Positions 1 through 64,000 of a DNA stretch of 64,000 bases are shown here, piece after piece (within the stretch, counting starts at the first letter, position 1; each line of letters starts with the position of its first letter). Both the position numbers and the translations under genes were made by a program. A model generated the notes under the pieces. That model did not search any database. It was not told the DNA's origin and worked only from the letters and a program-made list of their open reading frames with translations. This DNA is from Hyphomicrobiales bacterium (GTDB lineage Bacteria; Pseudomonadota; Alphaproteobacteria; Rhizobiales; JACESI01): contig JBDWKL010000043.1 of assembly GCA_039973685.1 (NCBI GenBank), positions 124,001 through 188,000 of the forward strand. Direction: 5' to 3'.

Positions 1-30
1 ATGAAATTTCAACTTGTACAGGGCATAAAA

Positions 31-55
31 AGAGAGGCCCGAAACGGGCCTCTCT
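31..55 (-). terminator. Rho-independent terminator after urtA
   Basis: A perfect 10-bp inverted repeat (31-40 with 46-55, loop of five) lies just past the urtA stop codon. Read on the minus strand, the stem is followed at once by a run of T. It should end or attenuate urtA transcription before whatever lies beyond the left edge of the window. Confidence 0.85.
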
Positions 56-73
56 ATCTTGCTTGGGAGGGGC

Positions 74-1363
74 TTAGTAGATTGATTTAATCTGAACGCA
101 AGACTTCGTTTCGGTGTTGTACATACCGCAACCAAGGTCTTTCCAATCTGATTTCAAGATTTTTGATTCAGGAAGGAAGTCAGTCCATGCATCGCCAGCA
201 ACTTCTTTAGTTTGGCTGATAATATCAAACTGACCGTCTTCTTGAATTTCACCAATCAACACAGGTTTAGCAAGGTGGTGGTTTGGCAACATAACGGCTT
301 TGCCGCCTGTTAGGTTTTCAAACTCTTGTCCGTACATGGCAGTGCGAACAGCGTCGACATCTGTTGTGCCTGCTTTTTCAACAGCATTCACCCACATGTT
401 GAAACCGATGAAATGTGCTTCCATCGGATCGTTCGTCACGCGCTTTTCGCCCATGCGTGCTTTCCATGTTTTCACAAATTCAGCGTTCACTTCGGTATCT
501 GCTGATTGGAAGTAATTCCAAGCCGCAAGGTGACCAACAAGGTTTGCTGTATCAAGACCAGAGAGCTCTTCTTCACCCACAGAGAATGCGACAACAGGAA
601 TGTCATCTGCTGAAATGCCTGCGGCTGCTAGTTCTTTGTAGAAGCCCACATTTGCATCGCCATTGATGGTAGAGATCACGCCAACTTTTTTGCCATCTGC
701 GCCAAGAGCCACAACGTCTGCTACAATCTTAGACCAATCAGAATGACCGAATGGTGTGTAGTTGACGAAAATATCTTCTTTCTTGATGCCTTTGTCTTGA
801 AGGTATTGATCAAGAATTTTGTTTGTTGTGCGTGGGTAGACATAATCTGTTCCAAGAAGCGCGAATTTTTCAACGCCTAGCTCTTCGAGGAAGTAATCTG
901 TCGCAGGGATCGCCTGTTGGTTTGGCGCTGCACCTGTGTAGAAAACATTCTTTGAAGATTCTTCACCTTCATATTGAACAGGGTAGAACAAAAGACCGTT
1001 GAGCTCTTCGATCACAGGAAGAACTGATTTGCGAGACACAGAAGTCCAGTTACCAAAAGTAACATCCACTTTGTGAACGGATAAAAGTTCGCGTGCTTTT
1101 TCTGCAAAGAGCGGCCAATCTGACGCTGGATCGACAACAACAGCTTCTAGCTGCTTGCCAAGAACGCCGCCCTTTTTGTTCTGCTGCTCGATGAGCATCA
1201 GCATTGTGTCTTTTAGTGTTGTCTCTGAAATAGCCATAGTGCCAGACAAAGAATGAAGCACGCCAACTTTAATCGTGTCGGCTGCATGCGCTGCGAATGT
1301 AGCCATGGCAGTGGATGCCATTACCGCGCCAGCGATGAGAGATTTGCTTGGGAGTTTGAACAT
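74..1363 (-). CDS. urtA: Urea ABC transporter, substrate-binding protein UrtA
   Basis: This 429-residue periplasmic protein captures urea for the UrtABCDE ABC importer. The N-terminus carries a Sec signal peptide (basic start, hydrophobic stretch, cleavage after A-H-A near residue 27). The mature protein has the branched-chain-amino-acid-receptor fold typical of UrtA, beginning with the I-K-V-G-V-L-H-S-L-S-G-T strand and including a conserved W-N-Y-F segment late in the protein. The ATG has a GAGG-like ribosome site upstream. It is divergent from the urease operon, which fits a job feeding urea to urease. A sigma-54 promoter lies about 36-50 bases before the start and a strong terminator follows the stop. 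The permease and ATPase genes urtBCDE are not in the window; they may lie beyond the left edge. Confidence 0.95.
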   Translation of the reverse strand: MFKLPSKSLIAGAVMASTAMATFAAHAADTIKVGVLHSLSGTMAISETTLKDTMLMLIEQQNKKGGVLGKQLEAVVVDPASDWPLFAEKARELLSVHKVDVTFGNWTSVSRKSVLPVIEELNGLLFYPVQYEGEESSKNVFYTGAAPNQQAIPATDYFLEELGVEKFALLGTDYVYPRTTNKILDQYLQDKGIKKEDIFVNYTPFGHSDWSKIVADVVALGADGKKVGVISTINGDANVGFYKELAAAGISADDIPVVAFSVGEEELSGLDTANLVGHLAAWNYFQSADTEVNAEFVKTWKARMGEKRVTNDPMEAHFIGFNMWVNAVEKAGTTDVDAVRTAMYGQEFENLTGGKAVMLPNHHLAKPVLIGEIQEDGQFDIISQTKEVAGDAWTDFLPESKILKSDWKDLGCGMYNTETKSCVQIKSIY

Positions 1364-1398
1364 GATAATCCTCGTAATTTACTAAACGTTAAGGACTT

Positions 1399-1414
1399 AG
1401 CAGATTTCATGCCA
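1399..1414 (-). promoter_or_regulatory. Sigma-54 (RpoN) promoter of urtA
   Basis: On the minus strand the bases read TGGCATG-AAAT-CTGCT. This matches the -24/-12 consensus TGGCACG-N4-TTGCW, with correct GG to GC spacing and only two mismatches, one of them a pyrimidine swap. The -12 GC lies about 36 bases upstream of the urtA ATG, leaving room for a short leader. It implies activation by an enhancer-binding protein, most likely NtrC under nitrogen limitation. Confidence 0.75.
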
Positions 1415-1862
1415 GTTTCATTTTTCTTCATAAATCATTGTTCTATAATAGAAAAATTAATTTGTACAAATTCAGACTTCTTGCTTTTGCTTAAAAATTA
1501 ATCGAGCCTATTTTTTGGGCGCTTATTTTTAGCGCACATCAAAACTCTGCTTCACCCCACATAGGGTGATCAGGATTTTTCAAATTTTTTACGTATAATT
1601 TTTGCCAAACAAACTTTGGGCTAAGGACAATAATACCAGCCAATGCCCCGCATTTGGTCGCTGCAATCCATGCTCAAAATATAGGCATTAGAGTAAGGGT
1701 GAGGCAGTTTTCGGCGTTTATTTTCTATACAATCAGGGAGTGCGATTATATTTTAGCACGTAGAAGGTCGATAAATGGTCTAGGCAAAAATGGTGTAGGA
1801 ACTTTAATGCACCGCCATCGTCTACGCGCATTCATTCAATTCTAAATTGAGGAGTGACCACG
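1415..1862. other. Divergent urtA/ureD regulatory region
   Basis: This gene-free, AT-rich stretch separates urtA from ureD. It holds two short palindromes: 1519-1535 (GCGCT, loop of seven, AGCGC) and 1552-1569 (six-base arms, loop of six). They sit about 105-170 bases upstream of the urtA sigma-54 promoter, the usual distance for NtrC-type enhancer sites. The ureD side ends with a GAGGAG ribosome site at 1849-1854. I saw no convincing promoter hexamers for ureD and no RNA gene. Confidence 0.5.
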
Positions 1863-2699
1863 TTGAATATTGCAGAAAATCCGGCAAGCTTCCAACAACA
1901 ATCACGCCATCAGCGCGTTTCGGCATCCGCATCGATTTCATTTCATCATCGTGACACGCAAACGAGATTGGACACCTTGTATCAACAAGGAAGTGCCAAA
2001 ATTCGATTTCCAAAAAACTATGATGACCAACTGGAAGCCGTTCTCATCAATACAGCTGGCGGCCTTACTGGTGGCGATCAAATTGATTGGGATTTACACC
2101 TAAAACCAAATTCAAATGTCGTGGTAACGACACAAGCCTGCGAGAAGGCTTATAAAGCCTCCGCAGATAGCGCTCATGTCACCACAACCATGCGGCTTGA
2201 TCAAAACAGTGTTCTACATTGGTTGCCGCAAGAAACGATTTTGTATGATCGCTCATCGTTGAAAAGACGCTTTGATGTGGAGCTGGAAGCATCGGCAACA
2301 CTGTTTGCTGTTGAGTGTCTTCAACTGGGCCGTGACGCCATGGGGGAGACAATCGAGCATCTTACCTTCCATGATCGCTGGCGCATCGAACAGGATGGAA
2401 AGCTCATCTTCGCTGATGATCTGCGTTTGAGCGACCATGAAGCATCCAATGCAAAATTGGGAAACAACCATGCTCTTGCAAGCTTGGTGCTTATCTCCCC
2501 GCTCGACACTGAACAACTCAATGGGCTGGCGGAAAAACTTCGCGAAATATGCCCTGCGGAAATGTCCGGCTTTAGTGTCTCAGGCAGCAGATTAACAGGG
2601 CGCATCTTGGCGCAAGATAGCTATCTGCTCAGACAAGCCCTCACCCCCATTTTAAAAGAAATTCGTGGCCGTGAATTGCCGCGTGTTTGGAGGATTTAA
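1863..2699 (+). CDS. ureD: Urease accessory protein UreD
   Basis: UreD is the chaperone scaffold that binds apo-urease with UreF and UreG during insertion of nickel and CO2. The protein (about 278 residues) shows the family core: L-I-N-T-A-G-G-L-T-G-G-D near residue 63, T-T-Q-A-C-E-K-A-Y, and W-L-P-Q-E-T-I-L-Y-D. I chose TTG at 1863 because a strong GAGGAG lies eight bases before it; an in-frame GTG at 1854 overlaps that ribosome site and is less likely. It is the first gene of ureDABCEFG, with ureA starting three bases after its stop. Confidence 0.93.
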   Translation: MNIAENPASFQQQSRHQRVSASASISFHHRDTQTRLDTLYQQGSAKIRFPKNYDDQLEAVLINTAGGLTGGDQIDWDLHLKPNSNVVVTTQACEKAYKASADSAHVTTTMRLDQNSVLHWLPQETILYDRSSLKRRFDVELEASATLFAVECLQLGRDAMGETIEHLTFHDRWRIEQDGKLIFADDLRLSDHEASNAKLGNNHALASLVLISPLDTEQLNGLAEKLREICPAEMSGFSVSGSRLTGRILAQDSYLLRQALTPILKEIRGRELPRVWRI

Positions 2700-2702
2700 A
2701 CC

Positions 2703-3005
2703 ATGCATCTTACCCCCCGTGAAAAAGATAAACTGCTAATCGCCATGGCAGCAGAAGTTGCCAGAAAGAGGCTTGCGCGTGGCGTGGTGCTCAACCACCC
2801 TGAAGCCATCGCGCTGATTACAGATTTTGTGGTTGAAGGCGCGCGGGATGGGCGTTCGGTTGCTGACCTCATGGAGGCTGGCGCCCATGTCATTACCCGT
2901 GATCAAGTCATGGAAGGCATCGCAGAAATGATCCACGACATACAGGTTGAAGCGACGTTCCCTGATGGCGTGAAGCTTGTCACCGTGCACGAGCCAATTA
3001 GATAG
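2703..3005 (+). CDS. ureA: Urease gamma subunit
   Basis: This 100-residue small structural subunit of the (UreABC)3 urease hydrolyses urea to ammonia and carbamate. It is full length for the family and begins [11 protein letters not shown], followed by A-R-K-R-L-A-R-G-V and L-N-H-P-E-A-I-A. The ATG is preceded by a GGAGG site that overlaps the end of ureD. Separate ureA and ureB genes are the usual bacterial arrangement, unlike the fused Helicobacter form. Confidence 0.97.
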
Positions 3006-3014
3006 GAGAATGTC

Positions 3015-3320
3015 ATGATCCCTGGAGAAATCATCACCCAAGACGGTGACATCACCTTAAACGACGGCGCATCGACTGTGACGTTGAAAGTGTCAAACAC
3101 TGGTGATCGGCCCGTGCAAGTGGGTAGCCACTATCATTTTTATGAGACTAATGAAGGCCTCTCGTTTGATCGCGAGAAAGCACGTGGCATGCGGTTGAAT
3201 ATTGCGGCTGGAACGGCTGTTCGGTTCGAACCGGGCCAAGCGCGCGATGTAACGTTAGTGCCTCTTGCGGGAAGCCGTAGAGTGTTTGGCTTCAATCAAA
3301 AAGTTATGGGAGACCTATAA
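3015..3320 (+). CDS. ureB: Urease beta subunit
   Basis: This 101-residue subunit packs against UreC in the urease trimer. Family hallmarks are M-I-P-G-E at the start, [17 protein letters not shown] in the middle and R-F-E-P-G before the C-terminus. It starts nine bases after ureA with a GGAGA ribosome site, and its TAA shares a base with the ureC ATG (TAATG), implying translational coupling. Confidence 0.97.
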
Positions 3321-5032
3321 TGTCAGCCAAAATTTCCCGCGCTGCTTATGCAGACATGTTCGGACCGACCACAGGCGACAAAGTGCGTTTGGCCGATACT
3401 GAGCTTTTCATCGAAGTTGAAAAAGACTTCACCACTTACGGTGAAGAAGTGAAATTTGGCGGCGGCAAAGTCATCCGCGACGGCATGGGCCAAAGCCAGA
3501 CGACGCGTGCAGATGGTGCTGTTGATACAGTCATCACCAACGCGTTGATTGTTGATTACACAGGCATCTACAAAGCTGACATCGGCCTTAAAGACGGCGA
3601 GATTATCGCGATTGGCAAGGCAGGAAATCCAGATACGCAGCCCAATGTCGACATCATTATTGGCCCCGGCACAGAAGTCATTGCGGCGGAAGGTAAGATC
3701 GTAACGGCTGGCGGATTTGATAGCCACATCCATTACATCTGTCCGCAGCAAATTGACGAAGCGCTAATGTCTGGCGTCACCACCATGCTCGGCGGTGGCA
3801 CAGGACCAGCGCACGGAACTTTAGCGACAACCTGTACACCCGGCCCGTGGCACATAGGCCGTATGATCCAATCTGCGGACGCCTTCCCAATGAACCTTGC
3901 GTTCTCTGGCAAAGGCAATGCGTCGCAACCTGCAGCCTTAGAGGAAATGGTCAAGGGTGGCGCTTGTGCGCTGAAGCTGCATGAAGACTGGGGCACCACG
4001 CCTGCCGCGATTGATTGCTGTTTATCTGTTGCTGACGACTATGATGTTCAGGTGATGATCCACACCGATACATTGAACGAATCTGGTTTTGTAGAAAACA
4101 CGATCAACGCCATTGCAGGCCGTACAATCCACGCCTTCCATACAGAGGGTGCGGGCGGCGGTCATGCGCCGGATATTATCAAGGTCTGCGGCCTTCCCAA
4201 TATCCTTCCCTCATCAACCAACCCGACCCGCCCTTACACGGTGAACACGCTTGATGAGCATTTGGATATGTTGATGGTCTGCCATCACCTTGATAACAAC
4301 ATTCCCGAAGACATCGCTTTTGCTGAAAGCCGCATTCGCAAAGAGACAATTGCCGCAGAAGATATTCTGCATGATATGGGCGCGTTCTCGATCATTGCAT
4401 CTGACAGTCAGGCCATGGGCCGTGTGGGTGAAGTTTTGATCCGCACATGGCAAACGGCTGACAAAATGAAACGCCAGCGCGGGAGCCTTTCAGAAGAAAC
4501 AGGCGAGAATGATAATTTTCGTGTGCGCCGTTATATCGCGAAATATACGATCAACCCAGCAATCGCTCATGGCATTGATGAACACATTGGGTCGGTTGAA
4601 GTTGGCAAACGTGCTGACCTCGTCATGTGGTCGCCAGCCTTCTTTGGTGTGAAGCCCGATATGGTTTTGATCGGCGGCTCTATCGCCGCAGCTCCTATGG
4701 GTGATCCCAACGCATCGATCCCAACACCGCAACCCGTCCACATGCGACCTATGTTTGGAGCCTTCGGCAAAGCGCTCACCAATTCGTCTGTTACCTTTGT
4801 TTCCAAAGCAGCACATGATGCAAACCTTGCAGCCGCATTGGGAACGGAAAAAAAGATGGTTGCCGTTAGCAATACGCGCGGCGGAATCGGGAAATCATCG
4901 ATGCGCTTAAACCATGCAACGCCTGAGATTGAGGTCCATCCAGAAACTTATGAAGTGCGGGCAAACGGCGAATTGCTCACCTGCGAACCTGCTGACGTGG
5001 TGCCAATGGCGCAACGCTACTTCTTGTTCTAG
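3320..5032 (+). CDS. ureC: Urease alpha (catalytic) subunit
   Basis: This 570-residue nickel amidohydrolase holds the urease active site. All expected ligands are visible: H136 and H138 (H-I-H motif), the carbamylated lysine K219 in [10 protein letters not shown]248 (M-I-H-T-D), H274 ([12 protein letters not shown]), the flap C321-H322-H323, and D362 in S-D-S-Q-A-M-G-R. Length and N-terminus match the family, so the enzyme should be active. It overlaps ureB by one base and is followed by ureE two bases after its stop. Confidence 0.98.
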
Positions 5033-5034
5033 CC

Positions 5035-5478
5035 ATGCTGACCGCAAACCGCATTCTTTCTCACACGCATCATCCAGCGGACACAATCACGCTGGATGAA
5101 ACCGCGCGCCACCGTCGTCGTATCAAGCTGACGTCAGACAATGGTATCGCATTCCTCCTTGATCTTCCCGCTGCGCGTTTGTTGTTGCACGGCGAAGGGA
5201 TCGAGCTTGAAGATGGGCGCGTGATTGAGGTGATTGCTGAGCCTGAACCGCTTTATGAAATACGCGCAAAGGATGCTCACCACCTGTTGCAACTCTCTTG
5301 GCAATTGGGAAACCGACACTTGCCGACACAAATTTTGCAAGACCATCTACGCATTCGGCAAGATCATGTTATCCGCGAGATGCTCTTAGGGTTGGGCGCA
5401 GAAGTGACTGACGTTGTCGCATCATTCAATCCTGAAGGCGGTGCTTATGGCAATCATCACGGGCATTCGCATGACTGA
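5035..5478 (+). CDS. ureE: Urease accessory protein UreE (nickel chaperone)
   Basis: UreE delivers nickel to the UreDFG-apourease complex. The 147-residue protein has the usual N-terminal peptide-binding half and a C-terminal metal-binding half, ending in a histidine-rich tail (H-H-G-H-S-H-D). The tail is short compared with the long poly-His tails of Klebsiella-type UreE. It follows ureC by two bases and overlaps ureF by eight bases. Confidence 0.93.
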   Translation: MLTANRILSHTHHPADTITLDETARHRRRIKLTSDNGIAFLLDLPAARLLLHGEGIELEDGRVIEVIAEPEPLYEIRAKDAHHLLQLSWQLGNRHLPTQILQDHLRIRQDHVIREMLLGLGAEVTDVVASFNPEGGAYGNHHGHSHD

Positions 5479-6127
5479 TCTCAAATCCATGATCCGCCTG
5501 CAAACATGGCTATCACCCGCCTTTCCCATCGGTGCGTTCAGCTATAGCGGCGGCTTGGAAGCGGCAATTGATGAGGGCTACGTGGATGACGCAAAGAGTT
5601 TGACCACGTGGCTCACCGACATTCTGGAAAACGGCACGGTTTGGAATGATGCGGTTTTACTGGCTGAAGCGTGGCGATCAGCAACGGATAAAGAGGCGCT
5701 TAGTGAATTGGTTGATTTAGCGCAAGCGATGAGTTTTTCATCTGAGCGTTATTTGGAAACCATGGACCAAGGCAGCGCGTTTCTTTTGGCCTCTAAAGCG
5801 TGGCAGGAAAATGATCTATTGCCCGCAAAGTGCCCATTGCCAATTGCAATAGGTGTATTGGCAGCCCGCATGGATGTGGCACTTGAAGATACAGTGGCAG
5901 CTTCTCTTCATGCTGTTTTATCAAACCAGATTCAAGCAGCCCTTCGGTTGATGAAGCTTGGTCAACAAGGCGCACTAGACGTGCTTGCAAGCTTAGAAGG
6001 CAACATTCTCCAAGCAGCAGCCAAAGCCGCTAACTCTACCCTCGACGACCTTGGCAGCTGCGCCATCATTGCAGACATTGCCGCCATGAAACACGAAACA
6101 ATGCAAAGCAGGATTTTCCGCTCATGA
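5471..6127 (+). CDS. ureF: Urease accessory protein UreF
   Basis: UreF is the all-helical partner of UreD that gates GTPase activity of UreG during urease activation. The family signature [18 protein letters not shown] is near the N-terminus. I chose ATG 5471, giving 218 residues, because the signature then starts at the normal distance. Further upstream in-frame starts (ATG 5450, TTG 5414) would run deeper into ureE. The stop overlaps the ureG start (ATGA). Confidence 0.92.
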
Positions 6128-6735
6128 GTATAAATGGCCCTCTACGTGTTGGTATCGGTGGCCCTGTTGGGTCTGGCAAAACAACAATCACGGCAGCTTT
6201 GTGCAAGGCCATGCGTGATGAATATTCGCTCGGTGTTGTGACCAATGACATCTACACCCAAGAAGACCGCGATGCGCTGGTGCGTATGCAGGCGTTGCCG
6301 TCTGATCGAGTGATTGGAGTGGAGACAGGCGGTTGTCCGCATACGGCAATTCGCGAAGATGCCTCGATCAATCTTCGGGCCATTGCCGACTTAAACGAAC
6401 AGCATCCTGATTTGGACGTGGTGTTTATCGAATCTGGTGGTGATAATTTGGCTGCGACCTTCTCACCAGAACTTGCCGACATCACGCTTTATGTGATTTC
6501 CGTTTGCCAAGGCGAAGAAATCCCGCGCAAAGGTGGGCCCGGCATTACGCGGTCAGATTTACTCATCATCAACAAGCAAGACCTAGCGCCCTATGTAGGG
6601 GCTGATTTGAGCGTCATGGACCGCGATGCAACGAAACAAAGAGCGGGAAAACCCTTCGTCTTTTCAGATGCCAAACACGGGCATAACTGTGCGGACATCG
6701 TCACTTTTCTAAAGGAGAGTGGTGGGCTTGTCTAA
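6124..6735 (+). CDS. ureG: Urease accessory protein UreG (GTPase)
   Basis: This SIMIBI-class GTPase powers nickel insertion into urease. The P-loop G-P-V-G-S-G-K-T-T is at about residues 12-20, followed by the invariant T-N-D-I-Y-T, the C-P-H nickel-binding motif ([11 protein letters not shown]), E-S-G-G-D-N-L-A-A and N-K-Q-D-L-A-P. At 203 residues it is full length. It closes the urease operon, overlapping ureF by four bases and ending before a bidirectional terminator shared with acnB. Confidence 0.96.
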
Positions 6736-6804
6736 GAGTTAGCAGCCCTAATCAAGACGGAACGAACGCGCGTACGCCGCCCTCACTTTCACCAGCCCAT
6801 AAAA

Positions 6805-6842
6805 AAACTCCCAACCATCACGATTATGAAGATTGGGAGTTT
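6805..6842. terminator. Bidirectional terminator between ureG and acnB
   Basis: A perfect 10-bp stem (6805-6814 with 6833-6842) has an A-rich left flank and a T-rich right flank. It can therefore stop the urease operon from the left and acnB, which ends at 6864, from the right. Confidence 0.8.
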
Positions 6843-6863
6843 GTTTGTTTCAGACCTACCAAA

Positions 6864-9656
6864 TTAGTAGTGAGTAGATCGAGCGCCTGCTGCTTTTTGA
6901 AGCGGTGGAGAGAACTTCGTTAGGTCAATTCCTTCCACAGCGTCTTTATATTCCTCAATTGTCGGCGTACGGCCTAGAATTGCGGACAAGACAACAACCG
7001 GTGTTGAAGCAAGCAAAGACTCACCTTTTTTCTCAGCGGAGTCTTCCACAACACGACCTTGGAAAAGGCGCGTTGATGTTGCAAGAACGGTGTCGCCTTT
7101 TTCAGCTTTCTCTTGGTTACCCATACAAAGGTTACAACCAGGACGCTCAAGATAGAGGATGTTTTCATACTCCAAACGCGCGTCATTTTTTGGCGAAACG
7201 TCATCAAACTCAAAACCAGAGTATTTCTGCAAGACGGCCCAGTCGCCTTCTTCCTTCAACTCATCAATGATGTTGTAAGTAGGCGCTGCAACAACCAACG
7301 GTGCTTTGAACTCTACGTTGCCAGATTCTTTTTCAAGGTTTTTGAGCATTTGAGAGACGATCTTCATGTCACCCTTGTGCACCATGCAAGAACCGACGAA
7401 ACCAAGGTCAACTTTCTTATCAGCGTTGTAGTAAGAAATTGGACGGATGGTGTCGTGCGTATAACGTTTTGAAACGTCGATATTGTTTACGTCAGGGTCG
7501 GCAATCATTGGTTCGTTGATTGCACTAAGGTCGACGACCACTTCAGCAAAATATTTCGCATTGTCGTCTGGCACCAATGCTGGCTTTTCGCCGGACTTAA
7601 TTTCATTAATCCGATTATCAGCAATATCAATCAAGCCCTGAAGCGTTTGAGCCTTATTGTCCATGCCTTTTTCAATCATGATTGCAATGCGGTGTTTCGC
7701 GATTTCCAATGATTCAATCAGGGTTGCATCTTCTGAAATACAGATCGACGCTTTCGCCTTCATTTCCGCTGTCCAGTCGGTGAATGTAAAGGCTTGGTCG
7801 GCTAGAAGTGTGCCGATGTGAACCTCGATGATACGGCCTTGGAAAACGTTGTCGCCAAATTGCTGTAGCATCTGCGCTTGAGTTGCGTGAACAACATCGC
7901 GGAAGTCCATGTGGTCGGCCATCTTGCCTTTAAAGGTAACTTTCACTGATTCAGGGATCGGCATGGTTGCCTCGCCTGTCGCGAGTGCCAAAGCAACCGT
8001 TCCAGAATCCGCACCAAAGGCAACGCCTTTTGACATGCGTGTATGGCTGTCACCACCGATGATGATTGCCCAGTCATCGACCGTAATATCGTTTAGCACT
8101 TTGTGGATCACGTCCGTCATGGCGTGGTATTCACCTTCTGGGTCACGCGCTGTAATCAGACCAAACTTGTTCATGAAGCTCATGAGTTTTGGAATGTTTG
8201 CTTGAGACTTCAAATCCCAAACAGATGCGGTGTGACAACCAGATTGGTAAGCGCCATCAACGATTGGAGAAATGACAGTTGCCGCCATCGCTTCAAGTTC
8301 CTGCGATGTCATGAGGCCTGTTGTATCTTGTGAGCCAACAATGTTGACCTGCACGCGAACATCAGAACCAGCGTGAAGTACTTTGCCTTTTGCAACACCC
8401 ACAGCATTCTTGTTGAAGATCCGTTCAACGGCTGTAAGGCCCTGCCCTTCGTGAGAGATTTCTCGCGCACTTGCAAAAACTTGTGGTGCTTCAATGCCGA
8501 GTGCTTGTGCCGCAAAGTTTTGCAACTTCTTACCAAAGACCACAGCGTAAGAGCCGCCTGCTTTCATGAACTCAACTTTTTGAGCTGTGAAGGCTGAAGA
8601 AACGTCGACGAGTTCTTTGCTACCATCTTCGTTGTATAGCTTGCGTTCTTTCGTATTGATTTTAAGAACGGTGCCCGTCTCAACTGAATATTTTTGCTCC
8701 AAAACTGGATTGTTATCGTTATTCCGGATTGTGTTGCCTTCATCATCCTTCTTCTTGACCCAGTTCTTAAGGTCAATACCGATACCGCCGGTAACACCAA
8801 CAGTTGTCAGGAAGATTGGAGAGATGCCATTTGTACCAGCAACGACTGGTGCAATGTTAATGAACGGTACGTATGGGCTTGCTTTTTTGCCTGTCCATAG
8901 CGCCACGTTGTTCACGCCAGACATACGGGATGAACCAACGCCCATCGTGCCTTTTTCAGCGATCAACATAACACGCTTATCAGGGTGCTGTTTTTGAAGC
9001 TCTTGAATTTCAACTTGCGCTTCTGGTGAGATCAAGCATTTGCCATGAAGCTCACGGTCAGCGCGAGAGTGTGCCTGATTGCCCGGTGACAATAGGTCAG
9101 TTGAGATATCACCTTCACCAGCGATGTAGGTAACAACTTCGATCTCTTCTTCAATGTCAGGTAGCTTTGTAAAGAACTCAGCCTTCGCATAGCTCTCAAG
9201 CAATTCTTTCGCGTTTGAATTGCCCGCTTTGTATGCGTCATCAATGCGGTCCATGTCAGCTTCATAAAGGAACACTTGGCCTTTAAGAACATCACACGCT
9301 TGGTCGCCAATTGCGCCATCATCGCTGAGAGCGAGATCAAGCAGAACTTCAACTGAAGGTCCGCCTTTCATGTGAGATAGAAGTTCGAAAGCAAATGCTA
9401 CCGTAATTTCTTCAACTAAAGAATTACCCAAAATGATCTCTTTTAGGAAGCGAGCTTTCGCGCCAGCAGCACTGGTTGTGCCGGGCAGCGTGTTGTAGAT
9501 GAAGAAATTAAGCGAATCTTCGCGATGCTCGTGCTTCGTATCCTTGATTTGAGCAATTAGCTCGTCAACAAGCGCACTGTCTTCAATTGGTTTCGGGTTA
9601 AGGCCCTGTATTTCTCTTGTTTCTATTTCATCTAAATAGGCTGAATATAAGCTCAT
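6864..9656 (-). CDS. acnB: Aconitate hydratase B (aconitase / 2-methylisocitrate dehydratase)
   Basis: AcnB interconverts citrate and isocitrate in the TCA cycle and also dehydrates 2-methylisocitrate. The 930-residue protein has the AcnB-type order: N-terminal helical HEAT-like domain, swivel domain, then the catalytic core. The [4Fe-4S] ligands are visible as G-S-C-M-V-H and as C-N-L-C-M-G-N-Q near residue 840. It is longer than the E. coli enzyme (about 865), mostly through extra loops. The ATG has a GAGG site. Most rhizobia rely on AcnA, so a B-type enzyme is somewhat unusual here; whether acnA also exists cannot be told from this window. Confidence 0.95.
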   Translation of the reverse strand: MSLYSAYLDEIETREIQGLNPKPIEDSALVDELIAQIKDTKHEHREDSLNFFIYNTLPGTTSAAGAKARFLKEIILGNSLVEEITVAFAFELLSHMKGGPSVEVLLDLALSDDGAIGDQACDVLKGQVFLYEADMDRIDDAYKAGNSNAKELLESYAKAEFFTKLPDIEEEIEVVTYIAGEGDISTDLLSPGNQAHSRADRELHGKCLISPEAQVEIQELQKQHPDKRVMLIAEKGTMGVGSSRMSGVNNVALWTGKKASPYVPFINIAPVVAGTNGISPIFLTTVGVTGGIGIDLKNWVKKKDDEGNTIRNNDNNPVLEQKYSVETGTVLKINTKERKLYNEDGSKELVDVSSAFTAQKVEFMKAGGSYAVVFGKKLQNFAAQALGIEAPQVFASAREISHEGQGLTAVERIFNKNAVGVAKGKVLHAGSDVRVQVNIVGSQDTTGLMTSQELEAMAATVISPIVDGAYQSGCHTASVWDLKSQANIPKLMSFMNKFGLITARDPEGEYHAMTDVIHKVLNDITVDDWAIIIGGDSHTRMSKGVAFGADSGTVALALATGEATMPIPESVKVTFKGKMADHMDFRDVVHATQAQMLQQFGDNVFQGRIIEVHIGTLLADQAFTFTDWTAEMKAKASICISEDATLIESLEIAKHRIAIMIEKGMDNKAQTLQGLIDIADNRINEIKSGEKPALVPDDNAKYFAEVVVDLSAINEPMIADPDVNNIDVSKRYTHDTIRPISYYNADKKVDLGFVGSCMVHKGDMKIVSQMLKNLEKESGNVEFKAPLVVAAPTYNIIDELKEEGDWAVLQKYSGFEFDDVSPKNDARLEYENILYLERPGCNLCMGNQEKAEKGDTVLATSTRLFQGRVVEDSAEKKGESLLASTPVVVLSAILGRTPTIEEYKDAVEGIDLTKFSPPLQKAAGARSTHY

Positions 9657-9874
9657 TTTTGCCTCAACATTTCTCGTGATTTGGGAGTCTGGTGCCGAAA
9701 ATCAGATTTCCTAGCGTTCCAGATAGCGCATTCAGGACATACATATTTCAGCTAGGCTTGACTTGCAAGTAAACTTCAAACATGTAAAACTTGACCATAT
9801 TTATCAAGTTTTTATCAGATATCTTAGAAAAATAGCTTTTTGCTAGGCACTGAATGTACCCGAATATGACGACC

Positions 9875-11251
9875 TCAAGTCGCAGCAGATGAAACATTCT
9901 TTCCGCCAACATAGGTCTTGGCGATATTGGCGCGGGTTGCCAGCATGATGATTTTTTCGGCGATCCCTTCCAGATCAAAGAGACCAAAATCTTTGTAGAT
10001 CGGCGCATTTTTGGCGAAAGGATCAATGAGGATTGCATCAAATTTGTAGCCAACCTCGAATTTGCCGACTTTCAAATCAAGTACATCAGCCCCGCCTGCT
10101 GTGGCGATATAAAGAGCTTCGCGAAAATCAACGCGACTGTTCTCAGTGCGCCTTTCAGAGCGATCAAGATCGGGTCGCACACCTTCTTCCAAAAGGCGCG
10201 AAGCATTGACGGCGTGACGGCAGCTTTCCAACATGGAAGCACTTGGGCCGCCAGAAATATCTGTACCAAGACCGACACGCACACCTTTTTCCAAAGCTCT
10301 ACGGAGGGGGAAAACAGCGTTTGAGAAGAAATAGTTTGAGAGCGGACAATGAGCCACGCCCGCGCCCGTTTCTTTCACAACAGCCATGTCATCATCGGAT
10401 AAGAAGTTCGAGTGTGCCAGAACCGTGTGGCGTGTCATCAGACCAAAATCGCGCAAGGCATTCGTGTCTGATTTCCCCGTGCGCTCGATTACATAACCGT
10501 GCTGCCAATCACTTTCAGAACAATGGGTCTGAACATGGCATCCTGTCTTTTCAACCAGATCGCCCAAACCACGCAAAGCGTCATCCGTACAACTTGGAAT
10601 AAAACGCGGCGTGATGATTGGTTTCACCAAATCCTCATCGCTGTGTTGTGTTTGGACATATTCAATAAATTCTGCCGTCTCAGTGAGCGCGGTTTCCGTA
10701 TCTTTATCGCGATAATAGTCAGGGCACTCGGCGGCGTTATCCATCACTACTTTGCCGACGAAAGACCGTTGACCTTTAGTGCTGCAGGTATCAGCAAGAA
10801 TACGCGTGGCTTCGGCATGAATGGTCGCAAAATAAACCGCTGTCGTCGTACCATTTGCAAGTAATGAGGAGACGAGGTCAGCGTAAACCTCTCGAGCAAA
10901 AGCCGCATCCTCATATTTCGCTTCCAATGGGAACGTATGTTCTTGAAGCCAGATTTCTAACGGCACATCGAGCGCACTACCAAGTTGTGGCCATTGCGGG
11001 GCGTGAATATGAAGGTCCACAAAACCGGGGAACAAATATTGGTCTGGCCCAAATTCCACTAAGCTTTCCGCAGCGCGTGCAGTAGCAAGACTTTGCCGAT
11101 AATCATCATCGCTGGGGTGCACAACAGATTGAATGACACCCTGATCATCCAACGTTATTAGCGCATCCTTCACACACTCAATTTCGCCGAGTTTTGGTGT
11201 ATGGATAAACGTTGTAAGAACGCTCTTTCCAGCAAGAGATTGCTTCGTCAT
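9875..11251 (-). CDS. guaD: Guanine deaminase
   Basis: This zinc amidohydrolase deaminates guanine to xanthine, feeding the xanthine dehydrogenase encoded about 7 kb away. The 458-residue protein has the metal motif F-V-D-L-H-I-H-A-P-Q-W (H-x-H), the Q-T-H-C-S-E substrate strand, V-L-A-H-S-N, and the D in G-L-G-T-D-I-S-G-G. This is the AtzF/TrzA-like GuaD type. It is transcribed alone, about 220 bases upstream of acnB on the same strand, and is divergent from the CoA-transferase gene. Confidence 0.93.
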   Translation of the reverse strand: MTKQSLAGKSVLTTFIHTPKLGEIECVKDALITLDDQGVIQSVVHPSDDDYRQSLATARAAESLVEFGPDQYLFPGFVDLHIHAPQWPQLGSALDVPLEIWLQEHTFPLEAKYEDAAFAREVYADLVSSLLANGTTTAVYFATIHAEATRILADTCSTKGQRSFVGKVVMDNAAECPDYYRDKDTETALTETAEFIEYVQTQHSDEDLVKPIITPRFIPSCTDDALRGLGDLVEKTGCHVQTHCSESDWQHGYVIERTGKSDTNALRDFGLMTRHTVLAHSNFLSDDDMAVVKETGAGVAHCPLSNYFFSNAVFPLRRALEKGVRVGLGTDISGGPSASMLESCRHAVNASRLLEEGVRPDLDRSERRTENSRVDFREALYIATAGGADVLDLKVGKFEVGYKFDAILIDPFAKNAPIYKDFGLFDLEGIAEKIIMLATRANIAKTYVGGKNVSSAAT

Positions 11252-11459
11252 TTTTGCCCCTGAGAAACGCCGGAAAAGTCCGATGCCTTATCTTACAAGA
11301 ACGGAAATATAAAACTAGCCTGAGATGCTCAATTCCGAGGGCAATTTGTACATCTGGGTGGCGTTCTTCATCTTTAAGGTTACAGTCATGTAATGAACCT
11401 GAGGAGACGGTGCTGATAAAGTCGGCCTTCCTCAATATCACGCTAGATGAGTTACCTGT

Positions 11460-12632
11460 ATGCCAAGCCCACTAGAAGACACATTGGTCGTCAGTATTGA
11501 ACAAGCAATAGCCGCCCCCTATTGCTCACGGTTGCTTGCTGACTTGGGTGCGCGCGTTATCAAAGTGGAGCGGCCAGACGGTGGAGATTTTGCCCGCCAT
11601 TATGATACCCGCGCGCGTGGTCTTTCGAGCCACTTTGTCTGGACCAATCGCTCCAAAGAGAGCCTTGCGTTGGACCTTAAGGAGAAGATGGCAGTTGCAG
11701 CACTCAAGAAGCTACTTTCTAAGGCTGATGTGTTTATTCAAAACCTAGCACCAGGTGCGGCAAACAGATTGGGGCTTGGCCACGAACAATTGCGTGAGGA
11801 GTTTCCAAAGCTGATTACCTGTTCCATATCCGGTTATGGAGACGGAGGGCCTGACAGTGAGCGCAAGGCTTATGATCTTTTGATACAAGCCGAAGCGGGC
11901 CTGCTGTCAGTTACTGGTTCAGGAGAAGCACGAGCGAAATGTGGGATTTCCGTTGCAGACATTTCTGCTGGCACAACAGCCTGCAACGCGATTTTAGCGG
12001 CTGTCATCAATCGCTCTAAAACTGGCAAAGGTGACCACGTCGAAGTTTCGATGCTTGAAACCATGGCTGAGTGGATGGGCTTTCCCATGTATTTCTCGAT
12101 GGATGGTGCAGAACCACCGACAAGAGCTGGTGCGGGACATGCCACCATCTTCCCTTATGGTCCGTATGATACCAGTGACGGAACCGTAATGCTGGGCTTA
12201 CAAAATGATCGTGAGTGGGATGCTTTTTGTCGTACGGTTTTGCAAAATCAAGAGCTAGCCGATGACCAACGACTTAGAGGTAATGATGGTCGGTTTGCCC
12301 ATAGGGATGAAATCAACGCGGTCATCTATGCCGTCTTCGAAACCCTCACCACCAACGAAGCAATCAAGCGCTTAGAAGAAGCAGGCATTGGAACAGCCAG
12401 CGTCAATACAATGGACAAGCTTTGGCAGCACGAACAATTAAAGGCGCGAAATCGATGGCAGGATATCGAAACGCCCGTAGGCCAAATGCCAGCCCTAAAA
12501 CCAATCTCCGGCCAAGCTTGGCAACCCACTATGGAACCCGTACCAAGTTTAGGCGAACACACACGCTCTATTTTAGATGAATTGGGATTGGAGCCTCAAG
12601 ACATTGAGTATCTGGCCCCTGTGAAGGATTAG
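11460..12632 (+). CDS. CaiB/BaiF-type (class III) CoA-transferase
   Basis: This 390-residue class III CoA-transferase moves CoA between carboxylic acids without a covalent enzyme-CoA thioester on a glutamate. The family N-terminus (I-A-A-P-Y-C-S-R-L-L-A-D-L-G-A-R-V-I-K-V-E) is clear, as are the S-G-Y-G-D-G-G-P and L-L-I-Q-A-E-A-G-L segments around the catalytic region. It is followed five bases later by an acyl-CoA dehydrogenase, so the two probably act in sequence: activation of an acid, then desaturation. The substrate cannot be deduced. Confidence 0.85.
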   Translation: MPSPLEDTLVVSIEQAIAAPYCSRLLADLGARVIKVERPDGGDFARHYDTRARGLSSHFVWTNRSKESLALDLKEKMAVAALKKLLSKADVFIQNLAPGAANRLGLGHEQLREEFPKLITCSISGYGDGGPDSERKAYDLLIQAEAGLLSVTGSGEARAKCGISVADISAGTTACNAILAAVINRSKTGKGDHVEVSMLETMAEWMGFPMYFSMDGAEPPTRAGAGHATIFPYGPYDTSDGTVMLGLQNDREWDAFCRTVLQNQELADDQRLRGNDGRFAHRDEINAVIYAVFETLTTNEAIKRLEEAGIGTASVNTMDKLWQHEQLKARNRWQDIETPVGQMPALKPISGQAWQPTMEPVPSLGEHTRSILDELGLEPQDIEYLAPVKD

Positions 12633-12637
12633 ACGAC

Positions 12638-13798
12638 ATGCAATCTGCAAGTGATAATTATATGGAATTGCGCGAGGCGATGAGAGATTTGTGTGGTCAA
12701 TTCACGCCAGAATATCATCGCACCCATGATGAAAATGCGACCTACCCCGTCGAATTCATCAATGCATTGACCGAGGCTGGATGGCTGGCTGCTATGATCC
12801 CCGAAGAATTTGGCGGTTCGGGCCTTGGGCTCACTGAAGCTTCCATCATTATGGAAGAGATCAATCGCAGCGGCGGCAACGCGGGGCATTGTCACGGGCA
12901 AATGTACAATATGAGCACATTGCTGCGGAATGGTTCTGACGAGCAAAAAGCAAAGTACCTGCCCAAAATTGCCTCAGGCGAATTACGCCTTCAATCAATG
13001 GCTGTCACCGAACCAACAACGGGGACGGATACCACCAAACTGAAAACGACGGCTGTCAGACAAGGTGACAACTATGTAATCAACGGGCAGAAAGTTTGGA
13101 TTAGCCGCGTCCAGCATTCTGATTTGATGATCTTGCTTGCCCGCACCACGCCGCTTGCTGAGGTGAAACGAAAATCCGAGGGGCTTTCTGTTTTCATCGT
13201 CGATCTGCGTGATGCCATTGGCAACGGCATGGAGGTCAAACCGATCCGCAACATGGTCAATCACGAAACCAATGAATTGTTCTTCGACAATTTAGAAATT
13301 CCTGCTGAAAATCTTATTGGCGAAGAGGGCAAGGGGTTCCGCTATATCCTCGACGGGCTTAACGCGGAAAGAACGCTGATTGCGGCTGAATGTATTGGAG
13401 ACGCTTATTGGTTCATTGAAAAAGTCACGGAATACACGAAAGAACGCGTCGTGTTTGACCGCCCGATTGGACAAAACCAAGGCGTCCAATTTCCAATCGC
13501 CCGCGCTTACGTGAATACGGAAGCCGCCAACCTTATGCGTTTTGATGCTTGCAGAAAATTTGACGCTAACGAAGACTGCGGCGCTCAGGCGAACATGGCA
13601 AAACTGCTTGCAGCCGATGCGTCATGGGAAGCGGCCAATGCGTGTATCCAGTTCCACGGCGGATTTGGGTTTGCTGCTGAATATGATGTTGAGCGTAAGT
13701 TTCGTGAGACCCGCCTTTATCAAGTTGCCCCAATCTCCACCAATCTCATTTTATCTTATGTCGCAGAACACATCCTCGATTTGCCGCGCTCCTTTTGA
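12638..13798 (+). CDS. Acyl-CoA dehydrogenase family protein
   Basis: This 386-residue FAD enzyme is predicted to desaturate an acyl-CoA alpha-beta. It has the conserved flavin-side motifs (M-A-V-T-E-P-T-T-G-T-D near 121-131 and V-W-I-S-R) and the C-terminal F-H-G-G-F-G-F-A segment. The catalytic glutamate found in medium-chain enzymes (Y-E-G-T) is absent. A glutamate at about residue 244 (G-L-N-A-E-R-T) occupies the position used by isovaleryl- and long-chain enzymes, so the protein may be active on branched or unusual substrates. It is coupled to the upstream CoA-transferase. Confidence 0.85.
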   Translation: MQSASDNYMELREAMRDLCGQFTPEYHRTHDENATYPVEFINALTEAGWLAAMIPEEFGGSGLGLTEASIIMEEINRSGGNAGHCHGQMYNMSTLLRNGSDEQKAKYLPKIASGELRLQSMAVTEPTTGTDTTKLKTTAVRQGDNYVINGQKVWISRVQHSDLMILLARTTPLAEVKRKSEGLSVFIVDLRDAIGNGMEVKPIRNMVNHETNELFFDNLEIPAENLIGEEGKGFRYILDGLNAERTLIAAECIGDAYWFIEKVTEYTKERVVFDRPIGQNQGVQFPIARAYVNTEAANLMRFDACRKFDANEDCGAQANMAKLLAADASWEAANACIQFHGGFGFAAEYDVERKFRETRLYQVAPISTNLILSYVAEHILDLPRSF

Positions 13799-13809
13799 CG
13801 GATTTCGAT

Positions 13810-13826
13810 AACTAGACAAGCTAGTT
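13810..13826 (+). terminator. Possible weak terminator after acyl-CoA dehydrogenase
   Basis: A six-base inverted repeat (13810-13815 with 13821-13826, loop of five) lies 11 bases after the dehydrogenase stop. The following tract is only partly T-rich, so termination would be weak. Confidence 0.3.
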
Positions 13827-13883
13827 TCCTCGCTTTAAATGTTCTGCATTGAGACGGTTATGCTTAGAAGGAAATTCCACGCA

Positions 13884-14846
13884 ATGAAGCCCGTGATCGC
13901 AATAACTGGTGGCACAGGTTTTCTTGGAAGGCATGTGATCCAGCATTTTCTAGACCAAGGGGCAACACTGAAAATCCTTGTTCGTAAGCCAGAGCATGTT
14001 GACTGGGATCTACCCCCAGAACAAGTTGAAGAACTGGAAGTGATAAAGGGGAGCCTCACAGACAAAGAGGCTTTAGCGCAGCTCGTTGATGGCGCCAATG
14101 TCGTTGTCCACATGGCAGGGCTTATCAAAGCAAGACGACCGATTGATTTTGAAACATCCAATGTTGGTGGCACGCGAAATCTCATTGATGTTCTCAAAGC
14201 CCAAAACCCTGATTCTGGTTTCGTCTTTGTGTCATCAATGGCTGCCAGAGAGCCAACGTTCTCCCCTTATGCAGCCACAAAAGCGGCTGCAGAAAAAGTG
14301 GTTCAAGAACTTATAGACCAACCAATCATCCTTCGCCCCTGCGCAATATATGGCCCTGGAGACGAAGAAACCCTCCCCCTTTTCAAAGCAACTCGCTTGC
14401 CGTTTCAACCAGCGCTCAATGGCAAGGAAGCCCGCGTTTGTTTGGTGCATGTCACGGATGTGGCTGACGCGATTGGGCGCTCAGCAATGGCGCTCATCCA
14501 AAAGAGCTCTCTTCAAGGAACTTTTGAGGTGAGCGATGAAAGGCACGAAGGCTATCTTTGGCGCGAGATCATTGAGGCTGCATGTCTAACGTGTGAGCAA
14601 AAGGCGCGGCCTTTTCATGTGCCACGATTGATCACGAAGACCCTCGGTCGGTTGGGTGACCTGCAAGCAGCAATTACCAGATCAGCGGTGATGCTCACCT
14701 CATACAAGGCAGTTGAAGTTCTGCATGAAGACTGGTCGTCAAATGAGAGTGTGCAATTGCCTCAAGAAGTTTGGCAACCGAGCATCACTCTTCCCGAAGG
14801 TTTTGAAAATACCGTCCAGTGGTATCGCAACCGCAAGAAGCTTTAA
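13884..14846 (+). CDS. NAD(P)-dependent epimerase/dehydratase family protein
   Basis: This extended short-chain dehydrogenase has a Rossmann nucleotide motif right at the N-terminus (I-T-G-G-T-G-F-L-G, residues 7-15). Later segments are V-H-M-A-G-L-I-K, the catalytic S-S-M-A region, a Y-A-A-T-K-A-A-A version of Y-x-x-x-K, and L-R-P-C-A-I-Y-G-P-G-D. I chose ATG 13884 (320 residues) because the motif then sits at the usual distance; earlier in-frame starts add an unlikely extension. Members act on nucleotide sugars, dihydroflavonol-like compounds or quinone-related substrates, and the actual one is not evident. Its TAA is shared with the convergent downstream gene (TTAA). Confidence 0.8.
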   Translation: MKPVIAITGGTGFLGRHVIQHFLDQGATLKILVRKPEHVDWDLPPEQVEELEVIKGSLTDKEALAQLVDGANVVVHMAGLIKARRPIDFETSNVGGTRNLIDVLKAQNPDSGFVFVSSMAAREPTFSPYAATKAAAEKVVQELIDQPIILRPCAIYGPGDEETLPLFKATRLPFQPALNGKEARVCLVHVTDVADAIGRSAMALIQKSSLQGTFEVSDERHEGYLWREIIEAACLTCEQKARPFHVPRLITKTLGRLGDLQAAITRSAVMLTSYKAVEVLHEDWSSNESVQLPQEVWQPSITLPEGFENTVQWYRNRKKL

Positions 14847-16174
14847 TTCAAGAATATCGCAGCATGTCCCCACGCCGTTCCCGTTTCGCCATGCGGCCAC
14901 GCAGGTCTGCTTAAAGAGATATAACCCGTATATTCCGTATCATAAAAAATGCCATCTCTGATGCCATTAAAATCAACGTCAAAAGCAAGCTGACCTTTTT
15001 CTTCATCAAAACGAAGCATGAAGAAGCCTTCTTCTCCGCCAAGTTCTGCACCAAGAATAAATCGATTACCCTTTGGCTCTTTCGCAAGCCAATGCGGACT
15101 AAAAAACTTTGGCGTTTTCAAGCGGAAAACTTCGCGTGGATTTGCGGGATCTTGAATGTCCAACACAACAACGGCATTGAGTTTCCCGACCGGCTGTATC
15201 CAATATTTTCCAGCGCGCACAGGCACACCACACGCACCGCGAATATGTCCAGGTTTATTGGTCGCTTTGGTTTGTAATGCGTGCACCATTGATATGTTAG
15301 GCGTGTCTGTCTCAATTTTTGTGACGTGATAAAACGCGCACCCATAGGTGTTCAGAAAAATCGACCCATCATCCAAAATACGCGGACCAAAACCAGCGGC
15401 CTGCGATCCTTCCAAGACAGTGCCGTCTTCCAATTTACCGACAGGCAAATCTAGTGTGTGCAAAAGTGAAAAGTCTGAGTAACGGTAGATTTGCACAACA
15501 TCAGCCCAAGATGTTTCATGCATCGGTGCACTGGTGACCAAAAAGCGGTCTTTCTTAGGCAATTGAGCGAATGCATAAGGGCGAACAGCCTTCTTCAAAC
15601 CTGCTACACCTGCAGAGGCCGAACGGATGAGTTCGCCGTCAATTGTGTATTCTGCGATGCCACCATGCCCACCGGGACTGGTGTCTTCTTCAGGGTCAGG
15701 GCTTGGGCCATCACTACGTAAAAAACCAACCAACCTCGTACCCTTGGTGGTGCGGCTATAATCATGAGGGAACCGCAATGGTTCTGGCGACTTGAAAGTC
15801 TTTTTGATCGTTGAAGACTTGGGATCAGAAACATCAACAATGTAACTCAGTTCATTGTGATGACTGTTCATGAAAAGCGGCTCACCGGCTGGCGGTGCCG
15901 CATATTCCATGTGGTGCGGCATCGTATCCTTATGGCCAATCGGTGTGGTTGTAAGAGGCTCGCCCTTTGTTTCACTCTTAGGGTCAACATCAAGCGTTAC
16001 CAAAAAATCTGAATCTCGCTTGTTATTGTCACCAGCAAAAATCAACAAATGAGGAGATGCGCTACCCTTCAATGGAATATCGACTGGCGGTTGTGGTGCT
16101 TCAGAACATGACGCCAATGCTAAAGCTGCGATTGCAGCAAAAGTGACCCTTGTTATATATTTCCCATTGGTCAT
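14843..16174 (-). CDS. Lipoprotein resembling SBP56 selenium-binding protein / methanethiol oxidase
   Basis: The 443-residue protein starts with a lipoprotein signal (hydrophobic segment, lipobox L-A-S-C with Cys at 23). The rest looks like a beta-propeller. Features reminiscent of the SBP56/SELENBP1 family are the H-H pair at 87-88 (P-H-H-M-E-Y), the lone H137 (F-P-H-D-Y), the G-A-C-G-V-P-V-R segment, S-P-H-W-L-A-K-E, and a histidine near the C-terminus (W-P-H-G-E). From memory, SBP56 enzymes bind copper with a similar histidine set. If correct, it may oxidise a thiol such as methanethiol outside the cytoplasm. The match is distant, so it could instead be a generic propeller lipoprotein. Confidence 0.55.
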   Translation of the reverse strand: MTNGKYITRVTFAAIAALALASCSEAPQPPVDIPLKGSASPHLLIFAGDNNKRDSDFLVTLDVDPKSETKGEPLTTTPIGHKDTMPHHMEYAAPPAGEPLFMNSHHNELSYIVDVSDPKSSTIKKTFKSPEPLRFPHDYSRTTKGTRLVGFLRSDGPSPDPEEDTSPGGHGGIAEYTIDGELIRSASAGVAGLKKAVRPYAFAQLPKKDRFLVTSAPMHETSWADVVQIYRYSDFSLLHTLDLPVGKLEDGTVLEGSQAAGFGPRILDDGSIFLNTYGCAFYHVTKIETDTPNISMVHALQTKATNKPGHIRGACGVPVRAGKYWIQPVGKLNAVVVLDIQDPANPREVFRLKTPKFFSPHWLAKEPKGNRFILGAELGGEEGFFMLRFDEEKGQLAFDVDFNGIRDGIFYDTEYTGYISLSRPAWPHGETGTAWGHAAIFLN

Positions 16175-16304
16175 GACGACCTCTCCAATAAGTATCCGTG
16201 ACTTTGTGAAGCGATAAGATCAAAATAAACTTGATCTTATTTCTTCTCTCAATTGCGATTATTCAGAACAACAAGCTTGCATGCTGTTTCACACTTTCAG
16301 AAAG

Positions 16305-17432
16305 CTACAACCCAAGGCGGCTTTTAATCATTCGATCAGAAAGGCTCTTCACCTTAGGTAAATTCAACAACGCCAGCATCGCGTTTTGGCGCGCCCGCAC
16401 ACCCTCTTTAAAGCTCGTTTGCTTGTCTTGTTCGTCGCTGCCGAGCAACTTCAACCAATACTGATGTTTCGCATCGCAAATACTCAGCACAGATTGGAGG
16501 TGTTCTTGGTTATGCGGTTCTGCTTCTTTTTGGTGGCGAAACGTTTCGGCGTCAACAAAACTATCAAGTTCAACAGTCAACAATGCGTAACGATACCAAC
16601 TCTCTAAATCTGGAACGAATTTACTCAACACAGCCAGATGATCATCTGCTCCGTCCAGTTTCAATTTCGCTCTGTTTGGATGATTTCGCCCTTGGATGGC
16701 TATATCCATGAACTCAATAATTTTGCTGGTACTGCCCGCGCATACCATGCCAGCTTCAGATCGAAAATGATCGTTATCGTCGACAAAATTGAAGAGCTCT
16801 TGCGCTGATACGAGTGAATTAGTTTTGATCGCGGGATGTGCCGCATTCGTCATTTCGCGCGTTGTCACAAACAGGCCAGTAACAAACTTGAATTGGCTTG
16901 CTAAGTCATTCGCCAATAGTTCGTCTGCGGAAAGTTTTCCAGCACGATAGCGATAAGCAATGAGCGCCAATGACGCCCGTGAAATAACGTGCAGATCCCA
17001 AATTCCAGGATGGTCCTCTATCGACCGACCTGATTGGACCATATGATAATCTCGAACAGCAACGGTAACAGCGCAAGCTTCATAAAAATGAGACATCGCC
17101 GTTCGCAGTGCAGAGACATTAATCAAATCACCATTGCGGGAGCCTTCATATTTGCAAGCGCGGGTTTCAGCATGAACGTGACGATCAAAAATTACAGGAC
17201 GCGTATTGCTCTCCCCCAATTGTCGTCCGTCTTCACCAAAAATTGACGACACACCAGCCCACAAACCGTAGCGGAACTCCATGCAGTCATGCTCCCATGG
17301 ATTTGAGAACAACGGCTTTATCAGCGTTTTCAGCGCTTTTGATTTTAAGAAAATATTCTTCATGACTTCTGCAAATCTAGATTTTGACCTGTTGAACAAA
17401 TCAGTTTTCATAGACAATAAATCAAATTTCAC
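16305..17432 (-). CDS. Protein of unknown function (375 aa)
   Basis: I do not recognise this protein. It is soluble, without a signal peptide or membrane segment, and mixed alpha-rich. It has an odd tryptophan-, aspartate- and histidine-containing core (W-E-H-D-C-M-E-F-R-Y-G-L-W near residue 47) and a lysine/glutamine-rich C-terminal third. The start is uncertain: GTG at 17432 and an internal ATG at 17411 both lack a clear ribosome site. It sits alone between the xdh operon and the beta-propeller lipoprotein on the same strand. Confidence 0.7.
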   Translation of the reverse strand: MKFDLLSMKTDLFNRSKSRFAEVMKNIFLKSKALKTLIKPLFSNPWEHDCMEFRYGLWAGVSSIFGEDGRQLGESNTRPVIFDRHVHAETRACKYEGSRNGDLINVSALRTAMSHFYEACAVTVAVRDYHMVQSGRSIEDHPGIWDLHVISRASLALIAYRYRAGKLSADELLANDLASQFKFVTGLFVTTREMTNAAHPAIKTNSLVSAQELFNFVDDNDHFRSEAGMVCAGSTSKIIEFMDIAIQGRNHPNRAKLKLDGADDHLAVLSKFVPDLESWYRYALLTVELDSFVDAETFRHQKEAEPHNQEHLQSVLSICDAKHQYWLKLLGSDEQDKQTSFKEGVRARQNAMLALLNLPKVKSLSDRMIKSRLGL

Positions 17433-17504
17433 AGGAAAAAATTAAGAAAATGAACGAAGTACAACTTATTTTTTGTTAATTTAATTTAACTTTTGCATAA
17501 AAAA

Positions 17505-18359
17505 TCAAGAAGCTGAATGAGACACAGGCTTGAGAAAATGGTTCTTTTCAGCATGTCCGTTTAAATATTCCATCACCTGCGAAGCAATAAGAATCGCGAT
17601 CACTTCTGGCCGCTTATCTTTCAAAGTGGCGCTGCCCATTGGGCAAACAAGTTGATCCGTGTTCACTTCGCCACCTGCTTCGCGCCGCATCCAATTGCTA
17701 AAAGTAACCCGCTTAGTTTTAGAGCCAATCATGCCAGCGTAAGCCACATCCTTACGCCCCAGCACTTCGCGGGTAATTAGAAAATCAAGCGCGTGATCAT
17801 GGGTAAGAACAACAAACGCACTGCCTGCCCTCGCCCCTCTCACTTCTGCTTCTGGCATGGCTGTTAAACGCTTTTCGATTGACTTGGGGGCGAGCGCTAA
17901 CATGTCTGCTCTTGTGTCAATCAACACAGGATTAACCGGCAAGAGCAACAAGGCTTCGGCAAGGGCGTTGCCCACATGACCAGCGCCAAAAATATAAACG
18001 CTTGGAAGGTCATCGGCTTCTAGCTCTAAAGCTGTTGCACATTTTTCCATTTCGGTTGGGTCTAAACACTTGATGCTCAGATCCACTTTCCCACCGCAAC
18101 ATTGGCCAATATCTGGACCCAACGGGACCGACATTTCAACAGGCTCACCGATTGGTTTTGAAAGCAATTGGCGCGCTTTTTCTATCGCCATGTTTTCAAG
18201 TTGTCCGCCACCGATTGTGCGAAATATAGATGTTTCACCCACCAGCATCCATGCGCCCGTCTCGCGTGGTGTTGACCCTTGAGCCTCGTCGATTTCAACA
18301 TAAGCAACGGCATCACACGCGTCTAAGAAGGCTCGAATATCATGGCGCTGCTTATACAT
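17505..18359 (-). CDS. xdhC: Xanthine dehydrogenase accessory protein XdhC
   Basis: XdhC binds molybdenum cofactor, supports its sulfuration and inserts it into XdhB. The 284-residue protein has the N-terminal CoxI-like domain (E-I-D-E-A-Q-G-S-T-P-R-E-T-G), the G-Q-C-C-G-G cysteine pair, and a C-terminal Rossmann domain (I-F-G-A-G-H-V-G-N-A-L). It is the last gene of puuD-uraH-xdhABC, three bases after xdhB. Confidence 0.93.
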   Translation of the reverse strand: MYKQRHDIRAFLDACDAVAYVEIDEAQGSTPRETGAWMLVGETSIFRTIGGGQLENMAIEKARQLLSKPIGEPVEMSVPLGPDIGQCCGGKVDLSIKCLDPTEMEKCATALELEADDLPSVYIFGAGHVGNALAEALLLLPVNPVLIDTRADMLALAPKSIEKRLTAMPEAEVRGARAGSAFVVLTHDHALDFLITREVLGRKDVAYAGMIGSKTKRVTFSNWMRREAGGEVNTDQLVCPMGSATLKDKRPEVIAILIASQVMEYLNGHAEKNHFLKPVSHSAS

Positions 18360-18362
18360 GGT

Positions 18363-20669
18363 TCAACGCCCTTTCAATTGCTCGATCGCCATGAGAATCC
18401 GCTCTGGCGTTGCGGGCGCATCCAATCTTGGGCAGACCTTATAATCAGCCTCCGAAGCAACAGCCATCGAAAGCGCTTCTAACACAGACATGGCCAACAT
18501 AAACGGAGGTTCGCCAACCGCCTTTGATCGGCGAATGGTCATCTCGCGGTTTTCTGACCAATCAGCCAAAGCCACATTGAAGATGCGAGGTCGGTCAGAC
18601 GCTAAAGGGATTTTATAGGTTGATGGAGCGTGGGTTCGAAGCTGCCCTTTGTCATCCCACCAAAGTTCTTCTGTCGTGAGCCACCCCATGCCCTGCACAA
18701 AACCACCTTCGATTTGCCCTCTATCAATGGCGGGATTAAGCGAGCGACCAACGTCGTGCAAAATGTCTGTGCGGTCGACTTGGTATTCACCTGTCAGTGT
18801 ATCAATGCTGACCTCAGAGACGGATGCTCCATAGGCAAAATAATAAAACGGTCGGCCTTTTCCTGCTTCACGATCCCAGTGAATGCCCGGCGTTTTGTAA
18901 AAACCAGTTGCCGATAATTGGACGCGAGCCATGTAGGCCATTTTGATCATTTCATTGAAGGCAATACGCTCATCGCCCACGCGAATGGTGTCAGGCTCGA
19001 AGGTTACTTGATGAGCGTCAACGCTGTATTTCTCACAAGCAAAGTCGACAAGTCTCTCTTTGATTTGCCGTGCTGCATCCGCGGCGGCCATGCCGTTTAA
19101 ATCTGTGCCAGAAGAAGCCGCAGTGGCAGACGTGTTTGGCACTTTATCGGTTCTGGTTGCGGTGATTTTGACGCGATCAAGATCCACTTGAAATTCATCA
19201 GCGACCACCTGCGCCACTTTGGTGTTCAACCCTTGGCCCATCTCCGTGCCACCATGATTGAGCTGGATGGAACCGTCTGTATAAACATGCACAAGCGCGC
19301 CTGCTTGATTATACCACGTGGCCGTGAATGAGATGCCGAACTTCACGGGGGTTAGCGCAATGCCTTTTCGAATAATGCCGCGCTTTGCATTAAAATCGAC
19401 AATCGCTTTTCGACGCGCTTGATACTCACTCGTTTCTTCAAGCTCTTCCACCAAACGACCAACAATATTGTCATCAATCTGCTGGTGATAGGGCGTTAGG
19501 TCGCGCCCCTCGCCTCCGTAAAAATTTGCTTTGCGAACCGCCAAAGGATCACGCCCTAGGGCATAGGCAATCTCTTCGATTATACGCTCACTCCCCACCA
19601 TGCCTTGCGGACCACCGAACCCACGAAACGCTGTATTTGAAACCGTGTTGGTTTTAAGTGGTTCAGATTTCAACAAGACGTGTGGGTAGAAATAACAATT
19701 GTCAGCATGGAATAAAGTGCGGTCTGTGACAGGGCCAGAGAGATCAGCGGAGAAGCCACAACGTGCTGCAAAGGTCGCATCAACGGCATCAATCACACCA
19801 TCATCATCAAAGCCAACATCGTACGCAACAAGGAAGTCATGACGCTTGCCGGTGGCGATCATATCGTCATCGCGATCAGGTCTGATTTTGACGGCTTGGT
19901 TGTATTTTTTCGCAGCCAATGCTGCCACAACGGCGAATATGTTGGACTGAGTTTCCTTGCCACCAAACCCGCCGCCCATACGCCGAACATTCACGGTGAC
20001 TGCGTTTGATGGCACATCCAAAGCATGGGCCACCATATGCTGCACTTCGCTTGGGTGCTGGGTGGAAGAATAGACCAACACATCATCATCTTCACCCGGC
20101 ACGGAAAGGGCGATGTGGCCTTCTAGATAGAAATGGTCCTGACCACCGATCCGCATTTCTCCCTTGATACGATTTTGGGATTGATCGAGTTGCGCCACCG
20201 CCTCACCGCGTTTCAAGGTCAGTGGTTCTGTGACAAAAGGCGCGGTTGCGGCCTGCGCCTCAGCCACATCAACAATGTGCGGCTTGGTATCATGCACGAC
20301 TTGCGCTTGCTGAGCACCAGCCCTCGCAGCCGCTCTTGTGGTGGCAACTACCGCGAAAATGGGTTGTCCAAAAAACTCGACGCGGCTGGCAAAAACCGGA
20401 TCATCTTTCTTACCCGTTGGGCTTACATCGTTGGGTCCGAGAATATCGTCAGCGGTTAAAACACCCACCACACCGTCAACAGCCAAAACATCGGAAAAAT
20501 CGATCGAGGTAATCGTGCCACTAGCAAATTCAGAGAGCCCTAGATAGGCATGCAACAAGTCCGTTGGTTCGACAATATCGTCAATATATTCCGCCTCGCC
20601 CGTCACATGTTTATGAGCGGAATCGTGCTGTATATCTTGACCAGTTTGGGTGATGGCAGGTTTGTTCAA
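18363..20669 (-). CDS. xdhB: Xanthine dehydrogenase, molybdopterin-binding subunit
   Basis: This large subunit oxidises hypoxanthine and xanthine to urate. The 768-residue protein shows the molybdopterin loops G-G-G-F-G-G-K-E-T-Q and F-R-G-F-G-G-P-Q-G, and the catalytic glutamate in V-G-E-P-P-F near the C-terminus. The start codon is TTG, supported by a GAGGG site nine bases upstream. It lies 10 bases after xdhA and pairs with it, as in Rhodobacter-type two-subunit enzymes. Confidence 0.95.
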   Translation of the reverse strand: MNKPAITQTGQDIQHDSAHKHVTGEAEYIDDIVEPTDLLHAYLGLSEFASGTITSIDFSDVLAVDGVVGVLTADDILGPNDVSPTGKKDDPVFASRVEFFGQPIFAVVATTRAAARAGAQQAQVVHDTKPHIVDVAEAQAATAPFVTEPLTLKRGEAVAQLDQSQNRIKGEMRIGGQDHFYLEGHIALSVPGEDDDVLVYSSTQHPSEVQHMVAHALDVPSNAVTVNVRRMGGGFGGKETQSNIFAVVAALAAKKYNQAVKIRPDRDDDMIATGKRHDFLVAYDVGFDDDGVIDAVDATFAARCGFSADLSGPVTDRTLFHADNCYFYPHVLLKSEPLKTNTVSNTAFRGFGGPQGMVGSERIIEEIAYALGRDPLAVRKANFYGGEGRDLTPYHQQIDDNIVGRLVEELEETSEYQARRKAIVDFNAKRGIIRKGIALTPVKFGISFTATWYNQAGALVHVYTDGSIQLNHGGTEMGQGLNTKVAQVVADEFQVDLDRVKITATRTDKVPNTSATAASSGTDLNGMAAADAARQIKERLVDFACEKYSVDAHQVTFEPDTIRVGDERIAFNEMIKMAYMARVQLSATGFYKTPGIHWDREAGKGRPFYYFAYGASVSEVSIDTLTGEYQVDRTDILHDVGRSLNPAIDRGQIEGGFVQGMGWLTTEELWWDDKGQLRTHAPSTYKIPLASDRPRIFNVALADWSENREMTIRRSKAVGEPPFMLAMSVLEALSMAVASEADYKVCPRLDAPATPERILMAIEQLKGR

Positions 20670-20679
20670 TGTAACGCCC

Positions 20680-22152
20680 TCACCCTATAGCTTCGCGAGG
20701 AAGTCGGTTATCGTCTGCACCTATATCCGTTTCCAGATAGAACCGACGCAACAGGTTTTTTGTAACGAGTAAACGATAGTCAGAAGACCCACGCCAATCG
20801 CTTAACGGTGAAAAATCATCGCCAAAACTTGCCATCGCTGTTGTAACGCTCTGTTCGTTCCATGGTTGACCTTTGAGTGTTGCCTCGACATGGCTTGCCC
20901 GCTTCGGTGTCGCTGCCATGCCACCAAAGGCGATCACAGCATCTTCGACCACACCATCATTGATCTTCAGACGGAACGCGCCGCAGACGGTTGAAATATC
21001 TTCGTCGCGTCGCTTGGAAATTTTATAAACAGCATAGGCATCCCCTTCATCAACGAAGGGAAGCGTTATGCTCTCAACGAAATCGCCCTCTTGCCTGTCT
21101 TGCTTTCCGTAATCAATGAAGAAGTCTTCAAGCAGCATCGTGCGCCGCTCACCGCCACGGCGTAATGTAATGCTCGCCCCCAATGCGATGAAAGCAGGCG
21201 GCGTATCGCCAATCGGTGAGCCATTAGCAATATTACCGCCAATCGTCCCCATGTTACGAACCTGTTCACCACCAATGCGACTCCAGCATTCAGCCAATTG
21301 CGGGAAGTATTTTTGGATCGAGGGCAGCATCTCTGTATAGGTGACACAAGCACCGATGGTCAGGCCATCTTGAGACACGGTGATCTCGTGCAGCTCATCA
21401 AGGTGCCCGATGAAAATAACAGGCGAGATAGAGCGCATATGTTTCGTGACCCACAGGCCAACATCTGTTGCGCCTGCCACAAGAGTTGAGTTTGGATGAG
21501 CTTCACGAACCTCGGCCAGATCATCCAATGATGACGGCACGAACAGGCAATCATCACCGCTTTTAATCTCAACCCGTGTTTCATCTTTCAAACCCACAAG
21601 CTGGTCTTTAATGGCCTGCCGCTCAACAACCAACGGATCGTTTTTCATACCACCCATAGCAACAGCTTTTTGCGCCGCTTTGACAATTGGCTCATAGCCA
21701 GTGCAACGGCACAAATTGCCTTGGAGTGCTGTTTCAATATCGTGATTGCTAGGGCTTGGGTTGGACATCCACAGCGCATAAAGCGACATCACAAAACCCG
21801 GCGTGCAAAACCCGCATTGGCTGCCATGTTCATCAACCATCGCTTGTTGCACGGGATGAAGTGTACCGTCGGCTTTTTTCAAATGCTCGATGGTAACAAC
21901 ATGGCATCCGTCTAGCGAGCCAACAAAGCGAATACAGGAATTGACCGTTTCATAGATAAGCGCATCACCTTTGAGGCGACCAACAAGCACGGTGCAAGCA
22001 CCACAATCCCCTTCCGCACAGCCTTCTTTTGTGCCGCACAACCTTTGCTGCAATCTCAGGTAATCCAACAATGTCGCGTCTGAAGAAACAGCTTCAAGCA
22101 CGACCGCTTGATCATTGAGAAGGAACCGCAACTGGTTGCGAACCGACACCAT
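20680..22152 (-). CDS. xdhA: Xanthine dehydrogenase small subunit (2Fe-2S and FAD)
   Basis: This 490-residue subunit carries electrons from the molybdenum centre to NAD. The N-terminal domain holds the first 2Fe-2S set (C-G-T-K-E-G-C-A-E-G-D-C-G-A-C). The helical domain holds the second set (C-G-F-C-T-P-G-F and C-R-C-T-G-Y). The C-terminal half is the FAD domain (S-T-L-V-A-G-A-T-D-V-G and G-G-N-I-A-N-G-S-P-I-G-D). It begins four bases after uraH within the urate operon. Confidence 0.95.
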   Translation of the reverse strand: MVSVRNQLRFLLNDQAVVLEAVSSDATLLDYLRLQQRLCGTKEGCAEGDCGACTVLVGRLKGDALIYETVNSCIRFVGSLDGCHVVTIEHLKKADGTLHPVQQAMVDEHGSQCGFCTPGFVMSLYALWMSNPSPSNHDIETALQGNLCRCTGYEPIVKAAQKAVAMGGMKNDPLVVERQAIKDQLVGLKDETRVEIKSGDDCLFVPSSLDDLAEVREAHPNSTLVAGATDVGLWVTKHMRSISPVIFIGHLDELHEITVSQDGLTIGACVTYTEMLPSIQKYFPQLAECWSRIGGEQVRNMGTIGGNIANGSPIGDTPPAFIALGASITLRRGGERRTMLLEDFFIDYGKQDRQEGDFVESITLPFVDEGDAYAVYKISKRRDEDISTVCGAFRLKINDGVVEDAVIAFGGMAATPKRASHVEATLKGQPWNEQSVTTAMASFGDDFSPLSDWRGSSDYRLLVTKNLLRRFYLETDIGADDNRLPREAIG

Positions 22153-22156
22153 CTAT

Positions 22157-22516
22157 CTAGCTCCCGCGATAGGTTGAATAACTGAAGGGAGAGGCAAGCA
22201 ATGGCACATGATAGTGTTGGTCAGCGTTTGAGACGATAAAGCGCACGGGCACCAAGTTGAGAAACCCTCCCCCATTGGAATCAGCAAAGTAATCCCCGAT
22301 ATGGAAGACAAGTTCGTACTCCCCTTTGGCAAAGGCATCACCTTCCAGCATCGGCCCATCGCAGCGCCCGTCGTCATTGGTGGCAATGGTCTTTACATGG
22401 TCGCGGGTTTCTCCCTCAATCCGGTAAAGCTCAATGGTGAGGTTTGCCGCAGGCACGCCCGCGACTGTATCTAAAACATGCGTCGTTAAACGTCCTTGAT
22501 CACCGTTGGTGCTCAT
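22157..22516 (-). CDS. uraH: 5-hydroxyisourate hydrolase (transthyretin-like)
   Basis: UraH hydrolyses 5-hydroxyisourate, the product of urate oxidation, to OHCU. At 119 residues it has the complete signature: L-T-T-H-V-L-D near the N-terminus, an R-F-I-V strand in the middle, H-Y-H-V-P-L-L near the end, and the terminal Y-R-G-S. Its ATG overlaps the puuD stop (TAATG), so the two consecutive enzymes are translationally coupled. Confidence 0.96.
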   Translation of the reverse strand: MSTNGDQGRLTTHVLDTVAGVPAANLTIELYRIEGETRDHVKTIATNDDGRCDGPMLEGDAFAKGEYELVFHIGDYFADSNGGGFLNLVPVRFIVSNADQHYHVPLLASPFSYSTYRGS

Positions 22517-23760
22517 TATTGGACCTCCCCTTTAGTAGCGGACCGATACCATTCAACAATAAGCCTTCGCTCATCTGAATCAATATGAGTGATGTTTGCA
22601 GGCGGCATGGCCTTGCTCAATCCTGCTTGCAGATAAATGTCACGCGCATAACGAGTGATCTCTGCATCACTTTCAAGCTTCACGCCTTTTGGCGCTGTTC
22701 TAATTCCATCCCATGCCGGTTCTGCTGCATGGCACATGGAGCAACGACCTAGGATCGTATCTTTCACTTCATCAAAATGCTGGAAGCTTGCGAGCCTTAC
22801 TTGCTGCGGTGTCATCGATTGTTGGGACTGCTCATCACTTGCGTTTAACTGGCTCGGTGCTGTTGAAAGCCACGCAATCAAAATGAATAGAATAGCCGTT
22901 GCAAGCCATGTCCAAGTGGGGCTGCCTTTGCCTGCATGTTTGGAATTGAAATAGTGGCGAATGGTGACGCCCATCAAAAACACCAGTGATGCAATGACCC
23001 AATTATACTCAGTGGCAAAGGCCAGCGGGTAATGGTTTGACAACATCAAGAATATGACAGGCAGCGTTAGGTAATTGTTGTGAAGGGAGCGCTGCTTTGC
23101 CTGCATGCCTAAGGCGGGGTCAGGTTGTTTGCCCGCAATCAAATCAGCGACAACTTTCTTCTGGTTCGGAATGATAATGAAGAACACATTCGCGGACATG
23201 ATCGTGCCCGTGAAAGCGCCAAGATGCAAAAGCGCTGCCCGCCCTGTGAAGAGTTGCGTATAGCCCCACGCCATCGCAACAAGCACGAAATATAAAAACA
23301 CCATCAAGCCTGTGGTGCTCGTGCCAATTGGCGACTTGCATAACAGGTCATAGATAATCCAACCGCCCGCAATAGAGGCAATCGAAATCATGATGGCAAC
23401 ACTTGGCGACACATCCAAAACATTGGGATCAACAAGGTATAATTCAGCGCCTGCGTAATAAACAATGCACAGCAACACAAAGCCAGAAAGCCATGTGCTG
23501 TAAGCTTCCCACTTAAACCACGTTAGGTGCTCTGGCATGGATGCGGGCGCGACCATATATTTTTGAATGTGGTAAAAACCACCGCCGTGCACTTGCCATT
23601 CATCACCAGCAGCCCCTTGCGGCAAGCCGTCATGTTTGCGCAGGCCGAGATCAAGGGCGATGAAATAAAACGATGAGCCGATCCAAGCAATACCGGTGAT
23701 CACATGGAGCCAACGCGCGGCAAATCCAAGCCAATCCCACAAAATTGCCAGTTCAAACAC
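22516..23760 (-). CDS. puuD: Membrane urate hydroxylase PuuD with C-terminal cytochrome c domain
   Basis: PuuD oxidises urate to 5-hydroxyisourate at the membrane and is the bacterial alternative to cofactor-free uricase. About eight membrane segments fill residues 1-300. The C-terminal 100 residues form a cytochrome c domain with the haem motif C-S-M-C-H, which should pass electrons to the respiratory chain. I chose GTG 23760, giving 414 residues, because an AGGAGA site lies five bases upstream. An in-frame ATG at 23799 would add 13 residues without a ribosome site. It is the first gene of the minus-strand purine operon and is divergent from the LysR gene. Confidence 0.93.
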   Translation of the reverse strand: MFELAILWDWLGFAARWLHVITGIAWIGSSFYFIALDLGLRKHDGLPQGAAGDEWQVHGGGFYHIQKYMVAPASMPEHLTWFKWEAYSTWLSGFVLLCIVYYAGAELYLVDPNVLDVSPSVAIMISIASIAGGWIIYDLLCKSPIGTSTTGLMVFLYFVLVAMAWGYTQLFTGRAALLHLGAFTGTIMSANVFFIIIPNQKKVVADLIAGKQPDPALGMQAKQRSLHNNYLTLPVIFLMLSNHYPLAFATEYNWVIASLVFLMGVTIRHYFNSKHAGKGSPTWTWLATAILFILIAWLSTAPSQLNASDEQSQQSMTPQQVRLASFQHFDEVKDTILGRCSMCHAAEPAWDGIRTAPKGVKLESDAEITRYARDIYLQAGLSKAMPPANITHIDSDERRLIVEWYRSATKGEVQ

Positions 23761-23880
23761 TATCGTCTCCTTTTCACAATAATTTGGCAGCACTTGCATT
23801 CAATTGAAATATCAATAAAATTCAAAGACTTTCAAAAAAATTATGATAGTTCGAATCAAGTCTAATCGTTATGTGAATCT
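23761..23880. promoter_or_regulatory. Divergent promoter region puuD / LysR regulator
   Basis: This 120-base AT-rich spacer separates the urate operon from its probable regulator. It contains a palindrome at 23799-23808 (TTCAATTGAA) and further TTC/GAA half-sites around 23820-23860. These are plausible LysR-family binding sites, though the exact operator cannot be assigned by eye. Confidence 0.45.
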
Positions 23881-24783
23881 ATGTCTTATGTGAAAAATCT
23901 CAAAACCTTTGTTCGCGTTTATGAACTGCGTAGCATGTCTGCGGCGGGTAGAGATCTGCGGGTTTCTCCGGCTGTATCAAGCAGCCGAATTTCGGAATTA
24001 GAAAAGCACTTAGGCATTCGCCTGTTCAATCGCACCACGCGCAATCTCACCCCAACACAACAAGGCGATGTTTTTTATAAAGGCGCCATCAAAATACTCG
24101 ATACCATCAAAGAAGCAGAAGGCAGCGTCGCGGAGATTACCTCCAACCCAAAAGGCACTATTTTCGTTTCTGCCCCGCTTGGCATTGGCAAACAATTGAT
24201 TGCACCTTTGGTGCCTCGTTTTCGCGCCCTTTATGCCGACATCAATGTGCGCCTCAGATTGTCAGACAGAAAAGTCGACATTACCAATGAAGGCTTGGAT
24301 GCGGCATTTGTTTTAGGTGACCTTCCAGATTCTGAATTGCGGGCAGTTCCAATCCATGACTTTGAACGAACGCTGTGTGCTTCCCCTGCCTATATTGAGC
24401 GGCGTGGCTTGCCGAAAACGGGTGAAGATTTACTGAACGACAATCACGAATGCCTACTGCTTCGTTTCCCCGGATCAAACGAGTTCTTCTGGAGCCTTCA
24501 TGTTGATGGCAAAGTGAAACGCTATGATTTTTCCAGTCCGCTTGAATCAGATGATGGTGATGTTCTCACCAATTGGGCACTAACGGGAAACGGTATCGTC
24601 AACAAGCCTGTGTTCGAAGTTGCCAACCATATAAAAAGCGGGGAACTTGTTAAGATTGCCACGAAAACGCCGCCTACCAGTCAGCCCTTTTCGTGCGTCT
24701 ATCCACATAAGCGCCTGCAAGACCCAAAGGTACGGCTGTTCATCGAATTCATGGTCGAAGAATGCAAAGGGCAACTTGTATGA
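23881..24783 (+). CDS. LysR-family transcriptional regulator of purine degradation
   Basis: This 300-residue regulator has an N-terminal winged helix-turn-helix (R-S-M-S-A-A-G-R-D-L-R-V-S-P-A-V-S-S, then L-E-K-H-L-G-I-R-L-F-N-R-T-T-R) and a C-terminal effector-binding domain. It lies between the urate/xanthine operon and the allantoin genes, divergent from the former and in line with the latter. That placement suggests it responds to a purine intermediate and controls both. The ligand is unknown. Confidence 0.88.
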   Translation: MSYVKNLKTFVRVYELRSMSAAGRDLRVSPAVSSSRISELEKHLGIRLFNRTTRNLTPTQQGDVFYKGAIKILDTIKEAEGSVAEITSNPKGTIFVSAPLGIGKQLIAPLVPRFRALYADINVRLRLSDRKVDITNEGLDAAFVLGDLPDSELRAVPIHDFERTLCASPAYIERRGLPKTGEDLLNDNHECLLLRFPGSNEFFWSLHVDGKVKRYDFSSPLESDDGDVLTNWALTGNGIVNKPVFEVANHIKSGELVKIATKTPPTSQPFSCVYPHKRLQDPKVRLFIEFMVEECKGQLV

Positions 24784-24874
24784 TGTCTTATAAAGATAAT
24801 GCCTTTCAAAAATTAAGAGATAATTTCAACCCGCTTTTGCGTTAACATCAACCAGCCCTATTGGAGGATTTATC

Positions 24875-26302
24875 CTGTCCCATCGTTATCCAAGAGATCT
24901 GCAAGGCTACGGCGCAACACCGCCTAAAGTAACGTGGCCGAATGGCGCTCATATCGCCGTTCAATTCGTCGTCAATTATGAAGAAGGTGGCGAGAACAAT
25001 ATCTTGCATGGGGACGCTGCTTCTGAGGCTTTTTTGTCTGAAATCGTAGGCGCCGCCGCATGGCCTGACCAGCGCCATTGGAACATGGAATCAATCTATG
25101 AATATGGTGCGCGCGTAGGGTTTTGGCGTTTGCATCGCTTATTCACCGAACGCAATATTCCGGTCACAGTCTATGGTGTTGCAACTGCTTTAGACCGCTC
25201 ACCAGCGCAAGTGGAAGCCATGCAATTAGCCGAGTGGGAAATTGCTTCTCACGGCCTAAAATGGATCGAGCACAAAGACTTTTCCAAAGACGAAGAACGT
25301 GCGTCCATTGATGAAGCGATCAGAATTCACGAAGCTGTAACAGGCGAGCGCCCACGTGGTTGGTATACGGGGCGCTGCTCTGAAAACACGGTAGATTTGA
25401 TCACCGAAAACGGCAGCTTAGACTATGTCTCTGATAGCTACGCCGATGACCTACCCTATTGGTATCATCATGCTGGGCGTGATCAATTGGTTATTCCTTA
25501 TACGCTGGATTGTAACGACATGCGCTTTGCAACACCGCAAGGGTTTAACTCTGGTGATCAGTTCTACACCTATCTAAAAGACACCTTCGATACGCTTTAT
25601 GCGGAAGGTGCTGCAGGTGTTCCCAAGATGATGAACATCGGTTTGCATTGCAGGCTAGCAGGCAGGCCCGGCCGTGCAGCAGCGATTGCCAAGTTTTTGG
25701 ATTATGTGGCAAGCCACGACAATGTTTGGTGTGCGCGCCGAATTGATATTGCGGAACATTGGAAAACCGCGCATCCGCCAGCTAAGCATCAAAAACGTCC
25801 TGCCGAAATGGACAAAGAGAGTTTCGTCAAAGCTTATGGCAGCATCTTTGAACATTCTGCTTGGGTGGCTGAACGTGCATTTGAGGGTGAACTAGGACCA
25901 GCACACAACACAGCCGTCGGCCTTCATGCGGCGATGGCGAAACAGTTTCGATTGGCGAACGATGAGGAGCGTCTGGGTGTTTTAAATGCTCACCCTGATC
26001 TTGCAGGCAAACTGGCCGCAGCCAAAAGACTGACGCAAGAATCCACCAGCGAGCAAGCCAGCGCTGGGCTTGATGCATTGACCGATGATGAGCGAGCGAA
26101 GTTTACTGAGTTGAATGAGCGTTATACAGCGAAGTTTGGCTTCCCCTTTATCATTGCGGTGAAAGGTCTCACCAAAGCGCATATCTTGGAAGCCTTCGAG
26201 CAGCGCATCAATAATGACCGCGTGCAAGAATTTGCCACCGCATGCAAACAAGTCGAGCGCATTGCCCGCCTTCGCTTAAACGACATATTGCCAACTGGCT
26301 AA
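24875..26302 (+). CDS. puuE-uraD: Allantoinase PuuE fused to OHCU decarboxylase UraD
   Basis: This is a two-domain enzyme of about 475 residues. Residues 1-300 are the metal-dependent, polysaccharide-deacetylase-like allantoinase PuuE (F-V-V-N-Y-E-E-G-G-E-N and S-H-G-L-K-W). From about residue 312 it is UraD (F-E-H-S-A-W with the catalytic His, then N-A-H-P-D-L-A-G-K). UraD makes S-allantoin from OHCU and PuuE opens it to allantoate, so consecutive steps share a chain. The start appears to be CTG at 24875: GGAGG lies seven bases upstream and the following residues (S-H-R-Y-P-R-D-L-Q-G-Y-G) are the normal PuuE N-terminus. The first in-frame ATG, at 25004, would delete conserved sequence. Confidence 0.92.
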   Translation: MSHRYPRDLQGYGATPPKVTWPNGAHIAVQFVVNYEEGGENNILHGDAASEAFLSEIVGAAAWPDQRHWNMESIYEYGARVGFWRLHRLFTERNIPVTVYGVATALDRSPAQVEAMQLAEWEIASHGLKWIEHKDFSKDEERASIDEAIRIHEAVTGERPRGWYTGRCSENTVDLITENGSLDYVSDSYADDLPYWYHHAGRDQLVIPYTLDCNDMRFATPQGFNSGDQFYTYLKDTFDTLYAEGAAGVPKMMNIGLHCRLAGRPGRAAAIAKFLDYVASHDNVWCARRIDIAEHWKTAHPPAKHQKRPAEMDKESFVKAYGSIFEHSAWVAERAFEGELGPAHNTAVGLHAAMAKQFRLANDEERLGVLNAHPDLAGKLAAAKRLTQESTSEQASAGLDALTDDERAKFTELNERYTAKFGFPFIIAVKGLTKAHILEAFEQRINNDRVQEFATACKQVERIARLRLNDILPTG

Positions 26303-26312
26303 AGGAACCATC

Positions 26313-27146
26313 ATGAGTAATCGCACCTATTATGCACCCCAAGGTGGCCTTCCAAAACAGACAGAACTGTTGACAGGTCGCGCGGTATTTACCGACGCCT
26401 ATGCCGTTATTCCAAAAGGTACCATGCAGGATATTGTCACCAGCAAACTGCCGTTTTGGGAAAAGACACGCGCATGGATTATTGCCCGCCCGATGACAGG
26501 ATTTGCTGAAACTTTCTCGCAGTACATTATGGAAGTTGAGCCTAACGGCGGTAGCAATACGCCTGAGCTTGAAGACAATGTGCAAGGCGTTTTATTCATC
26601 GTGGAAGGTGAATTGACCCTAACCATTGCAGGTAAAGAACATGTCCTCAATGAAGGCGGATATGCCTATCTGCCGCCCGCTGAAAAATGGACTGCATTTA
26701 ACAAGAGCAACAAGCCTGTTCGCTTCCATTGGATTAGAAAAGCCTATGAGGCAGTTGACGGCATTGATACGCCTGAAGTCATTATCACCAACGACAGCCA
26801 AGTCGCTCCAACCCCCATGCCTGACACAGAGGGCAAATGGGCAACGACGCGTTTTGTTGAGCCTGATGACATGCGCCACGACATGCATGTGACAATCGTC
26901 ACCCTTGCACCAGGTGCGGTTATTCCGTTTGCTGAAACGCATGTCATGGAACACGGCCTTTACGTGCTTGAAGGCAAAGCGGTCTACCGCCTTAATCAAG
27001 ACTGGGTGGAAGTGGAAGCCGGAGACTTTATGTGGCTACGTGCGTTCTGCCCACAAGCTTGTTATGCGGGTGGTCCGTCGAATTTCCGCTATCTTTTATA
27101 CAAAGATGTAAACCGCCATATGAAACTTTCGCTGAGCAAACTCTAA
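26313..27146 (+). CDS. allE: (S)-ureidoglycine aminohydrolase (bicupin)
   Basis: AllE releases ammonia from S-ureidoglycine to give S-ureidoglycolate. The 277-residue protein has two cupin barrels. The C-terminal one carries the manganese-site pattern (I-P-F-A-E-T-H-V-M-E-H-G-L-Y-V-L-E-G), and the N-terminal one has G-V-L-F-I-V-E-G-E-L-T-L. An AAAGGAA site precedes the ATG. It follows puuE-uraD by ten bases and overlaps allA by one (TAATG). Confidence 0.92.
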   Translation: MSNRTYYAPQGGLPKQTELLTGRAVFTDAYAVIPKGTMQDIVTSKLPFWEKTRAWIIARPMTGFAETFSQYIMEVEPNGGSNTPELEDNVQGVLFIVEGELTLTIAGKEHVLNEGGYAYLPPAEKWTAFNKSNKPVRFHWIRKAYEAVDGIDTPEVIITNDSQVAPTPMPDTEGKWATTRFVEPDDMRHDMHVTIVTLAPGAVIPFAETHVMEHGLYVLEGKAVYRLNQDWVEVEAGDFMWLRAFCPQACYAGGPSNFRYLLYKDVNRHMKLSLSKL

Positions 27147-27652
27147 TGCAGAAGATTTCTATTCAACCATTGACCAAAGCAGCCTTCGCCCCGTTCGGCG
27201 ATGTTATTGAATTTGAAGGCGATCCGAGTTTTGCCATCAACAATGGCATGTGCGACCGCTATCATGGTCTTGCTCACCCCTTCTGCGCTAATGTCGACGA
27301 AGATGCTGATGCACACGTTGCCATCAGCCTTGGACGTGGCCGCCCTTATGCTTTGCCATTGACCCTTGAGATGATGGAACGGCACCCTTTAGGAAGCCAA
27401 GCTTTTATCCCGATGCAACCTCATCCGTTCTTAGTGATTGTTGCACCTGACGTTGATAACGCCCCCGGTACGCCCATTGCGTTTATGGCTGGAGTTGGTC
27501 AAGGCGTGAATTATCACTGCAATGTCTGGCATGGCGTTTTAACACCGTTAGACGTGCAGACAGATTTCATTATTGTCGACCGTTTCGGCGACGCTAATAA
27601 CTTGCAAGAGCACCATTTTGATCAACCCTATTTGGTTGATCAAAACAGTTAG
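27146..27652 (+). CDS. allA: Ureidoglycolate lyase AllA
   Basis: AllA cleaves ureidoglycolate to glyoxylate and urea, supplying urease. The 168-residue protein shows the family segments P-F-G-D-V-I-E, F-I-P-M, N-Y-H-C-N-V-W-H-G-V-L and D-F-I-I-V-D-R. I chose the ATG at 27146, which is coupled to the allE stop; an ORF running back to 27032 only adds frame-shifted allE sequence. The last codons contain a perfect 12-bp inverted repeat, and the convergent FAH gene ends six bases later. Confidence 0.92.
   Translation: MQKISIQPLTKAAFAPFGDVIEFEGDPSFAINNGMCDRYHGLAHPFCANVDEDADAHVAISLGRGRPYALPLTLEMMERHPLGSQAFIPMQPHPFLVIVAPDVDNAPGTPIAFMAGVGQGVNYHCNVWHGVLTPLDVQTDFIIVDRFGDANNLQEHHFDQPYLVDQNS
27616..27645. 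repeat. Perfect 12-bp inverted repeat at the allA 3' end
   Basis: Arms 27616-27627 and 27634-27645 are exact reverse complements with a six-base loop, entirely inside the allA coding sequence (residues F-D-Q-P-Y-L-V-D-Q-N). No T-run follows on the plus strand. It may act as a transcript-end stabiliser or a coding-embedded terminator between two convergent genes separated by only six bases. Confidence 0.6.
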
Positions 27653-27658
27653 ACCTAA

Positions 27659-28498
27659 TTAGTCAGACACAACATTCTGTCGTTGTGAACCCAAGCCTTC
27701 AATCGCAACTTCCATCACGTCTCCCGCTTTCAAGTAGATCGGCTCAGGCTTAATGCCCATGCCCACACCTGGAGGCGTGCCTGTCGAAATCACATCACCG
27801 GGGTGAAGTGTAAAGAGGCTGGATAAATGTTCAATGATTTCGGCCACGCTAAAAATCATCGTCGACGTATTGCCATCTTGCATACGCTTACCGTTTACAT
27901 CGAGTGTAAGCGATAGGTTTTGCGGGTCTGGCACGTCATCGCGGGTGACCAACCACGGACCTGTCGGGCCGAACGTGTCGCACGATTTGCCCTTGGTCCA
28001 CTGACCAGAGAGCGATGTCTGAAACGAGCGCTCAGACACATCGTTACAAACGCAATACCCAGCAACATAATCGAGCGCGTCATCTTTGCTGACGTATTTG
28101 GCTTTCTTGCCAATCACAACACCAAGCTCAACTTCCCAGTCGCCCTTTTCAGATCCACGTGGAAGGCTCACATCATCATTAGGACCGACAACAGCAGACG
28201 TTGCTTTCATGAACAAGATTGGATGAGCAGGCACATCAAGGCCAGATTCTGCGGCGTGGTCTGAATAGTTGAGACCGATGCACATATATTTGCCGATATT
28301 GCCAACGCAAGCGCCAAGGCGAGGATTGCCATCCACCAAAGGCAGGTCGTTTTCATTCAGTCCTTGCAAGCGCTCAATGTCGCCCATTGTAGCAGCACTA
28401 ATGTCAGCAACATGCGCAGACAGATCACGAAGGTCGCCATTGCTATCAATCATGCCGGGCTTTTCGCTGCCCTCATTTCCAAATCGAACTAATTTCAT
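27659..28498 (-). CDS. Fumarylacetoacetate hydrolase (FAH) family protein
   Basis: This 279-residue FAH-fold enzyme has the metal-binding pattern E-x-E (W-E-V-E-L-G-V-V-I-G-K) and a G-D-V-I-S-T-G-T-P-P-G-V-G segment. Relatives include 2,4-diketo-3-deoxy-L-fuconate hydrolase and other acylpyruvases, and databases sometimes label them ureidoglycolate lyase. Pairing with the upstream SDR gene 12 bases away favours a sugar-acid route (2-keto-3-deoxyfuconate dehydrogenase plus hydrolase). A purine role is possible because of the neighbours but is less likely with AllA present. Confidence 0.8.
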   Translation of the reverse strand: MKLVRFGNEGSEKPGMIDSNGDLRDLSAHVADISAATMGDIERLQGLNENDLPLVDGNPRLGACVGNIGKYMCIGLNYSDHAAESGLDVPAHPILFMKATSAVVGPNDDVSLPRGSEKGDWEVELGVVIGKKAKYVSKDDALDYVAGYCVCNDVSERSFQTSLSGQWTKGKSCDTFGPTGPWLVTRDDVPDPQNLSLTLDVNGKRMQDGNTSTMIFSVAEIIEHLSSLFTLHPGDVISTGTPPGVGMGIKPEPIYLKAGDVMEVAIEGLGSQRQNVVSD

Positions 28499-28510
28499 TT
28501 ACTTAAACTC

Positions 28511-29248
28511 CTAAAGCGACCAGCCGCCGTCAATGATGTGGGGATGTCCTGTGGTGAACCCGCTCTCATCTGAAGCCAGATAAACCACAAGCGATGCGAC
28601 TTCTTCAGACCCTGCAATCCGTCCCATCGGTTGACGCGCTATAAAGTCTTTCAGCGCTTTGTCATAGTCACCCGTTGCCCGCAAACGCTCATGCAGTGAA
28701 GGGCTATCAACCGTGCCTGGACAAATACAATTACAGCGTACGCCTTGGTCGATGTAATCACGGGCGACAGCTTTCGTCATGCCGATCACTGCAGCCTTTG
28801 TTGCACCATAAACAAAACGGTTCGGCGCGCCGATGATAGAAGATGCAGCTGATGACATATTGATGATAGAGCCTTTGCCCTTCTCCAACATATGAGGGAG
28901 AGCCGCGACTGTCATTTTCCACATGGCACGAACATTGAGATTAAAGGCAAAGTCCCATTCATCATCCGTACACTCAAGCGCCGTGCCTGCATGAACAAAG
29001 CCTGCGCAATTAAACAAGACATCTGGCTTGGTCTTATCGACCGCGGCTTTCACGGCGTCATCGTCCAGCACATCAAGATGAAATGTTTCGATCGTGCCCG
29101 TCGCATCCTGCTTTAGTTGCGCCAATGCCTCTTCATTAATATCGGTTGCATAAACATGGGCACCCTCTGCTGCCATTGCCAACGCAGAAGCGCGGCCAAT
29201 ACCCTGCCCTGCGGCAGACATAAGAACCTTCTTACCTTCTAATCTCAA
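28511..29248 (-). CDS. Short-chain dehydrogenase, probably 2-keto-3-deoxy-sugar-acid type
   Basis: This 245-residue classical SDR has a modified cofactor motif (S-A-A-G-Q-G-I-G-R), an N-C-A-G motif, catalytic S in N-M-S-S-A-A-S-S, and Y-x-x-x-K in Y-G-A-T-K-A-A. An acidic residue after the second strand (A-T-D-I-N) predicts NAD preference. The start is TTG with AAGGA eight bases upstream. The sequence resembles the 2-keto-3-deoxy-L-fuconate dehydrogenase / BDH2 group, and pairing with the FAH gene supports that reading. The substrate remains an inference. Confidence 0.78.
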   Translation of the reverse strand: MRLEGKKVLMSAAGQGIGRASALAMAAEGAHVYATDINEEALAQLKQDATGTIETFHLDVLDDDAVKAAVDKTKPDVLFNCAGFVHAGTALECTDDEWDFAFNLNVRAMWKMTVAALPHMLEKGKGSIINMSSAASSIIGAPNRFVYGATKAAVIGMTKAVARDYIDQGVRCNCICPGTVDSPSLHERLRATGDYDKALKDFIARQPMGRIAGSEEVASLVVYLASDESGFTTGHPHIIDGGWSL

Positions 29249-29306
29249 ACCCGTATCCTTCTTTACTTCTTATGATTTTCGGGTTTGGCTGCCCTCATTC
29301 AACACA

Positions 29307-30131
29307 CTAGCGCCCGATCTGCTTGAACTTCCTCGTTTGTTCAGTCAGTGCCACTTCTGTCGGCAAGCGTTCCATAGATGATGCACCGTAAAAACCGTGG
29401 CAATTTTTCGTATTTTTTAACACGAAATCTGCATCTTCTGGCATGGAAACTGGGCCGCCATGCACGAGGATAATTTGATCTGGATTAACCGCTAGTGCTG
29501 CCGCCGACCATTCATCAACAAGAGCTGGAACGTCTTCCAATTTCGTTCCCGTTTCAGCGCCAATATTACCACCAGTGGTAAGCCCGATATGGCAAACGAT
29601 AATATCTGCGCCCGCTTTTGCCATGGCCTCAGCATCTTCTGCTGAGAAGACATAAGGCGTGGTGAACATATCTTTATCGTTCGCCATTTTAACCACGTCG
29701 ACTTCAAGCTGGTAAGACATGCCTGTCTCTTCCAGATTGGCGCGGAAGTTGCCGTCAATCAGACCAACGGTCGGAAAGTTTTGAATGCCGGAAAAACCAG
29801 CAGCGTTAATTTCATCAAGAAACTTATCCATCATCCGAAACGGATCAGAAGCACAGACACCCGCAAGAACTGGCGTGTCTTTAACAACAGGCAACACTTC
29901 GCCCGCCATTTCCATCACAACGCCATTGGCATCGCCATAAGGCATAAGACCCGCAAGCGAGCCACGCCCCGCCATGCGGTAGCGGCCTGAATTATAGATG
30001 ACGATCAGGTCAATACCGCCAGCTTCCTCACATTTGGCAGAAAGGCCCGTACCTGCTCCACCACCAATGATCGGCACACCGTCCGCAATCATTTTTCTAT
30101 ATTTTGCAAGTAACTCACTTCTTTGGAACAT
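29307..30131 (-). CDS. Phosphoenolpyruvate hydrolase family TIM-barrel protein
   Basis: The 274-residue protein belongs to the TIM-barrel family labelled PEP hydrolase (related to PEP mutase and isocitrate lyase folds). Visible parts are [11 protein letters not shown] near the N-terminus, [20 protein letters not shown] and H-G-G-P-V-S. These proteins are commonly encoded next to, or fused with, a Tm-1-like ATP-binding UPF0261 partner, which is absent here. It heads the FAH-SDR group on the minus strand, with about 60 bases before the SDR gene. The real activity is unclear. Confidence 0.75.
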
Positions 30132-30422
30132 ATGTTCAACCTCCCGCCATTTTGTATTTCGCGCCGAGAAGAAGCCATAAAACGTTGCGCATTATGAAAT
30201 AAACTAATTCTCGGTTATCAATGTTGTGAGGAACGCGGATAAGGTAACGTTCCCGTGATTTTATCATTGTTACTTTTGACGATTAAAACAAGGCTCATTG
30301 TACGTTCTGTACCAGAAAATGGGCCTAGTATGATGTTGACGTCATCTCGTCCCGCTAATTTGAGCGCTGGGTGAACTGCGTTATTTGGAGATAAGCCTAT
30401 TGGCCTGGCTGAACACTTAACT

Positions 30423-31043
30423 TCACGCCCACCAACGAACGAAAAGACTTGCTGCAATCAGCCACATAATACAGCCGATTATAAAATCTAGAACCTGCCA
30501 TGCTTTCGGGTTTTCAAAAACACCCACCAAAAGCCTTGCGCCATACCCAAGGGCGAAAAACCAAACGAATGATCCAGTGGCCGCTCCTACCCCGTAACCC
30601 ACGCGATCCACCCCCTGATAATTTGCTGACAGACCACCCAATAAGACAACAGTATCTAGATAAACATGAGGGTTCAAATAGGTGAGCGCGAGGCAAGTGC
30701 CTATTGCCTTTGCAAGATTTCCAGCGCCTTGGCTTGCCGCCTTCATGGCATCCGGCGACATCACTCGGCGAAACGCCATGAAGCCATAAACAAATAAGAA
30801 TATGGCACCGCCAATGGTGACGGCATCAATCAACCATTTGGCTTGGGACACCAATGTACCAAAACCAAAGACGCCGACAACGATCAACAACGCATCAGAA
30901 AGCGCGCAAATTAGGCAAAGAATGAAAACATGCTGGCGCAACAGCCCTTGCCGTAACAAAAAGGCATTTTGAGCACCAATCGCGACAATCAGGCTAACGC
31001 CCAGAAAAAAACCGGCACTTGCCGCAATGAAAAAATTAGTCAA
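30423..31043 (-). CDS. LysE/ArgO-family amino acid exporter
   Basis: This 206-residue membrane protein has about six hydrophobic segments. It shows the family N-terminus (F-F-L-G-V-S-L-I-V-A-I-G-A-Q-N-A-F-L-L-R-Q-G) and the N-P-H-V-Y-L-D-T-V-V segment, typical of arginine and lysine exporters. The start codon is TTG with a close GGAGGG site. It stands alone, about 290 bases upstream of the PEP-hydrolase-like gene on the same strand; that spacer holds nothing I can assign. Confidence 0.88.
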   Translation of the reverse strand: MTNFFIAASAGFFLGVSLIVAIGAQNAFLLRQGLLRQHVFILCLICALSDALLIVVGVFGFGTLVSQAKWLIDAVTIGGAIFLFVYGFMAFRRVMSPDAMKAASQGAGNLAKAIGTCLALTYLNPHVYLDTVVLLGGLSANYQGVDRVGYGVGAATGSFVWFFALGYGARLLVGVFENPKAWQVLDFIIGCIMWLIAASLFVRWWA

Positions 31044-31097
31044 TTGCCCTCCAAAGCAATCCTACGCCTGACATCAAATGGCGAGGGTCAGGATCTA

Positions 31098-31823
31098 TTA
31101 AAACAGAGATAACTGGTTGGACCCCTTATCTGTTTCTTCTTGGTCTAGTTCGATCTCCGCTTCAACACGGTTTTGTAAATCAGCATCATCATTGCGCACG
31201 GCATTCACGCGGTCAGATACAGGGACAATATTATAAAAATCATTACGTTCATTGCTATAAAGAAATGAAACATCACGCGGCGGATGCTCAACACAGTCTA
31301 ACCAAACATCTGCAAGCTTTGGCGGCACCAAAACTGGCATTCGGTGATGTATTGCGGCAATATCAGAACTTGCCTCAGTTGTTAAAAAGCAAACAGTATC
31401 AATTTCGCTGCCATTGGCATGGGCATAGGTTTCAAACAATCCCGCATATCCCAACATTTCACCATTCTTAGGCGCAATATAATACGGCGTTTTTTGGTCG
31501 CCCGCGCGGTGCCATTCGTAAAAGCCAGAGGCTGGAATTATGCAACGGCGATGCCTGATGGCTGATTTGAAGGACGGTTTCTCCAAAACGCTCTCAGATC
31601 TTGCATTTATTATCAGAGAAAAATCTTTCGGATCCTTCACCCAGCCTGGCAAAAAACCCCAACGCATCAACCGCATTTCACGCTTATTAAACTCTTGAAA
31701 AATAACAGGAATTGGCTGTGTCGGCGCAATGTTATACCTGTTAGGCGCGCCCTCAAGATCATTGCATTCAAAAATCTCAGCGGCTTCTTTCAACGGATGA
31801 ATGATCGCAAAACGTCCACACAT
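31098..31823 (-). CDS. yedK: SRAP-domain DNA-protein crosslink protein (YedK/HMCES)
   Basis: This 241-residue protein crosslinks to abasic sites in single-stranded DNA and shields them. The catalytic Cys2 is exposed after Met removal (M-C-G-R-F). The supporting glutamate (A-S-G-F-Y-E-W) and histidine (H-H-R-M-P-V) motifs are present. The C-terminal tail is acidic. I saw no SOS box in its promoter. It is divergent from the 166-residue unknown gene. Confidence 0.93.
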   Translation of the reverse strand: MCGRFAIIHPLKEAAEIFECNDLEGAPNRYNIAPTQPIPVIFQEFNKREMRLMRWGFLPGWVKDPKDFSLIINARSESVLEKPSFKSAIRHRRCIIPASGFYEWHRAGDQKTPYYIAPKNGEMLGYAGLFETYAHANGSEIDTVCFLTTEASSDIAAIHHRMPVLVPPKLADVWLDCVEHPPRDVSFLYSNERNDFYNIVPVSDRVNAVRNDDADLQNRVEAEIELDQEETDKGSNQLSLF

Positions 31824-31904
31824 AGAATTATTTCGTTTCGTTTACTTTATGTTTGCAAGACGGTGGCACACTAATTTTGGAATATAAAGCAGGAATGGTG
31901 GCTC

Positions 31905-32405
31905 ATGGCTCTGGCTCAATATAACGATCTTGAAAACTATACAAATAATCAAGCGGTAGCGGAAGCTCTTACAGCTATTAATGTCAATATTTCAACTGGA
32001 TTTGGCACTAATTACCTGAATCATTTTGTAGAAATCTTACTTTTACTTGAAATGCTGCCCTCTATGCCTGAATGCATTGAGGACATCGTGTTGTGGAAAC
32101 CAATTAGTTATTCAGATCATGTGCGCCAAAGCGGATTGCCAAAGTCAGAATTAGTACTTGAAGCGTTTCAACATTCTGATGCTAAACGGCGCGACATGCT
32201 TGATCATGTTACCAATGAGGTCAACACAGAAGTCCATCGCTATATTGAGAAAGCGCAAAAAGCCGTTACTCTTGGCGACCAAGAACAAATCTCTGAGGTG
32301 GCATTGGAAGCCAAAGAAGTCCTGACACCAATGCTTGAAAAAATCTCAAATGTCATTTGTTCGCCTAATTTTTTGGCAGAAGAACCAGTGGAAGACTTTG
32401 CCTGA
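31905..32405 (+). CDS. Protein of unknown function (166 aa)
   Basis: I do not recognise this protein. It is small, acidic and predicted helical, without a signal peptide or membrane segment. It contains a cluster of methionine and leucine (I-L-L-L-L-E-M-L-P-S-M-P near residue 45) and a long charged helix in the C-terminal half. An AGGA lies ten bases before the ATG. It precedes the Nudix gene by 30 bases and may be co-transcribed with it. Confidence 0.65.
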   Translation: MALAQYNDLENYTNNQAVAEALTAINVNISTGFGTNYLNHFVEILLLLEMLPSMPECIEDIVLWKPISYSDHVRQSGLPKSELVLEAFQHSDAKRRDMLDHVTNEVNTEVHRYIEKAQKAVTLGDQEQISEVALEAKEVLTPMLEKISNVICSPNFLAEEPVEDFA

Positions 32406-32435
32406 TACACGACCTAATGCGTGTGATGCCACCCG

Positions 32436-32849
32436 ATGACAGCCAACAAACCCATTTTAGGCGTAAGCTGCCTCTTGCTCTGCGAGGATAGCGCTCTGCT
32501 TATCCAACGTGCAAAGCAACCCGCCAAAGGTCTTTGGAGTCTCCCCGGTGGTAAGGTCGAATGGGGCGAAACACTTGAAGAAGCCGCCCGCCGTGAACTG
32601 CTTGAAGAAACAGCACTGATCGCTGATGATCTAGAGTTCAGCGAATTTGTTGAAATTGTTGAGCCGGACCACCATTTCGTTATTTCTGTTTTTGTTGGAA
32701 GGCTGAACAACCAACCAACGCCAACAGCAGGTGATGATGCCGCAGCAGCCGCCTGGTATTCACCAGCGGGCTTAAATAAGCTCGATGATGCGAACCAAAT
32801 GACACCGACAACAAGACAACGCATTAAGCGTTTAACTAAGATATTTTGA
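32436..32849 (+). CDS. Nudix hydrolase (ADP-ribose pyrophosphatase-like)
   Basis: This 137-residue protein carries a Nudix box at residues 39-61 (G-x5-E-x7-R-E-L-x-E-E). The usual glycine near the end of the box is alanine 60. The preceding W-S-L-P-G-G and R-A-K-Q-P-A-K-G-L-W segments are typical. It hydrolyses a nucleoside diphosphate linked to another group, and ADP-ribose or an oxidised nucleotide are the usual candidates. It lies in a run of small plus-strand genes. Confidence 0.88.
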   Translation: MTANKPILGVSCLLLCEDSALLIQRAKQPAKGLWSLPGGKVEWGETLEEAARRELLEETALIADDLEFSEFVEIVEPDHHFVISVFVGRLNNQPTPTAGDDAAAAAWYSPAGLNKLDDANQMTPTTRQRIKRLTKIF

Positions 32850-32882
32850 CAAAGGGCGCTTGTTTGCCTTAGTGGTTTGCTC

Positions 32883-33281
32883 ATGAAAAGATCTATCATA
32901 GCATTTCTTTCTATTGCCCTCGCCTTTGCCGCGCTTACTTCAACAAGCGTTCGGCCTGCTTTTGCTCAGGCTCAAAAAATCCCGCCTTATGAAAATAGAC
33001 TGTTACGGCTTTCTGAAATTATGGGTTCACTTCATTTCCTCACCCTCCTTTGCCGCGCAAGCGAAGGGGCTATCTGGCATGATAAGATGAATGAAATTTT
33101 GGATGTAGAAGCCAAGACGCAGCTTCGAAAGGCGAAGCTAACTGAACGCTTTAACGCAGGCTTTGGCAGTTTTCAGGCGACTTACAGAAAATGCACGCCG
33201 TCTGCTGAAACAGCGATGGCAAGATATATTACTGAAGCGCAAGTCATCGTGCGTAATTTGACGACAGACTTTTCTGGCTAA
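32883..33281 (+). CDS. TIGR02301-family exported protein
   Basis: The protein (132 residues from ATG 32883) has a clear signal peptide (K-R-S, hydrophobic core, cleavage after A-F-A). The mature part matches the alphaproteobacterial TIGR02301 family: L-L-R-L-S-E-I-M-G-S-L-H-F, a conserved C-R-A-S-E-G, W-H-D-K-M, and the Y-R-K-C-T-P-S-A-E-T-A segment. The two cysteines may form a disulfide. The function of the family is unknown. Confidence 0.8.
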   Translation: MKRSIIAFLSIALAFAALTSTSVRPAFAQAQKIPPYENRLLRLSEIMGSLHFLTLLCRASEGAIWHDKMNEILDVEAKTQLRKAKLTERFNAGFGSFQATYRKCTPSAETAMARYITEAQVIVRNLTTDFSG

Positions 33282-33361
33282 GCCTCTCTTAGAAAACGCG
33301 TTTCCCGCTGTTATCCCCGTTTATCTAAGCGCGTTAACCCTCTCTTCATAAATGCCGCACA

Positions 33362-33706
33362 GTGGCAAAAACAAGTGTTAGTGTCAGCTTGTTTGGGATG
33401 CATCGCATCGGCCTAATTGCTGGAATAAAGAAATTGACTAAAACAGATACAACAAATGCAGCAAGTGCTGATACTGATCTTACGATTGCTGAAAAAAAAC
33501 GCGCTGCACTAGACCTTGTCTTAGATGCTTGGTGTACTGGCCTTGATAACGGTATCGACGGCGAGATTTTGGCACATGCGGCCCTGTTTGCCGCCCTTTC
33601 TGACATGATTGAGATTTATGGCGAAGATGCCGTTTCAAATCTTGCAGCTCGTCTGCCACAGCGTATTCATGATGGCGAATTTACTTTGTCGCGCAACATT
33701 CAATAA
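33362..33706 (+). CDS. Conserved small protein of unknown function
   Basis: This protein of up to 114 residues (GTG start; an internal ATG at 33398 is an alternative) has no signal peptide. The C-terminal part (L-D-A-W-C-T-G-L-D-N-G-I-D-G-E, then A-A-L-F-A-A-L-S-D-M-I-E-I-Y-G-E-D-A) resembles a small rhizobial family of unknown role. It follows the TIGR02301 gene by about 80 bases. Confidence 0.6.
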   Translation: MAKTSVSVSLFGMHRIGLIAGIKKLTKTDTTNAASADTDLTIAEKKRAALDLVLDAWCTGLDNGIDGEILAHAALFAALSDMIEIYGEDAVSNLAARLPQRIHDGEFTLSRNIQ

Positions 33707-33838
33707 CCCGCTCAAAACGCATTGAAGTCGCCCTCGAAACGCGTTCAATTTCTTTTGCGTGCTTAAATCCACCTTTGCATAGTCTTTTCGCCAGTGTTGG
33801 CGTAGGATGACATTGTTATTTTGGACGAGGGTTTGTTC

Positions 33839-34627
33839 TTGGGCATTGAGCGCTTGAAACCATTGCTGTTTCATTTTTTATACGTGATCGCGGTTCTTGC
33901 TGTAGCGAGCTTGCATCTTGAGACAACAGCATTTGCGGCCAAGCAAGTGCCGACTATTCGCATTGAACTTCCTAAAAAATCAGCCCCTAAAACCGAACCA
34001 ACCCCAAATCTAGGGACAAACGGTTTGGGAACTGGCGATTTCACGCCGAAAATTCCGCTTGGCGAGAATGATCTCCCCTTTGACGGCGAAGACGATGAAA
34101 CACAAGAAGCCGAAGAACCCGCTTCAGAGCCTGAGGCCGATACGGCAGAAAAACCTCGGGTACCGGCAAAAATCTTTTATGACACCAAAGCCTTGCCCGA
34201 AGCTGTCAAGAAAACACGCGACCGCCTTTTAAAAGCAGCGAAGGCTGGCAATGTTGATGAACTTCGCACGATCTTTAAAGGCTTTTCCGAGCCACCCATT
34301 GTTTCCTTTAATAGCGACGGTGATGCTGTTGACCATATCGTTGAAAACTCCGGTGATGGGAAAGGTCTTGAAACGCTGGCTATTCTCTTGGAAGTTTTGG
34401 AAACAGGCTTTATTCACCGCGATGAAGGCGACGAAAGTGAAGTTTATATCTGGCCTTATTTTGTCGATGTTCCACCGGAAGATTTAAAGCAAGGTCAGTT
34501 GATAGAGCTATTTCAAATCATCACAGCTGGTGATTATGAAGACATGCTTACCTACGGTACCTATATATTCTATCGAGCCGGCATTGCACCCAATGGCGAT
34601 TTGAAATTCTTTGTCGCTGGCGACTGA
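33839..34627 (+). CDS. Exported protein of unknown function
   Basis: I do not recognise a function. No ATG exists near the N-terminus. TTG at 33839 is chosen because a GAGGG site lies eight bases before it, though TTG 33821 or 33833 are possible. The product (about 262 residues) has a signal peptide (leucine- and alanine-rich core, cleavage after T-A-F-A), a proline- and acid-rich linker to about residue 110, and a folded C-terminal domain (I-F-Y-D-T-K-A-L-P-E-A-V, then V-Y-I-W-P-Y-F). It seems periplasmic and conserved in rhizobia. ygfZ starts 23 bases after the stop. Confidence 0.62.
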   Translation: MGIERLKPLLFHFLYVIAVLAVASLHLETTAFAAKQVPTIRIELPKKSAPKTEPTPNLGTNGLGTGDFTPKIPLGENDLPFDGEDDETQEAEEPASEPEADTAEKPRVPAKIFYDTKALPEAVKKTRDRLLKAAKAGNVDELRTIFKGFSEPPIVSFNSDGDAVDHIVENSGDGKGLETLAILLEVLETGFIHRDEGDESEVYIWPYFVDVPPEDLKQGQLIELFQIITAGDYEDMLTYGTYIFYRAGIAPNGDLKFFVAGD

Positions 34628-34650
34628 TTGATAAAAGGAAAAGCCTGAGA

Positions 34651-35466
34651 ATGCCAAAAACCATTCTGTCTGACCGCGCTGTTTTGTCTTTGACGGGCGA
34701 GGATCGTATCACCTTGTTGCAAGGGCTTGTGACTGTTGACCTAGATCGACTTGAAACATCACCCAATGTATTTGGTGCGCTGCTTGCGCCGCAGGGTAAA
34801 ATTCAATTCGATTTCTTTTTACACAAACGCGACCATGCAATTCTGATCGACATGGATGCCAGCCGTGCAGCGGATTTTCTCAAGCGTATGAAAATGTACA
34901 AGCTGCGTGCAAAAGCTGACATTGCTGATGTCAGTGATCAATATGACATTGCTGTTTCTTGGGGAGATGACGCATCGTCTGGTGATTATGATGCACGTAG
35001 TGAGGTACTTGGCGCACGCCAAGTGTTGGAAGGTTCTGCTGAGCAAAATGCTTCCCCTGATGAATATCATGCCCACCGCATTGCGCTCGGAATTCCAGAG
35101 GCCGGAAAAGATTTCGCCTTTGATGATGTCTTCCCACATGACGCAATGATGGATGCTTTGCGCGGTGTGGATTTTAAAAAAGGATGTTATGTCGGGCAAG
35201 AAGTCGTCTCGCGTGTGCAACACCGAAGCACCGCTCGCAAACGCTTCTTCATTTTGAAAAGCGCCACCCCACTTAAGAGCGATGAGACGGTTATGCTCGG
35301 CGATAAAGCTGTTGGCACCACAGGGACAACATTTGGCAATTCGACATTGGCGTTATTGCGCGCAGACAAATTGGAAGGGGCAACAGATCCCCTCACCGTT
35401 GACGGACAAAGTACTGAGGCTTTCGTCCCTTCTTACTTTACTGAATTTCAAAACAAGAACACTTAA
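34651..35466 (+). CDS. ygfZ: Folate-binding YgfZ family protein (iron-sulfur repair)
   Basis: This 271-residue GcvT-fold protein helps maturation or repair of certain 4Fe-4S enzymes in a folate-dependent way. The diagnostic K-G-C-Y-V-G-Q-E motif spans residues 177-184, including the functional cysteine. The ATG is followed by the usual L-x-L-T-G-E-D segment. It leads a run with the HD-domain and phosphatase-like genes, nine bases before the HD gene. Confidence 0.92.
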   Translation: MPKTILSDRAVLSLTGEDRITLLQGLVTVDLDRLETSPNVFGALLAPQGKIQFDFFLHKRDHAILIDMDASRAADFLKRMKMYKLRAKADIADVSDQYDIAVSWGDDASSGDYDARSEVLGARQVLEGSAEQNASPDEYHAHRIALGIPEAGKDFAFDDVFPHDAMMDALRGVDFKKGCYVGQEVVSRVQHRSTARKRFFILKSATPLKSDETVMLGDKAVGTTGTTFGNSTLALLRADKLEGATDPLTVDGQSTEAFVPSYFTEFQNKNT

Positions 35467-35475
35467 AGCCGCCCT

Positions 35476-36090
35476 ATGTCCAAACCCACCCAAACGCCAA
35501 AGACCCAACCTCGTGCATGGCAACGTATGCTGTCTGGTAGACGGTTAAACCTACTTGACCCATCTCCGCTTGATGTTGAGATATCAGACATTGCCCATGG
35601 ATTAGCGCGGGTTGCCCGCTGGAACGGTCAGACCCAAGGCAAGCACGCCTATTCTGTCGCGCAACATTCAATCCTTGTGCTTGATATTGCACTTGCGATG
35701 GAACCATCGCTTAGCGCCGAAATGCAATTGATCGCCCTTTTGCATGATGCGCCTGAATATGTGATTGGCGATATGATCTCTCCATTTAAATCTGTGATGG
35801 GTGGTAATTATCGTGATGTGGAAGACCGCCTCACCAATGCTATTCACATGCGGTTTTCTTTGCCCGTAGATGTGCCTAAATCGAAACTGCGCTTGATCAA
35901 ACAGGCAGACAAAGCATCGGCTTATTTGGAGGCAATTCACTTGGCTGGGTTTGATGAAGCAGAAGCGGAACAAATTTTCGGCACACCGAAACTGCATCCA
36001 CTTACAGATTTTGATGTAACACCGCTTTCTACAGCAGACGCACAACGCGCTTTTGTTGAACGGTTTGAAGCTCTAGAAAAGGCGCTTTAA
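35476..36090 (+). CDS. HD-domain protein, YfbR-like 5'-nucleotidase
   Basis: This 204-residue HD-superfamily protein resembles YfbR-type 5'-deoxynucleotidases. The metal site is visible as H64 (V-A-Q-H-S) and the H90-D91 doublet (L-L-H-D-A-P-E-Y), with I-G-D-M-I-S-P-F-K next. A W-N-G-Q-T segment near residue 49 is typical of the family's substrate face. It is followed one base later by a tyrosine-phosphatase-like gene, which suggests a functional pair. Confidence 0.85.
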   Translation: MSKPTQTPKTQPRAWQRMLSGRRLNLLDPSPLDVEISDIAHGLARVARWNGQTQGKHAYSVAQHSILVLDIALAMEPSLSAEMQLIALLHDAPEYVIGDMISPFKSVMGGNYRDVEDRLTNAIHMRFSLPVDVPKSKLRLIKQADKASAYLEAIHLAGFDEAEAEQIFGTPKLHPLTDFDVTPLSTADAQRAFVERFEALEKAL

Positions 36091-36091
36091 C

Positions 36092-36604
36092 ATGGCAGAA
36101 ATTCACGTTTGTCCGCTCTCGCGATTGGTTGAGACAATCAATAAATCAGGCGCGAAACATGTGGCGAGCCTGATCAATGCTAATATGGAAGTGCCCTACC
36201 CTTTAAGCATCCCGTTGGAGAACCGATTGTTTTTGGGCTTCAATGATATCGTCGAAGAAACACCAGGCTTCACGCCGCCAGAAAAAACCCATGCTCAACA
36301 GCTGATCGATTTTGTTTCCAAGTGGGATCAAGCAGCTCCGCTTGTTGTTCATTGTTGGATGGGTGTTTCGCGCTCAACGGCAGGTGCTTACATCGCCCAA
36401 TGCGCATTGATGCCTGATGCTGACGAGTATGAGCTTGCCAAAGAACTACGTGCCGCCTCACCAGAGGCAACACCCAACATGCGGCTCATTCACTTTGCCG
36501 ATGAAATATTGGGCCGTGACAGACGAATGATTTTAGCAATCGACGAGATGGGGCGCGGTGCGGAGACATGGGAAGGCGTGCCCTTCGCGCTTCCCGTTCA
36601 CTAA
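36092..36604 (+). CDS. Tyrosine/dual-specificity phosphatase-like protein
   Basis: This 170-residue protein has a canonical C-x5-R phosphatase loop (H-C-W-M-G-V-S-R-S-T, nucleophile C88 and R94). It resembles rhizobial proteins annotated as protein-tyrosine-phosphatase-like. The substrate is unknown. Its TAA overlaps the convergent MFS stop by three bases. Confidence 0.82.
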   Translation: MAEIHVCPLSRLVETINKSGAKHVASLINANMEVPYPLSIPLENRLFLGFNDIVEETPGFTPPEKTHAQQLIDFVSKWDQAAPLVVHCWMGVSRSTAGAYIAQCALMPDADEYELAKELRAASPEATPNMRLIHFADEILGRDRRMILAIDEMGRGAETWEGVPFALPVH

Positions 36605-37812
36605 GCGCTAGCAGGCTCACCAACCCGTGCTTCTTTGATCGGCCAATGCAAGATCGCAGCAAGAACACCAAGCGCAATGCCGATATACCAAATACCGTCA
36701 TAAGACCCTGTCTCATCAAAAATGCGACCGCCTAACCAGATGCCTGAAAAGGACCCTAACTGGTGGGACAAGAAGACAACGCCAAACAACATCGCCATAT
36801 ACCGAGTGCCGAACATGGCTGCCACAAGCCCTTGCGTTGGCGGGATAGTGGAAAGCCATAACAAGCCCATTGCACCCGAAAATAGAATGATCGTCGTCGA
36901 TGTTACGGGCAACACAATGAAGATAGAGATCACAATTGCACGCGCGATATAGATGAAGGTCAACACAAAGCGCATCGGTAATTTCGCTGAAACCATGCCA
37001 GCCGTAAGCGCACCAATAATGTTGAAGAACCCAATCATTGCAATGGAATAACCACCCCATTTTGGATCAAGACCAAGGTCTTCAATGAAGGGGGGCATAT
37101 GCACCGTGATGAAGGCCACATGGAAACCGCAAACGAAAAACCCAATCGTAAGCAACCAGTAAGATGGATGATTAAACGCTTCAGCTAGCGCTTGTTTGAT
37201 TGTTTGATCCGCACGGCCTGGTTCAGCCTGCGCTTTTGGTTTGCCCTTTAATGGAATTGCTAAAAGCGGCACCAAGGCCACAAGGCACGCCATAAACAAC
37301 AGCGTAAATTCAAAGCCATATGCTGATACGAAATTCTGGCCTAAAGGCGCAAAAATGAACTGCCCCGCAGAGCCCGCCGCCGTTCCTAGACCGAACACAA
37401 GAGTCCGATGTTGTTCTGGCACAATACGCGCGAAGGCTGCGAGCACGAGGAAAAAAGCAGAACCTGCAACACCCAAGCCAACCAAAACGCCCGCTGTCAT
37501 TTGCAGTGTCAGCGGGTCTGTTGTTGTCGCCATTAAAACAAGGCCAACAACATAAAGAACCGCGCCAACGCTCAGCGTTTTCCAAGTGCCATATTTATCT
37601 GCAAGCATACCAACAAACGGCTGCGCTAAACCCCAAACAAGATTTTGAATGGCGATAGCAAGCGCGAACACTTCGCGGCTCCAATCATTTGTCTCCGTCA
37701 TCGGCGTGACGAAAAAGCCCATCGTAGAGCGTGGACCAAAGGTCAAAATAGCAATGAGGCAACCGCATGCAACAATGAATGGAACGGATAGATTGGTTTT
37801 AGCGTGTGGCAT
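36601..37812 (-). CDS. MFS transporter, OFA/monocarboxylate-like
   Basis: This 403-residue protein has twelve predicted membrane segments. It shows the MFS loop signature between helices 2 and 3 (G-M-L-A-D-K-Y-G-T-W-K) and a long cytoplasmic loop after helix 6. The R-S-T-M-G-F-F-V-T-P-M start of helix 1 resembles oxalate/formate or monocarboxylate transporters. Substrate not determined. It is a single gene, convergent with the phosphatase gene. Confidence 0.85.
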   Translation of the reverse strand: MPHAKTNLSVPFIVACGCLIAILTFGPRSTMGFFVTPMTETNDWSREVFALAIAIQNLVWGLAQPFVGMLADKYGTWKTLSVGAVLYVVGLVLMATTTDPLTLQMTAGVLVGLGVAGSAFFLVLAAFARIVPEQHRTLVFGLGTAAGSAGQFIFAPLGQNFVSAYGFEFTLLFMACLVALVPLLAIPLKGKPKAQAEPGRADQTIKQALAEAFNHPSYWLLTIGFFVCGFHVAFITVHMPPFIEDLGLDPKWGGYSIAMIGFFNIIGALTAGMVSAKLPMRFVLTFIYIARAIVISIFIVLPVTSTTIILFSGAMGLLWLSTIPPTQGLVAAMFGTRYMAMLFGVVFLSHQLGSFSGIWLGGRIFDETGSYDGIWYIGIALGVLAAILHWPIKEARVGEPASA

Positions 37813-37900
37813 GATGCCCCCTTATGAATCGGATTGAATAGTGGGCGACCAAGGAGGAGGTTTCAATTGATTATTTTTGATGAGCCCATCAAAAATGAAA

Positions 37901-37926
37901 ATGGCCACACCCGAAGGTGTGACCAT
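37901..37926 (-). terminator. Rho-independent terminator of the SleB-type hydrolase gene
   Basis: An 11-bp stem with one mismatch and a CGAA-type tetraloop lies 37 bases past the hydrolase stop. On the minus strand it is followed by a T-rich tract, so it should end that transcript. Confidence 0.75.
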
Positions 37927-37962
37927 ATAAATGTAATCTGGAGGATTTACATCTTAATCGGT

Positions 37963-39375
37963 CTAAGACCAACCACCGTTTTTAGTGCGGTAGAAGATAT
38001 GGACACCAATGCGGGTTAGGACTTTCATAGTACGCCCCCACTTTGGACTGACGTAAGTTGCGTGATAATGGGTAGAATCCGCTACTTCATCGAGATAAAT
38101 TTTGCCTTTTGATACATCACGGGCAATTCTAACCGCTGTCTTCCAAGACTTCTTGTCATTGACGCGGTCATAAATACCATCACAGGCAAATGAGAACTGG
38201 CAACGATTGCGCCAATGTTTGTTTTGATAAACCACACCGCAGATCGTGTTTGGATAAGCTGGTGCTTTCACGCGGTTCAAGATCACTTGAGCGACAGCTG
38301 CCTGCCCCTTTTCGATTTCACCGCGTGATTCAAAATAAATGCCCGCTGCAAGACAACGCTGTTGGTTCTTGCGGTAGACAGAGCCTGGCAATTTAAAGCC
38401 TGCCCAAAAATGCAATTTCTTGCCAGATTTTCTCTTTTGCGGTTCAAGACTTTCTGCGACTTCCGGCTTCAATCTTGGAACTGGAACATCCGCAAAACCT
38501 TCATAAACTGGCGTTAAGATTGCCTGTTGTTGTGGTTCAACAACTTTAACTTGACCATTTGGTGCAACCGGCAATACGGCGTGTTTACCGTCGCGGCGTG
38601 CAAGCACTGCTTCAAAAACAGCGCGTGGGTCGTTTGTTTTCGCAGCATAACCAGTTTGAACCTGAGCAACCTGCGGTATTGATGCCGTTACAGTTGTATC
38701 GATCTCAATATTTGCCTGTTCTGCTGCATCATTTTGAATGGCAGCAATCGCTGCTTCTGGAATAAGAGCTAACGGCGCTGATTTTGCTGCAGGCGCTGCC
38801 TCTTTTTTGGCAACCAGCACTTTGCGACGTGGCCGATCTTGTTTCTGATCAATCTTTGTCACAGCTGCAGGCGTAGCGACTGGCGCTGGTGTTGGTGAAA
38901 CAAAGGCAACTGTTGGCCAAAGCTGAGCATTAGGCGCGCTAAGAATAGAACTGCCATCAAACATAACGCCAGCAGACAATGATCCAGCTTTGCGACCATA
39001 TTTACCAACGGGCAAATCACCCTTAGCAGCTTGAACCGAAGGCTCTTTTGAAACTATCTTTGCAATTGCGGGCGTTGGTGCGAAGGCATAGCCTTTGAAG
39101 CTCTTACCAGAACCAATGTCCATGCCTTTAAGCAAAACACCGTTCTCATCCATGATCATAGGTGACGCGCCTTTGCGCTTCACGAAATCACGTCCAAGAG
39201 CAGCCGGACTTGTAACAATGGATGCAAGCCAGCGATCTTCGCCAAGCTTCTTACCGGCGAAGGCACTTACATCTTGAAAATCAATGCTATTTGGGAAAGC
39301 GACAGTGAGCGCCAAAACGGCAGCACCACACATGGCAGCAGAACTTAACTGGGCGGTTAGATTTTTACGCGACAC
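37963..39375 (-). CDS. SleB/CwlJ-type cell wall hydrolase
   Basis: This 470-residue protein has a hydrophobic N-terminus (likely signal or anchor), a long low-complexity alanine/proline/valine linker, and a C-terminal Hydrolase_2 domain from about residue 345. The domain shows R-C-L-A-A-G-I-Y-F-E-S-R-G-E (catalytic glutamate), V-I-L-N-R-V, C-Q-F-S-F-A-C-D-G and H-Y-H-A-T-Y-V. It would cleave peptidoglycan glycan strands in the periplasm; the same domain degrades spore cortex in Bacillus. The start is GTG with a weak ribosome site. Confidence 0.85.
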   Translation of the reverse strand: MSRKNLTAQLSSAAMCGAAVLALTVAFPNSIDFQDVSAFAGKKLGEDRWLASIVTSPAALGRDFVKRKGASPMIMDENGVLLKGMDIGSGKSFKGYAFAPTPAIAKIVSKEPSVQAAKGDLPVGKYGRKAGSLSAGVMFDGSSILSAPNAQLWPTVAFVSPTPAPVATPAAVTKIDQKQDRPRRKVLVAKKEAAPAAKSAPLALIPEAAIAAIQNDAAEQANIEIDTTVTASIPQVAQVQTGYAAKTNDPRAVFEAVLARRDGKHAVLPVAPNGQVKVVEPQQQAILTPVYEGFADVPVPRLKPEVAESLEPQKRKSGKKLHFWAGFKLPGSVYRKNQQRCLAAGIYFESRGEIEKGQAAVAQVILNRVKAPAYPNTICGVVYQNKHWRNRCQFSFACDGIYDRVNDKKSWKTAVRIARDVSKGKIYLDEVADSTHYHATYVSPKWGRTMKVLTRIGVHIFYRTKNGGWS

Positions 39376-39599
39376 AACACTTACTCACAACTCGATACAG
39401 ATACAAACTTGTATTTCTATCGTCAGTTATCGTCGATTAACCTAAATCAACAGTTAACAGGCTCGAATTTCAGCCATTCTAACTAAAGAACGGCGATATA
39501 TTTGATACCTAGTACAGAGTAAATTCGCTAAAATTTTAACAAAATCGGCGTAAATCCGCCGATTTTCAAAAAATTCTTATTGACGTGGTGAACAAAGTC

Positions 39600-42170
39600 T
39601 TAGCGCGAAGAAAGTGTCGCTTGTGCTGCTGCAAGCCGTGCGATTGGCACCCGAAATGGTGAACAGGAAACATAATCTAATGCTAAACGTTCACAAAAAT
39701 GGATCGACGATGGATCGCCGCCATGCTCTCCGCAAATACCAATTTGAAGATGTGGGTTGGCCTCACGCCCTTTGATGGTTGTCATCTCAATGACGGCTCC
39801 AACGCCCTCTTCATCGATGGTGACGAAGGGGTCTTTGTCCATCAAACCCATTTGCTCATAGGTGGTCAAAAAGGCAACGGCATCGTCTCGCGAAATACCA
39901 AAGGTGGTTTGGGTCAGATCATTTGTGCCGAATGAAAAGAAATCTGCTTCTGAGGCAATTCGGTCTGCAATCATTGCCGCGCGCGGCAATTCGATCATGG
40001 AGCCGACCTTATAATGAAGCGAATAGTCGTGCTTATGCTCCACAATTTGCGCCGCATCATCAATCAACCGACTGATTGCAATAAACTCACGGTTCAAGGC
40101 CACCAAGGGCACCATGATCTCCGGTTTTACATCAATGTCATATTTGCGATTGATTTCGATGGCTGCCTCAAAAATCACCTCAACCAGCGTTTTGGCAAGT
40201 TCAGGATTACAAATCAACAAACGACAACCGCGATTGCCAAGCATCGGATTTGTTTCACTCAACTCATCTATCGTGAATTCCAAATCACTGGCTTTAAGGT
40301 CCAATGTTTTGGCGAGCTTTTTTATATCCGCTTTTGTTTTTGGCAAAAACTCGTGAAGCGGCGGGTCAAACAAACGAATGGTTGTTGGTCGCTCGCGCAT
40401 AACTTCGAACAGGTGGACAAAATCTTGCCGCAGCAACGGCACCAATTTTGCGACACCTAAAAGGCGGGTGCGATCATCCGTTGCTAAGATAACCTGACGC
40501 ATTGCCGCTAATCTATCTGGCTCAAACAACATATGCTCTGTGCGACATAGCCCGATACCCTCAGCACCGAAACGCACAGCAACCTCCGCATCACCGGGGC
40601 TTTCTACATTGGTCAGCACCTTCATGCGTCTAAATTCATCAGCCCATTCAAGCAAGGTAGACAAATCACCAGATACTTCAGACGGGCGCAATTGGCATTT
40701 GCCGTCATACATCATGCCCGTGGAGCCATCGACTGTAACATGATCGCCTTCTTGATAGATCTTACCATCAACTTGGAAGCTCTTAGCTTCTTCATCCACC
40801 ATAATACCCGACATGCTTACGATGCAGGGCTTACCTGTGCCGCGAGCGATCACGGCAGCGTGGCTGGTCAGGCCGCCTTTGGTTGTTACGATGGCGGATG
40901 AGGCTTGCATGCCACGAATATCTTCCGGCGTGGTTTCTGCCCGCACCAAGATTACCTGCCAACCTTTTGACTTAAGCGCTTCTGCAGCACTGGCAGAAAA
41001 TACGGCCCGTCCTGTTGCAGCCCCTGGTGAAGCAGATAGGCCATGGGCCAATTCTTTCAATTCTTGTCCAACATCCAAGCGGGCGTGAAGAATATCAATC
41101 AAACGATCAGGCTCAATGCGTTGGACAGCTTCTTCTTTGCTGATCTCTCCTGCTCTCACCATTTCAACAACAAAAGTTACCTCTGCCGCCGTTGTCAAAG
41201 GCAGTGAAGTGCCATCAACAATATAGGCCTCGTCGTTTGCGATAATGAAATCTAACCGCTCAGCCTTGGCGCTTTTCACTTCCCAAGAAATTGCCTGCCC
41301 GATGATGTCTTTTATCACCGCGTCAGATTTGCGCTCTGCAATCGGGATCGGCTGACTTGAACCATTATGTTCAAATATCTGACCCTCGAGACACCGTTCG
41401 CCAGTATTCTCATCGCGAGCAGCAATCCAACCAGTCGCCGTTGGTTGCACACCATTCCACGGCACACATACTTGGATAACGACACCAAGCCCGCCAGTAT
41501 CTTCGATGTTATAAAGTTGTCGATAGGTTTGGGCGCGTGTCTTATTCCATGATTTCCACATCAACAAGACCGTCAACAAAAGCTGATCGGACGGATTGAG
41601 CGGCAAGGCATCATCAGTTTCTCGCTTGGCGATTTCCAGATAGGCCTTCAAAAGACCATACCAATCCACGTCACCTGCTTGTTCGGCAATATCTAGCTTG
41701 TCGTCAAACAGACTTTCATCAACGCCAAAAGACTGTGTTGCGATTTCCCGAATGGTACTGGCAAATTGTCGTGATGCGTACTGCTTGTCACCTTCATCCG
41801 CTAAATATTCAATAGCGTCTAATGTCCAACCAACATGCAATATATGAAGGCCAAACCCTGCTTGCGCCACAACAGGACTAACCCGCACAGCTAAGATAAG
41901 AGGGTTTTCCTTTTCACCTAGCCATTTGCGGGTGGTGCGTTGAAGGCCACGCACACCGCGCGAGATTTCAACCTGAAACGACGTCGATAATTCACCCTTA
42001 TCATTCGAGTTCTGCGAATACGCCAAAATCGGCAATGCAAACGATGGAGCCACGCGTAAACCAGCAGAAGCCATCGCAGCCAATCGCTCAGACTTCGCGC
42101 CATAGCACTCAGCTGCAAGCGATGTTTTGCTGCTTCGCGATTGTCCAAAACCGATAACGTCTACAGACAT
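39600..42170 (-). CDS. ppdK: PPDK-like PEP-binding protein with degenerate ATP-grasp domain
   Basis: The 856-residue protein has the layout of pyruvate phosphate dikinase. The swivel domain is intact, with the phospho-acceptor H437 in G-G-L-T-S-H-A-A-V-I-A-R-G. The PEP/pyruvate barrel is intact (G-L-C-R-T-E-H-M, G-N-R-G-C-R-L, S-F-G-T-N-D-L-T-Q-T-T-F-G, catalytic C836 in D-Y-V-S-C-S-P-F-R). The N-terminal 340 residues are strongly changed. The glycine-rich M-P-G-M-M-D-T loop is missing, and the terminal Q-T-R of the ATP site reads V-D-G. It occupies the usual rhizobial ppdK site beside glyS. It may have lost dikinase activity while keeping PEP-dependent phosphorylation, or it may use an altered nucleotide site. 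Confidence 0.8.
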   Translation of the reverse strand: MSVDVIGFGQSRSSKTSLAAECYGAKSERLAAMASAGLRVAPSFALPILAYSQNSNDKGELSTSFQVEISRGVRGLQRTTRKWLGEKENPLILAVRVSPVVAQAGFGLHILHVGWTLDAIEYLADEGDKQYASRQFASTIREIATQSFGVDESLFDDKLDIAEQAGDVDWYGLLKAYLEIAKRETDDALPLNPSDQLLLTVLLMWKSWNKTRAQTYRQLYNIEDTGGLGVVIQVCVPWNGVQPTATGWIAARDENTGERCLEGQIFEHNGSSQPIPIAERKSDAVIKDIIGQAISWEVKSAKAERLDFIIANDEAYIVDGTSLPLTTAAEVTFVVEMVRAGEISKEEAVQRIEPDRLIDILHARLDVGQELKELAHGLSASPGAATGRAVFSASAAEALKSKGWQVILVRAETTPEDIRGMQASSAIVTTKGGLTSHAAVIARGTGKPCIVSMSGIMVDEEAKSFQVDGKIYQEGDHVTVDGSTGMMYDGKCQLRPSEVSGDLSTLLEWADEFRRMKVLTNVESPGDAEVAVRFGAEGIGLCRTEHMLFEPDRLAAMRQVILATDDRTRLLGVAKLVPLLRQDFVHLFEVMRERPTTIRLFDPPLHEFLPKTKADIKKLAKTLDLKASDLEFTIDELSETNPMLGNRGCRLLICNPELAKTLVEVIFEAAIEINRKYDIDVKPEIMVPLVALNREFIAISRLIDDAAQIVEHKHDYSLHYKVGSMIELPRAAMIADRIASEADFFSFGTNDLTQTTFGISRDDAVAFLTTYEQMGLMDKDPFVTIDEEGVGAVIEMTTIKGREANPHLQIGICGEHGGDPSSIHFCERLALDYVSCSPFRVPIARLAAAQATLSSR

Positions 42171-42268
42171 TAAAACGCTGCCTCCTCGACAAACCTCATA
42201 AATCCAACCTAAGGGTGAACCTAAGTCATCCCTATTTGGTCATACAAGTACGAATTTGGCTACTTCTT

Positions 42269-42304
42269 ATATTGCGCCGCAATATGGTATTTTTATCAAT
42301 ACCA
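42269..42304. promoter_or_regulatory. Tandem palindromes between glyS and the PPDK-like gene
   Basis: A near-continuous palindrome at 42269-42285 (eight-base arms around one base) is followed by a seven-base hairpin at 42285-42304. They lie just after the glyS stop and about 100-130 bases before the PPDK-like start. They may be a weak terminator for glyS, an operator for the next gene, or both. Confidence 0.4.
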
Positions 42305-42320
42305 ATAAACCGTTACAGAT

Positions 42321-44369
42321 TTAGCCCTCAATGCGGGTGAAATCTGCAACGAGCGATGTCGCTGATCTGATTTTTGCTAAAAGCGCTAGGCGGTTGGCGC
42401 GAATGTTTGGATCATCATCATTCACCAACACGCCATCAAAGAACGCATCAATTGGACCACGAATAATCGACACAGCCTGCATGGCCGCGCCAAAGTCTTC
42501 AGCGGCCACAGCAGCTTCTGCTTTTGTCGAGGCTTGGTCGATGGCTTCAGCCAGTGCTTTTTCTTCTGGGAGAACGAGCAGGCTTGCATCAATTGAAGAA
42601 CCAACCGTCGCACCCTTCTTCTCTTCCGCTGCCAAAATATTAGTTGAACGCTTATAGCCCGCCAACAAGTTTTGGCCGTCATCAGTATTGAGGAAAGCAG
42701 TCAGGGCTTCCACGCGACGCGCAATCATTAGGAGATCATCGGCGTCAGAGGTAATGACAGCGTCAATCAAGTCATGGCGTGCATCTTGATCGCGCAAAAA
42801 CACTTTGAGGCGGTCGTGGAAGAATGAAAGGAGGTCATCGCTGACACCTTCTGATTTCAACGCCAAGCGGAAATCATTTTGCAAAATAATGCGGATCACA
42901 CCGAGGGCGGCGCGACGAAGTGCATAAGGGTCTTTTGACCCCGTCGGCTTTTCATCTATCGACCAGAAGCCCATCAACGTATCAAGCTTATCAGCCAGCG
43001 CGATTGTGGCAGCCACCTTATCAGTTGGCACATCATCACTTGGGCCCTGCGGCTTATAGTGATCTTCCATCGCAGTCACCACAGAAGCATTTTCCCCTGC
43101 AATCTCTGCATAATAGCGGCCCATCAAGCCTTGAAGCTCAGGGAATTCGTAGACCATTTCAGTCATCAAGTCGGCTTTGCAAAGACTGGCGGCACGCTCG
43201 CACAATGAAGCATCCGCCCCTGTCTTCTCGCTCAATTGAACAGCAAGCTTCTTGATGCGTTCAACACGGTCTGCTTGGCTGCCAAGCTTTTCGTGGAAGG
43301 TTACGATTTTGAGTTTCTTCGCACGCTCTTCAAGCGACACGTTCAAATCTGTTTCCCAGAAGAATTTCGCATCAGACAAACGCGCCCGCACCACACGGCC
43401 ATTGCCTTTGGCAACTTCAACACCGCCGTCGTTTGGCTGGATGTTGGACACCAAAATGAACTTGTTGGTCAGCTTGCCAGTCTTTTGATCTTTCAGCACG
43501 AAACACTTCTGGTTCACGCGAATGGTGAGCTGGATCACTTCAGGCGGGATGTTGAGAAATTCCTCATCAAACTCACCCATTAAAACAACAGGCCATTCAA
43601 CCAAACCGGAAACTTCTTCTAAAAGCCCTGCATCTTCTACAAGCTCTAACCCTTGTGCAAAGGCTAGGTCTTTGGCGTCGTGAAGGATGATGTCTTTACG
43701 ACGTTCTGGGTCTAGCACCACATTGGCTTTTTCAAGTTCCGCCATATAGTCGTGCAAGCGGCGAACCGCGATTTCGTCTGGTGCATGGAAGCGGTGGCCA
43801 CGGGTTTTATTGCCAGATGGTACGCCTTCAATGTCGAACGTAATCACTTCAGGGTCTTCAGTCTCTGGACCGAAGGTACAAAGGATTGATTGCAACGGAC
43901 GCACCCAACGCATGGCACCCGCTTGGCTAGAGGCTTTGCCCCAACGCATAGATTTTGGCCACGGAAACTTCTTGACGATGTCTGGCACGAGGTCTTGCAA
44001 AATGTCTTCTGCATCACGACCCGGCTTGTTGATGACGGCGACGTAGAAATCGCCCTTCTTCGGATCGTTTTTAACTTCGGCCTCATCAATGGAGGAAAGA
44101 CCCGCACCGCGCAGAAAACCAGCAAGCGCTTTTTCCGGCGCGTCGGTGCGTGGACCTTTGCGCTCTTCGCGAATATCAGCGGAGCGCTTGGTCAAGCCAT
44201 TCACAGAAAGGGTCAAACGGCGGGGCGTCCAAAACTCTTTTGCACCTTCATAGGTCAGACCCGCATCCACCAAGCCGTCGGTGATCATCTTACGTAAATC
44301 ACCGGCTGCTTTTCGTTGCATCCGCGCTGGAATTTCTTCCGAGAAGAGTTCTAACAATAAGTCTGGCAT
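42321..44369 (-). CDS. glyS: Glycyl-tRNA synthetase beta subunit
   Basis: This is the beta chain of the tetrameric bacterial glycyl-tRNA synthetase, which charges tRNA-Gly. The 682-residue protein begins with the family signature [15 protein letters not shown] and contains P-K-S-M-R-W-G. It has the H-D-like segment of the central domain (Y-Y-A-E-I-A-G-E-N) and [13 protein letters not shown] near the C-terminal third. It is the partner of glyQ, here separated from it by two inserted genes. Confidence 0.96.
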
Positions 44370-44473
44370 ATCAGGTCTAAATTCTTGAATGGAAAGGTGA
44401 GACAGCGTTTAGCAATGAATGAGCGAAATGTCATCCCGTGTGAGCGCCCGATTGAGAGAAAGACAAAAGAAAA

Positions 44474-44489
44474 AGGCGCCCAAGCGCCT
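44474..44489 (-). terminator. Terminator after the CDGSH gene
   Basis: A six-bp GC-rich stem (44474-44479 with 44484-44489, loop CCAA) is followed on the minus strand by a T-rich run. It lies between the CDGSH gene and glyS and would cut transcription between them. Confidence 0.65.
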
Positions 44490-44516
44490 ATTCCGGACCC
44501 CGCATCGCTCTAATCA

Positions 44517-44765
44517 CTAAAGTTTACTGTGGGAACCATCGCAAAATGGTTGGCGCTTCGTTGCTTTACAACCACAAAAATATTTTGTGCCGCTGCTATC
44601 AGCCTCCCACACCAAGGGCGCGAAGCTTGTCTCTTTATGGCTGCCATCACAAAAAGGCTGCTTGGTCGAAAGACCACATGTGCACCAAAAATATTTCTTA
44701 CCTTCTTCCACTTCCACGGCAAAGGGCTCTTTGGCTGCGACTACTGGTTTCATATCGTCCGACAT
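44517..44765 (-). CDS. Double CDGSH iron-sulfur domain protein
   Basis: This 82-residue protein carries two CDGSH motifs. Ligands are C28, C30, C39 and H43 in the first, and C64, C66, C75 and H79 in the second, each able to hold a 2Fe-2S cluster (mitoNEET-type, three Cys and one His). There is no membrane anchor. Such tandem bacterial proteins have no settled function, and redox sensing or electron/cluster transfer is suspected. It sits between the repeat protein and glyS. Confidence 0.92.
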   Translation of the reverse strand: MSDDMKPVVAAKEPFAVEVEEGKKYFWCTCGLSTKQPFCDGSHKETSFAPLVWEADSSGTKYFCGCKATKRQPFCDGSHSKL

Positions 44766-44814
44766 AGTGGTTTACCTCTCGTTGATCCAAACACTCTCAA
44801 AACAAGAGCTAAAA

Positions 44815-46476
44815 TTAAGAACGCCCCGAAAATGTTTCCCAAATTGAGCGCAAGTTTTTCTTACCGGCGCGGGCTGCATTCATTTCGGCTTCGGATTTTG
44901 TTTCAGCATTTTCCAAAGTCTCATCGACGCTATTGCCAACAGCTTCTTTCGCCTTATCAACAACTGTTGACGCCCGCTCAGTGGCTGTCGATACGGCATC
45001 GCCTGCAGCTGCAATTGTCTCTTCAACTTGTTCACTCGCATGATCTGCAAGATTAGAAGCTTCCTCTTTTAAAGAGGATACTTTGTCATTGGCCTCTTCA
45101 GCCAAATTGGAAGCTTTTTGCGTAACATCTTCAACGGCAGATGCTGCCATTCCCATCCCATTTTTAGCGGCAAAGGAATTTGCGTTGGCAAGTGCTGCAG
45201 CACCAGGGATCGTCGTGGCGCTTGATGCATCGTTGGTTTCGCCAGCTTGATCTGATGCGTCCTCGTCGGTTGCTTCACCTGTTGCGGCTTCATCATCCAA
45301 AGCTTCTAACGCATCGGCAACAACCGCCATTTCATCCGCCACAGCAACGGTTTCATCAGCCTCGACAGCCGCTTCATCCGCCACATCAATGGTTTCATCA
45401 ACCTCAACAGCCGCTTCATCCGCTACAGCAACGGTTTCATCAACCTCGAAAGCCGCTTCATCTACCACAGCAATGGTTTCATCAACCTCATCTGCTGCCT
45501 CATCAGCGACCGCAATCGCTTCATCGTCCTCTTGAGGTTTCAACGCCACGCTATCAATCCTAACGCCGCTATCAAGCAACCCCATCACTGCGTTAGCCAT
45601 CCACTTACTCGTGACGCGGTTTTCGCCATTTAAGAGCGACTTGATAAAGCTTCCTGCTTTGCTCTCGTCAAAACTACGAATAAGGCCCGTTTCCTCACCC
45701 AGTAAATCAATAACCTTATCACTCACACCAACATTTTTGAGGCGTTCGCTCGCGTTTTCGATCTCAGCAATATCTGATTTTGCAGATTTAACGTCGCTGA
45801 TAATATTTTGCAGCTTATGCGCGCCCTCAGATGACAGGTCAGCCACAACAAGCGCATCGTCAGCCGCAATCATACGAATGTTCGCGCCGGTCTCATCACT
45901 TACACCGCAAAATTCAACGATTGATTGGAAGGACTGCATGCGTTCAACAAAGGCATCAACATTGCCACCTGCATCTTCGCCAGCTTCACCCTCAGGCATT
46001 TGAATAACGGCAATTGCATCCGATTCAAAATCATCACGGCTCTCAACGCCAAAATAATTGGCAACGGCCATCAGTCTTTCGACCTCATCTGTCAGCTCAG
46101 AGATCCCTTCCCCTTCGCGGCCAATTCGCACGAGGTTTGCAGAAAAATCATCGCCACTGCCATCGGCATCGCACATAGATTTGAGGCACTTCTCAAAATC
46201 ACCACTCATGATGCTGGCAAAACCGAGCTGGTTGTATTCTGGAAAAATCTTCATTGCCGGATCGACAAAAAGGCTTTTGTCATAAGAGCAAAGCGCTTTC
46301 TTGGCGGCAGATGAAAGTTCATCAATGGTATCTTGAGACGCTTCACCACCATCAATAGTGGCGTCGCTTAAAGCGCTACCTTTGGCAAGGACATCGCCCA
46401 ATTGGTCGATCAAGCCTCCTTCACCGACGCAGGACAAGAAACGTTCACATAACAAAGACGCCGTTCGCAAATTCAT
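44815..46476 (-). CDS. Unknown protein with 14-residue acidic repeats
   Basis: I do not recognise this 553-residue protein. Residues 1-310 form a globular, cysteine-containing region (cysteines near 10, 16, 63, 97, 102 and 190) with no signal peptide. Residues 321-390 are about five 14-residue repeats (consensus like V-A-V-A-D-E-A-A-V-E-V-D-E-T). The C-terminal 120 residues are alanine/lysine/glutamate-rich amphipathic helix, resembling LEA or apolipoprotein-like sequence (K-A-S-N-L-A-E-E-A-N-D-K-V). It lies between glyQ and the CDGSH gene. No pathway can be inferred from sequence. Confidence 0.75.
   Translation of the reverse strand: MNLRTASLLCERFLSCVGEGGLIDQLGDVLAKGSALSDATIDGGEASQDTIDELSSAAKKALCSYDKSLFVDPAMKIFPEYNQLGFASIMSGDFEKCLKSMCDADGSGDDFSANLVRIGREGEGISELTDEVERLMAVANYFGVESRDDFESDAIAVIQMPEGEAGEDAGGNVDAFVERMQSFQSIVEFCGVSDETGANIRMIAADDALVVADLSSEGAHKLQNIISDVKSAKSDIAEIENASERLKNVGVSDKVIDLLGEETGLIRSFDESKAGSFIKSLLNGENRVTSKWMANAVMGLLDSGVRIDSVALKPQEDDEAIAVADEAADEVDETIAVVDEAAFEVDETVAVADEAAVEVDETIDVADEAAVEADETVAVADEMAVVADALEALDDEAATGEATDEDASDQAGETNDASSATTIPGAAALANANSFAAKNGMGMAASAVEDVTQKASNLAEEANDKVSSLKEEASNLADHASEQVEETIAAAGDAVSTATERASTVVDKAKEAVGNSVDETLENAETKSEAEMNAARAGKKNLRSIWETFSGRS
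45307..45516 (-). repeat. 42-base coding tandem repeats
   Basis: About five imperfect tandem copies of a 42-base unit encode 14-residue acidic alanine/valine-rich segments of the unknown 553-residue protein. Third-position changes between copies show they are not recent exact duplications. Copy number may vary between strains. Confidence 0.8.
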
Positions 46477-46602
46477 AAGCTGTATGCCCTCACAGGCATC
46501 TCCCTATTCGCTCTACATATTGCCGCACGCACTTGATCGTTTCTGAATGTTATCCCTTATTAACCATTCTTCGCAACCACTTAAGGCGCGAAATTGGTGA
46601 AA

Positions 46603-47550
46603 TTATTTAGCTGCCACAAAGCCGCCAGCTTCAGTGTGCAAAAATGCTTCGCCGCATGCTTTAGAAAGGTTGCGCACACGCAAGATATAACTTTGCCGTT
46701 CAGTCACGGAGATAACACCGCGTGCATCCAACAAATTGAACGAGTGTGACGCTTTGATGCATTGGTCGTAAGCGGGAAGAACGCATTTATGCACCTCAGA
46801 TGGGTTGCCGCGTGCAGCCTCGCCTGCTGCCAACAATGCTTCACATTCTGCTTCGCTATCTTTGAAATGCTGGAACAGTGCGTCTGTGTTTGCATATTCA
46901 AAATTGTGACGTGAATACTCTTGCTCTGCTTGCAAGAATACCTCGCCATAGGTGACTTTATCGTCGCCTTCTAAGCCGTTGAAGTTGAGGTCATAAACAT
47001 TTTCAACACCCTGCACATACATAGCGAGACGTTCGAGACCATAGGTCAATTCGCCTGCAACGGGAGAACATTCGATGCCGCAAACCTGTTGGAAGTAAGT
47101 GAACTGCGAGACTTCCATACCATCGCACCAGCACTCCCAACCAAGACCCCAAGCGCCGAGCGTTGGGCTTTCCCAGTCATCTTCCACAAAACGAATATCA
47201 TGCAGAAGCGGATCGATGCCGATGGCGCGAAGACTGCCAAGATAGAGTTCTTGCAAATCTGGTGGCGACGGCTTCAACAACACTTGGTATTGATAATAAT
47301 GCTGCAAACGGTTCGGGTTTTCACCATAGCGCCCATCTGTCGGACGGCGTGATGGTTGAACATATGCTGCCCGCCAATGCTTCGGCCCTAACGCGCGCAG
47401 TGTCGTTGCTGGGTGAAAAGTACCCGCTCCAACTTCCATGTCATAAGGCTGGAGAATGACACAGCCATAATCCGCCCAATAATTGTGAAGTGCTAAAATC
47501 AGCCCCTGAAACGAATTTTCAGGTTTGAGGTGGGCTGGTTGTTCTGACAT
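46603..47550 (-). CDS. glyQ: Glycyl-tRNA synthetase alpha subunit
   Basis: This 315-residue alpha chain holds the class II aminoacylation site for glycine. Family landmarks are [12 protein letters not shown] near the N-terminus, [31 protein letters not shown] and W-E-C-W-C-D-G-M-E. The protein is full length. It lies upstream of glyS on the same strand with two genes in between. Confidence 0.97.
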
Positions 47551-47638
47551 GGATCAATTTCCCGCTAGAAAGTCTTTGACGTTACTTACCGCTTGCTAAA
47601 GCACAGCCAACCTTGAAAAGGCAAGAGGCAGCGCTCGC

Positions 47639-47845
47639 TTAATCATCATCAAGCCGGTAGACGCCTGTTTTAGGGTCACGTTTTAACGTGTCTGATTTGT
47701 TTTGCTGCTTAGTGCGTTTTTGTGTTTTGGCAAGTTGAGCGCGCTTGGTGTCTTCCTCATCAAGGCGCACCAATTCCTGACGCAGCTTCTTAAAGGCGTA
47801 AAATCCAATGGCAGCAATGAGAATGAGGACTATTCCAAAAGGCAT
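47639..47845 (-). CDS. Small membrane-anchored protein of unknown function
   Basis: This 68-residue protein has one N-terminal membrane helix (about residues 3-17), followed by a lysine/glutamine-rich cytoplasmic tail ending in G-V-Y-R-L-D-D-D. It starts five bases after the S49 peptidase gene, so it is co-transcribed. Similar short proteins occur at this location in rhizobia, but their role is unknown. Confidence 0.65.
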   Translation of the reverse strand: MPFGIVLILIAAIGFYAFKKLRQELVRLDEEDTKRAQLAKTQKRTKQQNKSDTLKRDPKTGVYRLDDD

Positions 47846-47850
47846 CTAGA

Positions 47851-48726
47851 CTACAATCCGTAGCGCGCCCAAAGGGCCCGTTCTTCTGCTTGTGTTACCA
47901 TGTGGTCTGCAAAGCCTGCACCGATAGCACTCATATCATTGGGCATGGATACACCATTTGATGGTGCACGCTTGAACAAGCCACCACCAGCGCCAATTAC
48001 TTTAAGCTGTGTTTTTTCGCCGTAGCGTTCTTTCACGATGGAACGGATATCGCCAATACGGTCTACCAAGCCGAGGGATTGCCCTGTCGTTGCTGTCCAA
48101 AAACGTCCTGAGAATACTTCCTTCTCATCGCCGCTGATCACATCGCCACGTCGGTCTTTGACCATATCAACGAAGGTATCGTGGATTTCGTTTTGAATGC
48201 TGCGCAGATATTGAATGTCTGATTTCTTTTCTGGCTGGAATGGATCAAGGATCATCTTATTGGTGCCAGCGGTATAAACGCGACGTTCGACACCTAGCTT
48301 CTCAAGCAAATCGACGTAACCAAAGCCTGCTGAAATAACGCCGATTGAGCCGACAATTGAGGATGGGTCCGCAATGATCTCATCGCCTGCAAGCGCAATC
48401 ATATAGCCGCCGGATGCTGCTACATCTTCAACAGCGACAATAACCTTTTTGTCGTTTTCTTCCGCTAATGCGCGAATGCGTTTGTAGATTAGATTGGCCT
48501 GAACGGGCGAGCCGCCTGGAGAATTGATAACAATCGCCACAGCTGGTGCCTCTTTGACGCTGAATGCTTTTTTGAGCCTGCCAGCAGCGGTTGCAATCGA
48601 AAGTGTCGGACGCATGCCCTGACTTGCCATGATCGCACCGGATAGACGTACGGTGGGGATGACAACAGGCTTATCGCGGAATTTCTTCGGCAAAATAGGG
48701 CGGATAATATCAACGATCTTAGACAT
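47851..48726 (-). CDS. S49-family signal-peptide-peptidase-like protein (SohB/SppA)
   Basis: This 291-residue serine peptidase belongs to the SppA/SohB group that digests membrane or signal peptides. It has I-N-S-P-G-G-S near residue 68, the nucleophile region V-A-A-S-G-G-Y-M-I-A, and S-I-V-G-S-I-G-V-I. I chose ATG 48726 because an in-frame GTG at 48777 adds 17 residues abutting the trmN6 stop without support. No clear signal peptide is seen, so it may be cytoplasmic or peripheral. Confidence 0.86.
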   Translation of the reverse strand: MSKIVDIIRPILPKKFRDKPVVIPTVRLSGAIMASQGMRPTLSIATAAGRLKKAFSVKEAPAVAIVINSPGGSPVQANLIYKRIRALAEENDKKVIVAVEDVAASGGYMIALAGDEIIADPSSIVGSIGVISAGFGYVDLLEKLGVERRVYTAGTNKMILDPFQPEKKSDIQYLRSIQNEIHDTFVDMVKDRRGDVISGDEKEVFSGRFWTATTGQSLGLVDRIGDIRSIVKERYGEKTQLKVIGAGGGLFKRAPSNGVSMPNDMSAIGAGFADHMVTQAEERALWARYGL

Positions 48727-48777
48727 GCATCTCACTTTAATAGTTTCAAATAGGGCAGCATAAACTGCCTTGTTCAC

Positions 48778-49578
48778 TTATATGACCAAACCCGCCTCAC
48801 CATTCAAGACCGCATTTGCTTCATCTGTCCACTCACGCCGCGAAACATCGCCCTTTTGCGCTTGATGAAGTACAAGACCTGAAAGCAAACGCATCGGCGC
48901 ACGACTGCCCTTTTGACCGCAAACAATCACACGCGTCGCATCTTCGCCTGCGCCTTTATAAAGCGGAAAAACTGAAATGCCGCCAAATCGCCCTTCCATC
49001 AATGACAGAAGATTGGAAAGACTGGCGGTTGGAAAAATAACCGACAACATGCCACCTGACACCAAAATCGCAGCTGCTGTTCGAAACCAAGGTTCCAAAC
49101 CATCGTCTGCCAAGACATGCGCTGCTTGTCGGGCCGCATTGTCTGACGTTCGCACCTGAGCAGCGTCATAATATGGTGGGTTCATGATAACATGATCAGC
49201 CATATTGAGGCTCAACCCCGCCTCCAGCCTTGCATCACCGCGCAGAGTAACATCTGCCTTTAGCGTAGAGGCACGACCGTTGAGCCAATGATTATCAGGA
49301 TCGTTCAATGTGGCATTTGCAAGTTCTAGTGTGATTGGGTCATTTTCCACTAAGATGGCAGACGCAGCAGGCAAACGGTTCAAAACACATAAACCAGCCG
49401 TGCCAACACCCGCGCCTAAATCAACGATCCGCTTTTGAGACTTGCCACCGTCTTGAACGCTGGCAGCCAGCATAACCGCATCAAGGCCTGCTTTATGAGC
49501 GCCGCCGGTTTGTTGATGCAAAACGACCTTGCCGCCAAGTACAAAATGGCGATCATACGAGGGAGATTTATCACCCAT
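48778..49578 (-). CDS. trmN6: tRNA1(Val) adenine-N6 methyltransferase family protein
   Basis: This 266-residue SAM-dependent methyltransferase has motif I D-L-G-A-G-V-G-T-A-G (about residues 55-64) and the catalytic N-P-P-Y-Y (about 134-138), typical of N6-adenine enzymes acting on tRNA-Val position 37. The exact RNA substrate is inferred from the family. It follows the DUF2007 gene by seven bases on the same strand. Confidence 0.82.
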   Translation of the reverse strand: MGDKSPSYDRHFVLGGKVVLHQQTGGAHKAGLDAVMLAASVQDGGKSQKRIVDLGAGVGTAGLCVLNRLPAASAILVENDPITLELANATLNDPDNHWLNGRASTLKADVTLRGDARLEAGLSLNMADHVIMNPPYYDAAQVRTSDNAARQAAHVLADDGLEPWFRTAAAILVSGGMLSVIFPTASLSNLLSLMEGRFGGISVFPLYKGAGEDATRVIVCGQKGSRAPMRLLSGLVLHQAQKGDVSRREWTDEANAVLNGEAGLVI

Positions 49579-49585
49579 AATTGAG

Positions 49586-49816
49586 TTAACCTACTTCATC
49601 GGCGAGTTCATGACCAAGATCAGCGTCTTTTAAAATTTGCCGTGCGCTAAGGTGAAATTCGTCTTTTACAAGAATGCGGCGCGGTATCACGCCGAGCGAA
49701 CCTTCAACAATGCTCATGTGCTGATCAAGCACGAGATAATCAATCTCACTTTCCTTCATCAGCGCCTCAACAAATGAAATCACCACAGGATCGTTGGTTT
49801 TTAGAAGCAGCTTCAA
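49586..49816 (-). CDS. DUF2007 family small protein
   Basis: This 76-residue protein resembles the putative signal-transducing DUF2007 family (ferredoxin-like fold), with L-L-L-K-T-N-D-P-V-V-I-S-F-V-E-A-L-M at the N-terminus and R-R-I-L-V-K near residue 46. The start is TTG with an AAAGGG site. It shares a transcript with trmN6. Function unknown. Confidence 0.75.
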   Translation of the reverse strand: MKLLLKTNDPVVISFVEALMKESEIDYLVLDQHMSIVEGSLGVIPRRILVKDEFHLSARQILKDADLGHELADEVG

Positions 49817-49992
49817 GAAAGTACCCTTTCGTTAAAACCATCGACACGACGGTTTTTCACTCTTATTTGGTAGATATAATACCCAATTAGTTGATGTGGT
49901 AGCACTATTTATTCATGGTAGGGGTGTGGGCACTTGCCGTGTGTTTCGTTCGACATTATGGTGCGCGCACTTTTGTTTAAAGGAGTTGCCCT

Positions 49993-51009
49993 GTGGGTGT
50001 AGTTGTTCCTCTCGAGGATTCCGGTAAAAAGAAAGCATCACTTGATGCGCTTTTGGATTTGGTTCGCGACGATATGGAAGGCGTTAATTCGCTAATCCTG
50101 TCGAAAGCTGGCTCGCATGTTGAGCTCATCCCTGAAATTGCACGCCACCTTATTTCTTCAGGCGGCAAACGCTTGCGCCCAATGCTGACCATCGCTGCTG
50201 CACAAATGTGTGGCTATGAGGGTGACGGCCACGTAAAGCTCGCAGCCAGTGTCGAATTTATGCACACAGCAACCCTTTTGCATGATGATGTTGTCGATGA
50301 AAGTGATATGCGTCGCGGCAAGCTTGCTGCACGGATGTTATGGGGCAACCAAGCAAGCGTTCTTGTGGGCGATTATCTGCTTGGCCAAGCCTTCCGCATG
50401 ATGGTGGAAGTTGGCTCAATGGAAGCGCTCGACATTCTATCTGCTGCATCAACCGTTATTGCTGAAGGCGAAGTGCTTCAACTTTCTGCAGCCAAAAACA
50501 TGGCAACGACAGAAGACGAATACCTTGCCGTAATCCGCGCGAAAACCGCGGCTCTCTTTTCTGCTGCGGCAGAAGTTGGCCCTGTGGTCGCCGATGGCAC
50601 GAAAGCTGATCAAGCAGCATTCCGATCTTATGGCACCAATCTCGGCCTTGCCTTCCAAATGATTGATGACGCGCTTGATTATGGCGGCAACTCCAAAGAC
50701 CTTGGCAAAGATGTCGGTGACGATTTCCGCGAAGGCAAAATTACACTGCCAGTCGTGTTGGCCTATAGACGCGGCACGGATGAAGAGCGTGAATTCTGGC
50801 GTCGTGCCATGGAAGAAGGCAAAATCGAAGACGGTGATCTTGATAAAGCCATTGATCTTTTGAATAGCTACGGCACAATTTCAGACACTTTGGACCGCGC
50901 AAGACATTACGGCACTGTAGCCCGCGATGCCTTGGCACCATTCCCTGATTCGCCACACAAAACAGCACTTTTACAAGCCGTAGACTTCTGTATTAGCCGC
51001 GCTTATTGA
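49993..51009 (+). CDS. ispB: Polyprenyl diphosphate synthase (ubiquinone side chain)
   Basis: This 338-residue trans-prenyltransferase builds the long isoprenoid tail of ubiquinone. Both aspartate-rich motifs are present: L-L-H-D-D-V-V-D-E near residue 96, and Q-M-I-D-D-A-L-D-Y near 223. The S-G-G-K-R-L-R-P segment and the small residues before the first motif fit a long-chain product. The start is GTG with an AAAGGAG site. Alphaproteobacteria usually make a ten-unit chain, so decaprenyl is likely, but chain length is not visible here. Confidence 0.92.
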   Translation: MGVVVPLEDSGKKKASLDALLDLVRDDMEGVNSLILSKAGSHVELIPEIARHLISSGGKRLRPMLTIAAAQMCGYEGDGHVKLAASVEFMHTATLLHDDVVDESDMRRGKLAARMLWGNQASVLVGDYLLGQAFRMMVEVGSMEALDILSAASTVIAEGEVLQLSAAKNMATTEDEYLAVIRAKTAALFSAAAEVGPVVADGTKADQAAFRSYGTNLGLAFQMIDDALDYGGNSKDLGKDVGDDFREGKITLPVVLAYRRGTDEEREFWRRAMEEGKIEDGDLDKAIDLLNSYGTISDTLDRARHYGTVARDALAPFPDSPHKTALLQAVDFCISRAY

Positions 51010-51134
51010 TTGACCTTTAACAAACGGTAATTTGATCCGTATAAACGCTCTAATCGATTAAATTTACTGCCCTAGATATTGAAACATTCTGCTGAAAGCG
51101 CCATGTTGCATCTATAGCTAAATAGGTGGGTTAC

Positions 51135-52892
51135 ATGACGTCCAATTCTAAGGTTCAGCCTTATTTCCAAAAATACCAAAACCATGCAAAAATGTTGATT
51201 GCTGGTTTAGCACTTACGGGCCTTGTAACCGTTGGAAATACTCAAGCTTTTGCGTCGGCTGAACTTAAGGAAGATTTGGCGGAACGTGGTTATCCATTAT
51301 CATTGTCAGGCAGCTATCTGGCAGCTCTGACAGCCAACCGCGCCAAAGACATTACGGCCGCTTCTCTTTATTACGATGAAGCGCTGAAAGCAGACCCCGG
51401 CAACCAGTCCTTGATTGAACGCGCCTTTTTTCTTCGTCTTGTAGACGGAGACATCAATGGCGCGATTTCGATTAGTTCCAACATTTTGGACCGTGACGGA
51501 GACAATTGGTTCGCTCACATGGCACTGGGCGTCACATCGCTTCGGTCTAAATCCTACAAAAAGGCGATCAATGCCTTTGAGCAGATGACAGATGGCCCCT
51601 TGGCAGAACTAACCGGCGGTTTGTTACATGCTTGGGCTTTAGCAGCCGACGGCCAGCACGATGCGGCGCTGGAGCTTTTGGGTAAACTCGATAGCAATGA
51701 AGCGTTCACACCTCATACCCTTTTCCACTCAGCACTCATCGCTGAAAACGGAGGGAAGATTGAAGAGGCCGCAAAGCTATACGATGAAGCAAACAAAGCT
51801 GATCCTAATCTGGTTCGCAAAATTGAAGCCATTACACGTTTTCAATACCGCAATGGGATGGAAGCAGAGGGCAAAGAAAACCTTGACCGCTTAGTAGAGC
51901 GCCTTCCAAATCGAAGCAGCGTGAAGGCATTGGTCGCAGAAGTTGCTGACGGCAAAAAACCAGCGGCCCACGTTTCAACAGCCCTAATTGGTGCAATGGA
52001 AGTGCTTTACGGTATCGGTTCAATCATCGGAACAGATGACAACACCGAAGTCTCTTATATCTTCATGAACCTTGCCTCTTATGTTGATCCAGAAAATCCA
52101 CTGCCACGCCTATTACTAGGTAATCTACTTGAAAATGACGAACGCTACAGCAAGGCAATTGAGAGCTACGAAGGGATCAAAAAAGATTCGATCCACTTCC
52201 AAAACGCTCGTTTGCGTGCAGCCTTTGCTTACAATTCGCTTGAGAAACTAGATGATGCACGCGGCATCATGAAGGACTTGATTGCGAGTGATCCAAACGA
52301 CATCACCACAATCACATCCTATGGCAACATTCTTCGCTCGCATGATCTTTTTGAGGAAGCACGCACGACTTACTCTGATGCTATTTCGAAAATTGAAGGT
52401 GAGCCGACCAATGCAAACTGGTCGTTGTACTATTCACGCGGCATCACCAATGAACGCACGGATCGGTGGACCGAAGCCGAAACTGATTTTAGAATGGCGC
52501 TGAAGCTTTCGCCTGACGAGCCGCAAGTTCTCAACTACCTCGGTTACTCGCTGATTGATCTTGGCATGAAATACGAAGAAGCGCTGAAGATGATTGAGAA
52601 AGCGGTTGAACTTCGCCCGCAAGACCCTTTCATCATCGATAGCCTTGGTTGGGCGCATTACAAGCTCAAAAACTATGATGAAGCTGTAAAAAGCCTCGAA
52701 CGCGCCGTTCAACTTCGCCCACAAGACCCGATCTTGAATGATCACTTGGGTGATGCTTATTGGCATGTTGGACGCAAGCTTGAGGCACAGTTCCAGTGGC
52801 GCCATGCTCGTGATCTTGATCCAGATGAAAAGTATCGCGATACGATTGTGAAGAAGATCGAAACGGGACAATACGTCGAAAGCGACGGTTGA
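51135..52892 (+). CDS. Exported tetratricopeptide-repeat protein
   Basis: This protein of about 585 residues has a signal-like N-terminus (hydrophobic segment, A-F-A near residue 41) and many TPR helical pairs. The last three are the clearest (A-L-K-M-I-E-K-A-V-E-L-R-P-Q-D-P, then its repeat with S-L-E-R-A-V-Q-L-R-P-Q-D-P). TPR proteins of this kind are found next to ispE in rhizobia and probably act as periplasmic scaffolds; the partner is unknown. I chose ATG 51135, as a GTG at 51126 is less well placed. Its TGA overlaps the ispE TTG. Confidence 0.85.
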   Translation: MTSNSKVQPYFQKYQNHAKMLIAGLALTGLVTVGNTQAFASAELKEDLAERGYPLSLSGSYLAALTANRAKDITAASLYYDEALKADPGNQSLIERAFFLRLVDGDINGAISISSNILDRDGDNWFAHMALGVTSLRSKSYKKAINAFEQMTDGPLAELTGGLLHAWALAADGQHDAALELLGKLDSNEAFTPHTLFHSALIAENGGKIEEAAKLYDEANKADPNLVRKIEAITRFQYRNGMEAEGKENLDRLVERLPNRSSVKALVAEVADGKKPAAHVSTALIGAMEVLYGIGSIIGTDDNTEVSYIFMNLASYVDPENPLPRLLLGNLLENDERYSKAIESYEGIKKDSIHFQNARLRAAFAYNSLEKLDDARGIMKDLIASDPNDITTITSYGNILRSHDLFEEARTTYSDAISKIEGEPTNANWSLYYSRGITNERTDRWTEAETDFRMALKLSPDEPQVLNYLGYSLIDLGMKYEEALKMIEKAVELRPQDPFIIDSLGWAHYKLKNYDEAVKSLERAVQLRPQDPILNDHLGDAYWHVGRKLEAQFQWRHARDLDPDEKYRDTIVKKIETGQYVESDG

Positions 52893-53788
52893 TACTGGGC
52901 GCCTACGCTTTGGAAAAATGTTGTAAAATCGCGCGTGCGAAAATCAACCTCGCACTTCACATAACGGGGCAGCGCGATGATGGCTATCATCTGCTCGACA
53001 GTGTTGTTGTGTTTTCAACCTATGGCGATGAGATCACCGTTTCCAAGCGGGAAGATGATGCTGACCAAGCAGGCTCTCACCATTTAACAATCAATGGTCC
53101 TTTTGGCGAAGGGCTGGAAGCAGACCACGATAATCTAGTTTTAAAAGCCGCACGTTTGATGGGCGATGATTTGCCACCGCTCAACATCGTGCTTGAAAAG
53201 AACTTGCCTATTGCCTCAGGCATTGGCGGCGGGTCTGCAGATGCGGCGGCAACATTGCTTGCAATTGCTGAACTGCTCGATCGCCCTTTGCCGAGTTCTG
53301 ACGACGTATTGTCCCTTGGCGCTGATGTTCCTGTCTGTCTACATGGTTGCCAGCACGGAACGGCAATTCGTATGAGTGGTATCGGCGAAACATTGTCTGA
53401 GCTACCAAAGACCCCTGCTCTTCCCATGGTGTTAGTCAATCCAAATGTTGGCGTTTCAACGCCTGCGATTTTCAAATCGCTTGCGCGCAAGAACAATCCG
53501 CCGCTTATCCAACCGAACGATACCGTCGACAAAGCCGAACCCTTCACAAAATGGATCAACGACTGCCGTAACGACCTTCAACCGCCCGCTCTTATACATT
53601 GTCAGCAAGTGGAAGAATGCCTGAAGGCGTTGTCCAGTTGCACTGGTTCGCTCACGGCCCGCATGTCTGGTTCTGGCGCGACGTGCTTTGGTCTGTTTGA
53701 AACTGATGAAGACGCGAAAAGCGCTGCTGACAAATTGCAATCAGAACATTCTGACTGGTGGATTGTCGCAACTAGCCTTGCTGGTTGA
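52889..53788 (+). CDS. ispE: 4-diphosphocytidyl-2-C-methyl-D-erythritol kinase
   Basis: IspE phosphorylates CDP-methylerythritol in the MEP isoprenoid pathway. The family N-terminus (A-R-A-K-I-N-L-A-L-H-I-T-G), D-G-Y-H-L-L-D-S-V and the GHMP-kinase ATP loop I-A-S-G-I-G-G-G-S-A-D-A-A-A are all present. The start is TTG at 52889, overlapping the TPR stop (TTGA); a second TTG at 52910 is possible, and neither has a strong ribosome site. It converges with the aquaporin gene. Confidence 0.93.
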   Translation: MILGAYALEKCCKIARAKINLALHITGQRDDGYHLLDSVVVFSTYGDEITVSKREDDADQAGSHHLTINGPFGEGLEADHDNLVLKAARLMGDDLPPLNIVLEKNLPIASGIGGGSADAAATLLAIAELLDRPLPSSDDVLSLGADVPVCLHGCQHGTAIRMSGIGETLSELPKTPALPMVLVNPNVGVSTPAIFKSLARKNNPPLIQPNDTVDKAEPFTKWINDCRNDLQPPALIHCQQVEECLKALSSCTGSLTARMSGSGATCFGLFETDEDAKSAADKLQSEHSDWWIVATSLAG

Positions 53789-53792
53789 TCGG

Positions 53793-54464
53793 CTAGTCTT
53801 GCGGCTCGAAGCTCAACGCTTTGATACAGACAAACGCCACACCTAACCCAACGAATTGAGCCACAATAAACCCAAGCATATGAGCTGGATCAATGCCTGC
53901 GAAAGTATTGGTGAAGGATCGCGCAATGGTGACTGCTGGGTTTGCAAATGAGGTTGATGCCGTAAACCAGTAAGCCGCCGTGATATAAAGCCCAACAGCA
54001 GCCGGCACTGCTTCAACGCGTGCTTTAATCGTGCCGAAAATTGTCAGCAAAAGCCCAAGCGTCGCGATTATCTCAGCACCCCATTGCGAGGTGCCTGTTC
54101 TTGCTTTTTCTGAGAACTGAAGAAGATCAAGATCAAACATGAAATGCGCCGCCAACATACCAACAATGCCACCTGCAATTTGCGCAACAATGAAAAGCCC
54201 TGTTTCCGCGTTGGTGAGTTTTCCAAAGAAGCGAAAGGCGATTGTTACAACAGGATTAAAATGAGCACCAGACACGGGCCCAAGCATGGTGATTAAAACA
54301 TATAAGATTGCGCCAGTGGGGATTGTATTTCCAAGCAATGCAATTGCCACATTACCACCAGACAAGGTCTCACCCATAATGCCAGAGCCAATAACGGTGG
54401 CGAGCAGGAACGCTGTTCCTAAAAATTCAGCAAACAGCTTTTGATTTAAACTAACAACTGGCAT
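53793..54464 (-). CDS. Aquaporin / glycerol-facilitator family channel
   Basis: This 223-residue MIP channel has six membrane segments and two NPA boxes: N-P-V at the first (G-A-H-F-N-P-V-V-T) and a standard N-P-A at the second (S-F-A-N-P-A-V-T-I-A-R-S). The altered first box and short length recall small AqpZ/AqpS-like channels rather than GlpF, so it may pass water or small solutes such as arsenite. I chose ATG 54464 with an AAGGGG site seven bases upstream. Confidence 0.86.
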   Translation of the reverse strand: MPVVSLNQKLFAEFLGTAFLLATVIGSGIMGETLSGGNVAIALLGNTIPTGAILYVLITMLGPVSGAHFNPVVTIAFRFFGKLTNAETGLFIVAQIAGGIVGMLAAHFMFDLDLLQFSEKARTGTSQWGAEIIATLGLLLTIFGTIKARVEAVPAAVGLYITAAYWFTASTSFANPAVTIARSFTNTFAGIDPAHMLGFIVAQFVGLGVAFVCIKALSFEPQD

Positions 54465-54571
54465 TTTGAGCCCCTTTACCCCAAACTCTTGATGAAACAT
54501 TCATAGATTTGTCCTATGACAATTGGAAGACGAACCAACATTCTGTTCACAACAAAGGTTTGAGAACAATC

Positions 54572-55117
54572 ATGTCCCGCATTGATGAAACCCGCCCCTT
54601 TATCGCTATTGGTATCGCCGTTTTAACGGTATCTGATACGCGTGGGCTAGAAAATGACAAATCTGGCGACACATTGGTTGGGCGCATCGAAGGCGCTGGT
54701 CATAGATTAGCAGGCCGCGCCATAGTGAAAGATGACATTGAGCAAATTCAAGCGCAAATCAAAGCTTGGTCCAATGACGAAACTGTTGATGCGATTGTTA
54801 CCACTGGCGGCACGGGCTTTACGGGCCGCGATGTAACACCAGATGCCATCGAACCTTTATTCGATAAACGCATGGATGGGTTTTCTGAAGTCTTCCATCG
54901 CTTGTCATTTGATAAGATTGGCACCTCAACCATTCAATCTCGTGCAACCGCAGGCTTGGTTGGCACCACTTTCGTCTTCGTCGTACCCGGCTCTTCTGGT
55001 GCCTGCAAAGACGCATGGGACGGCATTTTGAGCCTTCAACTTGATTATCGCCACCGCCCCTGCAACTTCATAGAAATCATGCCGCGACTGGATGAACATC
55101 TCAAACGCGGCAAATAA
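54572..55117 (+). CDS. moaB: Molybdenum cofactor biosynthesis protein MoaB
   Basis: This MoaB/MogA-type protein of about 181 residues adenylylates molybdopterin before molybdenum insertion. Visible segments include V-S-D-T-R near the N-terminus, T-T-G-G-T-G-F-T-G-R-D-V-T, and a C-terminal P-G-S-S-G-A-C-K. ATG 54572 is chosen; an upstream in-frame start at 54509 overlaps the aquaporin region. It supplies the cofactor needed by xanthine dehydrogenase and other molybdoenzymes. Confidence 0.88.
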   Translation: MSRIDETRPFIAIGIAVLTVSDTRGLENDKSGDTLVGRIEGAGHRLAGRAIVKDDIEQIQAQIKAWSNDETVDAIVTTGGTGFTGRDVTPDAIEPLFDKRMDGFSEVFHRLSFDKIGTSTIQSRATAGLVGTTFVFVVPGSSGACKDAWDGILSLQLDYRHRPCNFIEIMPRLDEHLKRGK

Positions 55118-55151
55118 GCGTTCATACCTGATTTACCATTTCTGATATTTT

Positions 55152-55166
55152 GTTCTTGTTTTGTTC
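55152..55166 (+). promoter_or_regulatory. Alphaproteobacterial SOS box (LexA site)
   Basis: The bases GTTC-N7-GTTC match the direct-repeat LexA operator of alphaproteobacteria exactly. It lies 55 bases upstream of the radical SAM gene start and 11 bases before a TATAGA -10-like hexamer at 55177-55182. LexA binding here would repress the gene until DNA damage. Confidence 0.75.
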
Positions 55167-55220
55167 TAATTTTCGTTATAGAAGTTAGGAACGACAAAAC
55201 ACGACTATTGGACAGGCGAA

Positions 55221-56372
55221 ATGGACAACAAGCACTTAGGCAATGAAGAAGAGAGTTGGATAGGCGTTCGCCTTGACCCAACCGCTCTTGCTTCAACGCC
55301 TGAACAAGCTGTTGCCGGTTATAAAACCCGTGGACGCGGGGCTGTATCCAATTCTTCTGGTCGGTTTGAAACTGAAAGCCGAGAAGCATTTGATGATGGC
55401 TGGGACAATGATGAATTGCCAGTCATGAAAACGGAGGTGAGCTATGAAAGCCCAAAGACAATTATTACCAAAAATCAGTCCCCGGACATCTCATTTGATC
55501 GCTCAATCAATGCCTATCGTGGTTGCGAGCATGGCTGTTCTTACTGTTTTGCTAGACCTTCACACGCGTATCTAGGCTTATCACCGGGCGTTGATTTTGA
55601 AACGCGGCTGTTTGCAAAACCCCAAGCAGCAGCCTTGTTAGAACAAGAATTGGCAGCTCCCAATTATCGCCCGCGCACCATTGCTATAGGCACCAATACT
55701 GACCCTTATCAGCCGATAGAACGCAGCCATCGCATTACCCGCGAGATTTTGGAAGTGTTGGATAAGACCAATCACCCCGTTGGTATTGTCACCAAATCGC
55801 ACCTTGTTACGCGAGACATTGATATCCTCTCATCTATGGCAAAACGTGGATTGGTTCGCGTCGCCCTTTCCATCACCACGCTGGATAGTAAGCTTGCCCG
55901 TGCGATGGAGCCACGCGCGTCAACACCGCAAAAGCGACTTGATGCCTTGCGACAATTAAGTGATGCGGGCGTTCCAACATCTGTGATGGTTGCGCCGATT
56001 ATCCCAGCTCTTAATGACAGCGAGATTGAGGCCATCTTGGAGAAAGCCTATGGGCATGGCGCGCGCGATGCTGGCTATGTTTTGCTACGGCTACCGCTTG
56101 AGGTCTCGGAGATATTTAAAGAGTGGTTGCTTCACCATTACCCCAACAAATACCGCCATGTTTTAAATCTGCTCAAATCCATGAGGAACGGCAAAGAATA
56201 TGATGTGGCATGGGGACGTCGTATGCGCGGCACAGGTCCTTATGCTGATCAAATCGCAAAGCGCATGAAAATAGCAGCCAAACGCATTGGCATGGCTCGT
56301 CGCAGGCAAGCCCTTACCACCGAATTATTCACGCCACCTGAAAAACAAGGGAGCCAATTGTCACTGTTTTAA
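55221..56372 (+). CDS. PA0069-family radical SAM protein, SOS-controlled
   Basis: This 383-residue radical SAM enzyme has the cluster motif C-x3-C-x2-C (Y-R-G-C-E-H-G-C-S-Y-C-F-A-R-P). It belongs to the PA0069/spore-photoproduct-lyase-like group, whose members are thought to repair or modify DNA, though the substrate is unproven. An acidic N-terminal 90 residues precedes the barrel. A perfect LexA-type box in its promoter suggests a DNA-damage role. A strong terminator follows, isolating it as a single SOS unit. Confidence 0.88.
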   Translation: MDNKHLGNEEESWIGVRLDPTALASTPEQAVAGYKTRGRGAVSNSSGRFETESREAFDDGWDNDELPVMKTEVSYESPKTIITKNQSPDISFDRSINAYRGCEHGCSYCFARPSHAYLGLSPGVDFETRLFAKPQAAALLEQELAAPNYRPRTIAIGTNTDPYQPIERSHRITREILEVLDKTNHPVGIVTKSHLVTRDIDILSSMAKRGLVRVALSITTLDSKLARAMEPRASTPQKRLDALRQLSDAGVPTSVMVAPIIPALNDSEIEAILEKAYGHGARDAGYVLLRLPLEVSEIFKEWLLHHYPNKYRHVLNLLKSMRNGKEYDVAWGRRMRGTGPYADQIAKRMKIAAKRIGMARRRQALTTELFTPPEKQGSQLSLF

Positions 56373-56452
56373 ACGCCTCTTCCGTCATTCACTTCACACA
56401 CCCAAGGTCCCACCTTCCACCCCGCTAGATAGGACCGTGACGGAAGACACTC

Positions 56453-56493
56453 AAGCCGGATGATCTTCATTGATCATTCGGCTTCTTTTTTTG
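56453..56493 (+). terminator. Strong Rho-independent terminator of the radical SAM gene
   Basis: A 13-bp stem with one G-T wobble (56453-56465 with 56472-56484, loop of six) is followed by a T-run. It ends the radical SAM transcript and separates it from rnhB. Confidence 0.85.
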
Positions 56494-56516
56494 TGCCATG
56501 CAGGTTAGAAAAAACG

Positions 56517-57149
56517 ATGACCAGCAAATCAAAGACAAATTCAGGCCCAAATTTTTTCTATGAAGAAGAAGCAATGGCAGCAGGACACTCACTCATTGCA
56601 GGTGTTGATGAAGTTGGTCGTGGGCCGCTTGCTGGTCCTGTGGTAACGGCGGCGGTTATTTTGAAAGAAGGCCATATCCCTGAAGGGTTGAACGATTCAA
56701 AAAAGCTCACCGAGAAACGTCGGGAAATATTGTTTGAAGAAATCTTTGCGTCGGCCCAGATCGCAATCTCATCCGTATCAGCTGAGCAAATCGACAAAAT
56801 GAATATTCGCGCCGCAACGCTTTACGCAATGGTTGAAGCTGTCGAAGCATTGAACCAACAGCCCACATTCGTGCTGATCGATGGCCGTGACATTCCACCC
56901 GCGCTCAAACAGCCTGCCAAAGCAATCATCAAGGGCGATGCTCATTCCCTCTCCATTGCGGCGGCGTCTATCGTCGCGAAAATCACCCGCGATCGAATGA
57001 TGGTCCGCGCCAATACATATTATCCAGGGTATGATTTTGACCGCCATAAAGGGTACGGCTCAAAAGCCCACCGTGATGCAATCGCAAAGCTTGGCCCCTG
57101 CCCGCTGCACCGGCGCAGCTTTCAACCGATCAAAAGCATGGTGAGTTAG
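56517..57149 (+). CDS. rnhB: Ribonuclease HII
   Basis: RnhB cleaves RNA in DNA:RNA hybrids, including single ribonucleotides in DNA. The 210-residue protein has the family start G-V-D-E-V-G-R-G-P-L-A-G-P-V-V, L-N-D-S-K-K-L-T, and the H-K-G-Y-G-S-K-A-H region with the conserved P-L-H-R-R-S-F end. I chose ATG 56517; the upstream in-frame ATG at 56460 lies inside the terminator stem. Confidence 0.94.
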   Translation: MTSKSKTNSGPNFFYEEEAMAAGHSLIAGVDEVGRGPLAGPVVTAAVILKEGHIPEGLNDSKKLTEKRREILFEEIFASAQIAISSVSAEQIDKMNIRAATLYAMVEAVEALNQQPTFVLIDGRDIPPALKQPAKAIIKGDAHSLSIAAASIVAKITRDRMMVRANTYYPGYDFDRHKGYGSKAHRDAIAKLGPCPLHRRSFQPIKSMVS

Positions 57150-57162
57150 GTTCAAGCCTTTG

Positions 57163-58257
57163 TCACGCTCTTGGTTTTGTGACACCAGGTAAAGCTGCTT
57201 CCAACATTTTATTCATCACCGTTGGCAGTGCCTCATCTGGAATATCTTCCATCGCCGACCACCAGCTGTTTTTTGCAGGCAACTGCTCCATCGGGAACAT
57301 GCTTGTCACCACCTCCACTTCAAGATGAAAGTGCGTAAATGTATGCTGGATCACACCGCATCGTTTACTCCACCCTGCCTGAAAGGGTGCAGATGCAAAG
57401 GGGGATTTTGGTTGTTCTTCTCCCCAAGTCGTGCCGGGTACTTCTGTCATACCACCAAGCAACCCCTCATCTGGCCGCGTGCGTAATAACACCGCACCAT
57501 CGGCGCGAACAGCAACAAAGGCCCAGCCATAACGGGTCGGCTTCACTTTCTTCTGAGCTTTTACAGGAAATAACTCCTGCGTTCCAAGCTTGAAAGCGGC
57601 ACAGTCACCTTGCCATACACAGAGCGCACAAGCTGGATTTTTAGGTGAGCAAATCGTGGCACCTAAATCCATCATAGCTTGGGCATAATCTCCCGCTCGC
57701 ATTTGAGGCGTGAGCGCTGATTGATATTCCTTGATGGTTTTTTTCGCTTTGGGCATTACCTCTTCAACCGCGAAAATCCGCGATAACACCCGTTCCACAT
57801 TTCCATCAACTACAGCAGCAGGCTGATCGAATGCAATGGCCGCTATGGCCGACGCCGTATAATCTCCAATGCCGGGTAGTTCTTTCAGGCCCTCAACTGT
57901 ATCTGGAAAGACCCCGCCATATTGTTGCACGACAATATCCGCGCAGGCCTTCAAATTGCGAGCCCGCGAATAATACCCAAGCCCCGCCCATGCCTTCAAA
58001 ACATCTTCACGATCAGCCTTCGCCAAATCATGGATGCTTGGCCAAAGGGTGGTGAACTTTTCGAAATAAGCTTTTACCGTCGCAACTGTGGTTTGCTGCA
58101 ACATTATTTCTGACAGCCAAACCCGATAAGGATCAGGCACTTCACCAACGGCACGATTTTGTGGAGAAACACGCCATGGCAAAACACGCGCATGGCAATC
58201 ATACCATTCAAGCAAATCACTCGGATTTGGCACTGTTTTGAAAGGGGCATCCGCCAC
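57163..58257 (-). CDS. mutY: Adenine DNA glycosylase MutY
   Basis: MutY removes adenine mispaired with 8-oxoguanine. The protein (about 364 residues) has the catalytic glutamate in E-I-M-L-Q-Q-T-T, helix-hairpin-helix L-P-G-I-G-D-Y-T-A, the catalytic aspartate in V-V-D-G-N-V-E-R, and the iron-sulfur ligands C-x6-C-x2-C-x5-C. A C-terminal Nudix-like domain follows. The start is GTG 58257, eight bases after the smc stop; an ORF from TTG 58314 would overlap smc by 50 bases and is rejected. It is the last gene after DUF721-dsbA-smc. Confidence 0.93.
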   Translation of the reverse strand: MADAPFKTVPNPSDLLEWYDCHARVLPWRVSPQNRAVGEVPDPYRVWLSEIMLQQTTVATVKAYFEKFTTLWPSIHDLAKADREDVLKAWAGLGYYSRARNLKACADIVVQQYGGVFPDTVEGLKELPGIGDYTASAIAAIAFDQPAAVVDGNVERVLSRIFAVEEVMPKAKKTIKEYQSALTPQMRAGDYAQAMMDLGATICSPKNPACALCVWQGDCAAFKLGTQELFPVKAQKKVKPTRYGWAFVAVRADGAVLLRTRPDEGLLGGMTEVPGTTWGEEQPKSPFASAPFQAGWSKRCGVIQHTFTHFHLEVEVVTSMFPMEQLPAKNSWWSAMEDIPDEALPTVMNKMLEAALPGVTKPRA

Positions 58258-58264
58258 GGCGGTC

Positions 58265-61200
58265 TTAACCTGCTTCGCGGAAGCTTTCAGCCGTTTCAAG
58301 ATCAACAGAAACAAGCTGGCTAACGCCGCGTTCAGCCATTGTCACACCAAACAACCGGCTCATACGTGCCATGGTGATTGGATTGTGCGTAATGGTGAGG
58401 AAGCGCGTATCCGTGGTGTCCGCCATATCGTCGAGCAAGTTACAAAAACGCTCCACATTGGCATCATCCAGCGGTGCGTCCACCTCATCCAGCACACAGA
58501 TTGGCGCGGGATTGGTGAGGAACACAGCGAAGATCAGTGCAGTTGCCGTCAACGCCTGCTCACCACCCGATAGAAGCGTCATCGTCTGCGGTTTTTTACC
58601 TGGAGGACGCGCAATAATATCAAGGCCTGCTTCCAACGGATCATCAGACTCAGTGAGGATGAGTTCCGCTGTACCACCAGCAAAAAGATGCGTGAAGAGA
58701 TGTTTGAAATGCGCATTCACTTCATCAAATGCGATCAAGAGACGCTCGCGGCCTTCTTTGTTCAAGTTAGCAATCGCCGTGCGCAACTGACGGATTGCTT
58801 CGATCAAATCATCACGCTCGCTCACAAGCTCATCGCGCTTGTCGCCAACTTCTTGCATTTCTTCTTCAGCACGCAGATTGACGCCACCAAGTCGCTCACG
58901 TTCTGCTTTCAAACGATCAAGACGTGTTTCAACCACCGACATTTCAGGCAGCGCTGTACCTTCTTTCAACTGAGCAATTTCGGCCAATCCGGCTGGTGAA
59001 CATTCAAGAATTTCCGTGATCTCACGGGCAACATCTTGTTTGCGGGTTTTAGCACTTTCAACCCGTTCTTCTGTGCGTGCACGGCTTTCACGGATTTCGG
59101 AAAGCGCGTTGAGCGCCAATTTCGCCGCTTCATCAGCGGTGCGAAGTGCTGTCTCAGCTGTTGCGAGTACGTCTTGGCTTTCAGCGCGATTTTTCTCCGC
59201 CTCTTCAACCTTGGTGAAGAGCGCTGCACGACGGCGGGCAAATTCACCTGGAAGATCTTGCAAACCAGCTTGCTCTTTAATGGCTGCTTCTTTGCGTTCA
59301 GCCAAAACATTCATTTGTGTCTCGGCAGCTTCCACACGATTGACCCAGCTTTGACGTTCACCGCCAATGGCTTGCAATCGGTTGTTACGCATTTCTGCTT
59401 CGCGGGCGAGCGTTTCAAATCCGGCACGAGCCTCAGCAAGCGCTGCACGATCATTGGCAAGTGATGTCTGCTCATTTTGCAAACGATCATTGAGCGCGTC
59501 ACTGTTTGGCACCTCAGACAAAAGCGCCTTTTGCTTTTCTTGCTGCTGGTCGGCTCCTTCGCGGTCACCATTCAATCTGGTTTGTCGCTCGGTCAGTGAC
59601 GTGCGGCGTTCGGCTAAGCGGCTCGCTTCGCTTTCAACTTTCGCCAAAGCATCGCGGGCTTTTGTTTGCTCTGACAAGGCTGTGCGATAGGCATCGCGTG
59701 CTTCGCGCTCCAAAGTAATGGCTTCTTGCAGGCTGACCGATGCAGTCGCAAGTTTATGCTTTTGCGCCTCCACCTGATCTTTCTTGGTGCTTGACGCCCC
59801 TTCAAGATCTGCAAGGCGGTTTTTCTGGGCTAGCCGCTGGGCAGCAGGTGTTTCAGCATCGGCAGATGAGGTAAATCCATCCCAACGCCAAAGCGCACCT
59901 TGTCTTGTGACTAAGCGCTGGCCCGGTTTTAAATTGCCAACAAGTTCGTCTGATTGCGCTTCATCAATCACACCAATTTGGTTCAATCGACGAGCAATCG
60001 TTTGCGGCGCTGCGACAAATTTTGATAGCGGTTCTGCGCCATTTGGCAAACTTGGATCATCCGCCTCAGCTTCAGCGCCGGCCCAGTGGACGGGTGCTTC
60101 TTTATCGACCGAAATATCAAGATCGCTACCAAGTGCAGCACCAAGAGCAATCTCATAGCCCGGTTCTGCCGTAAGCTCATCAATCAGCAACGGGTAATCA
60201 CCCTGTGAGCCAGCATTCAAAACACGTGCAAGAGTTTGCGCTTCTGTCTCAATCACATTGAGTTCGCGTTCGAGGGCGGTTGTCGTGGTCTTAACTTCGC
60301 TCTCATGGTCACGAGCGCGTTGCGTTTTAAGCTCAAACTGCTGAATCTCAGCCTCACCCGTTTCAACTTTCAGGCGCGCTTCTTCGACAGTTTTTTGGTG
60401 AGCATTCACAAACAAATCTTGGCCGAGTTTCGCATCCACATCAGCAATATCGCGAACAACGCGGTCTTGATCTGTTGCAATGCGCGCAATCTGATTTTCT
60501 GCTTGCCGCATACTGTTTTCAAGAGAGGCACGGCGGGCGTTTAGTTCCGCGATCTCTTTGGTTGTTTGGTTGAAAGCTTGTTCACTTGCTTCCTGCTTTT
60601 CTTTTGCAGTGCTCAGCGATGTTTCAGCCTCAATACGGCGATCACCAGAAGCTGCATTTTCTGCCTTCAGCTTGGTTTCTTCATCAGCCAAACGGTCAAA
60701 GACGTTCTTGTTTTCAGTAAGCAAACCCTTCTCGCGCTCAACATCATGGTCAAGCTGCTCAATACGACCTGTTAGTTCTTGAAGACGGCTTTTTGCCTGT
60801 GTTTCTTCTTTTTCTAACGCGCCCTGCTCCAGTTGAATGCGCTGGAGTGCTGCCGCAGCAGCGGCCGCCTTATCGCGCAATGGCGGTAAAGTGTTGGCGG
60901 AAACTGCTTGGTCTCTCGCGGTTCTTGATTGCAAGGCCGTTGCATCAGCAACAGCGACGGTGAATTCAGTTAGATTGCTTTCTGCTTCTTGCAACGCACT
61001 CGATGCGGCCATCCAACGGAGATGATAGACAGTCGCTTCAAATTTTCTGATTTCGCCAGAAAGATTGCGATAGCGAGATGCTTGGCGCGCTTGACGCTTC
61101 AAGCCTTCAAGCTGAGTTTCCAACTGGTTGATAACGTCTTCAACACGGTCGAGATTTTGTTCTGTTGCCTTAAGCCGCAATTCTGCTTCATGGCGACGGG

Positions 61201-61723
61201 AATGAAGACCGGAGATACCGGCAGCTTCTTCCAAAATTTGGCGACGTTGGCGCGGCTTTGCAGAAATAAGCTCACCAATCCGGCCTTGTCCCACCATAGA
61301 AGGTGATCTGGCGCCAGTTGAAGCGTCTGCAAACAGCAATTGAACGTCTTTTGCGCGGCTTTCCTTGCCGTTGATGCGGTAGACCGACCCTGATTCGCGC
61401 TCGATTCGCCGCGTAATCTCGATGGTATCGCTGTCATTAAAGGCTGCGGGTGCGGTGCGCTCGGTATTATCGATGACCAGTGTGACCTCAGCAGTATTGC
61501 GCGCCGGACGGCTGCCACTGCCTGAGAAAATCACGTCATCCATGCCAGATGCGCGCATATTTTTGTAGGAGCTTTCACCCATTACCCATTTGATCGCTTC
61601 GACAAGATTGGACTTGCCGCAACCGTTGGGGCCAACGACCCCTGTGAGGCCGCGTTCGATAATGAATTCAACAGGTTCAACAAAAGATTTGAACCCTAAG
61701 ATGCGGAGCTTGGTGAATCTCAT
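58265..61723 (-). CDS. smc: Chromosome segregation protein SMC
   Basis: This 1152-residue condensin ATPase organises and compacts the chromosome. It has Walker A G-P-N-G-C-G-K-S-N near residue 32, two long coiled coils around a hinge, and C-terminal signature L-L-S-G-G-E-Q-A-L with Walker B V-L-D-E-V-D-A-P-L-D. It shares a minus-strand group with DUF721 and dsbA upstream and mutY downstream. Confidence 0.96.
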   Translation of the reverse strand: MRFTKLRILGFKSFVEPVEFIIERGLTGVVGPNGCGKSNLVEAIKWVMGESSYKNMRASGMDDVIFSGSGSRPARNTAEVTLVIDNTERTAPAAFNDSDTIEITRRIERESGSVYRINGKESRAKDVQLLFADASTGARSPSMVGQGRIGELISAKPRQRRQILEEAAGISGLHSRRHEAELRLKATEQNLDRVEDVINQLETQLEGLKRQARQASRYRNLSGEIRKFEATVYHLRWMAASSALQEAESNLTEFTVAVADATALQSRTARDQAVSANTLPPLRDKAAAAAAALQRIQLEQGALEKEETQAKSRLQELTGRIEQLDHDVEREKGLLTENKNVFDRLADEETKLKAENAASGDRRIEAETSLSTAKEKQEASEQAFNQTTKEIAELNARRASLENSMRQAENQIARIATDQDRVVRDIADVDAKLGQDLFVNAHQKTVEEARLKVETGEAEIQQFELKTQRARDHESEVKTTTTALERELNVIETEAQTLARVLNAGSQGDYPLLIDELTAEPGYEIALGAALGSDLDISVDKEAPVHWAGAEAEADDPSLPNGAEPLSKFVAAPQTIARRLNQIGVIDEAQSDELVGNLKPGQRLVTRQGALWRWDGFTSSADAETPAAQRLAQKNRLADLEGASSTKKDQVEAQKHKLATASVSLQEAITLEREARDAYRTALSEQTKARDALAKVESEASRLAERRTSLTERQTRLNGDREGADQQQEKQKALLSEVPNSDALNDRLQNEQTSLANDRAALAEARAGFETLAREAEMRNNRLQAIGGERQSWVNRVEAAETQMNVLAERKEAAIKEQAGLQDLPGEFARRRAALFTKVEEAEKNRAESQDVLATAETALRTADEAAKLALNALSEIRESRARTEERVESAKTRKQDVAREITEILECSPAGLAEIAQLKEGTALPEMSVVETRLDRLKAERERLGGVNLRAEEEMQEVGDKRDELVSERDDLIEAIRQLRTAIANLNKEGRERLLIAFDEVNAHFKHLFTHLFAGGTAELILTESDDPLEAGLDIIARPPGKKPQTMTLLSGGEQALTATALIFAVFLTNPAPICVLDEVDAPLDDANVERFCNLLDDMADTTDTRFLTITHNPITMARMSRLFGVTMAERGVSQLVSVDLETAESFREAG

Positions 61724-61792
61724 GACACCACACCCCGCATTGATACTTTACTCAAAACTATACCCCGTAGCAGCGCCGCGGGGGCAGCTGCC

Positions 61793-62425
61793 TTACAACA
61801 AACCTTCGATTTCTTTATCCATTGCTTCAAGAGATAATGAACCGCTTATTTTTTTGTCATTGATGTAAAAGGTTGGCGTTGCCTCTACCTTCAACACTTC
61901 CGCACCGTGCGTACGGATTTTGTTTATCCCATCAATAACCTCTTTGTTTTGCAAGCAGGCATTGAATGATTGTTGTGTAAAACCAACTTGTTTTGCGATT
62001 TCTACGATACCTGGCAGCGGATTTTGGCCATTACGCCATTTTGGCTGGGTTTTGAAGAACACATCTACAATGTCGAAAAACTTGTCTTCAGGTGCGCATC
62101 TAGCAAGAACAGCGACTGTTGCGGCGACTTGATCCAATGGAAACTCGCGGAAAGCAAACAACACTTTGCCGGTATCAACATACTTCTCTTTAAAGGCATG
62201 ATAGGTGCGAGTATGGAATGACGCGCAATGCGGGCATGTCATTGAAGCATATTCGATGACCTTAACTTTCGCGTCCTTGTTGCCAATTGTCATTTCTTTA
62301 AGCGGACCAGGCTGAGCTAGATCGCTATTGTTGGCTTCACTAGAAAAGCAACCGCTTAATGTAACAAGTGCAGCAGCAGCGCCTGTGCCTTGTAAAACAG
62401 AGCGACGGGAAAAGGACGATGTCAT
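61793..62425 (-). CDS. DsbA-like thiol-disulfide protein, Tat lipoprotein
   Basis: This 210-residue thioredoxin-fold protein has the active-site pair C-P-H-C (M-T-C-P-H-C-A-S-F-H). The N-terminus has a twin-arginine pattern (S-R-R-S-V-L-Q) and a lipobox L-S-G-C, so it is predicted to be a Tat-exported, membrane-anchored lipoprotein. It should make or isomerise disulfides at the cytoplasmic membrane's outer face. It is directly upstream of smc. Confidence 0.88.
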   Translation of the reverse strand: MTSSFSRRSVLQGTGAAAALVTLSGCFSSEANNSDLAQPGPLKEMTIGNKDAKVKVIEYASMTCPHCASFHTRTYHAFKEKYVDTGKVLFAFREFPLDQVAATVAVLARCAPEDKFFDIVDVFFKTQPKWRNGQNPLPGIVEIAKQVGFTQQSFNACLQNKEVIDGINKIRTHGAEVLKVEATPTFYINDKKISGSLSLEAMDKEIEGLL

Positions 62426-62520
62426 CGGAGAAACCTCTATGATTGAGTCAATTAGCTAATATTTAAGATAGGTATTAAATTCCAAAAGACGATTTGTCTT
62501 TAAAAATTATCGTTATCAAA

Positions 62521-62543
62521 GGCCAATACCCAAGATATTGGCC
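62521..62543 (-). terminator. Hairpin between DUF721 gene and dsbA-like gene
   Basis: A perfect 8-bp stem (62521-62528 with 62536-62543, loop of seven) lies 21 bases past the DUF721 stop. On the minus strand only a short T tract follows, so it is more likely a partial terminator or message stabiliser than a full stop. Confidence 0.45.
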
Positions 62544-62564
62544 AAAATTATGAACACGCCCGCT

Positions 62565-63152
62565 TTATTGTTCATCTGCCTGCTGCCGCTTCAAAAGCTC
62601 TTTGCGCAAAACGCCCTGCCCCATCTTTAAGACAGCAGCATCAAGCTGCGGGTCATCAAACTCAGTAATGCACTCACGCAGTCTTTCTTCTTGCTTAGGA
62701 GAGAGCGACGGGAGCTTCTCTTTAATAACCTGCTTTTTGCGTTCAATGGGCGCTTGGACAATTTTCAATCGTTCAATGGCAACAAAGCCGAAGAACTGAT
62801 TGACCCGTTGCAAAAGCTGCTGCTCTTCGTGCTGCAGGTAGATCGCTTTAGGACCATCCACCCGAACCACAAGAGTACCGCCCTGAAAGGTTGTCGCCCC
62901 CGTGCTTGTTTGGTGCGGCCAATTGATTTTGTCTGGAATGGTGCAATCCGCGAAAGTATTTCCGGCAAGTTCCGGCCATGCGGCAATAAGTGCGGAGGAC
63001 GCCAACCCTTTGCGGGCACAAATAGGATCAATTAGCTTTGGCAATAACTCCGACAAAGGCTTACTGCCCCGCTTCCAATCACGCCCCGCCGTGCCATGAT
63101 CCCATTTATCGCGGTATTTTGGGGTTTTTGCATCGTCAACGTTATCCGCCAT
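62565..63152 (-). CDS. DUF721 (DciA-like) family protein
   Basis: This 195-residue protein belongs to the DUF721/DciA family. Its N-terminal 120 residues match the family core (L-P-K-L-I-D-P-I-C-A-R-K-G, A-W-P-E-L-A-G, L-V-V-R-V-D-G-P-K-A) and a charged C-terminal helix follows. DciA-type proteins help load replicative helicase in bacteria lacking DnaC, but that role for this protein is inferred from the family. It heads the group dsbA-smc-mutY. Confidence 0.78.
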   Translation of the reverse strand: MADNVDDAKTPKYRDKWDHGTAGRDWKRGSKPLSELLPKLIDPICARKGLASSALIAAWPELAGNTFADCTIPDKINWPHQTSTGATTFQGGTLVVRVDGPKAIYLQHEEQQLLQRVNQFFGFVAIERLKIVQAPIERKKQVIKEKLPSLSPKQEERLRECITEFDDPQLDAAVLKMGQGVLRKELLKRQQADEQ

Positions 63153-63493
63153 TGGGATTTTTCACTCTAAAGAATCACTGTTAAACTCGATATAGGCCAT
63201 TCATGCCCATAGATATGTTCTAATTGTAGTATTTATCTCACACATTTTCACCTAGATTCTCGAAACTTCGGTACCAATCGCAGAAAAATTGCTTCTTTGG
63301 TCGCATCTTCGATGCATAAATAAGATATTATCATTTAATTTCAATCGGTTAAAAGGATTCACTTCCACCTTGACACCTAGAGGGTGCAAAAGTAATGTGC
63401 GCCCGAATTTGAAGGCTTATTTTCCGCCTGTTTTCTACGCTTGCGAGAGAGCAAAAAGAGAGTAAGCATCAGTTCAAAACAAGGCAATTGCCC
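63153..63493. other. Divergent intergenic region DUF721 / atpI
   Basis: This gene-free spacer of about 340 bases is AT-rich and holds no tRNA or RNA-like structure that I can see. The right end carries a candidate promoter for the ATP synthase genes (listed separately) and an AAGG ribosome site before atpI. The left end would hold the DUF721 promoter, which I cannot place. Confidence 0.6.
63370..63398 (+). promoter_or_regulatory. Candidate housekeeping promoter of atpI-atpB
   Basis: A perfect -35 hexamer TTGACA (63370-63375) is followed after 17 bases by TAATGT (63393-63398), a weak -10. It lies about 95 bases upstream of the atpI start and is the best sigma-70-like site in the spacer. Confidence 0.5.
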
Positions 63494-63832
63494 GTGCAAA
63501 GCGATCACGACAAACGCCCTGACGATTTTGACAACCGCTTCGACAAACTTGGTGCCAAGCTCGATGAGCAAAAAGCAACGAGACGAGCGGAACAAAATGA
63601 CAAGGGACTGAAAGACAGAGCCGGCATGGCTTACGGTCTTAAGATTGCGTCGGAATTTGTGTCCGCCATCTTGGTTGGAGCGGCAATTGGCTGGGTTTTG
63701 GACAAATGGTTGGGGACGACACCCTTCGGGTTGATTGTTTTCCTTATTTTGGGGTTTGCTGCGGGCGTTTTAAATGTCATGCGAGCCGCAGGAAGAATTT
63801 CACAGCCGGAAGCGAGTGATCGCGACGGTTAA
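63494..63832 (+). CDS. atpI: F0F1 ATP synthase assembly protein AtpI
   Basis: This protein of about 112 residues helps assemble the c-ring of ATP synthase. An acidic N-terminus precedes two membrane helices (about residues 58-78 and 82-103), with G-x-x-L-D-K-W-L-G between them. I chose GTG 63494, nine bases after AAGG; TTG 63488 is also in frame. It heads the F0 operon, followed by atpB. Confidence 0.85.
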   Translation: MQSDHDKRPDDFDNRFDKLGAKLDEQKATRRAEQNDKGLKDRAGMAYGLKIASEFVSAILVGAAIGWVLDKWLGTTPFGLIVFLILGFAAGVLNVMRAAGRISQPEASDRDG

Positions 63833-63893
63833 CTAGACAAGAGCAAAACTTTGTTGGTTTTGCTAAAACGGCGATGGCAAGGGACATCTAAAA

Positions 63894-64000
63894 TTGGCAA
63901 ACGATCCAATCCACCAGTTCCATATTACTGAATATTTCTCACTCGGCTCAATCGGCGGTGTCGATTTTGCAATGACAAACTCAGCAGCATTCATGATTGC
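63894..64000 (+). CDS. atpB: ATP synthase F0 subunit a, N-terminal fragment
   Basis: Only the first 35 codons are present because the window ends. The predicted start (A-N-D-P-I-H-Q-F, then G-G-V-D-F-A-M-T-N-S) is the usual alphaproteobacterial AtpB N-terminus. The start codon is TTG at 63894; an ATG at 63874 is in a different frame. AtpB forms the proton half-channels of the ATP synthase. Confidence 0.85.
   Translation, partial: MANDPIHQFHITEYFSLGSIGGVDFAMTNSAAFMI

Follow-up and report, generated by a model that had tools for sequence, protein, structure and literature searches.

A ppdK orthologue with an eroded ATP-grasp domain and an intact PEP and phosphohistidine half recurs across an alphaproteobacterial order

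The only ppdK of the genome analysed here probably encodes a nucleotide-independent phosphohistidine protein that is charged by PEP and passes its phosphate to another acceptor. Alignment shows that the protein has a destroyed ATP-grasp site but an intact swivel histidine and a complete PEP/pyruvate site, the latter two with substitution patterns that point to purifying selection. By the same comparisons, the eroded outcome is recurrent, appearing in several lineages, in some of which the whole ATP-grasp domain has been deleted. A central glycolytic and gluconeogenic enzyme has repeatedly lost both its ATP half and a dedicated regulator and has kept the PEP half, which indicates that selection keeps something besides dikinase activity. 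We infer that the half-reaction between PEP/pyruvate and the swivel histidine is what is kept. The possibility that a central enzyme has a second function, so far undescribed, thereby becomes directly testable.

The gene occupies positions 39600–42170 on the minus strand of the window, the whole 64,000-nucleotide stretch of DNA that was analysed. It begins with ATG and encodes 856 amino acids; all features below are on this strand. Directly upstream is its conserved neighbour glyS (glycyl-tRNA synthetase beta, 42321–44369), and a 470-aa putative cell-wall hydrolase, its function read from the sequence by eye, is encoded at 37963–39375. The order glyQ–glyS–ppdK–hydrolase is common to other members of the order, so the gene is a ppdK by descent. 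This synteny with glyS backs the original prediction that the gene is a repurposed ppdK and not one of unrelated origin. The protein aligns over its full length with structurally characterised PPDK and scores 817 bits over the whole chain against TIGR01828, narrowly missing the cut-off of 843. An AlphaFold2 model (mean pLDDT 84) has the PPDK fold throughout, with a whole-chain TM score of 0.89 to both 5jvj and 1vbg. The fold is retained in the predicted N-terminal domain as well, where the pLDDT of the blocks is mostly 70–87. A 553-aa protein (44815–46476), encoded upstream of glyS and apparently between it and glyQ, contains a 42-bp tandem repeat at 45330–45525 that translates into units of 14 aa in which A, V, D and E are abundant. 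A relative is found at the same place in G003.

The N-terminal domain (PPDK_N, residues ~1–330; 41181–42170) is an eroded ATP-grasp domain, keeping 41 of 121 columns that are invariant in canonical proteins. A profile search of this domain, proposed as a check with the original prediction, and an alignment of the ATP contacts, named there as a possible refutation, both bear out the erosion. PPDK_N (PF01326) scores 22 bits, under the cut-off of 27, and 3 of 20 ATP-grasp site residues are kept in an alignment on Clostridium symbiosum PPDK, compared with 19–20 of the same 20 in canonical PPDKs from 27 other genomes of the order. The survivors are K22, R92 and G101 (C. symbiosum numbering). The S98-MPGMMDT105 segment is replaced by A-Q-A-G-F-G-L-H (residues 102–109; 41844–41867); the M-P-G-M-M-D-T loop is gone, as had been claimed, and reads Q-A-G-F-G-L-H. 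Further along, IVDGT (residues 317–321; 41208–41222) stands in place of F-L-Q335-T-R337. Q-T-R had been reported to read V-D-G; its loss is confirmed, although the register needs correction, with L334 aligned to V, Q335 to D and T336 to G, and Q335-T-R337 as a whole to D-G-T. R134 and R135 are also lost, the Q277-G-E-D280 loop is deleted, D321 is replaced by R and E323 by D.

The rest of the protein is well preserved. The phosphohistidine swivel domain (residues 373–490; 40701–41054) keeps 41 of 47 canonical-invariant columns, and the PEP/pyruvate-binding barrel (residues 493–856; 39603–40694) keeps 115 of 130. Both Pfam domains are intact, with 78 bits for PEP-utilizers (PF00391) and 244 bits for PEP-utilizers_C (PF02896). 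The T-S-H of the swivel is present in GGLTSHAAV, which includes H437 (codon 40860–40862), and the catalytic C813 is encoded at 39732–39734. H437, R543, R599, E727, N750, D751 and C813 correspond to C. symbiosum H455, R561, R617, E745, N768, D769 and C831. With all seven kept, the conservation first noticed in the swivel domain and in the barrel with its catalytic cysteine holds. From established PPDK knowledge, we take the C. symbiosum residues listed here to be those of ATP, PEP and phosphohistidine chemistry.

The ATP-grasp erosion is common to four species of the genus, the one in the window and three congeners, which rules out a sequencing or assembly error. Two congeners have full-length proteins with 71% identity to the 856-aa protein; the third is represented by a contig-end fragment covering the N-terminal half, with 55% identity. 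Positions 321 and 323 vary within the genus (R/K and D/Y/E, respectively), a pattern that, judged from the residues, is not like that of a working metal site. The N domain also has conserved blocks particular to the genus, such as the new genus-wide motif ISRGVRGLQRTTRKWLG. Identity within the genus is 56% in the N domain versus 83% in the PEP domain, and dN is about threefold higher (0.37 versus 0.13; dS is saturated and ratios are bounds only). Wherever dS can be estimated, dN/dS is far below 1 in the His and PEP domains. Together with the retained predicted fold, the blocks of its own indicate that the N domain is altered and constrained rather than freely decaying, and a domain still under constraint presumably does something.

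No other PPDK_N match was found in the genome in a profile search at E 0.001, so a second ppdK and a PEP synthase are both lacking. The intact second copy that the original prediction proposed to look for was not found, and a second ppdK or PEP synthase elsewhere is ruled out. PDRP, a bifunctional kinase that regulates PPDK, is absent from the genome (PF03618/DUF299), and none was found in G000–G003. The loss of catalytic ATP residues, whose positions vary within the genus, the lack of a second PPDK_N and the missing PDRP all agree with the original view that dikinase function is unlikely; from its sequence, the protein has almost certainly lost this activity. Pyruvate kinase and an ATP-type PckA are both encoded, which rules out a replacement for either, and pyruvate kinase was found in all 40 genomes tested. 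A complete, GAF-containing PtsP (EI-Ntr) is encoded elsewhere, beside an apparent prfA; with PtsP intact, a stand-in for a missing enzyme I is likewise ruled out. Within about 8 kb, there is no partner gene specific to eroded loci. The family of the 470-aa hydrolase-like protein is represented close to ppdK in 13 loci with an eroded gene and in 2 with a canonical one; this neighbour and glyS are both ancestral.

We searched 397 genomes of the order, taken to be Hyphomicrobiales from its size, gene content and ppdK–glyS synteny, with a profile (A1) built from canonical ATP-grasp domains and with PDRP; genomes that had no row of their own in the profile results were assigned by elimination. The ATP-grasp domain is weak, absent or partly eroded in 56 of the 397: no match was obtained in 32, E exceeded 1e-35 in 8 and lay between ~1e-69 and 1e-104 in 16. 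PDRP is absent from 52 of these 56 degenerate genomes versus 18 of the 341 others (Fisher 1e-44, with genomes that are not independent). Phylogenetically independent pairs number only 4–6 and the sign test on them is not significant; pairs differing in PDRP status point in the same direction in nearly all pairings. The four PDRP-positive exceptions are G027, where the gene is fragmentary, G172, which has lost ppdK altogether, and two members of genus g23 with a weaker PDRP match. In the related genome G025, a PEP synthase gene has a similar second PDRP next to it. Genus g70 (family f44) accounts for 11 of the 18 PDRP-less genomes with a near-canonical ATP-grasp domain, and two of the three PDRP-less g70 proteins read combine D321K with E323G (L139, L140 and genus g70). 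These members are possibly at an early stage of erosion. Across g70, ATP-grasp E values are 1e-151 to 1e-168 without PDRP and 1e-176 or better with it.

The His and PEP half was present in 32 of 35 genomes searched, most of them with a lost or weak ATP-grasp domain and the others included for comparison. It was not found in G066, G101 and G172, the only ATP-grasp-less genomes checked in which ppdK seems to have been lost entirely. The ATP-grasp domain is wholly deleted in genus g115 of family f35 (G263, G287, G311) and in G379, leaving stumps of about 540–600 aa, and is lost in part in family f6, where several members have ~770–780 aa. The seven catalytic PEP and His residues are present in each of the 36 eroded proteins aligned, which represent about ten families; in these proteins, canonical-invariant columns are kept to 43% in the N, 87% in the His and 92% in the PEP domain. 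Thr453, the PDRP target, is replaced in 7 of the 36 versus none of 27 canonical proteins. When canonical proteins are compared in pairs, identity is as high for the N domain (69%) as for the PEP domain (68%); one eroded pair from family f23 gives 54% and 89%, respectively. A tree of the His and PEP half requires at least 7 state changes; supported branches force 5 of these, and long branches leave some joins unsure. Family f67, from another order, shows the same erosion and the same Q335-to-D change. All four f67 genera sampled are eroded (L186–L189), reading L-D-G or L-D-A at L334-Q335-T336 and R for K22. Q335 has become D in 13 of the 36 eroded proteins, convergently in at least four lineages (f1, f23, G307 and f67). 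Among eroded proteins in which the N domain is still present, nearly all retain K22 (or R), R92 and G101.

How might such a protein work? PEP would phosphorylate H437 and pyruvate would leave. With no ATP site for the swivelling arm to reach, the phosphate would pass to another acceptor, a protein or a small molecule, much as in enzyme I of the PTS. Because the same residues are kept in independent lineages, the retained function was probably already in the full-length ancestor, and the phosphohistidine relay is thus likely to be a second function of the dikinase itself. Where pyruvate kinase and PckA cover PEP/pyruvate conversion, dikinase activity and PDRP could be lost and this second function would survive. 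The original prediction was phosphohistidine formation from PEP, followed by transfer to a partner or a regulatory role. Its PEP and histidine chemistry is supported by the residues kept in 36 of 36 proteins and by purifying selection; favouring a partner over a sensor is our own judgement. Several observations count against a relay: eroded loci share no specific partner gene, the complete PtsP already serves PEP-dependent phosphotransfer, the HPr-binding domain of enzyme I is absent from the 856-aa protein, the N domain of the genus is still constrained, and the small number of independent pairs leaves the sign test short of significance.

In our judgement, the likeliest reading is a phosphohistidine protein that is charged by PEP and serves another acceptor, with a PEP/pyruvate sensor in second place. 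Such a sensor would be charged by PEP and discharged by pyruvate, its phosphorylation state controlling a bound partner with no phosphate passed on. The residues for reversible PEP/pyruvate exchange are all kept, and the N domain of the genus, with its predicted fold and new conserved motifs (ISRGVRGLQRTTRKWLG among them), could be a binding surface. However, with the N domain deleted in f35 genus g115 and in G379, the output there would have to be independent of it; we regard the sensor as improbable, though a serious rival. That deletion also weighs on an N domain rebuilt for a different nucleotide or phosphate ligand, by which the protein would still be a two-substrate phosphotransferase. 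The survival of K22, R92 and G101 suits this proposal, as does the repeated Q335-to-D change, which looks beyond drift. Yet positions D321 and E323 vary even within the genus and the E279-D280 loop is deleted, making an altered ligand quite unlikely.

Two further readings have still less in their favour. A relic that serves no selected function and is in the process of being lost is hard to reconcile with seven catalytic residues kept in every eroded protein, with the low dN/dS of the His and PEP domains (far below 1 wherever dS is estimable), and with apparent total gene loss in only three of the ATP-grasp-less genomes checked. The dikinase should be dispensable where PckA and pyruvate kinase exist and the N domain does evolve fast, but we give this explanation very little weight. 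We find it equally implausible that the protein is a PEP phosphatase, in which hydrolysis of phospho-H437 would convert PEP to pyruvate irreversibly. Its PEP and His sites are complete, as this would need, but pyruvate kinase occurs in every genome tested for it, and we know of no fast hydrolysis of a PPDK phosphohistidine.

The PEP-charged protein with another acceptor, our preferred reading, may extend further. It is conceivable, and we would put it just short of an even bet, that PPDK of this order, perhaps of Alphaproteobacteria at large, contains a hidden PEP-charged, ATP-independent phosphohistidine relay parallel to PTS-Ntr. If so, lineages with a dead or deleted ATP-grasp domain would be natural separation-of-function mutants that expose it. 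There is also a consequence for annotation. One congener scores 844.4 on TIGR01828, where the cut-off is 843.45, and annotation based on this model assigns dikinase flux to organisms that are very likely unable to carry it.

Compared with known systems, the protein is closest to PPDK (EC 2.7.9.1; TIGR01828), of which it is an orthologue by synteny and full-length homology with intact His and PEP domains. It differs in its destroyed ATP/AMP/Pi site, in PPDK_N and TIGR01828 scores below their cut-offs and in the absence of PDRP from the genome. According to a review, all bacteria with PPDK have a DUF299 homologue (PMC8100219); the genomes here do not fit this universal pairing. A PPDK with a lost ATP-grasp domain is not described in the literature searched, in which subscription journals were mostly outside coverage. 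PEP synthase (PpsA) has a homologous three-domain layout but is ATP-dependent, and the 856-aa protein scores far below the cut-offs of the NCBIfam PEP synthase models (146 of 740 and 160 of 598 bits). In HpeHI, CreHI, PpsAB and rifampin phosphotransferase (RPH), acceptor modules are swapped around the dikinase swivel histidine (PMC12167813, PMC4844700). These are likewise dikinase-family modules recombined for new acceptors, but they are ATP-charged and have no PEP barrel.

Enzyme I of the PTS and EI-Ntr (PtsI, PtsP) share homologous His and PEP domains, a PEP-charged histidine and the lack of an ATP site, and the stumps of 548–601 aa are similar to them in size. However, the 856-aa protein lacks the HPr-binding PEP-utilisers_N domain that PtsP of the same genome has, and its His and PEP domains are of the PPDK type, with PtsP a separate protein. 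Inverse losses are also seen. At L120 (G025:C11:1681-4314) the ATP site is kept 20 of 20 and the PEP domain is eroded, with E745 and N768 among the residues replaced, in the genome whose PEP synthase has its own neighbouring PDRP. At L124 (G014:C2) and L193–L196 (family f86), in relatives within the class, truncated PPDKs of 557–573 aa have only the ATP-grasp and His domains and are VadK-like. VadK itself (Rv1127c, Mycobacterium tuberculosis) is a PPDK remnant that has kept ATP-grasp and His and lost the PEP domain, and full-length mycobacterial PPDKs without kinase motifs were noted in the same work (PMC13400623). Like VadK, the 856-aa protein derives from PPDK, has lost one substrate domain and the dikinase function and keeps the phosphohistidine; it retains the PEP domain instead of the ATP-grasp domain and is therefore its mirror image.
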